From positions 1 through 39,356 of IMG/VR virus record IMGVR_UViG_3300013014_001806: DNA of 39,356 bases, one strand, 5' to 3'. This document shows, in pieces, positions 1 to 39,356 of the stretch. The notes beneath the pieces were generated by a model, which saw only the letters and a list, made by a program, of their open reading frames with translations, did no database searches and was not told the origin of the DNA. Each line of letters starts with the position of its first letter. Within the stretch, counting starts at the first letter, position 1. Source of the DNA: a virus. Both the position numbers and the translations under genes were made by a program.

Positions 1-75
1 AGAAACACAAAAAGTAGAAACACAAAAAGTAGAAACACAAAAAGTAGAAACACAAAAAGTAGAAACACAAAAAGT
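1..75 (+). repeat. Five tandem copies of a 15-bp unit
   Basis: The unit AGAAACACAAAAAGT occurs five times without a mismatch from the first base of the window, so the array may continue upstream. The unit length is a multiple of three and the frame stays open, so it is a coding repeat giving ETQKV pentapeptides. It has no spacers and is not a CRISPR. Confidence 0.95.
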
Positions 76-118
76 GGTCAATTCTCCTATCTCAAAAACC
101 ACGGTCGAATATATGTAA
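2..118 (+). CDS. 3' end of a CDS with ETQKV pentapeptide repeats (5' partial)
   Basis: The frame beginning at base 2 is open from the window edge and ends at TAA 116-118. It encodes five copies of ETQKV followed by a short tail ending VEYM. The start lies outside the window. Charged and polar pentapeptide repeats of this sort usually form an extended or coiled-coil linker, but no function can be named. The competing frames over the same bases are less convincing because this one runs into a unique tail and a stop 145 bases before nrdA. Identity is unknown. Confidence 0.6.
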   Translation, partial: ETQKVETQKVETQKVETQKVETQKVVNSPISKTTVEYM

Positions 119-134
119 CACTAATGGGAAAATT

Positions 135-163
135 TTGACTTGATTCTGTAACATTTATATGTT
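135..163 (+). promoter_or_regulatory. Candidate sigma70 promoter upstream of nrdA
   Basis: TTGACT at 135-140 and TATGTT at 158-163 are separated by 17 nt. The -10 matches only four of six consensus positions, so this is weaker than the other promoters in the window. The 145-nt gap between the preceding stop and nrdA otherwise shows only AT-rich sequence. Confidence 0.4.
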
Positions 164-263
164 ATAGTTCAATGTACAACGTAAAATATATCGTGTATTA
201 TGGTATTGATGTATAGTAAATATAACACATCAATCTTGACCATAATTATAAAATAGGTAAAAA

Positions 264-2582
264 ATGAAAATATCAGTTATTAAACGCTCTGGCGTTAAAG
301 AGCCTCTTACATTGGAAAAATGGCAGTCACAAATAGCAAAAATATGTCAAGGGATAGCTGATGTTAGTCAATCAATGATAGAAATAAAAGCACAGCCACA
401 CTTTTACGACGGTATCACTACAAGAGAAATTGATCAAATTACACTTAGGGCAGTAGTAGACCTTATTGATGTAGAAAGTAATCCTGAATTAGGTCATACT
501 AACTATCAGTATGTAGCAGGTAAGCAACGATTAAGTATGCTTAGAAAAGATGTTTATGGTAGCTATAATGTTCCTAAAATCTATGATATTGTTGTACGCA
601 ATGCAAAAATAGGGTTATACACTCCTGAACTATTGCAATGGTATAGTGAAGATGATTGGAATAAAATGGAGTCCTTCATAGACCATGGACAAGATGAGCA
701 ATATGGCTACGCGGCTATTGAACAGTTAATTGAAAAGTATTTGGTACGAAATCGTAGTACGAAAGAAATTTACGAAACCCCGCAGATTCGCTATATGATC
801 GCGGCAGCTACAATCTTTCACAAAGAAGAGCCACTTACAGCAAGATTAAAATATATCAAGGAATATTATAATGCAGCCTCTGACGGTTTATTTACTCTCG
901 CTACTCCTGTTCTTGCCGGACTTGGAACTCCCACTAAACAGTTTAGTAGTTGTGTACTCATTCGCAGTGATGATGATCTTGACTCCATTTTTGCTAGTGG
1001 AGAGATGATGGCTAAATATGCTAGCAAACGTGCTGGCATTGGATTAGAGATTGGTAGACTACGTCCATTGGGTAGTCCAATTAGAGGAGGCGAGATCATG
1101 CATACTGGCATGATTCCGTTCTTAAAGAAATGGTTTGGGGACTTACGTTCCTGTTCACAAGGAGGGATCAGAAATGCGTCAGCTACTGTGTTCTATCCGA
1201 TTTGGCATCATCAATTTGATGACCTTATTGTGCTCAAAAATAATCAAGGAACAGAAGAAACCCGAGTCAGACATATGGACTATGGTGTCGTACTCTCAGC
1301 ATTCTTCTGGCGTAGGTTTAAGAACAAAGAGAATATTACGTTCTTCGACCCGAACCAAGTACCCGACCTCTACGAAGCCTTCTACTCAAATACAGAAAAG
1401 TTCGAAGAACTCTATGTAACATACGAAAATCAAATAGGTCTTCGTAAAAAAACTATGAGTGCTGAAGAAGTATTCAAAAGTGGAATCTTAAAAGAACGCA
1501 CAGATACAGGACGTATCTATTTGGTATTCATAGATAACGTTATGAAACAGGGTCCATTTGATCCAGAGTACCATACTATTTACCAGAGTAATCTTTGTTG
1601 TGAAATTCTACTTCCTACTAAACCCTTTAAACGTTTGGACGACAGCAATGGTCGTATCGCTCTTTGCACCTTGGGCTCAATCAATTGGGGTGCGTTCCGT
1701 AACCCAGAAGACATGCGCCGTGCTTGCCGTATACTTCAGCGTAGTCTTTGTAATATACTCGATTATCAAGATTATCTCTCCATCCAGTCTAAATTAAGCA
1801 ACGACGAAATTCAACCACTGGGTATAGGAGTAACTAACCTAGCGTATTGGCATGCTAAACGCGGATACAGGTATGGTGAAAAAGATGCCCTACAAGATGT
1901 TAGAGATTGGATGGAACATCAAGCCTATTACTTAACCGAAGCTACAGTTGAACTAGCCAAAGAACGCGGCCCATGTAAAGAAAGTCATAAAACCAGATAT
2001 GGTAAAGGTATATTTCCTTGGGAGTTACGAGCAGAAGCTGTTAATGATTTAGCTAGCTTTATTCCTGATCTTGACTGGGAAACTCTTAGAGAAAACATGA
2101 TAAAATATGGGGTTCGCAATGCTACATTAATGGCTATAGCACCAGTTGAATCTTCATCGGTAGTTATTAATTCTACAAATGGTATTGAGATGCCAATGAG
2201 TTTAATTTCTGTTAAAGAAAGTAAAGCTGGATCTTTTGTTCAAGTGGTCCCTGAATATCAAAAACTAAAAAATAAATATCAGTTAATGTGGGATCAAAGA
2301 GACTGTGATGGTTACATCAAAACTGCCGCTGTATTGGCTGCTTATGTCGATCAAAGCATAAGTACTAATACTTTCTATAACCCTGCATTTTTTCCTGATC
2401 GTAAAGTCCCCACGACACTAATAGCTAAGAATCTAATGCAAGCACATATTTGGGGCCTAAAAACCTTCTACTATAGTTTGATTAATAAAGCAGGTAGTAA
2501 AGCAGTTGCAGACGAGGCACCATCTATGTTAGAACCCATTGACTATGACAACGAAGAAGATTGTTTGGCCTGTAAATTATAA
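264..2582 (+). CDS. nrdA: Ribonucleoside-diphosphate reductase, class Ia large subunit
   Basis: Reduces ribonucleoside diphosphates to deoxyribonucleotides together with NrdB, supplying dNTPs for phage replication. The 772 residues are close to the 761 of E. coli NrdA. An ATP-cone-like N terminus (about residues 1-95) suggests allosteric activity control. The active-site set is complete by alignment to E. coli: C230 and C468 as the redox pair, C445 as the thiyl-radical cysteine in NLCCEI with N443 and E447, and a C-terminal C767/C770 shuttle pair (CLACKL). The pair has two residues between the cysteines, against four in E. coli, and an extra cysteine follows C445. It heads an operon with a DUF2452-like gene, nrdB and a glutaredoxin, which is likely its electron donor. 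No strong Shine-Dalgarno is visible; the only candidate is AGG seven bases upstream. Confidence 0.97.
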   Translation: MKISVIKRSGVKEPLTLEKWQSQIAKICQGIADVSQSMIEIKAQPHFYDGITTREIDQITLRAVVDLIDVESNPELGHTNYQYVAGKQRLSMLRKDVYGSYNVPKIYDIVVRNAKIGLYTPELLQWYSEDDWNKMESFIDHGQDEQYGYAAIEQLIEKYLVRNRSTKEIYETPQIRYMIAAATIFHKEEPLTARLKYIKEYYNAASDGLFTLATPVLAGLGTPTKQFSSCVLIRSDDDLDSIFASGEMMAKYASKRAGIGLEIGRLRPLGSPIRGGEIMHTGMIPFLKKWFGDLRSCSQGGIRNASATVFYPIWHHQFDDLIVLKNNQGTEETRVRHMDYGVVLSAFFWRRFKNKENITFFDPNQVPDLYEAFYSNTEKFEELYVTYENQIGLRKKTMSAEEVFKSGILKERTDTGRIYLVFIDNVMKQGPFDPEYHTIYQSNLCCEILLPTKPFKRLDDSNGRIALCTLGSINWGAFRNPEDMRRACRILQRSLCNILDYQDYLSIQSKLSNDEIQPLGIGVTNLAYWHAKRGYRYGEKDALQDVRDWMEHQAYYLTEATVELAKERGPCKESHKTRYGKGIFPWELRAEAVNDLASFIPDLDWETLRENMIKYGVRNATLMAIAPVESSSVVINSTNGIEMPMSLISVKESKAGSFVQVVPEYQKLKNKYQLMWDQRDCDGYIKTAAVLAAYVDQSISTNTFYNPAFFPDRKVPTTLIAKNLMQAHIWGLKTFYYSLINKAGSKAVADEAPSMLEPIDYDNEEDCLACKL

Positions 2583-2594
2583 GGATAATAAGCT

Positions 2595-2642
2595 ATGTTA
2601 GAACACATTTGTAAAATTGTGTTAGCAAGTGGGAAGTTTTAA
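2595..2642 (+). CDS. Possible 15-residue leader peptide
   Basis: An ATG 12 bases after the nrdA stop, preceded by AAGGA, opens a 15-codon frame (begins MLEHICK, ends ASGKF). Its TAA overlaps the ATG of the next gene as TAATG. Tight overlap and a ribosome site suggest it may be translated and carry ribosomes into the downstream gene. No homology is recognised, and it may be only a leader. Confidence 0.3.
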   Translation: MLEHICKIVLASGKF

Positions 2643-3127
2643 TGACCGCTAGGAGTAATTTGGCACAAGGCAGAGAAAGCTATGATGCTGAACTAAGTAC
2701 AGGTTTAGTTGAATTTTTCAATAGAAATATCACGCCTTATCCTACAGAATCAAGCGGGCCAAAGTTTGATTTGATCCCTGTAACAAAACAGAAAGATCAA
2801 ATGGTAAATGTCGCTAGAATGTATGCACAACAAGAATATAATAGAATTATGGATTTGGTGCAGGTACTTCAAACGCAGGCTGCAGGTATTAAACGTAGAC
2901 TAGAAATCACTGATGCCATACATGCTGCACAATATAATTTTCAAGTATATCATGGACAGATATATTGGTTAGCATATGACGGGTATAAACAATGCACGAT
3001 ATTGACGCATAATGGACCAAATGATTGGGGCGCAGGTGCGCCGATCCAATATGAATATATATGTAAGGTAAAATGGTTAGGTGACCATACATGGGTAGAA
3101 CTTGACAAAGACGATAATTATAATTAA
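2642..3127 (+). CDS. DUF2452-like protein in the nrd operon
   Basis: 161 residues with no signal peptide or membrane segment. The central part has a helical stretch (about 50-100) ending in a basic patch (IKRRLE), followed by a beta-rich C-terminal half with WLAYD, a GPNDWG turn and a final KVKWLGDHTWVEL. That order (helix, then a W-turn, then KV.LLADHTW) is how I recall the bacterial DUF2452 family; this is recognition by eye, not a search. The gene lies between nrdA and nrdB and starts by TAATG overlap with a possible leader, so it is expressed with the reductase. A role in nucleotide metabolism is suggested only by position. Confidence 0.6.
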   Translation: MTARSNLAQGRESYDAELSTGLVEFFNRNITPYPTESSGPKFDLIPVTKQKDQMVNVARMYAQQEYNRIMDLVQVLQTQAAGIKRRLEITDAIHAAQYNFQVYHGQIYWLAYDGYKQCTILTHNGPNDWGAGAPIQYEYICKVKWLGDHTWVELDKDDNYN

Positions 3128-3141
3128 AATAGAAGAACAAT

Positions 3142-4242
3142 ATGAGTAAACAACAATATAACCTAAATACTAAAACAGATTACATCAATCGTAAAATGTT
3201 TCTAGACCCTGAGGGTCCAGTTACAATTCAACGGTTTGAAGAAGTTAAGTATAATAAATTACAAAAAATAGAACAAACGGCTAGAGGATTCTTTTGGGTA
3301 CCTGAAGAAATTAGTCTATCTAAAGATGCTAATGATTTTAAAGACGCTAGTGATGCGGTTAAGCATATCTTTACTAGTAACTTATTAAGACAAACAGCAC
3401 TTGATAGCATTCAAGGTCGTGGACCAGCACAGGTTTTTACACCTGTTGTTAGCTTACCTGAATTAGAAGCATTGATGTATAATTGGAGTTTCTTTGAAAC
3501 TAATATTCATAGTCGCAGTTATAGTCATATCATTCGTAACATTTACAATGTACCTAAGGATGTATTCAATACTATTCATGATACTAAAGAGATCGTGGAC
3601 ATGGCTAGTAGTGTAGGCAATTATTATGATCAATTGCATATGATCAACTGCCATAAAGAACTTGGTGAATCAATTAGTGATAAAGTACATGTTAGAGCTA
3701 TTTGGTTAGCTCTTAATGCTAGCTATGCCCTAGAAGCATTTCGTTTCATGGTTAGTTTTGCTACATCATTAGCAATGGTAGAGAATAAAATCTTTATAGG
3801 TAATGGAAACATTATTAGTTTGATTTTACAAGATGAGTTGCTGCATAAAGAATGGACTGCTTGGATGATTAATCAAGTAGTAAAAGAAGATCCTAGATTT
3901 GCTCAAGCAAAACAAGAATGTGAGCAAGAAGTATATAATATGTATATGGACGTTATTAGAGAAGAAAAAGATTGGGCTACCTATTTGTTTAAGATGGGAC
4001 CAGTGATCGGGCTTAATGCGAACATTCTAAAAGATTTCGTAGACTTTACAGCAGCAAATGCTCTTAAAGAAATTGGTATCAAGTACCTTAATCCATCACC
4101 AAAAAGTACCCCGATACCATGGTTCAACAAACACAGTGACACTAGCAAAAAACAGTCTGCTCTCCAAGAAACAGAGAGTACAAATTATGTAATTGGAGTT
4201 ATGTCTGAAGCATTAGATTATACCCAATTACCACAATTATAA
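3142..4242 (+). CDS. nrdB: Ribonucleoside-diphosphate reductase, class Ia small subunit
   Basis: Holds the diiron-tyrosyl radical cofactor that starts catalysis in NrdA. The 366 residues compare with 376 in E. coli. Aligned metal ligands are D88 (ALDSIQG), E119, H123, E198, E232 and H235 (QDELLH). The radical tyrosine is Y127 in HSRSYSHI. The first glutamate-histidine pair is spaced ETNIH, one residue longer than ETIH in E. coli. The C terminus (residues 340-366) ends in a hydrophobic tail expected to bind NrdA. It follows the DUF2452-like gene after 14 nt and precedes the glutaredoxin by 13 nt. Confidence 0.97.
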   Translation: MSKQQYNLNTKTDYINRKMFLDPEGPVTIQRFEEVKYNKLQKIEQTARGFFWVPEEISLSKDANDFKDASDAVKHIFTSNLLRQTALDSIQGRGPAQVFTPVVSLPELEALMYNWSFFETNIHSRSYSHIIRNIYNVPKDVFNTIHDTKEIVDMASSVGNYYDQLHMINCHKELGESISDKVHVRAIWLALNASYALEAFRFMVSFATSLAMVENKIFIGNGNIISLILQDELLHKEWTAWMINQVVKEDPRFAQAKQECEQEVYNMYMDVIREEKDWATYLFKMGPVIGLNANILKDFVDFTAANALKEIGIKYLNPSPKSTPIPWFNKHSDTSKKQSALQETESTNYVIGVMSEALDYTQLPQL

Positions 4243-4255
4243 GGAAAATAATATT

Positions 4256-4483
4256 ATGCAAGCAGTTATATGGTCTAAGTACAATTGTGCCTATTGCGAT
4301 CAAGCAAAGGCATTACTAAATCAAAATAGTATTCCATATGAAGAAAGAAAAATAGGTAATGGGTGGGATAAAGAAGATTTATTAAAAGCAGTACCAACTG
4401 CTAGATCAGTACCTCAAATTTTTCTTAATGAAGAATATATAGGTGGATTTACAGAACTTAAACAAAAATTAACACGAGGATAA
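4256..4483 (+). CDS. Glutaredoxin
   Basis: 75 residues form a minimal thioredoxin fold. CAYC near the N terminus (C12, C15) is the dithiol active site, SVPQIF carries the cis-proline loop, and GGF precedes the last helix. It most likely re-reduces the ribonucleotide reductase made by the same operon, as T4 NrdC and bacterial NrdH/Grx proteins do. It sits 13 nt after nrdB and 2 nt before the next gene. A TAAGGAAAA leader provides the ribosome site. Confidence 0.93.
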   Translation: MQAVIWSKYNCAYCDQAKALLNQNSIPYEERKIGNGWDKEDLLKAVPTARSVPQIFLNEEYIGGFTELKQKLTRG

Positions 4484-4485
4484 AA

Positions 4486-4791
4486 ATGCAATTTACAGTC
4501 AATGAAGTCTTAACATTCAAGATGAATAACGGGGATGAAGTAGTAGCGAAAGTAATCTCAGGTTTGGATGAGTATGGTTATATTACTGTTTCTGAACCAG
4601 TATCAGTGGTCACTACTAGTAATGGGATTGGAATGATTCCAACTATCATGACCGCAGAACAGAACTCTGAAAATAAACTAAATACTAGTAGTATTTCTAT
4701 GTTTACTCCAACTGATGATAATATTAAATTAAAGTATTTAGAAGCTACAACTGGAATAAAAGTACCAACTAAAAAATTAATTATAGGGTGA
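4486..4791 (+). CDS. Small beta-rich phage protein, possible LSm-like fold
   Basis: 101 residues. The N terminus (FTVNEVLTFKMNNGDEVVAKV) reads as short beta strands around an N-G-D-E turn, which resembles the first strands of LSm/SH3-type barrels, often seen in small T4-like phage proteins. The rest is polar and ends in a lysine-rich strand. No catalytic motif is visible. It begins 2 nt after the glutaredoxin stop (AGGATAAAAATG gives the ribosome site) and ends 3 nt before the PAAR gene. Function unknown; the fold assignment is tentative. Confidence 0.7.
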   Translation: MQFTVNEVLTFKMNNGDEVVAKVISGLDEYGYITVSEPVSVVTTSNGIGMIPTIMTAEQNSENKLNTSSISMFTPTDDNIKLKYLEATTGIKVPTKKLIIG

Positions 4792-4794
4792 TAT

Positions 4795-5079
4795 ATGGCT
4801 GCCTTGAGTAGGGTAGGAGATAAAAATCAAGCGGGTGGTGCAATTATACGAGGAGCTCAGAATGTCATTGCTAACGGTATTCCTGTTGGCCTGCACGTAA
4901 GTAAAATGACCCCTCATGCTCCGTTTGGTAGACGACCTCATCCTCCTCACAGAGCCGCATCTACTACATCAGGTAGTCCATCTGTAATTGCCGAAGGTTC
5001 ACCTGTTCTTAGGGTAGGATCCGGAAATACATGCGGTCATAGTATAGCTCAGGGTAGTCCTAACATAAATTGCCCATGA
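4795..5079 (+). CDS. PAAR-type tail spike tip protein
   Basis: 94 residues, rich in glycine, serine, histidine and proline. The order GDKNQAGG, VIANGIPV, SPSVIAEGSPVLRVGSG, then CGHSIAQGSP is the PAAR-repeat pattern that folds into a cone with a metal site made by histidines and cysteine. PAAR proteins cap the membrane-piercing spike of contractile tails and type VI secretion systems. The stop overlaps the next gene as ATGA, so tip and large structural protein are co-translated. Its position at the end of the nrd operon is unusual for a spike component. Confidence 0.85.
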   Translation: MAALSRVGDKNQAGGAIIRGAQNVIANGIPVGLHVSKMTPHAPFGRRPHPPHRAASTTSGSPSVIAEGSPVLRVGSGNTCGHSIAQGSPNINCP

Positions 5080-7769
5080 GTACCGTTGCTTCACAAACCC
5101 CTTTGGGAGTTAATTCACTAGGTGCAATGTTGCAAAACACTGGATTGACTATAAATCCAATTGTGTCACAATATGTAGGTACTTCTAAAGATAATACTGA
5201 TTATACACCTGGTAAACTTGTAACAAATACCTGCTTAAATAATTTAACTCAAGCTATTCACGCAGCATATGGATTATTATTTGATCCCTCACTACCGTTA
5301 TCGACTACAGTGTATGATAAATTAATTTCGATTGGATCAAATACTATACCATGTTTAGGAAATTCTAAACCAAGTACTTATAATTGGACCGGTCCTGCAA
5401 ATACAGGATATTCAACTGCAGGAAATACCAACACAGGTCAATTAGCTACGTGGAATCCATATGATACATCTAATGTTAACTTTGGTATTACACAGTGGGG
5501 ATTTATAAGATTACCTGCATTCCAAGCTTGGAATGAATTTAATTGGAATGGAATCCCACTTGCTGCTTCCCCTGAATATACCGAGTTTACTTCTTCGATT
5601 CAGATTGCATCGGGATATATAAATTCAAATAATACCACAATCCACTCAGTTTCTCAATCCAATAACTTCTTACGAGGAGTTTATAGTAATATGAGTGATT
5701 TGATAAGTGCAGATATAGCAGGTGTAAATTTAGCTACAACCGCCTTTGGTCAAGATTTAATAACTTCAGGGCGAGCAATTAATTTACAAAAAATAGCATT
5801 ATTTGGAGTACCATCTGTATTATTACAAACAATAACAATCAATAATAGTTTGACACAGAGTCTTAGCTTAGCCCTATTATCTAGTGGCTTAACTGAGAAT
5901 GAGATTTCTAAGATTATTCTTGGAACTGCATCAGGTGTTACTAAAGAACAAGAACAAAAAATATACGGAGCTTTTTTAATTATAGTAGGAATAGACTTAG
6001 AAGAAATTTTAATTCCATTAAACTGCAAAACCAAAGGATTACAGTCACTAGCAGACTTGCTCAATATAAAAAAATTATTTCCAAATAGTTATACGTCTAT
6101 GACTGTTCCCGTATATAACACTACGCAAGGTCCTACAAATAGTAAAACATATTATCCAATATTCGAAAATGAAAGTGTTAATGGGAGATTATCCTCTCCT
6201 ACAGTACAAAGACAAATAGGTGTTATAAATCCAAATGGTGCGCCCATTACTGTACCAAGTGCTACTGGTGCATTTCAACTTGCTGAACCTGGATTTGGAT
6301 CGTTTCTTATTGGAATATTACCCGACGATATAGCCATATCTACCGGTGCATTTTCTGTTGCTATGCAACAAATTAATAATATAACAGGTGTTGATATTGA
6401 AAAATTTGCACAAGTGGTTTTTTCTATTGAAACTACTAAAGGGTTAAATCTTATTAATGGAACAAGTATACCAGTTGACCTTAATTTAAGAAATTTAGCA
6501 TATGATAGTCTAGCCAATGGCACAGGGCCTTCAGGCTCATATACAATGTCTGATTTTTTTGGTGCAATGTCGGGTCTCCCGTATTATTGGCAAGAAATAT
6601 ATAACAATATAGTAGATATACAAACTGCACAATTAAAAACAATTTACAGTAATTTATATGATTTAATTTCAACGCCAACCGTCATTAATATAGATTCTGA
6701 TGTTGAAGCATTAATAAATCAAGCTAATGCTGAAATAGAATTGATTTTACAAAATAATCAATTAAAAGCAGCAAATTTAAATTCAATTTATAATTTAGTA
6801 GGAACACAATTAGCTACTGAACAAAAAACTCGTTATACCGCGATAGCTCCGGTGCCAAGTCCTGATAGAGATAGTAGACTTAATCCATATCCTAATACTA
6901 TTATTAATTTTGTTAACTCTATTGCTGAATTGGCTCAAAGCACTGCACCTAATATGGAAGCTCAAACATTAGAAGCAATATCAGATTTATCAATTATAGG
7001 TGGACAAAGTATAGTAGGATTAATGAGACAACAAAGAAATCAAGTAAAACTTCAGTTACTCGGAATACCGCTAAACAACGACATACCTAGCGAGGTAGAT
7101 CCCAAAATAGCTCAACTTTTGTTAGCCAATGGTACAGTGGCAACAGGTGTTAAGGGAGTACCGGTAAACGGAGTAAATTGCGACCCCGAAAATCCTAAAA
7201 CAACTTTTACTCCCCCGGGAGTACTCATGAATGTGAATGCAAATAATGAATTAGTCGCCCCAAATCCATACGGGTATATAGATCCAAACACTCAAACTTT
7301 CTTAGCAACACCTAACTCCACCGCGATTGGACAGCAATCCCCGATAGCAGAAATATTATCTGCTCCAAACTTTGGGCCATGTTCGTTGGGCCCTGAAGAT
7401 AACGGCACTGGTCCTGCATTATGCTCACCTGGAACGGGACCAACGATAGGTAACCCTATAGAACTTAATGCCGTGATTAATCCATTTCAAGTAGGGGTAA
7501 GCTTACTAAATAACAAACCCGAACCATTGAATTGCATTCCTATCGTAGTAGTAAAAGCAGGAGCTAGAATTGCAACTGGAAATGGATCTCCAGTTGATGA
7601 TGGTCAAGCCGAAGCATTAGGAAGTTTAGGTGGGTCCCCTGATATTAATCTAGTGCCAATTAACATAAATACAAAGTACATATCAAGTACACTGACACCC
7701 ACCTCATTTACCGTTGCTGAAGCAATAGAAGAAGTAATATTGTGTAATTGTGACTGTTGGGTGGATTAG
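5076..7769 (+). CDS. Large virion structural protein, probable baseplate or tail component
   Basis: 897 residues from the ATG at 5076 (MSTVASQTPLG), chosen over an upstream TTG at 5070 because it forms a four-base ATGA overlap with the PAAR gene. The protein is rich in Asn, Thr, Ser and Gly, with no signal peptide. A helical, likely coiled-coil stretch lies at about residues 505-590, and the C terminus ends in a cysteine cluster (LCNCDCWVD). The N-terminal pattern LGVNSLGAMLQNTGL resembles virion proteins of marine T4-like phages. Co-translation with a spike tip argues for a tail or baseplate role, but no precise homologue is recognised. Confidence 0.75.
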   Translation: MSTVASQTPLGVNSLGAMLQNTGLTINPIVSQYVGTSKDNTDYTPGKLVTNTCLNNLTQAIHAAYGLLFDPSLPLSTTVYDKLISIGSNTIPCLGNSKPSTYNWTGPANTGYSTAGNTNTGQLATWNPYDTSNVNFGITQWGFIRLPAFQAWNEFNWNGIPLAASPEYTEFTSSIQIASGYINSNNTTIHSVSQSNNFLRGVYSNMSDLISADIAGVNLATTAFGQDLITSGRAINLQKIALFGVPSVLLQTITINNSLTQSLSLALLSSGLTENEISKIILGTASGVTKEQEQKIYGAFLIIVGIDLEEILIPLNCKTKGLQSLADLLNIKKLFPNSYTSMTVPVYNTTQGPTNSKTYYPIFENESVNGRLSSPTVQRQIGVINPNGAPITVPSATGAFQLAEPGFGSFLIGILPDDIAISTGAFSVAMQQINNITGVDIEKFAQVVFSIETTKGLNLINGTSIPVDLNLRNLAYDSLANGTGPSGSYTMSDFFGAMSGLPYYWQEIYNNIVDIQTAQLKTIYSNLYDLISTPTVINIDSDVEALINQANAEIELILQNNQLKAANLNSIYNLVGTQLATEQKTRYTAIAPVPSPDRDSRLNPYPNTIINFVNSIAELAQSTAPNMEAQTLEAISDLSIIGGQSIVGLMRQQRNQVKLQLLGIPLNNDIPSEVDPKIAQLLLANGTVATGVKGVPVNGVNCDPENPKTTFTPPGVLMNVNANNELVAPNPYGYIDPNTQTFLATPNSTAIGQQSPIAEILSAPNFGPCSLGPEDNGTGPALCSPGTGPTIGNPIELNAVINPFQVGVSLLNNKPEPLNCIPIVVVKAGARIATGNGSPVDDGQAEALGSLGGSPDINLVPININTKYISSTLTPTSFTVAEAIEEVILCNCDCWVD

Positions 7770-7787
7770 TTCGGAAACCCAACTATC

Positions 7788-7816
7788 TTTACTTAATTTA
7801 GGGTTTCTGCTATAAT
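7788..7816 (+). promoter_or_regulatory. Sigma70 promoter for the lysis cassette
   Basis: TATAAT at 7811-7816 is preceded by TGC, an extended -10. TTTACT at 7788-7793 is a weak -35 at 17-nt spacing. A 7-bp inverted repeat (GAAACCC 7774-7780, GGGTTTC 7801-7807) overlaps it and could be an operator or a weak terminator of the upstream structural operon. Confidence 0.6.
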
Positions 7817-7818
7817 TA

Positions 7819-7840
7819 GCTTCGCTTTGAAGCAAGGAGG
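7819..7840 (+). promoter_or_regulatory. Hairpin abutting a strong ribosome binding site
   Basis: GCTTC (7819-7823) and GAAGC (7829-7833) form a 5-bp stem with a 5-nt loop immediately before AAGGAGG (7834-7840), which lies six bases before the endolysin ATG. This is the strongest Shine-Dalgarno in the window. The hairpin may protect the 5' end or keep the site exposed. Confidence 0.45.
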
Positions 7841-7846
7841 GAAAAA

Positions 7847-8392
7847 ATGGAATTTTCAGTAAAAACTATTAATAGTTTTATTGGGTTAGTATTAGTGGCA
7901 TTTTTGGTAAATTATGTTACTATTTACAAATTCGGTGAAAAAAGAGAAATCAACACCGCTTCATCTTACGTCAATGTCAACACAGTTGATAAAACATTAG
8001 ATTGTTTAGCAATCAATATTTACCGTGAAGGGGCAAATGAATCCTTTGAGGGTAAAGTCGCTATAGCACAGGTTACACTTAATAGAATGAATAACCCTAA
8101 CTTTCCCAAAGACATTTGCGGGGTTGTTTACCAAAAAAATGTTATCATGGAGAAAGTTATATGCCAGTTTAGTTGGTATTGTGATTCATCCCATAGAAAT
8201 AAAAAGATTGATCAAAAATTATATAATGAAAGCTACGCTGTAGCAAAAAAAGTTTTATTAGAGGGGTTTAGGCTAGACATGCTTAAAGATGCTCTATATT
8301 ATCATGCTGTTTACATTAATCCAATTTGGCGACATGAAAAGATAGGTAAGGTCGGTAATCACATTTTTTATAGGAACAAAAAACATGCATAA
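7847..8392 (+). CDS. SleB-family cell wall hydrolase (endolysin) with N-terminal membrane anchor
   Basis: 181 residues. Residues 8-27 are hydrophobic and fit a signal-anchor, so export could use the host Sec system. The catalytic domain (about 45-178) follows the Hydrolase_2/SleB pattern: CLAINIYREGANES with the likely catalytic glutamate, then VAIAQVTLNRM, a CGVVYQ segment and QFSWYCD, and a late YYHAVYINPIW. These enzymes cleave peptidoglycan glycan strands. It is the first gene after its promoter and overlaps the next membrane protein by 8 nt, the usual endolysin-holin arrangement. Confidence 0.88.
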   Translation: MEFSVKTINSFIGLVLVAFLVNYVTIYKFGEKREINTASSYVNVNTVDKTLDCLAINIYREGANESFEGKVAIAQVTLNRMNNPNFPKDICGVVYQKNVIMEKVICQFSWYCDSSHRNKKIDQKLYNESYAVAKKVLLEGFRLDMLKDALYYHAVYINPIWRHEKIGKVGNHIFYRNKKHA

Positions 8393-8696
8393 CCTTTATA
8401 TTATCATCAATTTTATTAAAGATTTTATCACTAATAGACTTGGAAAAATTTCTGCTGAAACATTAGGATGGATCGCTAATATATGTTTACATGCTGCTAC
8501 TATTCCTTCTTTATTGGCATTTATGACAGGGGTGACTGATATTACCCCCTCAGTTGATGTAGTGCTTATGCTATGGGCAGGATTAGGTCTTTTGTTCTTT
8601 CGAGCGGTTTTGTTGAAAGATTTGCTTAATATTGTTACTATTGGTGTAGGATTCATGGTTCAGGCTGTAACTCTTGTCTTAATCTTTTTCAAGTAA
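8385..8696 (+). CDS. Three-helix membrane protein, candidate holin
   Basis: 103 residues with three hydrophobic segments at about 28-48, 54-74 and 79-102, and a basic start (FITNRLGK). Size, topology and the 8-nt overlap with the endolysin gene fit a class I holin that would time lysis. There is no sequence motif that proves holin function, and it could be another lysis accessory. Confidence 0.6.
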   Translation: MHNLYIIINFIKDFITNRLGKISAETLGWIANICLHAATIPSLLAFMTGVTDITPSVDVVLMLWAGLGLLFFRAVLLKDLLNIVTIGVGFMVQAVTLVLIFFK

Positions 8697-8698
8697 TT

Positions 8699-8860
8699 AT
8701 GGCAACATTTAATGTTTGGGTTAGATTAAACCCATATCAAACTACCCATGTACTTATTCAAGCTAATCATGGATATGATGCTAAACTTATTGCTGAAGCT
8801 CAATATGGCCAAGGAAATGTATTAAATTATACTGAAGTAAACCAATCAAAAAATGACTAA
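8699..8860 (+). CDS. 53-residue protein of unknown function
   Basis: Starts at ATG 8699, 2 nt after the preceding stop, and overlaps the next gene by 8 nt (ATGACTAA). The pattern is strand (FNVWVRL), strand (HVLIQAN), helix (DAKLIAEAQYG), strand (VLNYTEV). The AQYG motif at the end of the helix is shared with the 59-residue protein at 23583, so the two may be members of one small beta-beta-alpha-beta family. Function unknown. Confidence 0.7.
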   Translation: MATFNVWVRLNPYQTTHVLIQANHGYDAKLIAEAQYGQGNVLNYTEVNQSKND

Positions 8861-9380
8861 ACTTCGTTCTAGCCCTGATAAACATAACTTTCGTAGAGAA
8901 AGTTATATAGAAAGATGCAAAGAGAAGGACCAACAACCTAATCAAGATTATCTTGATTATTGGGAAAAAATGATTGAACAAAGAAAAGAGGATGAAATAA
9001 ATTCTGTGTGGCAAGAAAATAATATGGAGTACGATCTATTAACTTCTGATTACATTGCTGAAAAATGCAAAGAAGATATATATGCTCAAAGTCTTTATGC
9101 TGCCTTGTGCAACAATGAGTTTGTAAAAAATGAAGTGTGGCCTATACTCAATGAGAAAAAATGGAGTTGTAGCTGGCGTTATGCTGGAGGAATTGTAGCA
9201 GATATTAGACAGCAGGGCGACTACATGGATTGGTACTGCTCTGGTATGGGTAGTGGACTTGGTAATGGAGATGAAGATGGATCAAAGGGCTATGTTGGTG
9301 AAGGTGAAATTACTGAAGAAATTAAAAACGATCTATTTAAATTAGGTTGGATTGTTTTTGAATCCAACCAAGACTACTAA
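8853..9380 (+). CDS. Conserved-looking phage protein of unknown function
   Basis: 175 residues, acidic overall, with a charged helical N-terminal half (residues 1-60) and a tryptophan-rich C-terminal half (VWPILNEKKWSCSWRYAGG, DYMDWYCSGMGSG). No signal peptide, membrane segment or catalytic motif is seen. It begins inside the preceding gene by an 8-nt overlap and is the last of the lysis-region run, 20 nt before iscU. Function unknown. Confidence 0.8.
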   Translation: MTKLRSSPDKHNFRRESYIERCKEKDQQPNQDYLDYWEKMIEQRKEDEINSVWQENNMEYDLLTSDYIAEKCKEDIYAQSLYAALCNNEFVKNEVWPILNEKKWSCSWRYAGGIVADIRQQGDYMDWYCSGMGSGLGNGDEDGSKGYVGEGEITEEIKNDLFKLGWIVFESNQDY

Positions 9381-9400
9381 ATAAAGAAAAGGAGAATAGC

Positions 9401-9781
9401 ATGTCTTATTCATCTCAAGTCATTGACCACTATGAAAACCCACGTAATGTAGGGAAGTTTGATGCCGATGACACCGATGTTGGAACTGGCCTAGTAGGTG
9501 CCCCTGCATGCGGTGATGTCCTACGATTGCAAATTAAAGTAGATAATGAAACAGGAGTAATTAAAGATGCCAAATTTAAAACGTATGGGTGCGGGTCAGC
9601 AATTGCTGCGTCAAGTCTTGTCACAGAGTGGGTTAAAGGAAAAACCCTTGACGAAGCCAAAACAATTAAAAACACCGAAATTGCCCAAGAACTAGCTCTA
9701 CCTCCAGTAAAAATTCACTGTTCAATACTAGCAGAAGATGCCATCAAATCCGCTATAGAGGACTATAAATCCAAACATTAA
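9401..9781 (+). CDS. iscU: IscU-type Fe-S cluster assembly scaffold
   Basis: A full-length 126-residue scaffold, close to the 128 of E. coli IscU. All three cluster cysteines are present (C37 in APACGD, C64 in YGCGSA, C107), with D39 and H106, which tune cluster release. LPPVK at 100-104 is the docking site for the HscA chaperone. It can therefore be expected to accept sulfur from a host IscS and work with host HscA/HscB. AAAAGGAG gives a strong ribosome site. No iscS, hscA or ferredoxin gene is in the window. Clients could include the radical SAM enzyme at 25052. Confidence 0.95.
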   Translation: MSYSSQVIDHYENPRNVGKFDADDTDVGTGLVGAPACGDVLRLQIKVDNETGVIKDAKFKTYGCGSAIAASSLVTEWVKGKTLDEAKTIKNTEIAQELALPPVKIHCSILAEDAIKSAIEDYKSKH

Positions 9782-9790
9782 GAGGATAAA

Positions 9791-10072
9791 GTGAGTACTG
9801 AAGAAGATAAATTCAAACATTCTAAACGTTTGCTCAAAGATGAAAACGCAGTAAAAAAACAGGTTAAGATTGCCAAAGAACATGGAGTTCCTATTAAAGA
9901 TGCTCATAAATTTACCAAACGACATGTTATGAATTGTGGTAATCCAAAATGCGTGATGTGTGCTAATCCCCGAAAAACATTTAAAGAATTATCTCAACAA
10001 GAAAAACGACTGTTTCAGGATATTGATAAAGAACACGATAGACATAGTAATGGTTTGAAAAACGAAGATTAA
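9791..10072 (+). CDS. Small protein with CGNPKCVMC metal-binding motif
   Basis: 93 residues from a GTG start with AGAGGA 5 nt upstream. The N-terminal half is strongly basic (KRLLKDENAVKKQVKIAK). A CGNPKCVMCANPRK segment near residue 50 has three closely spaced cysteines, which would suit a zinc site. The C terminus is charged and helical. I recall similar small proteins in phage and bacterial genomes without assigned function. It follows iscU by 9 nt and may be co-expressed, but a role in iron metabolism is only suggested by position. Confidence 0.75.
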   Translation: MSTEEDKFKHSKRLLKDENAVKKQVKIAKEHGVPIKDAHKFTKRHVMNCGNPKCVMCANPRKTFKELSQQEKRLFQDIDKEHDRHSNGLKNED

Positions 10073-10075
10073 TTC

Positions 10076-10816
10076 ATGCCGATAAAGTATAATCCTAAAT
10101 TTTTTGAGGCAGATAGTATTGAATGTGCTAAAAAAATAATACTAACAGACGATGCTATCCCAGATCAATGGGAAACAGAAACCAATTGGACTATGAATTT
10201 TTTTCGTGAAAGAAACTTGTTTGATGAAAAAAGTATTGTATTAGATTGGGGTTGTGGAATAGGAAGACTGGCAAAACCTATTATTGAAGAATTTAATTGT
10301 AGAGTTGTGGGAGTAGACTTTCAATCTAGTATGTTGAAATATGCAACTGAATATGTTAACCATTCAAATTTTACAGCTATCAATAATGAGGAATTCGAAG
10401 CACTTCCAAATGATTATTTTACAGTAGGTATATCAGTTTGGGCATTGCAACATACTATTAATACCGCATCAATTATTAATTGTATACAAAAAAAATTAAA
10501 GTTTGAAAGTAGATTTTGTGTATTAGATTCAAACGAAAAACATTGGCCAGTACAACAGGTAAAACATCAGTTAATAACTAGTGACGATATTATATTTAAC
10601 ATTAGTACCAAAGCTTTAGATAATCTTCAATGGATATCAGCTCCTTCTGATATGACAGAAATCTTAGATTATTTTTCTGTTGAAGAAATAATAGCTCCTG
10701 TATCTTCAAAAAATTTTGATGATACTATCTTATCAACACATTTAAATGCAGCATGGGGAGGAGTTTTAATAAATAATAAAAAATATTATTTTTATGGGCC
10801 ACGAAATATTATCTAA
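10076..10816 (+). CDS. Class I SAM-dependent methyltransferase
   Basis: 246 residues. The Rossmann core starts near residue 55 with VLDWGCGIGRLAKP (SAM-binding motif I), followed by VVGVDFQSSML, where the aspartate would hold the ribose, and SVWALQHT as motif IV. This resembles small-molecule or sugar methyltransferases rather than DNA methylases, since no target-recognition domain or NPPY motif is present. It starts 3 nt after the previous gene. The substrate is unknown. Confidence 0.8.
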   Translation: MPIKYNPKFFEADSIECAKKIILTDDAIPDQWETETNWTMNFFRERNLFDEKSIVLDWGCGIGRLAKPIIEEFNCRVVGVDFQSSMLKYATEYVNHSNFTAINNEEFEALPNDYFTVGISVWALQHTINTASIINCIQKKLKFESRFCVLDSNEKHWPVQQVKHQLITSDDIIFNISTKALDNLQWISAPSDMTEILDYFSVEEIIAPVSSKNFDDTILSTHLNAAWGGVLINNKKYYFYGPRNII

Positions 10817-10827
10817 AAAATTATTTG

Positions 10828-10835
10828 TATAAATA
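10828..10835 (+). promoter_or_regulatory. T4-type late promoter box
   Basis: A perfect TATAAATA, the T4 late -10 box, lies 25 nt before the rubrerythrin ATG, with AAGGAG between. There is no -35 match, as expected for late promoters. Confidence 0.65.
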
Positions 10836-10860
10836 AAGATACACACACAAAGGAGAATGT

Positions 10861-11313
10861 ATGTCTATTACTATTAAAAATCTAGAAAGTGCTTTGGCTG
10901 GCGAAAGTCAAGCACATGTCAAATATCGCTACTTTGCGAAACTAGCTCGGGAAGAAGGGTTTGAAGATGTTGCTAAACACTTCGAACATACCGCTGATCA
11001 AGAACTATTACATGCATGGGGCCATTTAGAATTATTAATCGGCAAACCAAACACTAAAGAGTGTTTAGAAAAAGCTATTGAGGGTGAAACCTATGAGTTC
11101 ACCACAATGTATCCCAACTTCAGAGATGATGCCGTTCATGAAGGCAATGATTTAGCCGAAAAAGAAATGAAGGGTCAAATTGAAGAAAGCAAAGAACATG
11201 CCGAACAATTTAAGGCTGTATTAGCCAAAGCACAAAAAAGGTTCGATGCTCTAAAGAGAGTGGAACAGCGTCATGCCAGTGCTTATCAACGTATGCTAGA
11301 AGAGGTGCAATAA
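10861..11313 (+). CDS. Rubrerythrin (diiron domain only)
   Basis: 150 residues form the four-helix ferritin-like diiron domain of rubrerythrin, which reduces hydrogen peroxide to water. Ligands align with Desulfovibrio rubrerythrin: E15, E48 and H51 (QELLHAWGH), E76 and E79 (EGETYEFTTMYPNF), E109 and H113. The C-terminal rubredoxin domain of classical rubrerythrin is absent, and the next gene encodes a free rubredoxin beginning at the stop codon (TAATG). Electrons would pass from rubredoxin to this protein. An AAGGAG site and a late promoter box lie upstream. Confidence 0.92.
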   Translation: MSITIKNLESALAGESQAHVKYRYFAKLAREEGFEDVAKHFEHTADQELLHAWGHLELLIGKPNTKECLEKAIEGETYEFTTMYPNFRDDAVHEGNDLAEKEMKGQIEESKEHAEQFKAVLAKAQKRFDALKRVEQRHASAYQRMLEEVQ

Positions 11314-11453
11314 TGGAACATGTATGTATAGTATGTGGCCATATCCACGATGAAGAGACTGAAGGTCTTTGGGAAGATTTATCCGATGATTTTGTATGCC
11401 CTGAATGTGGCGTAAGTAAAGATGATTACGAAACCAATTGGATAATACTTTAA
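11313..11453 (+). CDS. Rubredoxin
   Basis: 46 residues. CIVC (C5, C8) and CPEC (C29, C32) form the four-cysteine site for one iron, with the typical GLWEDLSDDFVCPECGVSK segment that places the conserved tryptophan and DDF before the second pair. The ATG overlaps the rubrerythrin stop (TAATG), so the two are translationally coupled and probably form a redox pair. It is slightly shorter than typical rubredoxins of 52-54 residues because the loop between the cysteine pairs is reduced. The next gene starts inside its 3' end. Confidence 0.93.
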   Translation: MEHVCIVCGHIHDEETEGLWEDLSDDFVCPECGVSKDDYETNWIIL

Positions 11454-12268
11454 CATTAGTAACAGTTAGTAATATTAATCATGCACTAATGGAATTCTCT
11501 TTAGAGAAAACTATTAGTGCAGTTCCATGTTTAGACGAAATAAAAGTCTTTTCAAATAAAATGCTCGGGTTAAGTAAATCTTATGATTTTATTGATATCG
11601 TAGATCGGTTTTCACTTGCAGATTATTCGTTTTTTTTAATGAAAGAAATGAATCAATATATTGATACTTCTCATGTTTTAGTAACCCAATACGATGGTTT
11701 TGGGGTTAACAGTGAATATTGGAAAGAAGAATATTTTGAGTATGATTTTATTGGTCCTCCGACATCATTAAGTCATCCCCCGATAAAATCAATTTTAGCA
11801 GATTGTCGTATTGTTAAAACAGGTTGGTTTGTAGGTGGTGGTGGATTCTCATTAAGAAGTAAAAAGCTTTTAAACGCCTTACAGGATCCCAAAATTACTG
11901 CTGGTTTCTATAATTATTCAACTAACACAGATTGGTGTTCAGAGGATATTAGCATATGCATCATTTACAAAGAATACTTGGAAAAAGAACATGGTATAAA
12001 GTTTGCCCCTGTAGAGCTAGCTATTGACTTTGGCGCAGAGTACTTAACTGGATATGATGCTTGTTTAGGATTCCATGGCATTGAAAATATTCCTTTCTTT
12101 TTAACTGAACAAGAGTGTACCTTTTATATACAGAATTTAAAAATTAATCGTAGTTCATATAAGTTAAAAAAATTAGTAGCTAATATATTTTCTAAAAACT
12201 ATAATACCTTATTGAATTCTGATTTAATAATAGACATGCTACAGCCATCACTTGATTACAATAACTAA
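11438..12268 (+). CDS. DUF5672-type glycosyltransferase-like protein
   Basis: 276 residues from a TTG start at 11438, chosen because it keeps the first beta strand (LTLVTVSN). The first ATG, at 11489, would remove it. Motifs in order are LVTQYDGFGVN (donor-site aspartate), DFIGPP, GGGGFSLRSKKLL, EDISICIIYKEYL and FAPVELAIDFGAE, the pattern I recognise for DUF5672, a GT-A-like family found in polysaccharide clusters. It overlaps rubredoxin by 16 nt and lies before the carbamoyltransferases, so it may act on the same glycan or modified-base product. Acceptor and donor are unknown. Confidence 0.75.
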   Translation: MDNTLTLVTVSNINHALMEFSLEKTISAVPCLDEIKVFSNKMLGLSKSYDFIDIVDRFSLADYSFFLMKEMNQYIDTSHVLVTQYDGFGVNSEYWKEEYFEYDFIGPPTSLSHPPIKSILADCRIVKTGWFVGGGGFSLRSKKLLNALQDPKITAGFYNYSTNTDWCSEDISICIIYKEYLEKEHGIKFAPVELAIDFGAEYLTGYDACLGFHGIENIPFFLTEQECTFYIQNLKINRSSYKLKKLVANIFSKNYNTLLNSDLIIDMLQPSLDYNN

Positions 12269-12290
12269 TTTCAGGATAAGATATCCTTAT

Positions 12291-12298
12291 TATAAATA
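12291..12298 (+). promoter_or_regulatory. T4-type late promoter box
   Basis: A perfect TATAAATA lies 21 nt before the first carbamoyltransferase ATG. A 6-bp hairpin (AGGATA 12273-12278, TATCCT 12282-12287) just upstream could end the previous transcript weakly. Confidence 0.65.
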
Positions 12299-12319
12299 AA
12301 ATGTTAAAATAGAGATAAT

Positions 12320-14104
12320 ATGTGGAGAATAGTTATTAACATTAAAGATGGTGCAATTGCTTTATTAAAAAACGGTAATTTACAGTTTTTTCTTCAAGAA
12401 GAACGATTATCCAAATTTAAATATGATGATAGCCCGTATTTAGCAATGAAAGTAATATCGGAGTACTTAGAGAAGCAAAATTTATCAGTTTCACCAACAA
12501 TTATAATTACGGGGGCAAAAAAATACTATGAAATTCAACCCACTTTACATAATATAAATAAACTCGTTAAACATAAGTCTGTTCCAAGAATGTCGTGGAC
12601 AGGAGAAAATCCCTATTGTTCTATTATGAGAAAAAAAATTAAGGATTATCTACCTTGGGCAGATGTAGAAGATGATGTAATTAAAATTAATCAACACTTT
12701 TCTAGTGCAGCAACGGGCTTCATGCATTCACCCTTTAGTGATTCAGCAATAATTGTAGTTGATTCTTTTGGAAATGGTTTTGACTGTCATAGATACGCAA
12801 ATTATTTGAAGGAACAGGATAATATACCTGTAGATATATTAGTAAACGATACTTGGGAATTAGAATCAATATGGCGTATACATGCAGATAAATTTACCAA
12901 ATATTATTCTAATTACGGAAGTAATACGATTAATTCAAAAGGTACCATCATCAATGATGAAGTTATATCAGAAATTTCTAATAATGCCGGTATTATTAAA
13001 TCATTTGAAGCGGTAAATAATTTTTTAAATTTTCATCATAATGATATAACAAAAACAATGTTTCTGTCAGCATATGGTAAAGAAAATTCACGCATCGTAG
13101 TTAATAATAGTTTATTAAACAATAGCAAATTAATAAAAACAGAATTTCCAAAATCTAGCACTATAGTAGAAAATTATGATAATGAATTATTTAAAAACAT
13201 ACATGATCATTCGTGGCACGACGATCCTAATTTAATGGATGAGTATAAAAAAGATTTAGCATATGCTGTTCAAGAATCTGCTTTTTCTAGATTATGTAAC
13301 CTTATTGAAAAAACAAAGGATCTTACTGGTAGTAATAACATTACAATCACAGGAAAAATTAATTATAACTATAGGATTAATTACAGAATTTTAAAAAAAT
13401 TCCCACATATCACCTTTTATCATGACATATTTAGTCATTTTGGTGGAGATTTTTTTGGCAGCTTTTCTCAAAATATGGAACCAATAGAAAGCCTATATTT
13501 AGGTCCCAACATTGATAATTATTATGTGGATCAATCTTTTGATGGGTTTACATTGATTGACACCTCATCATCTGAAGTCGCAAAATTAATTACCAATGGA
13601 AATATTGTTGCACTTTTCCAAGGTAGAAGTGAAGTTGGACCCAATGCATTAGGAAATAGAAGTATACTATTTGATCCTACAATATCAAATGGTAGAAAAA
13701 TACTTAGTAAATTAAAAAACAAAAAATGGTTTGAAAGTTATTCGGCAAGTTGCCTTTTAGACTATACTCATGATTGGTTCGATTTGGCTGGGTTAGCAGA
13801 GTCACCTTTCATGATGTATGCGGTAGATGTATTAGAAGATAAAAAAACTCTTATTCCTAACATTGTGCATTATGATGGTTCATGTTTACTTCAAACCGTT
13901 ACGCACAATCAAAATTCAAATTTATATGATTTACTAGTAGAATTTAATAAAATTAAAAATGTTCCTATACTATTAAACACCGGGTTTCATCTAGAAAATG
14001 CACCTTTAGTAGAGACATTGAAAGATGCTATTTTTACAATAGAAAAATTAGATATAAATTATTTATGGCTACCTGATATTAATAAGTTGGCTATTAAGAA
14101 GTAA
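12320..14104 (+). CDS. Carbamoyltransferase paralogue with degenerate active site (probable pseudoenzyme)
   Basis: 594 residues, collinear with the next gene over its whole length and so a tandem duplicate. It keeps the fold markers EERLSKFKYD, GNRSILFDP, SPFMMYAVDVLEDKK and the NT.F loop. The residues expected to hold the catalytic iron in the Kae1-like domain are changed: the HxxxH pair is Q125 and S129, and the later aspartate of SHDGG is F374. The GHNGS loop reads IKDGA, GGYGLN reads GKINYN, GPRALG reads GPNALG (N442) and RPF reads ESY. The frame is intact with no stops, so it is not a decaying gene. It could be a structural or regulatory partner of the active copy. Confidence 0.85.
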   Translation: MWRIVINIKDGAIALLKNGNLQFFLQEERLSKFKYDDSPYLAMKVISEYLEKQNLSVSPTIIITGAKKYYEIQPTLHNINKLVKHKSVPRMSWTGENPYCSIMRKKIKDYLPWADVEDDVIKINQHFSSAATGFMHSPFSDSAIIVVDSFGNGFDCHRYANYLKEQDNIPVDILVNDTWELESIWRIHADKFTKYYSNYGSNTINSKGTIINDEVISEISNNAGIIKSFEAVNNFLNFHHNDITKTMFLSAYGKENSRIVVNNSLLNNSKLIKTEFPKSSTIVENYDNELFKNIHDHSWHDDPNLMDEYKKDLAYAVQESAFSRLCNLIEKTKDLTGSNNITITGKINYNYRINYRILKKFPHITFYHDIFSHFGGDFFGSFSQNMEPIESLYLGPNIDNYYVDQSFDGFTLIDTSSSEVAKLITNGNIVALFQGRSEVGPNALGNRSILFDPTISNGRKILSKLKNKKWFESYSASCLLDYTHDWFDLAGLAESPFMMYAVDVLEDKKTLIPNIVHYDGSCLLQTVTHNQNSNLYDLLVEFNKIKNVPILLNTGFHLENAPLVETLKDAIFTIEKLDINYLWLPDINKLAIKK

Positions 14105-14126
14105 ATAATAATTAATTGGGGAATTT

Positions 14127-15890
14127 ATGTGGGTATTAGGATTAAATATAGGTCATAATGGATCAGTAGCTCTTTACAATGATGCTAATTTGATATTTTA
14201 TGTTGAAGAAGAAAGATTAACAAAAGTTAAGTATGACGGTCATCCTATAGCAGGCATAGATGCTGCATATAAATACACAGATCACCTTGATATGGTTATA
14301 GTATGTGCTACTAGAAATGATTTCTCAACACAGTATGATGATGTATATAGAAAAACTATAAGAAAAAAACAACCATATCATGATTTTCAATATATTGAAG
14401 CAGGACATGATCATCATTCCGTTCATGCTGCATGTGCGTTTTATAACTCCGGGTTTGATTCTGCCGCTGCATTAATAATAGATGGTGCAGGAAGTTTTGC
14501 ATATCAATCAGTTAATAATACATTATTTGATCAATATATAAGTCCAGAAATTTCAGATGCCAAAGAGATTAAAGAAGAAATCTTTAATTTGCTTTCAAGT
14601 GATACTTGGGAAGTTGAATCAATATGGTCTTGTGACTATGCTTCAACGATAAAAAGACACTATGCTAGCTACGGCACAAATCAACTAAAAGATAGTCGGC
14701 ATATAGCTGAAGATGGAGCGATAGTAGAGATTTCAATGTCACATGGCATTGTTAAAAGTTATGAAGCGGTTACAACATTTTTAGGGTTTCATGATATAGA
14801 AGCTGGAAAAACTATGGGTCTTTCTTCTTATGGGAAGTTTAACCCGTACATACCTATATGCGACGGTAGACTTAATAATTTAGATTTTATTATTCCAAAT
14901 TTTCCATGTGGAAACAGAATTAAAGTGGAAGCAAGTGCCGAAGCAAAAAAATATTCAGAAAACAATTCAGCTTGGCACCGTAACCCTAATTTAGTGGGTC
15001 AATATAGAAAAGATATAGCATATGCTGTTCAAAAATCATCGGAAAATCGAGTCATTGATCTTATTGAAAAAACCCTTGAAATAACTAAAAAAAATAAAAT
15101 CGTTATGGCTGGAGGATATGGCCTTAACTGTGTTGCCAATTATAGATTCTTAAAAAGATTTCCAAATATACAATTTTATCATGAGCCCATAAGTCATGAT
15201 GGGGGTCAATCCATGGGCGCCTGTCAACTTTATTATAGAAAATTTACAGGAGATACTACCAAAACTCCACTAAAAAGTTTATATATCGGACCTGATATTA
15301 GCATAAACTATGAAAAAGTCAACTACACAGGCTTTAACTTAACTGATGCTACTTCAAAAGAAGTGGCTGAACTAATCGCAAAAGAAAATATTGTTGCATT
15401 GTATCAAGGTAGAAGTGAAGCGGGACCCCGTGCATTGGGAAATCGTAGTATACTATTCGATCCAACAGTTAAAGACGGAAAAGATTTAGTCAATAGAGTA
15501 AAAAAACGGGAATGGTTCAGACCATTTGCAGGATCATGTTTAGCTGAATCCGTACATGATTGGTTCGATATGGCTGGGTTAAAAGAGTCCCCATTCATGA
15601 TGTATGCTGTAGATGTATTAGAAGATAAAAAAGATATTATACCATCAATTACCCATGTGGATGGTACTTGCAGAATTCAAACAGTCACTAGTGAACAAAA
15701 TCCCCACTACTATGAATTAATTTCCGAATTTAATAAAATAAGAAATGTGCCCATTTTGTTCAACACTAGTTTTAACTTAGGGGGAGATCCTCTAGTAGAA
15801 ACAATGGAAGATGCACTGTCTACCCTAAGAAGGTCAGATATTAAATATTTATGGTTACCTGAGATAAAAAAACTAGTTACAAAATTTTAA
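14127..15890 (+). CDS. NodU/CmcH/TobZ-family carbamoyltransferase, active-site complete
   Basis: 587 residues. These enzymes move a carbamoyl group from carbamoyl phosphate through carbamoyl-AMP to a hydroxyl of a sugar, antibiotic or, in some phages, hydroxymethylcytosine. The Kae1-like N-terminal domain has GHNGSVAL, EEERLTKVKYDG, HHSVHAACAFYNSGF with H96 and H100 as iron ligands, IIDGAG, GGYGLN and SHDGG with D358. The YrdC-like C-terminal domain has GRSEAGPRALGNRSILFDP, FRPFAGS and NTSFNLGGDP. It lies 22 nt after its degenerate paralogue with GGGGA as ribosome site. The acceptor is unknown; a glycan or a DNA base are both reasonable. Confidence 0.92.
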   Translation: MWVLGLNIGHNGSVALYNDANLIFYVEEERLTKVKYDGHPIAGIDAAYKYTDHLDMVIVCATRNDFSTQYDDVYRKTIRKKQPYHDFQYIEAGHDHHSVHAACAFYNSGFDSAAALIIDGAGSFAYQSVNNTLFDQYISPEISDAKEIKEEIFNLLSSDTWEVESIWSCDYASTIKRHYASYGTNQLKDSRHIAEDGAIVEISMSHGIVKSYEAVTTFLGFHDIEAGKTMGLSSYGKFNPYIPICDGRLNNLDFIIPNFPCGNRIKVEASAEAKKYSENNSAWHRNPNLVGQYRKDIAYAVQKSSENRVIDLIEKTLEITKKNKIVMAGGYGLNCVANYRFLKRFPNIQFYHEPISHDGGQSMGACQLYYRKFTGDTTKTPLKSLYIGPDISINYEKVNYTGFNLTDATSKEVAELIAKENIVALYQGRSEAGPRALGNRSILFDPTVKDGKDLVNRVKKREWFRPFAGSCLAESVHDWFDMAGLKESPFMMYAVDVLEDKKDIIPSITHVDGTCRIQTVTSEQNPHYYELISEFNKIRNVPILFNTSFNLGGDPLVETMEDALSTLRRSDIKYLWLPEIKKLVTKF

Positions 15891-15904
15891 GGGTATGATA
15901 TACT
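15877..15904 (+). promoter_or_regulatory. Extended -10 promoter
   Basis: TGATATACT carries an extended -10 (TATACT at 15899-15904). The -35 (TTACAA, 16-nt spacing) is poor and overlaps the end of the carbamoyltransferase gene. Confidence 0.45.
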
Positions 15905-15928
15905 AGTTGGACATGAAAGGAGTGAACT

Positions 15929-16117
15929 ATGAAGGCCTATTATTTTGAAAATCTACTAAACAAAGAAAAATTTATATGCCGTGACCTTACTGATGTAAGG
16001 ATGATAGACGGTGTGGAGTATCTCAGGGTTTTTAAATATGGCACCCAACGAGATTGCCTAGTCCGTAAAGATTCACTTAAAAAAATCCCCGAAAGTAAAA
16101 TTAACCCAGCTAAATAA
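15929..16117 (+). CDS. 62-residue protein of unknown function
   Basis: Starts after a strong AAAGGAG. The sequence alternates short strands and turns (YYFENLLNKEKFICRDLTD, EYLRVFKYGTQRDCLVRKD) and ends basic. No membrane segment and no known motif. It resembles small beta-type proteins common in T4-like phages. It comes first behind its own promoter and 25 nt before an HNH gene. Function unknown. Confidence 0.7.
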   Translation: MKAYYFENLLNKEKFICRDLTDVRMIDGVEYLRVFKYGTQRDCLVRKDSLKKIPESKINPAK

Positions 16118-16142
16118 GCTTGACGGTTAAAAAGGAAATAGT

Positions 16143-16703
16143 ATGTCTGTACTAGCGTTAGACATTTCAGGAGTTCCAAGACAATGGATCTCTTATGATA
16201 ATGCGATTGCTTATCATGCCAAAAATGGTGTTGCATGGAGTTTAGGTGATATTGTTGCTAGATATCGTGGAGGTATTCAAGCAAATGGTGTTCAAAGTTA
16301 TCTTGAAACACCTAGTATTATCGCTGTAAAAGGTCATGGGTTTGATCCAAATAAACATTCAAAAGTATCATTATGCAACAGAACTCTATTCGGGCGTGAT
16401 AGAAATATATGTGCTTATTGCGGTGATTATTTCAATAACTTTTCTTCACTAAGTAGAGATCACATTGTACCAAGAAGTCGCGGTGGTATGAATAGTTGGA
16501 TGAATCTGGTGACTTCATGTAGAGATTGTAACGCTGACAAAGGTAACAAAACTCTGAAAGAAGCTAGAATGGAATTGCTGTACCTTCCATATGAACCATC
16601 ACACTTTGAAAATATGATTCTACAAAATCGTAATATTTTAGCCGATCAGATGGATTATTTACGTGCAGGATTACCAAAACATAGTAGAATTTTATTAAGT
16701 TAG
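16143..16703 (+). CDS. HNH endonuclease
   Basis: 186 residues. The HNH core is at about residues 80-142: NICAYCGDYF (first zinc pair), LSRDHIVPRSRGG with the catalytic histidine, and NLVTSCRDCNADKGNKTL (second zinc pair). This compact form is common in free-standing phage homing enzymes. An N-terminal region (1-78) of unknown type may recognise DNA. AAAAGGAAA is the ribosome site. It lies just before the first tRNA gene and is one of four HNH genes within 6.7 kb. Confidence 0.9.
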   Translation: MSVLALDISGVPRQWISYDNAIAYHAKNGVAWSLGDIVARYRGGIQANGVQSYLETPSIIAVKGHGFDPNKHSKVSLCNRTLFGRDRNICAYCGDYFNNFSSLSRDHIVPRSRGGMNSWMNLVTSCRDCNADKGNKTLKEARMELLYLPYEPSHFENMILQNRNILADQMDYLRAGLPKHSRILLS

Positions 16704-16727
16704 TATATACTAATTAAATATCACTAC

Positions 16728-16801
16728 GCCCTTTTAGTTAAATGGTATAACAGTTGATTTGTAATCATCAATTGGCAGTTCGATTCTGTCAAGGGGCACC
16801 A
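16728..16801 (+). tRNA. tRNA-Thr(TGT)
   Basis: Cloverleaf with acceptor GCCCTTT against AAGGGGC, anticodon loop TTTGTAA and T arm GGCAG-TTCGATT-CTGTC. CCA is encoded. One T-T mismatch lies in the anticodon stem. It is 24 nt after the HNH stop. Confidence 0.92.
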
Positions 16802-16820
16802 AATTTTTATAGAGATTATT

Positions 16821-17342
16821 ATGTTTATTTTCTATAATTTTTTAGATCCTGATAGTTGTACCAGATATAAAAAAGTAATTGAAGATTTTTATAATAAAAA
16901 TGTACAAATATATGGTGCAGAGAATGTTAGTAACTTTGCAAATAAATTACGAACCATAGACATTACGTATGACCCAATAGGTGAAAAAGTCACTAATTTT
17001 TTAGAATCTCAATTAAGACTTAAATTAGATTATTACCAAATAGCATTAAATGCTTGGCCAATTGGAAACGACGTTTCTATGTTACACAAGCATACTGAAC
17101 AAGCCCGAAGTGGTGGCGATTATAATAGTATATTGTATCTAAATGATGATTTTGAAGGTGGAGAATTTTATACAGAACATGGGTTAGTACTTAAGCCCAA
17201 TAAAGGAATGCTTACCTTTTTCGACGGTAAAAATGTAATGCATGGTGTAAAAGATCTTAAAGGAAATACTAGATACAACATAATTTTTTGGTGGCATAAT
17301 ACCAAAAAAGACACAGAGGTTGACAATAAATTCTACTTATAG
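16821..17342 (+). CDS. 2-oxoglutarate/Fe(II) dioxygenase, prolyl-4-hydroxylase type
   Basis: 173 residues. A double-stranded beta-helix core holds the iron site H91-T-E93 (with H89 nearby) and H141 in VMHGV, and R151 in NTRYNIIFWW would bind 2-oxoglutarate. LYLNDDFEGGEFYTEHG and PNKGMLTFFDG are typical of phage P4H-like oxygenases. These enzymes hydroxylate protein side chains or other substrates, here unknown. It lies between two tRNA genes, and the promoter for the next tRNA sits inside its 3' end. Confidence 0.9.
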   Translation: MFIFYNFLDPDSCTRYKKVIEDFYNKNVQIYGAENVSNFANKLRTIDITYDPIGEKVTNFLESQLRLKLDYYQIALNAWPIGNDVSMLHKHTEQARSGGDYNSILYLNDDFEGGEFYTEHGLVLKPNKGMLTFFDGKNVMHGVKDLKGNTRYNIIFWWHNTKKDTEVDNKFYL

Positions 17343-17348
17343 TATAAT
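17320..17348 (+). promoter_or_regulatory. Consensus sigma70 promoter for tRNA-Arg
   Basis: TTGACA at 17320-17325 and TATAAT at 17343-17348 with 17 nt between. It overlaps the last codons of the oxygenase gene. Transcription would start near 17355, at the 5' end of tRNA-Arg. Confidence 0.85.
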
Positions 17349-17357
17349 ACTAATTAA

Positions 17358-17433
17358 GCGACTGTAACTCAGTGGATAGAGTATCCGGCTTCTACCCGGT
17401 CTGTCGGGAGTTCGAATCTCTCCAGTCGCGCCA
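17358..17433 (+). tRNA. tRNA-Arg(TCT)
   Basis: Acceptor GCGACTG pairs with CAGTCGC, the anticodon loop is CTTCTAC, and the T arm is GGGAG-TTCGAAT-CTCTC approximately. Discriminator G and encoded CCA. Its own promoter lies 10 nt upstream. Confidence 0.92.
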
Positions 17434-17465
17434 AACAACTGTATTAAAAATACAACACACAAAAT

Positions 17466-17494
17466 TTGATAAATAACTAACCTTAGTGTATAAT
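17466..17494 (+). promoter_or_regulatory. Sigma70 promoter for the tRNA-Tyr/Trp transcript
   Basis: TTGATA at 17466-17471 and TATAAT at 17489-17494, 17-nt spacing. The perfect palindrome ATGTATACAT (17493-17502) covers the start site and could be an operator. Confidence 0.8.
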
Positions 17495-17535
17495 GTATAC
17501 ATACACTGAAAAATCAGCAGTTCTTTAAAAATCAA
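17492..17535 (+). promoter_or_regulatory. Repeated 44-nt leader with boxA-like element
   Basis: This block matches 22057-22100 at 41 of 44 positions. Its 3' part, AGTTCTTTAAAAAT (17519-17532), resembles boxA of bacterial rRNA leaders (E. coli TGCTCTTTAACA), the site where NusB and S10 load to prevent termination on untranslated RNA. It lies right after the transcription start and ahead of structured tRNA RNA. The antitermination role is inferred. Confidence 0.6.
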
Positions 17536-17542
17536 ATTTTTT

Positions 17543-17765
17543 ATGGTAGCCTGAAAAGGCTGCTATATTCAAGCACATTACTAAGAGTCCAGGTTCAGAG
17601 CGTGGCATAGTGTGTTTCTATATGGTAAGAGTAGGGTGACGGATAGGTGTTCTCTTAGCACTGGGCGTCGGGATTCCTTAGTCAGCAACACTGACACCAT
17701 ATTAAAACACATTACCTTTACCGAACACGGAGAGATCGAAAGAACTAAAAAGTGTGTTTCAATAT
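17543..17765 (+). ncRNA. Structured untranslated leader before tRNA-Tyr
   Basis: No credible gene lies between tRNA-Arg and tRNA-Tyr (332 nt). The RNA has a 9-bp hairpin with loop TGAAAA (17543-17566), CTAAGAG (17581-17587) or TAAGAG (17626-17631) able to pair with CTCTTAG (17652-17658), and GTCAG/CTGAC (17681-17695 region). Segment 17696-17714 can pair over about 17 bp with either 17608-17626 or 17750-17767, and these two pairings exclude each other. The second would cover the 5' end of tRNA-Tyr. It could be a processing or attenuation leader or a separate small RNA. No known riboswitch class is recognised. Confidence 0.5.
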
Positions 17766-17851
17766 GGAGCAGAAGCATCAATGGTGATGCAGTGGATTGT
17801 AAATCCGCCGTCTTTATGGCACGCCTGGTTCGATCCCAGGATGCTCCACCA
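17766..17851 (+). tRNA. tRNA-Tyr(GTA)
   Basis: Class II tRNA with a long variable arm (about 15 nt), D arm GCAT/ATGC, anticodon stem GTGGA/TCCGC, loop TTGTAAA, and T arm CCTGG-TTCGATC-CCAGG. Discriminator A and encoded CCA. The seventh acceptor pair is mismatched. Confidence 0.9.
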
Positions 17852-17857
17852 AACAAG

Positions 17858-17932
17858 TCCGGTGTAGTATAATGGTCAGTACAGCAGCCTCCAAATCTGC
17901 TTGTGGTGGTTCGATTCCATCCACCGGAGCCA
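17858..17932 (+). tRNA. tRNA-Trp(CCA)
   Basis: Acceptor TCCGGTG/CACCGGA is perfect. Anticodon loop CTCCAAA gives CCA, and discriminator G agrees with tryptophan. The last anticodon-stem pair is C-T, so a Gly(TCC) reading was considered, but that would need a shifted loop. CCA is encoded. Confidence 0.8.
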
Positions 17933-17939
17933 ATTAATA

Positions 17940-18218
17940 TTAACCTGTACCGAGTCTATTTAAGATATTCAATGCTCTGGTTCTTAACCTATTTACAAAT
18001 TCTTCTTCAGAGAGTACACCTTTAGCTAGGTTACATTTTCTACAAGTTACTTGTAAATTTTCATAAGTGGTAGGTCCACCTTTTGATTCAGGGATCACAT
18101 GATCCAAATGTATTTCGGCATTTATTAGATCATCATCACAGTAAACACAATGTAAACCGTCTCGTTCTATAACACGTCGGCGTATAAATGAAGATATACG
18201 GTCTTTAGTTTGTAACAT
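17940..18218 (-). CDS. HNH endonuclease on the minus strand
   Basis: 92 residues, a nearly minimal HNH domain. CVYCDDD (first cysteine pair), HLDHVIPESKGG with the catalytic histidine, and NLQVTCRKCNLAKG (second pair) are all present. It lies opposite to the flanking tRNAs, 7 nt past the end of tRNA-Trp, and its start is 12 nt from tRNA-Glu. No Shine-Dalgarno is visible; CATAAATA lies five bases upstream of the ATG on its strand, too close for a normal leader. Its placement between tRNA genes suggests a mobile, free-standing endonuclease. Confidence 0.87.
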   Translation of the reverse strand: MLQTKDRISSFIRRRVIERDGLHCVYCDDDLINAEIHLDHVIPESKGGPTTYENLQVTCRKCNLAKGVLSEEEFVNRLRTRALNILNRLGTG

Positions 18219-18230
18219 AATAATATTTAT

Positions 18231-18305
18231 GCACCCATCTTCTAATGGTTAGGAAATCAGATTTTCATTCTGGTAATCGGGGTTCGATTCCCCGTGGGTG
18301 TACCA
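18231..18305 (+). tRNA. tRNA-Glu(TTC)
   Basis: Acceptor GCACCCA/TGGGTGT with a G-T first pair, anticodon loop TTTTCAT in stem TCAGA/TCTGG, T arm CGGGG-TTCGATT-CCCCG, encoded CCA. Confidence 0.92.
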
Positions 18306-18309
18306 AATT

Positions 18310-18383
18310 GCCTTTGTAGTTAAATGGTATAACGGCCGCTTGATAAGCGGTTATTACAAGTTCAATTCTTGTCGAAGGCACCA
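18310..18383 (+). tRNA. tRNA-Ile(GAT)
   Basis: Acceptor GCCTTTG/CGAAGGC, anticodon stem GCCGC/GCGGT with loop TTGATAA, T arm ACAAG-TTCAATT-CTTGT, encoded CCA. TTGTTGC/GCAACAA (18391-18417) just downstream forms a 7-bp hairpin that may stop or slow transcription, although no T run follows. Confidence 0.92.
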
Positions 18384-18421
18384 AATATCATTGTTGCTAA
18401 AAAACAACTAGCAACAAGCGT

Positions 18422-18450
18422 TTGACAATTAATCGGTGGTAAAGTATAAT
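18422..18450 (+). promoter_or_regulatory. Consensus sigma70 promoter
   Basis: TTGACA at 18422-18427 and TATAAT at 18445-18450, 17-nt spacing. The flanks, including GTAGTGAGAAAAA and ACGAACA downstream, recur at the promoter at 23482. Confidence 0.9.
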
Positions 18451-18491
18451 AGTTTCTGTAGTGAGAAAAAACGAACACGAAAGGAACGATC

Positions 18492-18698
18492 ATGCAAGTA
18501 TATGTTTTAATCGCTGATGAAGGGCGCGAAGGAACGGAAGTTCTCGGTGTCTATGAATCACGATCACAGGCAGTTGACGCCGCTCGTGAATATACTGGTG
18601 ATTTTGGAGATTACGGATTTTTCGTTGAAACTCGTGTAATAGGAGCTCCCCCTGAAGAGGGCTGGGACTCTCGTTTTCAGGAGCGTATAGTTTTGTAA
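18492..18698 (+). CDS. 68-residue acidic protein of unknown function
   Basis: Starts after AAAGGAAC, about 35 nt after a strong promoter. VYVLIADEGREGTEVLGVYESRSQAVDAAREY is a strand-hairpin-helix pattern seen in many small phage proteins, including members that begin with a VYVL strand. The rest is acidic and aromatic. No catalytic motif. Its strong promoter and small size fit an early host-takeover protein, but that is inference. Confidence 0.75.
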   Translation: MQVYVLIADEGREGTEVLGVYESRSQAVDAAREYTGDFGDYGFFVETRVIGAPPEEGWDSRFQERIVL

Positions 18699-18706
18699 GT
18701 TTATAT

Positions 18707-18783
18707 TGGTCCATAACTCAATTGGTCAGAGTACTAATCTTTTAAATTAGGAGTTCCCGGTTCGAATCCGGGTGGACCAACCA
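18707..18783 (+). tRNA. tRNA-Lys(TTT)
   Basis: Perfect acceptor TGGTCCA/TGGACCA, anticodon stem CTAAT/ATTAG with loop CTTTTAA, T arm CCCGG-TTCGAAT-CCGGG, encoded CCA. It starts 8 nt after the preceding gene. Confidence 0.94.
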
Positions 18784-18830
18784 AGAATATTCCCTGATTG
18801 TATAGTTAATAATACAATAAAAATTTCTAT

Positions 18831-18909
18831 TCCGCAGAACCCGAGCAAGGTGCATGGGCGTGACTGTTAATCACTGGTTAGTAGGGTTCGATTCCCTAAT
18901 GCGGAGCCA
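18831..18909 (+). tRNA. tRNA-Asn(GTT), enlarged D arm
   Basis: Acceptor TCCGCA/TGCGGA with a mismatched seventh pair, anticodon loop CTGTTAA in stem GTGA/TCAC, T arm TAGGG-TTCGATT-CCCTA, discriminator G and encoded CCA. The D region is longer than usual, so total length is 79 nt. It is probably functional but the D arm is atypical. Confidence 0.82.
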
Positions 18910-18920
18910 AAATCTAACTA

Positions 18921-18955
18921 TAACCTTTACTAGGCATAAATAAATGTAAAGGTTA
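18921..18955 (+). promoter_or_regulatory. Late promoter box inside the loop of an RBS-proximal hairpin
   Basis: TAACCTTTAC (18921-18930) and GTAAAGGTTA (18946-18955) form a perfect 10-bp stem with a 15-nt loop. The loop contains CATAAATA (18935-18942), a late-type box 21 nt before the HNH ATG. The 3' arm includes AAAGG and touches GAGG (18956-18959). Read-through RNA would fold the hairpin and hide the ribosome site, while RNA started at the late box would lack the 5' arm. This is the layout that delays I-TevI in T4. Confidence 0.6.
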
Positions 18956-18963
18956 GAGGTTAT

Positions 18964-19515
18964 ATGTCAATATCATCAAATAGAGTTAAAGCATGGAGGC
19001 ACCGTTCTAAAGAACGAATGGTTTCAGCAATGGGAGGCAAATGCCAATGTTGTGGTTATGATAAATGCCAACAAGCATTAGCATTCCATCATATTGATCC
19101 TACAGTTAAGGAACTAGCATTCGGCTCTATTAGAGCGAACCCAAAAAAATGGGAGTCTATAATAGAAGAACTGAAGAAATGTATTTTAGTCTGTAATAAT
19201 TGCCACAGCGAAATTCATGCTGGAGTCAGAGAACTTCCAACCCAATATGCAATATTTGATGAAGAATATAATTCGTTCAAAAAAATACAAGAATATGATT
19301 CTTGTCCACAATGCGGTAATGACAAACCAATTACTAATAGTTTTTGTTCACCTAAGTGTGCTACAACAAATCGCAGGAAAGTTGATTGGGACAATATTGA
19401 CCTCATTGACTTAATGAGTAAGTATGGAATATCTGAATTAGAAGATATGTTAAAAATTTCCAATGCTGCAATTTATAAAAGACGGAATAAAATTCTACGA
19501 GAACAATCAAGTTGA
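18964..19515 (+). CDS. HNH homing-type endonuclease with C-terminal zinc ribbon and helix-turn-helix
   Basis: 183 residues. CQCCGYDKC (first cysteines), LAFHHIDP with the catalytic histidines, and CILVCNNCHSEIHAG form the HNH core (about 28-82). A second cysteine set at about 116-136 (CPQCGND, FCSPKC) makes a zinc ribbon. The end (LIDLMSKYGISELEDMLKISNAAIYKRRNKI) reads as a DNA-binding helix-turn-helix. This architecture fits a free-standing homing endonuclease. Its leader contains the hairpin-enclosed late box at 18921-18955. It lies between tRNA-Asn and tRNA-Cys. Confidence 0.9.
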   Translation: MSISSNRVKAWRHRSKERMVSAMGGKCQCCGYDKCQQALAFHHIDPTVKELAFGSIRANPKKWESIIEELKKCILVCNNCHSEIHAGVRELPTQYAIFDEEYNSFKKIQEYDSCPQCGNDKPITNSFCSPKCATTNRRKVDWDNIDLIDLMSKYGISELEDMLKISNAAIYKRRNKILREQSS

Positions 19516-19577
19516 TGATTTAGACATTAAACTGAGTGCGCTAGCAAATGTCCAGTCAGGTGCGAAGCCTGATATAT

Positions 19578-19655
19578 AGTGCGGTGCCAGAGTAGTCCAA
19601 TGGAACGGATTGCAAATCCGTAAAGCCGTGGGTGCGAATCCCACCCGCACTTCCA
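19578..19655 (+). tRNA. tRNA-Cys(GCA)
   Basis: Perfect acceptor AGTGCGG/CCGCACT, anticodon stem ACGGA/TCCGT with loop TTGCAAA, T arm GTGGG-TGCGAAT-CCCAC, discriminator T as expected for cysteine, encoded CCA. A small hairpin (TCAGG/CCTGA) precedes it. Confidence 0.9.
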
Positions 19656-19667
19656 ATTATTTCAGTA

Positions 19668-20627
19668 CTATTGGGTTGGAGAATTTAAACCGTTATTAAC
19701 TGTTGACGTTTTGTTTTTTGTGGTTGTTGTCGTTGTGGTTGTCACGTTAGGTTGTATTTTAGACAATTGATTAGATAATGATTGAATGCTTGTATTTGCA
19801 GCATTTGATACAGAAACAATTGATCTATTTCCTTCATTGCTAATGTTTGTTGCAGCCGTCAAACCGTTTGAACCAGCTGTAACAACACCTGTTATGCCAG
19901 CATCAGCAACACTTCTTACGGCAGTTAGACCCGAATTAGCCACATTTGTTGTGGCAGTTAAACCTGAATTAGCTACGTTTGTTGTGGCAGTTAAACCATT
20001 AGCTGCCGTTGTTGTCAAACCAGTTAGGCCTGAATTAGCTACATTTGTTGTGGATGTCAAACCATTAGCTGCTGTTGTTGTGACAGAATTAAATCCTGCA
20101 GTAGCAAGTGAATTAGATATGTTTGTTGCAGCAGTTAAACCATTAGCTGCTGTTGTTGTGACAGAATTAAATCCTGAACCAGCAATATCTGTATTCGATT
20201 TTGCCATGTTGTTGCTCATTGAAGTGAATGTTGAGTTTGTGCTTTGAGCAATTGCGGCTTGGTTATTACTTTGAGTAATTGCAACTTGACGGTTAGCACT
20301 TATACCATACACTTGTGTTAAACTTGGTAATACAATACTGGTCCATTGTAAAGCAGTGTCAGCTAAACTTTTTGGTGCAGCTACTTGTACATTCTGTGAA
20401 CTATTGTTATTACCACCGCCCATGTGTAGACTCAGGACTGCTGCTACTTTTGCAGAACTGTCGCCTGATTTGGCAATTTCAGCAATTGCTGCATATTTAG
20501 CTGCATCTGCCGCGGCATTTGCTTGTGCAATTTTATGTTGTGCTGTAACATACATATTATAATCTGTCGATGCACATCCAGCAACCACTAGACATATAGA
20601 AACAATAGCTAACAATGATCTATTCAT
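19668..20627 (-). CDS. Repeat-rich lipoprotein
   Basis: 319 residues from the ATG at 20627, preceded by GGAGAATAAA on its strand; an upstream start would spoil the signal. MNRSLLAIVSICLVVAGC is a lipoprotein signal with C18 as the lipidated residue, so the mature protein should be anchored in a host membrane. Residues 20-80 are alanine-rich helix. Residues 150-285 are imperfect repeats of TTTAANGLTATTNVANSGL, and the end is a threonine run followed by NKTSTVNNGLN. It is one of only two non-HNH minus-strand genes outside the fibre block. Superinfection exclusion or envelope modification is a guess from the lipoprotein nature. Confidence 0.8.
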   Translation of the reverse strand: MNRSLLAIVSICLVVAGCASTDYNMYVTAQHKIAQANAAADAAKYAAIAEIAKSGDSSAKVAAVLSLHMGGGNNNSSQNVQVAAPKSLADTALQWTSIVLPSLTQVYGISANRQVAITQSNNQAAIAQSTNSTFTSMSNNMAKSNTDIAGSGFNSVTTTAANGLTAATNISNSLATAGFNSVTTTAANGLTSTTNVANSGLTGLTTTAANGLTATTNVANSGLTATTNVANSGLTAVRSVADAGITGVVTAGSNGLTAATNISNEGNRSIVSVSNAANTSIQSLSNQLSKIQPNVTTTTTTTTKNKTSTVNNGLNSPTQ

Positions 20628-20661
20628 TTTATTCTCCTTAGATATTTTATACAATGATATA

Positions 20662-20691
20662 TTGAACTATTTATCATTTTTTTGTTATAAT
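20662..20691 (+). promoter_or_regulatory. Sigma70 promoter before a tRNA remnant
   Basis: TTGAAC at 20662-20667, 18-nt spacing, TATAAT at 20686-20691. It stands just upstream of a tRNA 3' half, as the promoter at 17320 does for complete tRNA-Arg. Confidence 0.6.
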
Positions 20692-20736
20692 AGATCTGTA
20701 GTCACGTCAGGGGTTCAAGTCCCCTACGGTGCGCCA
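20692..20736 (+). pseudogene. 3' half of a tRNA (T arm, acceptor 3' strand and CCA)
   Basis: AGGGG-TTCAAGT-CCCCT is a perfect T arm, followed by ACGGTGCG and CCA. No D arm, anticodon arm or matching 5' acceptor strand (GCACCGT expected) is present before the promoter -10. A deletion probably fused a promoter to the tail of a tRNA gene. The original amino acid cannot be read. Confidence 0.75.
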
Positions 20737-20768
20737 ATACCACATTTAATATTTTGCATAAATACTAG

Positions 20769-21398
20769 ATGCGGTATCATCAATTATTAGTTGAAAGAAT
20801 TATCAATCTACATACTCCAGAAGAAAAAATGAAGTATGCGGATAAGATATGGAATATGCTTCAGCGTAGTTATAAAAAGATTGGTGGCTTTAAAAGCGCC
20901 AATAGTGCTGAAGAATTAGCAAATGATCCAGGTTATTGGAAAGTAGTTCGTCGCGGTAATCATATAACCGCATTAGGTGTTTATAAAAAAGTACCTAATA
21001 CGGATAATTTTAAAATGATCGCTAGTGCTACTGAAACAGAACCTAATCCTGAAGGTGGTTATAAAGCTACTGCCCAAGGTAAAAAAGACTATACTATGCT
21101 CAAAAATGATGACATTAAAACAAAAAGAGCATGGGCAGAATTAAGCGGACCTGCTGAAAAATTAATGCTTAAAGCTGGCGCAAAACCAATTGACAATAAA
21201 TATGCTGAGTTTTTAACTGGTAAAAAGATATTAGATTTAAACCCTGATGGATATCATTATACTAGATTAATTCAGGGTGAACCACATGAAAAGATAATAG
21301 TTGGATTTGTTCATTTAAGTCCACAAGGTAAAGAAAAATTAATTAATTTAGGCTTTGATTTAAAACATCTTCCTGATAATATCGCATCTAAAATTTGA
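20769..21398 (+). CDS. Conserved-looking phage protein, possible GNAT-like fold
   Basis: 209 residues. MRYHQLLVER is a start typical of T4-like phage proteins. The middle has YADKIWNMLQRSYKKIGGFKS, WKVVRRGNHITALGVYKK, and RAWAELSGPAEKLMLKAG, a helix-strand order that resembles acetyltransferase-like folds in phage virion or modification proteins. No acetyl-CoA loop is clear. CATAAATA lies four bases before the ATG, too near to serve as a normal late promoter. The promoter of the next gene overlaps its stop. Function unknown. Confidence 0.75.
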   Translation: MRYHQLLVERIINLHTPEEKMKYADKIWNMLQRSYKKIGGFKSANSAEELANDPGYWKVVRRGNHITALGVYKKVPNTDNFKMIASATETEPNPEGGYKATAQGKKDYTMLKNDDIKTKRAWAELSGPAEKLMLKAGAKPIDNKYAEFLTGKKILDLNPDGYHYTRLIQGEPHEKIIVGFVHLSPQGKEKLINLGFDLKHLPDNIASKI

Positions 21399-21423
21399 CA
21401 AATATTCTATAGTTTGCTATACT
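21395..21423 (+). promoter_or_regulatory. Sigma70 promoter for the hydrolase gene
   Basis: TTGACA at 21395-21400, 17-nt spacing, TATACT at 21418-21423. Its -35 overlaps the stop codon of the preceding gene. Confidence 0.82.
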
Positions 21424-21454
21424 ATAGTTCAGTTAGTGACTTTTGGGTGTCAAT

Positions 21455-22030
21455 ATGATAGTTTACTTACATGGTTTTGCGAGTTCAGGCGCTAGTGATA
21501 AGGTCACCTCTCTCAAAAAACGGTTCGGTGACGATAAGGTAATCGCTCCCGATCTTCCCTTTGACCCAGATCTAGTGGGTGAGTTGGTCAATGGTATTGT
21601 CCGTGACTTCATGAAATCCCGAAATCCAACAGAAAAATTGGTATTCGTTGGCACTAGTCTAGGAGCATTTTACGCAAATTATTTTGGTCATCTATATGAC
21701 AGTTGTGCTGTGTTAGTTAACCCCAGTTCTACCCCCAGTGAGACTCTTAAGGCTAAACTAGGACCAAACAAAAACTATCATACTGGTGAAGAATTCCTTG
21801 TTTCACTAGCACACTTGAATAAACTAGATGATATGCGGGAGTATGTTGATGAAATGTATTCCCCTAGTTTGGTAAACTTGTTTGTCGCTAAAGATGATGA
21901 GGTCATCCCGTATGAGTCTATGCTAGAAGGCTTTCCTTATGCAACAACAACCATCTTGGAAAACGGTGGTCACAGGTTTACTGAACATTGGGATCTAGTT
22001 GTAGACAGGGTAGAAAGTCTTTTAAAATAA
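21455..22030 (+). CDS. Alpha/beta hydrolase, YqiA-like esterase
   Basis: 191 residues from ATG 21455 (MIVYLHGFASSG). An in-frame TTG at 21443 is less likely because the ATG places the HGF oxyanion strand at the exact N terminus, as in YqiA/UPF0227 proteins. The nucleophile is the serine of GTSLGAFYANYFG (a GxSxG elbow), with D in VAKDDEVIPYE and H in GGHRFTEHWD completing the triad. Members are small serine esterases of uncertain substrate. It is a single-gene unit between two promoters. Whether it acts on host lipids, a capsule ester or a metabolite is not shown. Confidence 0.85.
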   Translation: MIVYLHGFASSGASDKVTSLKKRFGDDKVIAPDLPFDPDLVGELVNGIVRDFMKSRNPTEKLVFVGTSLGAFYANYFGHLYDSCAVLVNPSSTPSETLKAKLGPNKNYHTGEEFLVSLAHLNKLDDMREYVDEMYSPSLVNLFVAKDDEVIPYESMLEGFPYATTTILENGGHRFTEHWDLVVDRVESLLK

Positions 22031-22059
22031 TTGACAAATAATTAGGTGTCATGTACAAT
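22031..22059 (+). promoter_or_regulatory. Sigma70 promoter for the HNH/tRNA-Leu transcript
   Basis: TTGACA at 22031-22036, 17-nt spacing, TACAAT at 22054-22059, directly after the hydrolase stop. The palindrome ATGTATACAT follows the -10 as at 17489. Confidence 0.78.
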
Positions 22060-22100
22060 GTATACATACACTGAGAAATCAGAAGTTCTTTAAAAATTAA
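22057..22100 (+). promoter_or_regulatory. Second copy of the boxA-like leader
   Basis: 41 of 44 positions match 17492-17535. The boxA-like AGTTCTTTAAAAAT is at 22084-22097. It precedes an HNH gene and a row of five tRNA genes. Confidence 0.6.
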
Positions 22101-22130
22101 GTAGTTTTTAAGTTAAAATTTGTCTTTACC

Positions 22131-22138
22131 GATAAATA
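22131..22138 (+). promoter_or_regulatory. Late promoter-like box GATAAATA
   Basis: Seven of eight positions match TATAAATA, 19 nt before the HNH ATG, with AACAGGAG between. It would give late expression in addition to the sigma70 promoter at 22031. Confidence 0.4.
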
Positions 22139-22157
22139 CTCATAACAGGAGAACATC

Positions 22158-22784
22158 ATGTTATGTGATTATGGATGTGGTAAAGCCGCAAATTTTATGC
22201 TTAAGAATGGTAAAAATTGTTGTAGTAAAAGACCGGCAGGTTGCGAAGTTTTGAAAAAAATCAATTCTGAGAAAACTAAATTGTCGTATACTACTAACAA
22301 AAGACTTGCGGCAACAACAGTGTATAACCGGTTACCGCAGGAAACTAAAGATAGAATGAATTGGGCTAAAGGTCAAAAATTGACTCCCAATGAATTAATC
22401 TTTACTGAAAATAGTTTATATGCTAACGAAATGGTTAAAGGCAGAATTGTTAAAGACAATTTGTTAGAGTATAAATGTGTAAAGTGCGGTATTGATAGTT
22501 GGTGCGGAGAAACCATTGTTCTTGATCTAGATCACATAAACGGTGACAACCGTGATAATAGGATTGAGAATTTACGGTATCTGTGCCCTAACTGTCATAG
22601 CCAAACTGATACATACAAAGGTAGAAATAAAAATAGTGGAAAACTAAAAGTAACTGACCAAGAGCTATTGACAGCATATGAAAAATGTAGTAACATTAGA
22701 CAAGCGTTGATAGAAGTAGGTCTTGCTGCTAAAGGTGGAAACTACGAAAGATTAAAACGATTAATTGCCCGGGTGGTGAAATAG
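22158..22784 (+). CDS. HNH endonuclease overlapping the intron-containing tRNA-Leu
   Basis: 208 residues. An N-terminal zinc module (CDYGCGKAANF, CCSKRPAGC; residues 3-30) is followed by a linker (about 40-100), an HNH core at about 106-160 (YKCVKCGID, LDLDHINGDNRDNRIENLRYLCPNCHS) and a C-terminal helix-turn-helix (NIRQALIEVGLAAKGGNYERLKRLI). CAGGAGAACATC is the ribosome site. Its last codons and stop are formed by the first 18 bases of the tRNA-Leu gene, whose group I intron begins 17 bases further on. This fits an endonuclease that promotes spread of the intron or of itself. Confidence 0.92.
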   Translation: MLCDYGCGKAANFMLKNGKNCCSKRPAGCEVLKKINSEKTKLSYTTNKRLAATTVYNRLPQETKDRMNWAKGQKLTPNELIFTENSLYANEMVKGRIVKDNLLEYKCVKCGIDSWCGETIVLDLDHINGDNRDNRIENLRYLCPNCHSQTDTYKGRNKNSGKLKVTDQELLTAYEKCSNIRQALIEVGLAAKGGNYERLKRLIARVVK

Positions 22785-23064
22785 GTAGACACAAGAGACT
22801 TGAGAATAAAATTTGAGTGCCTTTAGGGAAATCTAAAGAGTAGAACCCGTCAAATTCGGTGAAAGCTGTAAAATGCTAATACCGAGCGAAGCCTAAGTAG
22901 AAATACTTTTGAACGTGTAGAGACTAGACGGCGGGCATCTAAGGTATCAATACTATGATGAAGGTATAGTCCAGACCACAAACTGAAAGGGTAGTGAAAA
23001 CTATAGTGGTAAGAAAATCTCTCGCTCACAAGGCATGCCGGTTCGAGTCCGGCTTCGGGCACCA
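22767..23064 (+). tRNA. tRNA-Leu(TAA) interrupted by a group I intron
   Basis: Exon 1 is 22767-22801 and exon 2 is 23014-23064. Removing 22802-23013 gives an 86-nt class II leucine tRNA: acceptor GCCCGGG/TTCGGGC with two G-T pairs, anticodon stem AGAGA/TCTCT with loop CTTAAAA (anticodon TAA), T arm GCCGG-TTCGAGT-CCGGC, discriminator A and encoded CCA. The body closely resembles E. coli tRNA-Leu(UAA). Without splicing, the loop would read TGA and the 3' half would not pair. The splice position, after U34, is the same as in cyanobacterial and plastid tRNA-Leu introns. Confidence 0.93.
22802..23013 (+). ncRNA. Group I self-splicing intron (212 nt)
   Basis: Core elements in order: a P/Q pair (AATTCGGTGAAAGC, then AATACCGAGCGAAGCC), an R element (GTGTAGAGACTAGACGG at about 22915-22931) and an S element (AAGGTATAGTCCAGACC at about 22961-22977). 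P1 is seen as exon ACTT plus intron GAG pairing with TTTGAGT, with the required U-G wobble at the 5' splice site. The intron ends in G23013. It carries no open reading frame. The HNH gene ends 17 bases before it. Confidence 0.93.
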
Positions 23065-23071
23065 AGTATAT

Positions 23072-23148
23072 GCCTCTGTAGCTCAATTGGTCAGAGCAGC
23101 GGACTCATAATCCGTTGGTTGGGGGTTCAAGTCCCTCCGGAGGCACCA
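23072..23148 (+). tRNA. tRNA-Met(CAT), elongator type or Ile(CAT)
   Basis: Acceptor GCCTCTG/CGGAGGC, anticodon stem GCGGA/TCCGT with loop CTCATAA, T arm GGGGG-TTCAAGT-CCCTC approximately, encoded CCA. The paired first base and lack of three G-C pairs before the loop exclude initiator tRNA. If the host TilS modifies C34 it would read isoleucine AUA. Confidence 0.88.
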
Positions 23149-23153
23149 AAATT

Positions 23154-23245
23154 GGAGAGTTGGCCGAGTGGTCGAAGGCAGCAGGTTGCTAACCTGTCGA
23201 TTCACGCAAGTGGGTCCAAGAGTTCGAATCTCTTACTCTCCACCA
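23154..23245 (+). tRNA. tRNA-Ser(GCT)
   Basis: Class II tRNA with acceptor GGAGAGT/ACTCTCC, anticodon stem CAGG/CCTG with loop TTGCTAA, a long variable arm, T arm AAGAG-TTCGAAT-CTCTT and encoded CCA. Confidence 0.94.
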
Positions 23246-23275
23246 AAACGTTCCGTCTAATAAACGGATATTTAC

Positions 23276-23365
23276 GGAAGCGTGTCCGAGTGGTTTAAGG
23301 AACTGGTCTTGAAAACCAGCGGTTCTGAAAGGGGTCCGTGAGTTCGAATCTCACCGCTTCCACCA
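23276..23365 (+). tRNA. tRNA-Ser(TGA)
   Basis: Class II tRNA with acceptor GGAAGCG/CGCTTCC, anticodon stem CTGGT/ACCAG with loop CTTGAAA, a variable arm with a GGTTC-type stem, T arm GTGAG-TTCGAAT-CTCAC and encoded CCA. Confidence 0.94.
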
Positions 23366-23370
23366 ACAGT

Positions 23371-23444
23371 GCGGGTGTAGTTCAATGGTAGAACGGCAGC
23401 CTTCCAAGCTGCATACGAGGGTTCGATTCCCTCTACCCGCTCCA
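23371..23444 (+). tRNA. tRNA-Gly(TCC)
   Basis: Acceptor GCGGGTG/TACCCGC with one G-T pair, anticodon stem GCAGC/GCTGC with loop CTTCCAA, T arm GAGGG-TTCGATT-CCCTC, discriminator T, encoded CCA. It starts 5 nt after tRNA-Ser(TGA). Confidence 0.94.
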
Positions 23445-23481
23445 TTAATATCCAATAATAAAAAAAACTAGCGACATACGG

Positions 23482-23510
23482 TTGACAAATAATCAGTAGG
23501 CGAGTATAAT
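23482..23510 (+). promoter_or_regulatory. Consensus sigma70 promoter
   Basis: TTGACA at 23482-23487, 17-nt spacing, TATAAT at 23505-23510. Flanks are a diverged copy of those at 18422, including AACTAGC upstream and GTAGTGAGAAAAACGAACA downstream. Confidence 0.9.
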
Positions 23511-23582
23511 AGTCTTTGTAGTGAGAAAAACGAACAGATAAATTAGTTTAATTAATATTCACGCATCATAAAGGAAATTCAA

Positions 23583-23762
23583 ATGTATTCATATAAGTTT
23601 AGTGTTACGCCCCGTTCGTTGCATGAAAGCGGTGGGTGGATTGAACATTCTTCAAGAAACTTTACAACCATTGTGCAAGCAAGAAATTCCACAGAGGCTA
23701 CTAATATGGTTCAAGGTCAATATGGAAATTCTAGTAAGGTTCAGTTTTTGGGTCAAGCTTAA
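23583..23762 (+). CDS. 59-residue protein, possible relative of the 8699 protein
   Basis: Starts after AAAGGAAATTCAA and ends in TAATG overlap with the next gene. It reads as strand (YSYKFSVTP), loop, strand (NFTTIVQARN), helix (STEATNMVQGQYG), strand (KVQFLG). The helix ends in QYG as in the 53-residue protein at 8699, and the strand before it ends in a similar alanine-asparagine pattern. Function unknown. Confidence 0.72.
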   Translation: MYSYKFSVTPRSLHESGGWIEHSSRNFTTIVQARNSTEATNMVQGQYGNSSKVQFLGQA

Positions 23763-23995
23763 TGACCTTTGTTGAACAGATAATAGAGTTAGCAAAAGAA
23801 ATAGAACACGAAGATCCTATTGATTGGGGTATGCTTAATATAGATGAAGATGAAGCATTTAAATTAATTGCCCCTAGTGTTTTGACAAACTATCTATTGC
23901 TTGATAAAGATAGCCGTGATATAATGATGCTTTCAACTATAGTTAAACTAACTGTTGAAAATTTTGCACTCAATGTTAAGTTGATGCAAAAGTAA
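23762..23995 (+). CDS. 77-residue acidic helical protein of unknown function
   Basis: Starts by TAATG overlap with the preceding gene. EQIIELAKEIEHEDPIDWGMLNIDEDEAF is acidic, and the rest is helical (LTNYLLLDKDSRDIMMLSTIVKLTVENFALNVKLM). It ends 6 nt before tRNA-Leu(TAG). No known motif. Co-translation with the 59-residue protein suggests related action. Confidence 0.72.
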   Translation: MTFVEQIIELAKEIEHEDPIDWGMLNIDEDEAFKLIAPSVLTNYLLLDKDSRDIMMLSTIVKLTVENFALNVKLMQK

Positions 23996-24001
23996 GATAT
24001 T

Positions 24002-24084
24002 GCCCCGGTGGCTAGTGGAAATTGGTACACCTAATGGTCTTAGAAGCCATGCTTTTCCCGGTTCGAGTCCGGGCTGGGGCACCA
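24002..24084 (+). tRNA. tRNA-Leu(TAG)
   Basis: Class II tRNA with acceptor GCCCCGG/CTGGGGC, anticodon stem ATGGT/GCCAT with loop CTTAGAA, short variable arm, T arm CCCGG-TTCGAGT-CCGGG and encoded CCA. Unlike the TAA isoacceptor it has no intron. Confidence 0.92.
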
Positions 24085-24144
24085 AATTATTTTTTTATAA
24101 CTTATACCTAAGATAACTAATAATATAACAAGAAAGGAATAGTT

Positions 24145-24276
24145 ATGGCAAAAGGAATTGGTGAAGTACATAAACAAGTTGTTAAAAAAACGTCACAGGG
24201 CGGACGTATAAAGACTTCCACTCTGAATAAAACTGAAAAGCGTAGCTTTAAAAAATATAGAGGTCAAGGAAAATAA
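24145..24276 (+). CDS. 43-residue basic protein
   Basis: Starts after AGAAAGGAATAGTT. The protein (MAKGIGEVHKQVVKKTSQ at the start, KKYRGQGK at the end) is rich in lysine and arginine with a TST and GG turn, which would suit nucleic-acid binding. Similar tiny basic proteins occur in marine T4-like phages, by my recollection. It sits between two tRNA genes. Function unknown. Confidence 0.72.
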   Translation: MAKGIGEVHKQVVKKTSQGGRIKTSTLNKTEKRSFKKYRGQGK

Positions 24277-24282
24277 TAATTA

Positions 24283-24357
24283 GGGACGTTATTTCAGTGG
24301 TAGAAGATTTCCTTTACACGGAAAGGGTCGGGGGTTCGAATCCCTCACGTCCTACCA
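24283..24357 (+). tRNA. tRNA-Val(TAC)
   Basis: Acceptor GGGACGT/ACGTCCT with a first G-T pair, anticodon stem TTTCC/GGAAA with loop TTTACAC, T arm GGGGG-TTCGAAT-CCCTC approximately, encoded CCA. It is the last tRNA in the window. Confidence 0.92.
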
Positions 24358-24377
24358 AATAAGCCAAAGGTAGTATC

Positions 24378-25040
24378 ATGAAATTAGTTTTTTGTTTACC
24401 AGGACAATCATTTAGTCGTGCTTGGTTAACATCTTGGAATAGAACAATTAAATGGCTATATGATAATGGTATAAGCTATGATGTTAGTAGCAATTATACC
24501 CCAGTTATCTATAATTGTAGAAATTGGTTGTTAGGTGGTGTTGGAGCCCCTCCTAGAGATTTTAAACCATTTAATGGAAAAATTAAATATGATTGGATTA
24601 TTTGGATTGATAGTGATAGTGTATGGAGTCCACAAGATTTAGAAAGATTAATAAGCAATCCTGAACATAAAATTATTACAGGATTCTATATCCAATATAA
24701 CAATCAAATTTATGCACAAGCGATAGAAGGCGAAAACAACACAATGCTTTGGCTACCTAGAGATAAGGTAGATATCAAAGGTGAAAGATTTGAATTAATA
24801 GCTACTGGTATGGGATTTATGGGTGTTCAAGCTGGAGTAATAGAAGCTTTAGAATTCCCTTGGTTTAGACCTGTATTATTTGGTGATGAGAAAAAACAAA
24901 GCTTTCTTTCTGAAGATACAGGATTTTGCTATAGAATTAAACAACTAGGCTATAAGGTTTGGGGTGATCCACAGATACAAATCGGTCATGAGAAATCATG
25001 GATACTATCAGGTGAGAATATACAAGGTTCTAAACCTTAA
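24378..25040 (+). CDS. GT-A type glycosyltransferase
   Basis: 220 residues. The N terminus (MKLVFCLPGQSFS) is a first strand and YDWIIWIDSDSVWSPQDLERLI carries the DxD-type motif that binds a metal and sugar nucleotide. LATGMGFMGVQ-type acceptor-site sequence and SEDTGFCYRIKQLGYKVWGDP, with the ED catalytic pair, complete the GT2-like pattern. It is followed 11 nt later by a radical SAM enzyme and then a methyltransferase. The acceptor is not known. Confidence 0.82.
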   Translation: MKLVFCLPGQSFSRAWLTSWNRTIKWLYDNGISYDVSSNYTPVIYNCRNWLLGGVGAPPRDFKPFNGKIKYDWIIWIDSDSVWSPQDLERLISNPEHKIITGFYIQYNNQIYAQAIEGENNTMLWLPRDKVDIKGERFELIATGMGFMGVQAGVIEALEFPWFRPVLFGDEKKQSFLSEDTGFCYRIKQLGYKVWGDPQIQIGHEKSWILSGENIQGSKP

Positions 25041-25051
25041 TAAATACATTA

Positions 25052-26089
25052 ATGCACACTCCCCCAAAATTTTTATTCTTAGATACCAATCTTCAGTGTA
25101 ATCTCAAATGCAAAACTTGCATGTATTGGACTAGAGAAGAAGTTGTATTACCTACACATATTACTATTGAAGAACGCAGTGACATTATTCAAGAATTTCA
25201 TGAATTGAATCCAAATGGTGCTGTAGTAATATGCGGTGGTGAAGCATTAATGAATCCTGAAAGATATTGGCCTATAACTAGACAATGCCGACAATTAGGA
25301 CTACGATGTTTATCAGTGATGAACGGTACAATGGTTACTGATTTATCAATGGCAAAAAAGTTAATTATTGAAGGTCCCACTGAAATTACTTTATCTCTAA
25401 ACAGTTATATACCTGAAATTCATGATTCAACAAGAGGTGTTGTTGGATCATTTGATATGGCTGTTAATGCTATTCGCTTGTTATTACAAGCGAGAGAAGA
25501 ATTAAACAAATCTAATCCCGTATATGCTATGGCAATTATGTGTGAGCAAAATTACAGAGATTTAGATAAGTTTTATGACTTTGTTTTGAATGACATTAAA
25601 GCAGATAAGTTAAAACTTAATTGGCTTCAACCAATGTTTGGTTCACTAAAAGATAAAGAAGGCCAAGATCGCGGCGATAAGTTTTATGATAATAATGTTA
25701 TTAGAGACCATGAAGGGTTATTTAAAATATTAAATGACTGCAATGAGAAATATAAGTTAAGCTTAGATCCTGAATGGATTGATACTGTCAGAATGTACCA
25801 TCGTAGTGTTCATAAAAACAATGATGCTGTATTGGGTTGGGGAGGAAGTGGAACCGAAGAATTAATTTGTAACTCTTTTGATAGAAATATTATGGTAGAT
25901 ATGGATGGCATTGCCCGTTTATGCTTCTCAAATAAGTTCCCTGGGTTTAAAATTAGCAAATATAGTGATCTAAGAAAATTTTGGTATGGTACTGATAATT
26001 TAAGAGGTGTTATGTCAAAGTGTAAACAGTATTGCGGTATTAGCCATAGTGTTCGTAGGGTAAATGCAACATTAAAAGTGCAAGCGTAG
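25052..26089 (+). CDS. Radical SAM enzyme with SPASM-like C-terminal cysteines
   Basis: 345 residues. C16, C20 and C23 in CNLKCKTCMYW hold the [4Fe-4S] cluster, CGGEALMNPE is the SAM-binding GGE motif, and the barrel continues to about residue 225. The C-terminal part has further cysteines (LICNSFDRN, RLCFSN, SKCKQYCG) that suit an auxiliary cluster as in SPASM or twitch proteins. These enzymes carry out radical chemistry on peptides, sugars or other molecules; here the neighbours are a glycosyltransferase and a methyltransferase. It needs Fe-S clusters, which links it to the iscU gene at 9401. Confidence 0.9.
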   Translation: MHTPPKFLFLDTNLQCNLKCKTCMYWTREEVVLPTHITIEERSDIIQEFHELNPNGAVVICGGEALMNPERYWPITRQCRQLGLRCLSVMNGTMVTDLSMAKKLIIEGPTEITLSLNSYIPEIHDSTRGVVGSFDMAVNAIRLLLQAREELNKSNPVYAMAIMCEQNYRDLDKFYDFVLNDIKADKLKLNWLQPMFGSLKDKEGQDRGDKFYDNNVIRDHEGLFKILNDCNEKYKLSLDPEWIDTVRMYHRSVHKNNDAVLGWGGSGTEELICNSFDRNIMVDMDGIARLCFSNKFPGFKISKYSDLRKFWYGTDNLRGVMSKCKQYCGISHSVRRVNATLKVQA

Positions 26090-26098
26090 CTAAGTTAT

Positions 26099-26635
26099 AT
26101 GGCACACCAACAACAGTTTGACTATATTCAAAAACTCAAATCAAGATTCCCAACATATTTCTCTAATAAAAAAGTATTAGAAGTAGGTAGTCTTAATATC
26201 AACGGATCAATAAGACCATTATTTATTGATTGTGATTATTTAGGAATAGATGTAGGGCCTGGTAAAGATGTTGATTTAGTATGTGAGGGTCAAAATCTAG
26301 ATCATCCGAATGAAACATATGATACAGTTTGTAGTTGTGAATGCTTTGAGCATAACCCATATTGGGTAGAAACATTTAATAATATGTATCGTATGACCAA
26401 ACTGGGTGGATTAGTTTTTATGTCATGTGCTACTACAGGAAGACAAGAACACGGTACTACTCGTACCAGTCCACAAGATAGTCCTCTTACTACAGGTAAA
26501 GGCTGGGACTATTATAAAAATCTAACAGCGGAAAATTTCATACTGAAGTTTAATCTCGGTAAAATGTTCTCATACTATGAATTTGAAATAGGTGGTCCAA
26601 TCCCAGATTTGTATTTTTATGGTATAAAACAATAA
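26099..26635 (+). CDS. Class I SAM-dependent methyltransferase
   Basis: 178 residues. VLEVGSLNINGSIRPLF is motif I with a modified glycine loop (no GxG), YLGIDVGPG is motif II, YDTVCSCECFEHNPYW is motif IV, and LGGLVFMSCATTGR follows. This pattern is seen in Methyltransf_11 proteins of sugar clusters. It is 9 nt after the radical SAM gene and overlaps the deaminase start as TAATG. The substrate is unknown. Confidence 0.8.
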   Translation: MAHQQQFDYIQKLKSRFPTYFSNKKVLEVGSLNINGSIRPLFIDCDYLGIDVGPGKDVDLVCEGQNLDHPNETYDTVCSCECFEHNPYWVETFNNMYRMTKLGGLVFMSCATTGRQEHGTTRTSPQDSPLTTGKGWDYYKNLTAENFILKFNLGKMFSYYEFEIGGPIPDLYFYGIKQ

Positions 26636-27063
26636 TGAAACAAAAATTTATTGATCTATATATGGATTGGGCTAAAAGAGTAGCACAATTGAGTTATGCC
26701 CGTAGATTGCAAGTTGGTGCAGTTATTGTCAAAGATGATTGTGTTATCAGTTATGGTTATAACGGTATGCCAGCTGGTTGGGATAATGTTTGTGAGTATG
26801 ATATAGATGACGCTAAAGGATATGATACTGGAAAAACTAAACCAGAAGTAATCCACGCGGAATCAAATGCCATTGCAAAACTAGCAAAGTCTAGTAATAG
26901 TGGTAATCAAGCTGACATATTCATTACGCATAGCCCATGTATGGAATGTGCTAAGTTGATTTATCAATCAGGTATTAAAAGAGTATGGTATGAAATTAGT
27001 TACCGTGATGACAGCGGAATTAATTTTTTACGCAAATCAGGTGTAGAAGTTACACAAACTTAA
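26635..27063 (+). CDS. Deoxycytidylate deaminase
   Basis: 142 residues. The zinc site is H74-A-E76 (VIHAESNAI) with C102 and C105 (SPCMECAK). RLQVGAVIVKDDCVISYGYNGMPAGWDN is the conserved N-terminal substrate segment of dCMP deaminases. It makes dUMP from dCMP for thymidylate synthesis and shares the dNTP role of nrdA/nrdB at the other end of the window. Its ATG overlaps the methyltransferase stop. Confidence 0.93.
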   Translation: MKQKFIDLYMDWAKRVAQLSYARRLQVGAVIVKDDCVISYGYNGMPAGWDNVCEYDIDDAKGYDTGKTKPEVIHAESNAIAKLAKSSNSGNQADIFITHSPCMECAKLIYQSGIKRVWYEISYRDDSGINFLRKSGVEVTQT

Positions 27064-27077
27064 ATAAAAGGAAATAT

Positions 27078-27293
27078 ATGGCACGAATCAGTAGTCAAGA
27101 GGCTGCAAAGGCAGTAGGATGTTCATATGATTTAGTTTTGATTGCGGCGGCGCGAGTAAGGGAATTAAAGCGTGGACATCAACCTAAAATTAAAACAGAT
27201 GATGGTCCCATTGTTACTGCGCTAACAGAAATTGAACAAAAATTAATTGGTAAAGAGTATCTGAAAAAAGTTAGGATAAGTAATAAGAAGTAA
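27078..27293 (+). CDS. rpoZ: RNA polymerase omega subunit homologue
   Basis: 71 residues aligned without gaps across most of bacterial omega: MARISSQEAAKAVGCSYD matches MARVTVQDAVEKIGNRFD of E. coli, then DLVLIAAARVRELKRG, and VTALTEIEQKLI matches VIALREIEEGLI. Omega latches the beta-prime subunit in the polymerase, and its N-terminal MAR segment forms part of ppGpp site 1; M-A-R is kept here. The long C-terminal tail of E. coli omega (91 residues) is absent. It is preceded by AAAGGAAATAT and follows dCMP deaminase. Its end overlaps the convergent glycosyltransferase gene by 23 nt. It could replace or compete with host omega. Confidence 0.88.
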   Translation: MARISSQEAAKAVGCSYDLVLIAAARVRELKRGHQPKIKTDDGPIVTALTEIEQKLIGKEYLKKVRISNKK

Positions 27294-27948
27294 AGTTTAA
27301 ATTTTTATATACATCACCTTCCCTTTCCATAAACCCAGTTGTTATAGAAAGGTCATTTGATGTAACACTATATGGAGTATAAAAATCTAAATTCTTTATT
27401 ATAAAGTTTGGTTTGTTTAATACTCTTTCATGATAATCAAAAATAAAATCGTCTCCGTAATATATCTTAAGTTCATCGGGAATATTTCTCCAATTATCTT
27501 TATGTAAGAACATTAAACAACCAAAGCCCATACATCTACAATTATATTGTCTTTCTATGTCAATATCTTTTGTGGTGTTTGGTGCTTGTTGAAAGTTACT
27601 ATCTCCAGGATATAAACCAAATACCCCGTTATCTTTTGTTATCAAATTGTTTAATTTGGTAAATAGATTAGTATCAAATGTTATATCATCATTTAGTAGG
27701 CATATTTTGTTGTTTTTTGCAATACACACGCCATAATTCCAAGCTGGGTTTACGTATATATTTTGACTAAAATTTACAACATTGATTTTAGGATTGGATA
27801 AACCATGCTTTGGTGTGTTAGTAACATCATTGTTGATGATGATAATTTCATCTACTAACGATATATCGCATAACAGTCTAAGAAAAGTTATGAATTGGTG
27901 TGCGGTTCTCCACATTGTGGGTACAATTATTGAAAATTTTTCGTTCAT
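27271..27948 (-). CDS. GT2-like glycosyltransferase on the minus strand
   Basis: 225 residues from ATG at 27948; a longer reading would start at a TTG with no ribosome site. FSIIVPTMWR is the first strand, DEIIIINND the donor-site strand, NPAWNYGVCIAKNNKICLLNDDITFD the DxD region, and MGFGCLMFLHKDNW the acceptor part. It lies opposite to its neighbours, converging on the omega gene and divergent from a consensus sigma70 promoter that begins three bases from its start. It may act with the glycosyltransferase at 24378. Specificity unknown. Confidence 0.82.
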   Translation of the reverse strand: MNEKFSIIVPTMWRTAHQFITFLRLLCDISLVDEIIIINNDVTNTPKHGLSNPKINVVNFSQNIYVNPAWNYGVCIAKNNKICLLNDDITFDTNLFTKLNNLITKDNGVFGLYPGDSNFQQAPNTTKDIDIERQYNCRCMGFGCLMFLHKDNWRNIPDELKIYYGDDFIFDYHERVLNKPNFIIKNLDFYTPYSVTSNDLSITTGFMEREGDVYKNLNFTSYYLS

Positions 27949-27950
27949 GG

Positions 27951-27979
27951 TTGACAATAAATAGCTATTCAAATATAAT
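27951..27979 (+). promoter_or_regulatory. Consensus sigma70 promoter
   Basis: TTGACA at 27951-27956, 17-nt spacing, TATAAT at 27974-27979, 23 nt before the next ATG. It faces away from the minus-strand glycosyltransferase, whose start is adjacent. Confidence 0.9.
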
Positions 27980-28002
27980 ATAGTATTTATAGGATAATTG
28001 AC

Positions 28003-28314
28003 ATGGAAAAAGTTATTCGTGATGGTTTTGTAGCCGTACTATATAGCCCGGGGTACGGCGCTGGTTGGTATACTTGGCATGGTATTCCTGAGTTGATTTA
28101 TGATCCTGTAGTCGTAGGTATGGTAGAAGCAAAGGTTTCTGAGAACAATATTGTAGAGTATTGCCATAAAAAGTATGATGAAGACGCATACTTTGGTGGT
28201 GCTGAAGACTTGACAATCTCTTGGATTGTTGAGGGCGAACAGTTTGTTATTGAAGAATACGACGGTGCCGAAAGCATTAGATTTAAATCTGACTTTGAAT
28301 GGATAAGTGCCTAG
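28003..28314 (+). CDS. 103-residue acidic phage protein of unknown function
   Basis: MEKVIRDGFVAVLYSPGYGAGWYTWHG begins a beta-rich, glycine- and aromatic-rich N terminus. VVVGMVEAKVSENNIVEYCHKKY and an acidic C-terminal half follow. No membrane segment or enzyme motif. It is the first gene of the run led by the promoter at 27951. Similar proteins are frequent in marine and freshwater phages by recollection, without known role. Confidence 0.78.
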   Translation: MEKVIRDGFVAVLYSPGYGAGWYTWHGIPELIYDPVVVGMVEAKVSENNIVEYCHKKYDEDAYFGGAEDLTISWIVEGEQFVIEEYDGAESIRFKSDFEWISA

Positions 28315-28325
28315 GGTCTTTTAAA

Positions 28326-28427
28326 ATGGATGATACGGTGAATACATTAATAATAATTTATGTTACTCTTATAGTTATAGTAGGACTAGCAGGTCTACAA
28401 CGAATTAAGAAAAGGAAACGGGAATGA
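28326..28427 (+). CDS. 33-residue single-pass membrane peptide
   Basis: A short acidic N terminus (MDDTVN), one hydrophobic helix of about 18 residues (TLIIIYVTLIVIVGLAGL) and a strongly basic tail (QRIKKRKRE) make a typical one-pass peptide with the tail in the cytoplasm. Its stop overlaps the next ATG as ATGA, which supports translation. Function unknown. Confidence 0.65.
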   Translation: MDDTVNTLIIIYVTLIVIVGLAGLQRIKKRKRE

Positions 28428-29140
28428 AAGTTTATATTGGACCCTATAAAAATTGGTTTGGACCCTATCATTTAGCTGAGAAGATCCTATTTTGGATGGA
28501 TAAAGATAAGGACGACCGTGTCCATAACTTTGGTGAATGGCTGGCTCATGGTAGTGTAGAACCTGAGCCAGAATTCAGAACTGGCATGGACATTCTTAGT
28601 CGTAAAGAACGTCCCAATACCTTACTGTATCGTTTTTTACTTTGGGTTGAAAGCAAACGTAAACGTAAAATCAAAATTCACATTGATCCTTACGATACTT
28701 GGGGTATGGACTCCACACTGAGTATGATTATTCTGCCCATGCTCAAACAACTCCAAGCCACCAAACATGGTGCTCCCTTAGTGGACGATGACGACGTTCC
28801 AGAACATCTGCGTAGTACTGCGGCGGAACCACGAGAAAACGAATGGGATACTGACAGTAATCATTTCCTTCGTTGGGATTGGGTTATGGACGAACTAATT
28901 TGGACATTTGAGCAATTGCACCCTGATTGTGATTGGGAAGACCAATATCGCACAGGCGAGTATGACCTGCGTAGTGTTCCTTGTGAATGGGATGAGGCGG
29001 GAAAGCCTACATTATATCAAATGAAAGATGGACCTAATCATACTGCTGTAATTAACTACGAAGGTATGAAGGCTCATCAAGAACGTATTAATAATGGGTT
29101 ACGACTTTTTGGGCGCTACTATCAAGGTTTATGGGACTGA
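28424..29140 (+). CDS. 238-residue conserved-looking phage protein of unknown function
   Basis: KVYIGPYKNWFGPYHLAEKILFW at the start, DPYDTWGMDSTLSMIILPMLKQL in the middle, and WDWVMDELIWTFEQLHP later are dense aromatic-acidic blocks of a kind I recall from many T4-like phage genomes. There is no signal peptide and no known catalytic motif. The gene starts by ATGA overlap with the membrane peptide. The last third repeats aspartate and tryptophan motifs and is soluble. Function unknown. Confidence 0.82.
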   Translation: MKVYIGPYKNWFGPYHLAEKILFWMDKDKDDRVHNFGEWLAHGSVEPEPEFRTGMDILSRKERPNTLLYRFLLWVESKRKRKIKIHIDPYDTWGMDSTLSMIILPMLKQLQATKHGAPLVDDDDVPEHLRSTAAEPRENEWDTDSNHFLRWDWVMDELIWTFEQLHPDCDWEDQYRTGEYDLRSVPCEWDEAGKPTLYQMKDGPNHTAVINYEGMKAHQERINNGLRLFGRYYQGLWD

Positions 29141-29147
29141 CCCAAGA

Positions 29148-29176
29148 TTGACATTAATTTCCTAGTGTGCTATACT
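29148..29176 (+). promoter_or_regulatory. Sigma70 promoter
   Basis: TTGACA at 29148-29153, 17-nt spacing, TATACT at 29171-29176, between a stop at 29140 and ATG 29209. Confidence 0.85.
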
Positions 29177-29208
29177 ACATACACGCACTCTTAAATAAGG
29201 AATTTACT

Positions 29209-29706
29209 ATGCATTTAGGTGAAATAAACAAAGCATTGGATCATCGTATTACTGGTGGTAGTGAGTATAGTTGGCAGTGTTACGGATCTAACGCAAGGTA
29301 TTTAGATTATGAATCAGACCATGCTCATGCTACTGTGCTGTTTGATTCACAAACACAAATGGTATATGAAGCATCAGTCAATGCTAAGGACGAAAAGCTA
29401 ACACCATATCGTTGGCTTAATCCTGAATATAAGGATGCATACTATGCTGAATCAGCCGATAAAAAAATTGACCCTAATAATGCATGGGATGATACAAATT
29501 GGTGTGATTTAGAAGTTACTGATGATTGGCTTGAAAAGGCCCGTGCTATCTTTAACGGAGAAAGTTTTGATAACCGAGTACAAGTACCAATTGATTTGGA
29601 TGATGATCTGATGCTGGAACTGTGCCTAGAAGCGCATAAGCGTGATATTACTCTGAATAAAATGGTTGAGCAAATTTTAGAGATGGCTATAGCCAATAAA
29701 ATATGA
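29209..29706 (+). CDS. Phage protein with C-terminal ribbon-helix-helix-like segment
   Basis: 165 residues from ATG 29209 (MHLGEINKAL) with AAGGAA before it; an upstream in-frame ATG overlaps the promoter -10 and cannot be used from that promoter. The N-terminal domain has GGSEYSWQCYGSNARYLDYES and EYKDAYYAES blocks. The last 45 residues (NRVQVPIDLDDDLMLELCLEAHK, then a helix) read as strand-helix-helix like ribbon-helix-helix DNA-binding proteins. It may be a regulator, but the N-terminal domain has no known function. Its stop overlaps the next ATG (ATGA). Confidence 0.8.
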   Translation: MHLGEINKALDHRITGGSEYSWQCYGSNARYLDYESDHAHATVLFDSQTQMVYEASVNAKDEKLTPYRWLNPEYKDAYYAESADKKIDPNNAWDDTNWCDLEVTDDWLEKARAIFNGESFDNRVQVPIDLDDDLMLELCLEAHKRDITLNKMVEQILEMAIANKI

Positions 29707-29996
29707 ACGAGGCTATAAATAATTCAGTACACTGGATTATAGATGACTACAAATCAAATCGTTTACGCTTTATTATGGAGTTGGTTGCTTGGGCTCTTAG
29801 TATTGGGTGTGCCATTGCGATGGCTGGAACAGTACCAAATCCTCCACTTATGGCTCTTTATCCCGCTTGGATTACTGGTTGTGCTATCTATGCCTGGTGT
29901 GCTTGGTCTCGTCGCTCATTTGGTATGCTGGCTAACTACCTCTTGCTTGTCTCCATTGATTCTGTTGGTTTAATTAGAATGTTTTTTAAGGAATAA
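29703..29996 (+). CDS. Three-helix membrane protein of unknown function
   Basis: 97 residues with hydrophobic segments at about 24-42, 48-68 and 75-92, and the conserved-looking PNPPLMALYPAWITGCAIYAW between the first two. Size and topology are like half of a PnuC/SWEET-type carrier, but no transport signature is clear. Starts by ATGA overlap with the preceding gene. Confidence 0.72.
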   Translation: MNEAINNSVHWIIDDYKSNRLRFIMELVAWALSIGCAIAMAGTVPNPPLMALYPAWITGCAIYAWCAWSRRSFGMLANYLLLVSIDSVGLIRMFFKE

Positions 29997-30000
29997 TATT

Positions 30001-30318
30001 ATGTCAGAAGAAACGCAATTAGTATTGGTTGAGTGTGTATCTATGTTTCGTATGCGTTACCTAGTTGAAGTTCCAGTTGGAACTGACAATTACGGTTACG
30101 ATAAAAAAGAATGGGCACTAGACACCGTGTCCATGGAAGAGGCAAAAGAGTTTAGTCAACATCATATTGGCGAGACTATTGTTAGTAGCCGAGTTCTTAG
30201 CAAAGAAGAAGCATTAACTTTATGCGATCAGGATAATGACTATGCTAAGAGTTGGCCTGAAGAAAAGAAAATTGAACAATTTTTTACTACAGTAGGGGAA
30301 CATATTGAATCCGTATAA
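30001..30318 (+). CDS. 105-residue phage protein of unknown function
   Basis: The N terminus MRYLVEVPVGTDNYGYDKKEWALDTVSMEEAKEF reads as strand-turn-strand-helix, followed by IGETIVSSRVLSKEEALTLCDQDNDYAKSWPEEKK. It is acidic and soluble. The pattern is known to me from phage genomes without a function. It starts 4 nt after the preceding stop and overlaps the next gene by 14 nt. Confidence 0.78.
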   Translation: MSEETQLVLVECVSMFRMRYLVEVPVGTDNYGYDKKEWALDTVSMEEAKEFSQHHIGETIVSSRVLSKEEALTLCDQDNDYAKSWPEEKKIEQFFTTVGEHIESV

Positions 30319-30610
30319 TCCAACTGAAGATTGGGCTGAAAATGATTGGGCTACCTTTACCACTTGGCTAAAGGGTGCATTGTATTCTAATGAAGTAACC
30401 GTAACCTTTACTAAAAAAGACGGCGCCGAAAGGGTGATGAAATGTACTCTAGATCCTGAGGTTCTTCCTCTTTCTCCTGTCACTGAGGGGAAAACTGAAC
30501 GAAAAAAGTCAGAAAATACCCTAGCCGTTTATGATTTGGAAGCTCAGGCTTGGCGTAGCTTTACCATCAAGTCTGTGAAAAAAGTCACTTTCTCGATTCC
30601 CAAAGGTTGA
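30305..30610 (+). CDS. SH3-barrel-type phage protein (DUF2693-like)
   Basis: 101 residues from a TTG start at 30305, preceded by TAGGGGA at good distance; no in-frame ATG exists before the domain. WLKGALYSNEVTVTFTKKDG, RVMKCTLDPEVLPL, and VYDLEAQAWRSFTIKSVKKVTF follow the pattern of the small SH3 beta-barrel proteins of phages assigned to DUF2693, by recollection. Function unknown. The promoter for the next genes starts four bases before its last base. Confidence 0.75.
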   Translation: MNPYNPTEDWAENDWATFTTWLKGALYSNEVTVTFTKKDGAERVMKCTLDPEVLPLSPVTEGKTERKKSENTLAVYDLEAQAWRSFTIKSVKKVTFSIPKG

Positions 30611-30635
30611 CGATAAATACCCAAAGTGATATACT
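30607..30635 (+). promoter_or_regulatory. Sigma70 promoter
   Basis: TTGACG at 30607-30612, 17-nt spacing, TATACT at 30630-30635. The -35 overlaps the stop of the SH3-barrel gene. Confidence 0.78.
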
Positions 30636-30669
30636 ACTTATATTGAGTCAGCAACTAGCAACACAGATC

Positions 30670-30828
30670 ATGCGTAAAGAAACCATCTCTTTCCAAGTTC
30701 CCCGCGTGAAAACTCGGGCACACTTTGTCCTCTTTGCTGAGGACAGTCCCTTCAAGCCCAAAGCTGTGAAGCGAAAAGATTCCTACAAGCGTAAACCTAA
30801 ACACAAAAATTCGTTTTTAGAGAGTTGA
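30670..30828 (+). CDS. 52-residue basic protein
   Basis: Begins at ATG 30670 (MRKETISFQVP); an earlier TTG in frame overlaps the promoter -35 and cannot be in its RNA. The N-terminal half is strand-like (RVKTRAHFVLFAE), and the C-terminal half is lysine/arginine-rich (AVKRKDSYKRKPKHK), suiting nucleic-acid binding. No clear Shine-Dalgarno. Function unknown. Confidence 0.6.
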   Translation: MRKETISFQVPRVKTRAHFVLFAEDSPFKPKAVKRKDSYKRKPKHKNSFLES

Positions 30829-30831
30829 GCC

Positions 30832-30924
30832 ATGAACTACCGAATGAGCGACCAAACAGTGATGACGGTGATTGTAGTGTTGTGGACTTTGGTTATATGT
30901 ATGATGTTAGCCGGCATCGTCTAA
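30832..30924 (+). CDS. 30-residue membrane peptide
   Basis: ATG at 30832, 3 nt after the preceding stop and with GAG in front. A short polar start (MNYRMSDQT) is followed by one hydrophobic helix (VMTVIVVLWTLVICMMLAGIV) to the last residue. The next promoter begins 3 nt after its stop. Function unknown. Confidence 0.55.
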   Translation: MNYRMSDQTVMTVIVVLWTLVICMMLAGIV

Positions 30925-30927
30925 CGG

Positions 30928-30956
30928 TTGACAATAAATGGTTTTGGGCGTATAAT
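30928..30956 (+). promoter_or_regulatory. Consensus sigma70 promoter
   Basis: Perfect TTGACA at 30928-30933 and TATAAT at 30951-30956 with 17 nt between, 31 nt before the next ATG. Confidence 0.92.
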
Positions 30957-30987
30957 AGATATATAGACTAGAGAAACGGAGATACAA

Positions 30988-31422
30988 ATGGCAACTCGTT
31001 CAGTAATCGGTGTAATGCAAGGCAACGTTTATAAAGCGGTCTATTGCAATTGGGACGGATATCTAGCACACAATGGTGCGATTTTAAATCGGTTTTATGA
31101 TTCTACCAAAGCCAATCGATTGGTTTCTATGGGACATATTTCTATCTTAGGCGTTGACATTGGCGAAAAGCACGATTTTCACGATAAGGTAGCTAGGCAT
31201 GAATCAGGCTTTGCTTCTCAATGTACGTTCTATAACCGTGATCGCGGTGAAAATGATTCATATCAGACTATGGATAATTGGGAAGACTTCAAAGAATATT
31301 TTGTTGAAGCCTGCGGCGGTGATTACGCTTACATCATGAAAGAAGGTATATGGTATGTATGTACAGCCCGTGATTTAGTTTTGCGCCCGTTGGCTGCTGA
31401 ACTTGAACTAACATCTGCATAA
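30988..31422 (+). CDS. Conserved-looking phage protein of unknown function
   Basis: 144 residues. MATRSVIGVMQGNVYKAVYCNWDGYLAHNGAIL is the start of a protein type that I recall from many phages and some prophages, where the WDGY and HNG blocks are constant. The middle (HISILGVDIGE) and acidic C-terminal half have no enzyme motif. It lies behind a perfect promoter and an AACGGAGAT ribosome site, so strong early expression is likely. Function unknown. Confidence 0.82.
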   Translation: MATRSVIGVMQGNVYKAVYCNWDGYLAHNGAILNRFYDSTKANRLVSMGHISILGVDIGEKHDFHDKVARHESGFASQCTFYNRDRGENDSYQTMDNWEDFKEYFVEACGGDYAYIMKEGIWYVCTARDLVLRPLAAELELTSA

Positions 31423-31433
31423 GGATTGGGTCA

Positions 31434-31565
31434 ATGATTCAAAAATTTCTAGATTGGACATATGATATGTATCCAAAAGTCTGTTATTATCTTGAAATGA
31501 TTTTTTATATCTTGCTTGGATCTCTTAGTATCGGTTATTTTGTGTGGAATTATCCTCACAATTGA
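31434..31565 (+). CDS. 43-residue single-pass membrane protein
   Basis: ATG 31434 follows AGGATTGGG. Residues 1-18 are amphipathic (MIQKFLDWTYDMYPK), and about 18-40 form one hydrophobic helix (YYLEMIFYILLGSLSIGYFVW as one block). Ends PHN. Five nt separate its stop from the next promoter. Function unknown. Confidence 0.6.
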   Translation: MIQKFLDWTYDMYPKVCYYLEMIFYILLGSLSIGYFVWNYPHN

Positions 31566-31569
31566 GATT

Positions 31570-31598
31570 TTGATATCACATTGTGTTATCATTATACT
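31570..31598 (+). promoter_or_regulatory. Sigma70 promoter
   Basis: TTGATA at 31570-31575, 17-nt spacing, TATACT at 31593-31598, 52 nt before the next ATG. Confidence 0.75.
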
Positions 31599-31650
31599 AG
31601 TGCTGAATAGCACATTTTCATCAACTTAGCTTCGTAGTAAAGGAACTCAA

Positions 31651-32028
31651 ATGGCTAATCAAACTTTTAAAGTCGCTGGTATCACTGCTCATGGTGACAA
31701 TGTTAAAGTCCGTTTCACGGACGATATGGTTCGACGTATTAAACAATTTACGAAAGGTGGCGCAAGCCGCTGTGATTTTGTAGAATTACCAACTGAAATG
31801 ACCAAGATTGAAGCACTTCAATATTTGGCTCAGCATGCGGACTTTCAAAGTCCTGCTGATCAGGCAACTATCGCTGATACACTTCTTGATAAGAGCAAAG
31901 AATCTAAGAAAGGTGAAGTGAAAGTTAAAGCTGAAAAAGCTAAACCTAGTCTTGAAGCAATCAAGGCACGTGGTAAGAAAGTAACGACTACGGTCGAAGA
32001 TGTTCTTAACGCTACACAAGACTCTTAA
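31651..32028 (+). CDS. 125-residue phage protein with lysine-rich C terminus
   Basis: The N-terminal half (FKVAGITAHGDNVKVRFTDDMVRRIKQFTKGGASRCDFVEL as one domain) is a strand-turn-strand then helix block with many basic residues. The middle (KIEALQYLAQHADFQSPADQATIADTLL) is helical, and the tail is an alternating Lys/Glu/Ala stretch likely to be disordered. The order suits a nucleic-acid or protein binding role, but no family function is known to me. AAAGGAACTCAA gives the ribosome site, and a strong terminator follows. Confidence 0.8.
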   Translation: MANQTFKVAGITAHGDNVKVRFTDDMVRRIKQFTKGGASRCDFVELPTEMTKIEALQYLAQHADFQSPADQATIADTLLDKSKESKKGEVKVKAEKAKPSLEAIKARGKKVTTTVEDVLNATQDS

Positions 32029-32043
32029 TGTAAAAGTTTTGAA

Positions 32044-32072
32044 GATAAAAGGCTCGTTACGAGCCTTTTATC
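32044..32072. terminator. Bidirectional rho-independent terminator
   Basis: A perfect 13-bp stem (GATAAAAGGCTCG against CGAGCCTTTTATC) with loop TTA. The A and T runs give a U-tract in both directions, so it ends both the plus-strand run before it and the minus-strand fibre operon after it. Confidence 0.93.
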
Positions 32073-32090
32073 CTTTATAAGATATCAAAT

Positions 32091-32789
32091 TTAATATCCA
32101 AATCTTGTTTTGTATGCGGCATACAAAGATTGTACATCAGCTAAAGTCAACACCCCGTTGTATGCTTTGACTAATCCTATGTCAGCAGATTGCACTTCCG
32201 AACCTGCAGATCTGCTGAACATTCGTAATTGATTAAACCCGCCACCACCGGCATTTGTTCCTGTGAACGATGTCCCAGTTGGTTGAGTATTTGTTGCAGT
32301 GTACAGTTGTCCCAAACTTGTTGTAGTGTTCCATGTAGCCCAATTAAAACGCCACACTAGATCAGCACCTGATGAAGGTAAGTTCACTGAGAAATTGGGA
32401 TAGAATGCGTTGGGATTACCGTTGTACAATCCTAACAGCCAGTCTTTACTGGCTTCACTTTGTGTGTTCAACAGTCGTCCAGGTGATGTGGCTATGCGTC
32501 TGTAAACCATGAATACTGAGTAACTTTGTCCTGTGACCCAGTTGGGTCCACCGTACATGACATCTGTTCCTAGCGAGGTGCTTTTTCTAAATAATCCACC
32601 ATTGTCAGCTTGCCAAGAAATACTTGAGCCGGCGTTAGTCACTGTGATAGGATAAGCGCCTGCGCCTGCTACAATAGAACCATTTACAGGCACCGCCGAA
32701 TAATTTGCTGCATCTAAATCATAAAATAAGACTGGAGTAGTAGAAAGAGATTTCCAATTTCCAATTGTAGATTGCATAATCCCACCCAT
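32091..32789 (-). CDS. Tail adhesin with LamG/concanavalin-like lectin fold
   Basis: 232 residues. VLFYDLDAANYSAVPVNGS starts a beta sandwich; SYSVFMVYRRI, WLLGLYNGNPNAFYPNFSVN and the end DIGLVKAYNGVLTLADVQSLYAAYKTRFGY are the usual closing strands and helix of LamG-like domains in phage adhesins. It probably binds a surface glycan at the tail tip. Its ATG overlaps the stop of the long fibre gene (TAATG), so the two are translated together. It is last in the minus-strand block. Confidence 0.78.
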   Translation of the reverse strand: MGGIMQSTIGNWKSLSTTPVLFYDLDAANYSAVPVNGSIVAGAGAYPITVTNAGSSISWQADNGGLFRKSTSLGTDVMYGGPNWVTGQSYSVFMVYRRIATSPGRLLNTQSEASKDWLLGLYNGNPNAFYPNFSVNLPSSGADLVWRFNWATWNTTTSLGQLYTATNTQPTGTSFTGTNAGGGGFNQLRMFSRSAGSEVQSADIGLVKAYNGVLTLADVQSLYAAYKTRFGY

Positions 32790-35700
32790 TATGCTACTCC
32801 TGTACCGCTAATCATCCAAGTATCAGAATTTACTTTCATTAATGTTGCCATACCATAATTACTTACTGCACGGTTTGCCGCTGTTGAGTTACCTGCCATA
32901 TACAATGTTACACCACTAGCCGCATTTACTAGTACATTTCCTGTAGCCTGAACAACAATACTAATTGCTGTACCAGTTGCAAATGTTGTAGTTGCATTAT
33001 TTGGAATAGTTAATGTAAAGTTACCTGATGATGTTGAGTAGTAATGTTTGCCTGCATCAGATAGTGCAATTGTAGTATTACTTGCTGCGACTTGCGGGAT
33101 ATTCAAGTAACCGATAGCAAAACCGTTTGTGTTACCACTTATATTTCCAGTAAACACACCATCAGTAGCACCAATATTAGCAACATTAGCATTACCGGTA
33201 ATGTTTGCAGTACCGGTGATGTTTGCACCAGTGCTTGTAACTACTAATTCAACGTTGCTACCGGCTGATTGAATTGAAACATTGCCGTTACTAGTAATAG
33301 TAATGTTTGAGTTACCATTCTGCAATAGACCGCTATTGATAGTAGTAATGTTACCGGTTGTAATGATAGCAGTTGTTGTGCCCAAATTACCAACGTTAGC
33401 ATTACCAGTAGTCGTTAAGGTATCAGCATTGATATTCTGACTGTATAAAATTGAGCTTAATGATGTGCCAGCAAATGTGGAGTTTGCTTTGTCATAAATA
33501 GCGTTTATAATAGAATAGAATCCACCAAAACTATTTCTTGCTACGTTTGTGAGATCAGGTATCAATGTTTGGGTATTGTTTAATGTTAACACTGAACCAG
33601 CACTTTGCGTTATGGCATTAGCAGTATTAGCAGCAGCATAGACCAGCGTGTCAGAAAGTTGTAGTGTTCCTGCCGTCAAAGTTACCGGGCCCATTGAAAC
33701 AACTGCTTTGGCCAAAACGCCGGCTGCGGCATTGTTTACAGTAAGCGTAAAATAATTACCACCAACTAAAACTGTTGTTCCTGTACCAGTAATGTTTAAT
33801 GTAGCAGAAGATAAATCACATCCTCTAAAATTTGTATATGCTGAAGATGTTTTAGTTACTGCACCTGTCACTGTACAACCAATTAAATCAACTGACCCGG
33901 TTGCGGAAGTTGCCGAGATAACAAGATTGTTCATCTTCAGCCCATCAATAGTACATCCTGTTGTAACAGTCAATGTACCACTAATCGTTGTATTTTTACC
34001 CACTAACTCATGTGTGGTTAAAACAGTGTATTGAGTATCAATGGTTACGTTTTCTACATAATCACCAGGATGCAATACAATTGTTTTTCTTTGTCCCGCC
34101 GATGATGTTTCAAAGGCTTCCGCCAATAATGCTTTAGCTCTAGCAATAGTTTTAACTGGGGTGCCAATAGTACCGTTACCAGTATCATTAAGGGCACTCG
34201 GGCTAACATGAATTTCTATTGCATATCCTGTAATGTATATGCTTGATGCATCTATATAGTTGCTGTATGTGACAGCACCTGTTCCTTCAACATACTGTAA
34301 AACTCTTTTGGTTGCATACGCACTAGTAGCACCACTTTGAGAGAATGTATAATTACTCAGTATGTTTCCGCTTACAGTAAGATTACCGGTAATATTAGCA
34401 CCTGTACCAGTAACTGTCATCGTAGTATTACCTACTGCTGCTATTGTTACATTGCCGTTTGCGGTTGCGATAGATACATTACTATTGCCGTTACTAATAT
34501 TACTTCCATCTAATGACACTTGGGTGCCGTTAGCGTAGTTAACTGCAAAAGTATTAGCTGGTAATGTTAATGTACCATTTACACCAAAGGCCCATGTATT
34601 AGCATTGGCTGTGATATTAACACTAGTATTAGCAGTTTCACTTATTTGGCTACCTTGAGGCAACGTTAATACACCACTAGCATTAAAATCCCATAGACTA
34701 GGACCAGCGTTACCACCATTTTGTCCTACTGCTATTCTAACAATCTTTGATCCTGAAGTAGGATTAGCATACACTGCCGCTATATTACTAGTGCCGACGT
34801 TGCCAATATCTTCTACCCAAAGACTTGATACACCACCGTTACTACCACTTGATACTGATAGTAATGGTAGATTGTTAGCTGGCGCAATCAATGCCGCATT
34901 TGTTCCAAAGACACTAGTGTTACCTGCTATTACAAGATTGCTAGGTAATGTTAGATTACCAGTTGTGTCAAGAGTCCAAGATACTATATTACCAGGGTCG
35001 GCAAGATTGGTATATAATACCATATTTGCTTCAGTTCCTATCTCACCGTTATCAGCGTAAATAGCTATCCTGTTGCCAGTAGATCCAGACAAGTTTAAGT
35101 AATCTACTGACATAGCAAGATTAGCAGGACCCGTTAAATCAAACACATCAGACCTAATTGTAGGAGTTGCACCGCCGCTGACAGTTAAGATAGGATCAGT
35201 AGTATTAGGACCAGTATCACGCGGGAATGTTGTATTACCAGTATTGTCGAAGAGCCAGTAGTTTACTGTAGTTGCGTTATTACCTACAGCAATCAATACA
35301 TTTCCTTCGCCACCACTTGGGTAATTCATTGCTATTGATGCAACACTATCGGGTGCGCTGGCATTTGCTGTCCAACCTATTACTACAACGGAGTTAGCAC
35401 CTTCTCCTACAATTTCTAGACCCTCGTCATATTGATATATCCTTGAACCACTACCAGCTCCTGGGCCAATCACTAAATTACTTGGTGTATCTAAGTTACC
35501 ATCTACACCAAATGTCCACGTGGCTGCGTTTCCTGAGTAGTCGCTGGTATTGATATTTATGTTGCCGGTGTTGGCTATTTTTACAGACCTAACATCATCA
35601 CCGATGTATAGATCAAAATATTCACTATTGCCAGAGTCAAAGTGTATGTGTGAGGGTTGATCCCCGCCACGCACTCTTAAATATTGTACTGCACTATTAG

Positions 35701-37669
35701 CAATACTAGCATTTCCAGGGGCCAAATACAATCCACCACTGCCATCATTGCTGCCAGTGCCTATTACAATTTGGTCGCTAAATGTTACATTGCCTGTGTT
35801 ACCTCCACCACCAATTGCTACTTGTGTACCATTAGCATAGTTAACTGAGAATGTATTACCAGGAAGTATCAAATTACCAGTTGTATCAAAATTCCATAAA
35901 TAGTTTGTAGTATCTGCTAGTGTCTGCATGTATGTGCCATTGGCATTGGCAATTACATATGATTGGCCGTCATTACTTCCTATTTGTGCTCCATCGCTAG
36001 CTGCCTGTAATGTGGTTAATCCATAATTATTCCATAATATCCCACCATCTGACAGTACTAAATTGCCATAGGCAACAAATGACCATGTACTATTACCTGC
36101 ATTTATGTTGACATTTGAAGCTGAACCAATGCTGGAATCAGGTGCTGCAATAGCTAGGAAAATATTTCCGGGGGTGGTTAAGTTACCAGTAGTATCAAAC
36201 TCCCATTGGTATTGAACACCATTTCTATCGGTATTAATATAAGCACCACCATCTTCTACATAAATGAAGTTATCTAAGTTACCAGAAGCTAGTTCAGCAT
36301 AACCACCAATCGGAGCTATAATATCAATACCATCTGAATATACAGTTCCAATACTTCCTTGATTACCCGGTATTGTTAGATTGCCATCTGTGTTAAAAGT
36401 CCAAACTTGACTATTTGCAACTACATTTACGTTGCCTAAGCCATTACCTATGATTTGGATATCTGCATTAGCTAAATCAGTTGATATATTTGCGGCATCA
36501 AATGTAACATTACCTGTGTTAGCATTGCCACCACCGCCATATGGACTACCATTAGCATAGTTGATACTTGATGTATTGCTCGGTAATGTTAAATTACCGT
36601 TTGTACTAAATCGCCATTGATTACTATTAGTTCTGTCACTAATGACAAAATTATTATTACCGTTACCAAGAATACCAAAGTCCCATTGTTGTGTAGCATT
36701 GGCTTGATCTTGTACTGACAAGTAAGCACTGCGAGGTATGTTGTAGTTGTCATCATATCCAACTACTGTTAGTCCAGGACCAGCAACAATTCCAAAATCA
36801 GTACTCTCTACTCTAGGTGCAAGAACTTGTAAATAAGGTGAGTAATCAAGCCGTTGTTGATATGCATTAGTTCCATTCAATGTTGGCATACCATTGCTGT
36901 CAAACTGTAGTGTACTATAGGTATCTCCGGGAGTGCCGCCCTGATTGGAGAACGTTCCTTGCCAGTTTACTTGTACTTCTCCTGAAGTTCCGGCTGAGGG
37001 TATATTGGTAAGTTGACTACCATCACCGATAAACGCATTAGCAGTGACATTACCTGTCGTAGTTATTATATTACTACCAAATGCACTTAGCAATGTTACA
37101 ACATTGCTATTGCCATAGCTACTATTCCCACCTGTCTGTTCTGCCCAACTCAGTATACCAAACCCATCTGTCTGTAGTACATAGTTTGGACTACCACCAG
37201 TAATGGTAATATTAGTTACAGCACCTAGATTAGCTAGACCAGTGACGTTTAATGATGTTAGTGTACCGACACTGGTAATATTTGGTTGGGCATTTACAGC
37301 AACAGTGTTGGCTATGTTAGCACTGACTGCACTGCCATTTAATGTACCTGAGAATACATTGGCAATTGCCAGATTGCCTAAATTAGCATTGCCTGCATTG
37401 ATATTACCCAATACATCCAGACTAGTTAGTGTACCAACACTAGTGATATTTGGTTGTGCAGCATATGCTACAAACTGCGATACTGTTGCTTGGGCAGCAG
37501 GAGGAAAATAAGAGCCTCCCGCTCCTGTTAATATTAAATTTCCTACGATTTGTAGGTTAGCTTTTTCAGTAGTAGGGGTACCAGTCATGTTTACTACGGG
37601 TACCAACGTAGTAAACATGATACTAGTACCGATGTCATTAAGCGAGGTGATTTTAATAGCTTGAACCAT
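32789..37669 (-). CDS. Long tail fibre with a parallel beta-helix segment
   Basis: 1626 residues made mostly of short repeats: TSVGTLTSLDVLGNI-type, TWTFDTTGNLTLPGN-type (about a dozen copies at 200-1090), and NGNSNVTI / TGANITGNLTVSGN types. Residues about 1145-1390 are different: VSPSALNDTGNGTIGTPVKTI, KTIVLHPGDYVENV and following GTLTVTTGCTIDGLKM form a pectate-lyase-like right-handed beta-helix, a usual place for receptor binding or glycan cleavage in tail spikes. The C-terminal 90 residues (GKHYYSTSSGNFTLTIPN onward) resemble the end domain of phage fibres. No S74 chaperone domain is present here. A late-type box lies upstream and AGGGA precedes the ATG. Confidence 0.88.
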   Translation of the reverse strand: MVQAIKITSLNDIGTSIMFTTLVPVVNMTGTPTTEKANLQIVGNLILTGAGGSYFPPAAQATVSQFVAYAAQPNITSVGTLTSLDVLGNINAGNANLGNLAIANVFSGTLNGSAVSANIANTVAVNAQPNITSVGTLTSLNVTGLANLGAVTNITITGGSPNYVLQTDGFGILSWAEQTGGNSSYGNSNVVTLLSAFGSNIITTTGNVTANAFIGDGSQLTNIPSAGTSGEVQVNWQGTFSNQGGTPGDTYSTLQFDSNGMPTLNGTNAYQQRLDYSPYLQVLAPRVESTDFGIVAGPGLTVVGYDDNYNIPRSAYLSVQDQANATQQWDFGILGNGNNNFVISDRTNSNQWRFSTNGNLTLPSNTSSINYANGSPYGGGGNANTGNVTFDAANISTDLANADIQIIGNGLGNVNVVANSQVWTFNTDGNLTIPGNQGSIGTVYSDGIDIIAPIGGYAELASGNLDNFIYVEDGGAYINTDRNGVQYQWEFDTTGNLTTPGNIFLAIAAPDSSIGSASNVNINAGNSTWSFVAYGNLVLSDGGILWNNYGLTTLQAASDGAQIGSNDGQSYVIANANGTYMQTLADTTNYLWNFDTTGNLILPGNTFSVNYANGTQVAIGGGGNTGNVTFSDQIVIGTGSNDGSGGLYLAPGNASIANSAVQYLRVRGGDQPSHIHFDSGNSEYFDLYIGDDVRSVKIANTGNININTSDYSGNAATWTFGVDGNLDTPSNLVIGPGAGSGSRIYQYDEGLEIVGEGANSVVVIGWTANASAPDSVASIAMNYPSGGEGNVLIAVGNNATTVNYWLFDNTGNTTFPRDTGPNTTDPILTVSGGATPTIRSDVFDLTGPANLAMSVDYLNLSGSTGNRIAIYADNGEIGTEANMVLYTNLADPGNIVSWTLDTTGNLTLPSNLVIAGNTSVFGTNAALIAPANNLPLLSVSSGSNGGVSSLWVEDIGNVGTSNIAAVYANPTSGSKIVRIAVGQNGGNAGPSLWDFNASGVLTLPQGSQISETANTSVNITANANTWAFGVNGTLTLPANTFAVNYANGTQVSLDGSNISNGNSNVSIATANGNVTIAAVGNTTMTVTGTGANITGNLTVSGNILSNYTFSQSGATSAYATKRVLQYVEGTGAVTYSNYIDASSIYITGYAIEIHVSPSALNDTGNGTIGTPVKTIARAKALLAEAFETSSAGQRKTIVLHPGDYVENVTIDTQYTVLTTHELVGKNTTISGTLTVTTGCTIDGLKMNNLVISATSATGSVDLIGCTVTGAVTKTSSAYTNFRGCDLSSATLNITGTGTTVLVGGNYFTLTVNNAAAGVLAKAVVSMGPVTLTAGTLQLSDTLVYAAANTANAITQSAGSVLTLNNTQTLIPDLTNVARNSFGGFYSIINAIYDKANSTFAGTSLSSILYSQNINADTLTTTGNANVGNLGTTTAIITTGNITTINSGLLQNGNSNITITSNGNVSIQSAGSNVELVVTSTGANITGTANITGNANVANIGATDGVFTGNISGNTNGFAIGYLNIPQVAASNTTIALSDAGKHYYSTSSGNFTLTIPNNATTTFATGTAISIVVQATGNVLVNAASGVTLYMAGNSTAANRAVSNYGMATLMKVNSDTWMISGTGVA

Positions 37670-37693
37670 ATTATATATTCCCTATGTCATATA

Positions 37694-37701
37694 TATTTAT
37701 G
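37694..37701 (-). promoter_or_regulatory. Late promoter-like box CATAAATA
   Basis: Seven of eight positions match TATAAATA on the minus strand, 24 nt before the long fibre ATG, inside the 51-nt gap between fibre genes. Confidence 0.5.
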
Positions 37702-37720
37702 ATAACCAATCAATTTGATT

Positions 37721-39356
37721 CTATCGTGATTTCTTAAGTTCCTCAACCTCGGCTTTAAGTTCTTTGATAGCTTCAATCAACAATGGTACTAATTTCTCGT
37801 ATCTAACCGTCAAATACTTATCGTCAATCGGAGCTGGCACAACGATTTCAGGTAGTACACTTTGGACTTCTTGTGCAGATACACCAACTTCTCTGACTTT
37901 ATCATATCCCAATGCTTGTGCTATTTCATTTGGTTCATAATAGAAACCTGATAATTTACTAACTTTTTCTAATGCATTGACAATTTCACCAAGCCTAGTC
38001 TTAAGTCTTTCGTCAGAGAAGTAAGCAGTAATATTATTAGTTGCACGAATCTCACCTGCTGTACCTGATGCAGCAGTACCGACACCAAGTGAATTAATTT
38101 GAGTGTTACCAGTATTTACGTTACCACTTACGTTAGCCGTACCAGTAATATTTGCACCAGTACCAGTTACAACTAATACGTTGGCAGTTCCAACAACAGA
38201 GAAGTTAATATTGCCATTGGCAGCTGGTATGTTAATATTACTATTGCCATTAGCATGCGGACCAATCAAGTTACCAACGTTGACGTTACCTGTTACGTCA
38301 AGGCCACTAGAAGTAACGTTAGCTCTAATAGTACCGGCAATTGCCATAACAATGTTACCACCTGAAGCGGTAATATTAGCATAGCTTGTACCATTAGATA
38401 TTGCGGCGCCGCCACCAGCCGATATACCAGTTAACTGACTGCCATTACCAATAAAGAAGTTAGCACTTAAGTTACCACTAGCATCTCTTAATGCTATAGT
38501 ACTTGCTGTGTTTGCAGATGCAGGTGTTGATCCTTGCAATGCGTTTGCATTAAGATTGGCCACTACAGTAGTTGAAGTGACAACTAATGGAGCAGTACCT
38601 GTTGCTAACGTAGAGATATATTGACCAGTAATGTTTGCATTGCCTGCTACGTTCATACCCGTGCCAGTAATGGTCATAGTTGTATTACCAACAGCCGCAA
38701 TAGTAACGTTACCATTAGCAGTTGCAATGTTTACGTTTGAATTACCGTTAGAAATGTTCCCTCCGCCACCTGCTGCTGCCCAAGTCAACACACCTGAACC
38801 GTTTGTTTGTAAGAAAAAGTTTGCTGTACCGCCGGTAATTGTTACATTACCTACAGCCCCTAAGTTACTTGTACCGGTAACGTTTAATGCTGTTGTTGCA
38901 TTGAAATAGTTGGCACTTATTAAGTTTGCGCCGGTGATATTACCACCGGCCCCACTGCCTGCAACTACACCAGTGCCAGTTACAACTAACACGTTAGCAT
39001 TACCGGCAGAACTGAAAGTAATGTTTCCGTTTGCAGCAGGAATATTGACGTTACTATTTCCGTTAGATATTGAAGCGCCACCACCACCCGATATTCCTGT
39101 TAATTGAGAGCCATTACCAATAAAGAAATTAGCTGTTATGTTACTTGAACCAGTATTCAATGTACCTGCAATATTCACACCTGTACCAGTTACAACTACT
39201 ACGTTGGCATTTCCAACTGCCGAGATATTAACGTTTCCATTAGCAGTTGCAATGTTTACATTTGAATTGCCGTTAGATATTGAAGCGCCACCACCACCCG
39301 ATATTCCTGTTAATTGAGAGCCATTACCAATAAAGAAGTTAGCACTTAAGTTACCA
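37721..39356 (-). CDS. Tail fibre with Peptidase_S74 self-cleaving chaperone domain (N-terminus outside window)
   Basis: The frame is open from the window edge; the first possible internal start (GTG at 39178) lies inside a repeat and is not the true start. The N-terminal 430 visible codons are repeats of NFFIGNGSQLTGIS, ISNGNSNVNI and VVTGTGANITG types. The C-terminal 110 residues are the intramolecular chaperone: SDERLKTRLGEIVNALEKV holds the serine-aspartate cleavage site, then GVSAQEVQSVLPEIV, YLTVRYEKLVPLLIEAIKEL and a coiled-coil end. This domain trimerises the fibre and then cuts itself off. It is the first of three minus-strand fibre genes visible here. Confidence 0.9.
   Translation of the reverse strand, partial: GNLSANFFIGNGSQLTGISGGGGASISNGNSNVNIATANGNVNISAVGNANVVVVTGTGVNIAGTLNTGSSNITANFFIGNGSQLTGISGGGGASISNGNSNVNIPAANGNITFSSAGNANVLVVTGTGVVAGSGAGGNITGANLISANYFNATTALNVTGTSNLGAVGNVTITGGTANFFLQTNGSGVLTWAAAGGGGNISNGNSNVNIATANGNVTIAAVGNTTMTITGTGMNVAGNANITGQYISTLATGTAPLVVTSTTVVANLNANALQGSTPASANTASTIALRDASGNLSANFFIGNGSQLTGISAGGGAAISNGTSYANITASGGNIVMAIAGTIRANVTSSGLDVTGNVNVGNLIGPHANGNSNINIPAANGNINFSVVGTANVLVVTGTGANITGTANVSGNVNTGNTQINSLGVGTAASGTAGEIRATNNITAYFSDERLKTRLGEIVNALEKVSKLSGFYYEPNEIAQALGYDKVREVGVSAQEVQSVLPEIVVPAPIDDKYLTVRYEKLVPLLIEAIKELKAEVEELKKSR
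39061..39337 (-). repeat. Exact 67-bp direct repeat within the fibre gene
   Basis: Bases 39061-39127 and 39271-39337 are identical, 210 bp apart, and a diverged third copy lies near 38395-38465. They encode the NFFIGNGSQLTGIS block. The spacing is a multiple of three, so recombination between copies would remove or add 70 codons in frame. Confidence 0.9.

Follow-up and report, generated by a model that had tools for sequence, protein, structure and literature searches.

How a phage obtains a functional leucine tRNA from a gene that is interrupted within its anticodon, and how the interrupting sequence came to lie there, are the questions raised by the tRNA-Leu(UAA) locus analyzed here. Since 1990, group I introns of tRNA genes have served as a model for how old introns are and how they are transferred. 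The window, by which we mean the whole 39,356-nucleotide stretch of virus record IMGVR_UViG_3300013014_001806, carries phage genes, for example those for NrdA, NrdB and tail-fibre or baseplate proteins. Its tRNA-Leu(UAA) gene very probably harbors an ORF-less group I ribozyme that is predicted to splice itself out and that belongs to intron lineages mobile among anticodon loops whose 5′ half ends in CUU.

With introns allowed, ARAGORN calls tRNA-Leu(taa) at 22767-23064 with a 212-nt intron starting from tRNA position 36, a gene missed when the program is run without introns. The call agrees to the base with the original prediction, made from the sequence, of a split tRNA-Leu(UAA), and the spliced exons form the complete cloverleaf with anticodon TAA that had been anticipated. 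The proposed insertion after U34, between U34 and A35, is likewise supported. The intron was delimited by its terminal G at 23013 and, on the 5′ side, by the rule of a U-G pair, and no long ORF lies within it, the longest being 43 codons. The parts of the gene are as follows.

22767-22801, + strand: 5′ exon of tRNA-Leu(UAA), ending at U34 (ARAGORN and reading of the sequence)
22802-23013, + strand: group I intron, 212 nt, with terminal G (RF00028 63.6 bits, covariation)
23014-23064, + strand: 3′ exon of tRNA-Leu(UAA), from A35 to CCA (ARAGORN and reading of the sequence)

An intronless tRNA-Leu in EBPR podovirus 3 is identical at 47/48 positions over the first spliced bases of the window tRNA and matches the splice junction, so that the joined form is present in another phage.

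The assignment to group I, for which the original prediction had pointed to R and S core strings, a U-G wobble in P1 and a terminal G, is borne out by covariance search. In cmscan, RF00028 matches 22798-22995 over the full model (1-253) with 63.6 bits and E 5.1e-14, relative to a gathering cut-off of 50, and all of the named elements are located in the window, with R at 22915-22931 and S at 22961-22972. The secondary structure was evaluated in an alignment of 32 phage tRNA-Leu introns, each less than 85% identical to any other, and its main helices are listed here.

22798-22818, + strand: P1, exon ACUU (22798-22801) with GAGU (22815-22818), U-G at the 5′ splice site
22821-22838, + strand: P2 with a GAAA loop, compensatory change in 7/7 pairs
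22846-22935, + strand: P3, enclosing P4-P6, 22846-22851 with 22930-22935, compensatory change in 4/6 pairs, 100% of cells paired
22922-22971, + strand: P7, the guanosine site, in a pseudoknot with P3, 22922-22926 with 22967-22971, 5/5 pairs invariant in 32 sequences
22975-23010, + strand: P9, 22975-22979 with 23006-23010, compensatory change in 3/5 pairs
22992-23003, + strand: inner hairpin of P9 with a GAAA loop, compensatory change in 4/4 stem pairs

In P1 the C-G, U-A and U-G pairs are invariant across the 32 phage introns, with U-G in 32/32, and since the parser demanded a U before the intron and a G at its end, U and G counts over multiple loci, here and below, are not independent. The complete P1-P9 model with the P3/P7 pseudoknot comprises 57 pairs, 36 of them with compensatory changes, and 94.6% of cells are paired; covariation over the same 32 introns is 0.453, whereas shuffled controls reach 0.143 and slid pairings do not exceed 0.103. 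RNAalifold alone recovers P2-P5, P8 and P9, the pseudoknot being beyond its reach, and the register of P3 adopted here is that of RNAalifold, which covaries. A tRNA-linked core pattern gave 1 real match and 0 in 100 shuffles, which together with the strong covariation across relatives excludes chance. Rfam provides one general group I model; at the level of subgroup, the small P6 and the GAAA loops of P2 and P9 are at most suggestive of IC3.

In the proposed mechanism transcription of the tRNA cluster would yield a pre-tRNA whose intron folds into P1-P9, and a guanosine bound in P7 would be used for the cut after U34. Ligation of U34 to A35, past the terminal G of the intron, would then produce a tRNA that reads UUA and UUG codons. 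We infer that this reaction takes place in infected cells, and the earlier expectation that splicing would be required to yield tRNA-Leu is supported. UUA accounts for 272/590 leucine codons in the larger genes of the window, and the spliced tRNA would therefore be useful. A dead intron, the gene being a tRNA pseudogene or one in which splicing has been lost, has an unremarkable fold energy in its favor: the minimum free energy of the single intron sequence is not lower than that of shuffles (z -1.2), a measure that by itself decides little. However, the core and both exons are intact, compensatory changes occur throughout the intron family, and the codon demand matches the product. The closest intron among the matches listed, in the related phage contig L120, is 98% identical and likewise flanked by intact exons. 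Loss of function is thus very improbable, and a self-splicing intron is the reading pursued below.

Other features of the window deserve mention. A long-armed tRNA at 17766-17848, probably Tyr (anticodon GTA), is missed by ARAGORN and scores a weak 33 bits with Rfam, and is about 91% conserved in related contigs. A tRNA-like gene with an odd loop at 24002-24084, for which ARAGORN gives the anticodon 'aa', resembles tRNA-Leu(UAG) by eye and has an unusual D arm. Two NolO-like carbamoyltransferase genes lie in tandem at 12320-15890.

Group I introns are widespread in phage tRNA genes, a matter on which the original prediction was silent. A pattern scan of IMG/VR for an intron core joined to a T-loop returned at least 119 stretches. 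The viral set assembled from these loci, the window and two named phages, with both splice sites parsed and tRNA assignments ranked on canonical anticodon loops, contains at least 106 assignable introns, distributed as Leu(UAA) 93, Arg(UCU) 5, Lys(UUU) 3, Lys(CUU) 2, Thr(UGU) 2 and Met 1. Among the matches listed, the Leu(UAA) introns lie after U34 in 93/93 cases and the 5′ exon ends in CUU in 103/106, the final U being required by the parser. The named carriers are Agrobacterium phage Atu_ph07, whose tRNA-Leu is unannotated and overlapped by a hypothetical protein, and the 735-kb huge phage LR756501, and several of the tRNA introns belong to jumbo phages. Standard tRNA searches miss such intron-bearing genes, jumbo phages providing examples, and their recognition corrects tRNA counts. 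In bacterial genomes the same scan found mostly alphaproteobacterial introns, chiefly in Leu(UAA) and Arg(CCU).

Several individual loci extend this picture in other directions. A 281-kb phage contig (L057, 3526-5058) has group I introns in adjacent tRNA-Arg(UCU) and tRNA-Leu(UAA) genes and a third, weaker group I match in another tRNA. The E. coli IncI plasmid CP142529 (L244, 4995-5291) has, close to aac(3)-IId and IS26, a tRNA-like gene with an intron, a setting in which a group I intron of this type would not be expected. In Pelagibacter phage HTVC120P (L003, 1501-1655) a sequence 74% like the window intron lies between two capsid-annotated ORFs, so that the lineage of the window intron may also occupy protein genes. 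Pseudoalteromonas phage pYD6-A (L446, 1144-1391 and 1717-1973) has two unannotated group I introns above the Rfam cut-off.

The original prediction left open whether the position of the intron reflects shared ancestry or repeated insertion at a favored site, and the phylogeny favors the second. In a tree of 209 columns with unsettled bootstraps, built from phage and mainly proteobacterial introns, the window intron groups exclusively with phage introns, in a clade of 20 (support 99/91) made up of 16 Leu introns, two from Lys(UUU) and two from Thr(UGU). The hypothesis that every Leu-34 intron belongs to one clade is rejected (AU p 0.014), and the corresponding hypothesis for the viral introns is not (p 0.062); a group of just those 16 Leu introns is also rejected (p 0.029), in a test picked after the tree was seen. 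The mixture of three tRNA kinds in one clade, together with the rejection of a Leu-34 clade, favors repeated insertion or movement from loop to loop. Phage lineages would have moved between loops in which the 5′ exon ends in CUU, the target of the intron's guide GAG, and movement of this kind, mostly within phages, appears to fit the tree better than inheritance at one site. Phages, in whose tRNA genes such introns are widespread, are a candidate vehicle for tRNA introns.

Vertical descent, or one transfer, from a tRNA-Leu intron of cyanobacteria or other bacteria, with retention at the same site ever since, would account for the coincidence of gene and position with the introns of cyanobacteria and plastids, a shared site that the original prediction had noted and with which the literature agrees. 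The same pattern scan also identified 61 introns at Leu U34 in bacteria, for the most part alphaproteobacteria. Against such a history, the Leu-34 introns do not form one clade, a result obtained among phage and mainly proteobacterial introns. In addition, phage introns cluster across tRNA kinds, and the bacterial intron closest to that of the window is 66% identical among the matches listed. Taken together we consider inheritance at a single site improbable, and movement among CUU loops the preferred account of origin.

A second element overlaps the gene, one that the original prediction did not mention: an HNH gene whose stop codon lies inside tRNA-Leu, with an overlap of 18 nt.

22031-22059, + strand: sigma-70-like promoter TTGACA-17-TACAAT (consensus match only)
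22101-22766, + strand: HNH cassette, missing at the matching place in L120
22158-22784, + strand: free-standing HNH endonuclease, 208 aa (PHROG 10822 E 1e-34, Pfam HNH_3), with relatives that abut tRNA genes

The HNH gene sits between promoter and tRNA. In L120 this upstream DNA, promoter included, directly joins the tRNA, with the intron present and the HNH absent there, a continuity that identifies the HNH gene as inserted DNA. Its relatives lie directly against tRNAs of many kinds, and the closest adjoin intronless tRNA-Leu(UAA). Elsewhere in the window a second HNH gene (16143-16703, Pfam HNH_5) lies directly before tRNA-Thr at 16728.

The proximity of nuclease and intron raises the question of collaborative homing, in which the HNH would cut intronless tRNA-Leu, repair would copy the HNH together with the nearby intron, and the intron would shield its own tRNA. 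This would be an addition to the splicing account and no replacement for it. Among the matches listed, 21/84 tRNA-Leu genes with an intron have an HNH gene within 0.9 kb upstream, and 1/95 of those that lack one do (p 6e-7); the association persists when similar flanks are removed (10/53 and 1/87, p 2.6e-4) and in tRNA-rich non-redundant loci (7/26 and 0/28, p 0.0037), in comparisons where the arm GACTTAAAATC was required of intronless genes and phage relatedness was controlled only in part. The HNH match ends at one identical tRNA base in 17 loci, and free-standing nuclease F-CphI with the psbA intron provides a precedent (PMC6083498). Against this, HNH relatives also stand beside intronless tRNA-Leu (L246-L249 and others) and beside other tRNAs, and the 98% identical intron of L120 lacks the HNH at that place. 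Distances between HNH genes do not correlate significantly with those between introns (r 0.25, p 0.13), whereas intron and exon distances do correlate (r 0.66, p 0.004). Altered anticodon arms were sought in intronless genes beside HNH genes and the outcome was mixed, several retaining GACTTAAAATC. Since HNH and intron are each also found alone, collaborative homing is a reasonable hypothesis rather than a result, and on balance we lean against it. Somewhat more doubtful still is the broader proposal that the HNH family 5′ of phage tRNAs and the anticodon-loop intron family cooperate in homing, by which introns would be disseminated in phage populations along with tRNA alleles. The arrangement of HNH, intron and tRNA allows collaborative homing at a tRNA gene to be tested directly.

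Comparison with known systems places the self-splicing phage intron in context. A 2014 review located all phage introns known until then in protein genes, despite the many tRNA genes of phages (PMC3984707), a view that the widespread phage tRNA introns revise; the window intron has ribozyme class and phage host in common with those introns and differs in residing in a tRNA. No account of phage tRNAs with group I introns was found in the full-text literature, subscription papers and bioRxiv being largely outside this scope. Introns in phage tRNA genes were first reported from Lak megaphages by Devoto 2019 (PMC6784885), where they were called enigmatic and, unlike the intron described here, were left unclassified in the main text. 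That they are of the same kind is unsupported by RF00028, which has one match in Lak-A1, adjoining a protein gene and outside the tRNAs, and none in a scan of Lak-A2. The F-CphI nuclease of cyanophage S-PM2 similarly stands free beside an intron-bearing phage gene; here the intron lies in a tRNA gene, and its neighbor is a putative homing nuclease of the HNH type that also occurs without the intron. Introns in proteobacterial tRNA-Leu(UAA) and tRNA-Arg(CCU) have similar core motifs, and those in Leu lie mostly after U34, but their identity to the window intron reaches at most 66% among the matches listed and they occupy mostly separate branches of the tree. The closest parallel in gene and position is provided by the small group I introns inserted at the UAA anticodon of tRNA-Leu in cyanobacteria and plastids (PMC5733544), from which the intron described here differs in residing in a phage and in belonging to the same lineage as introns of phage tRNA-Lys and tRNA-Thr.
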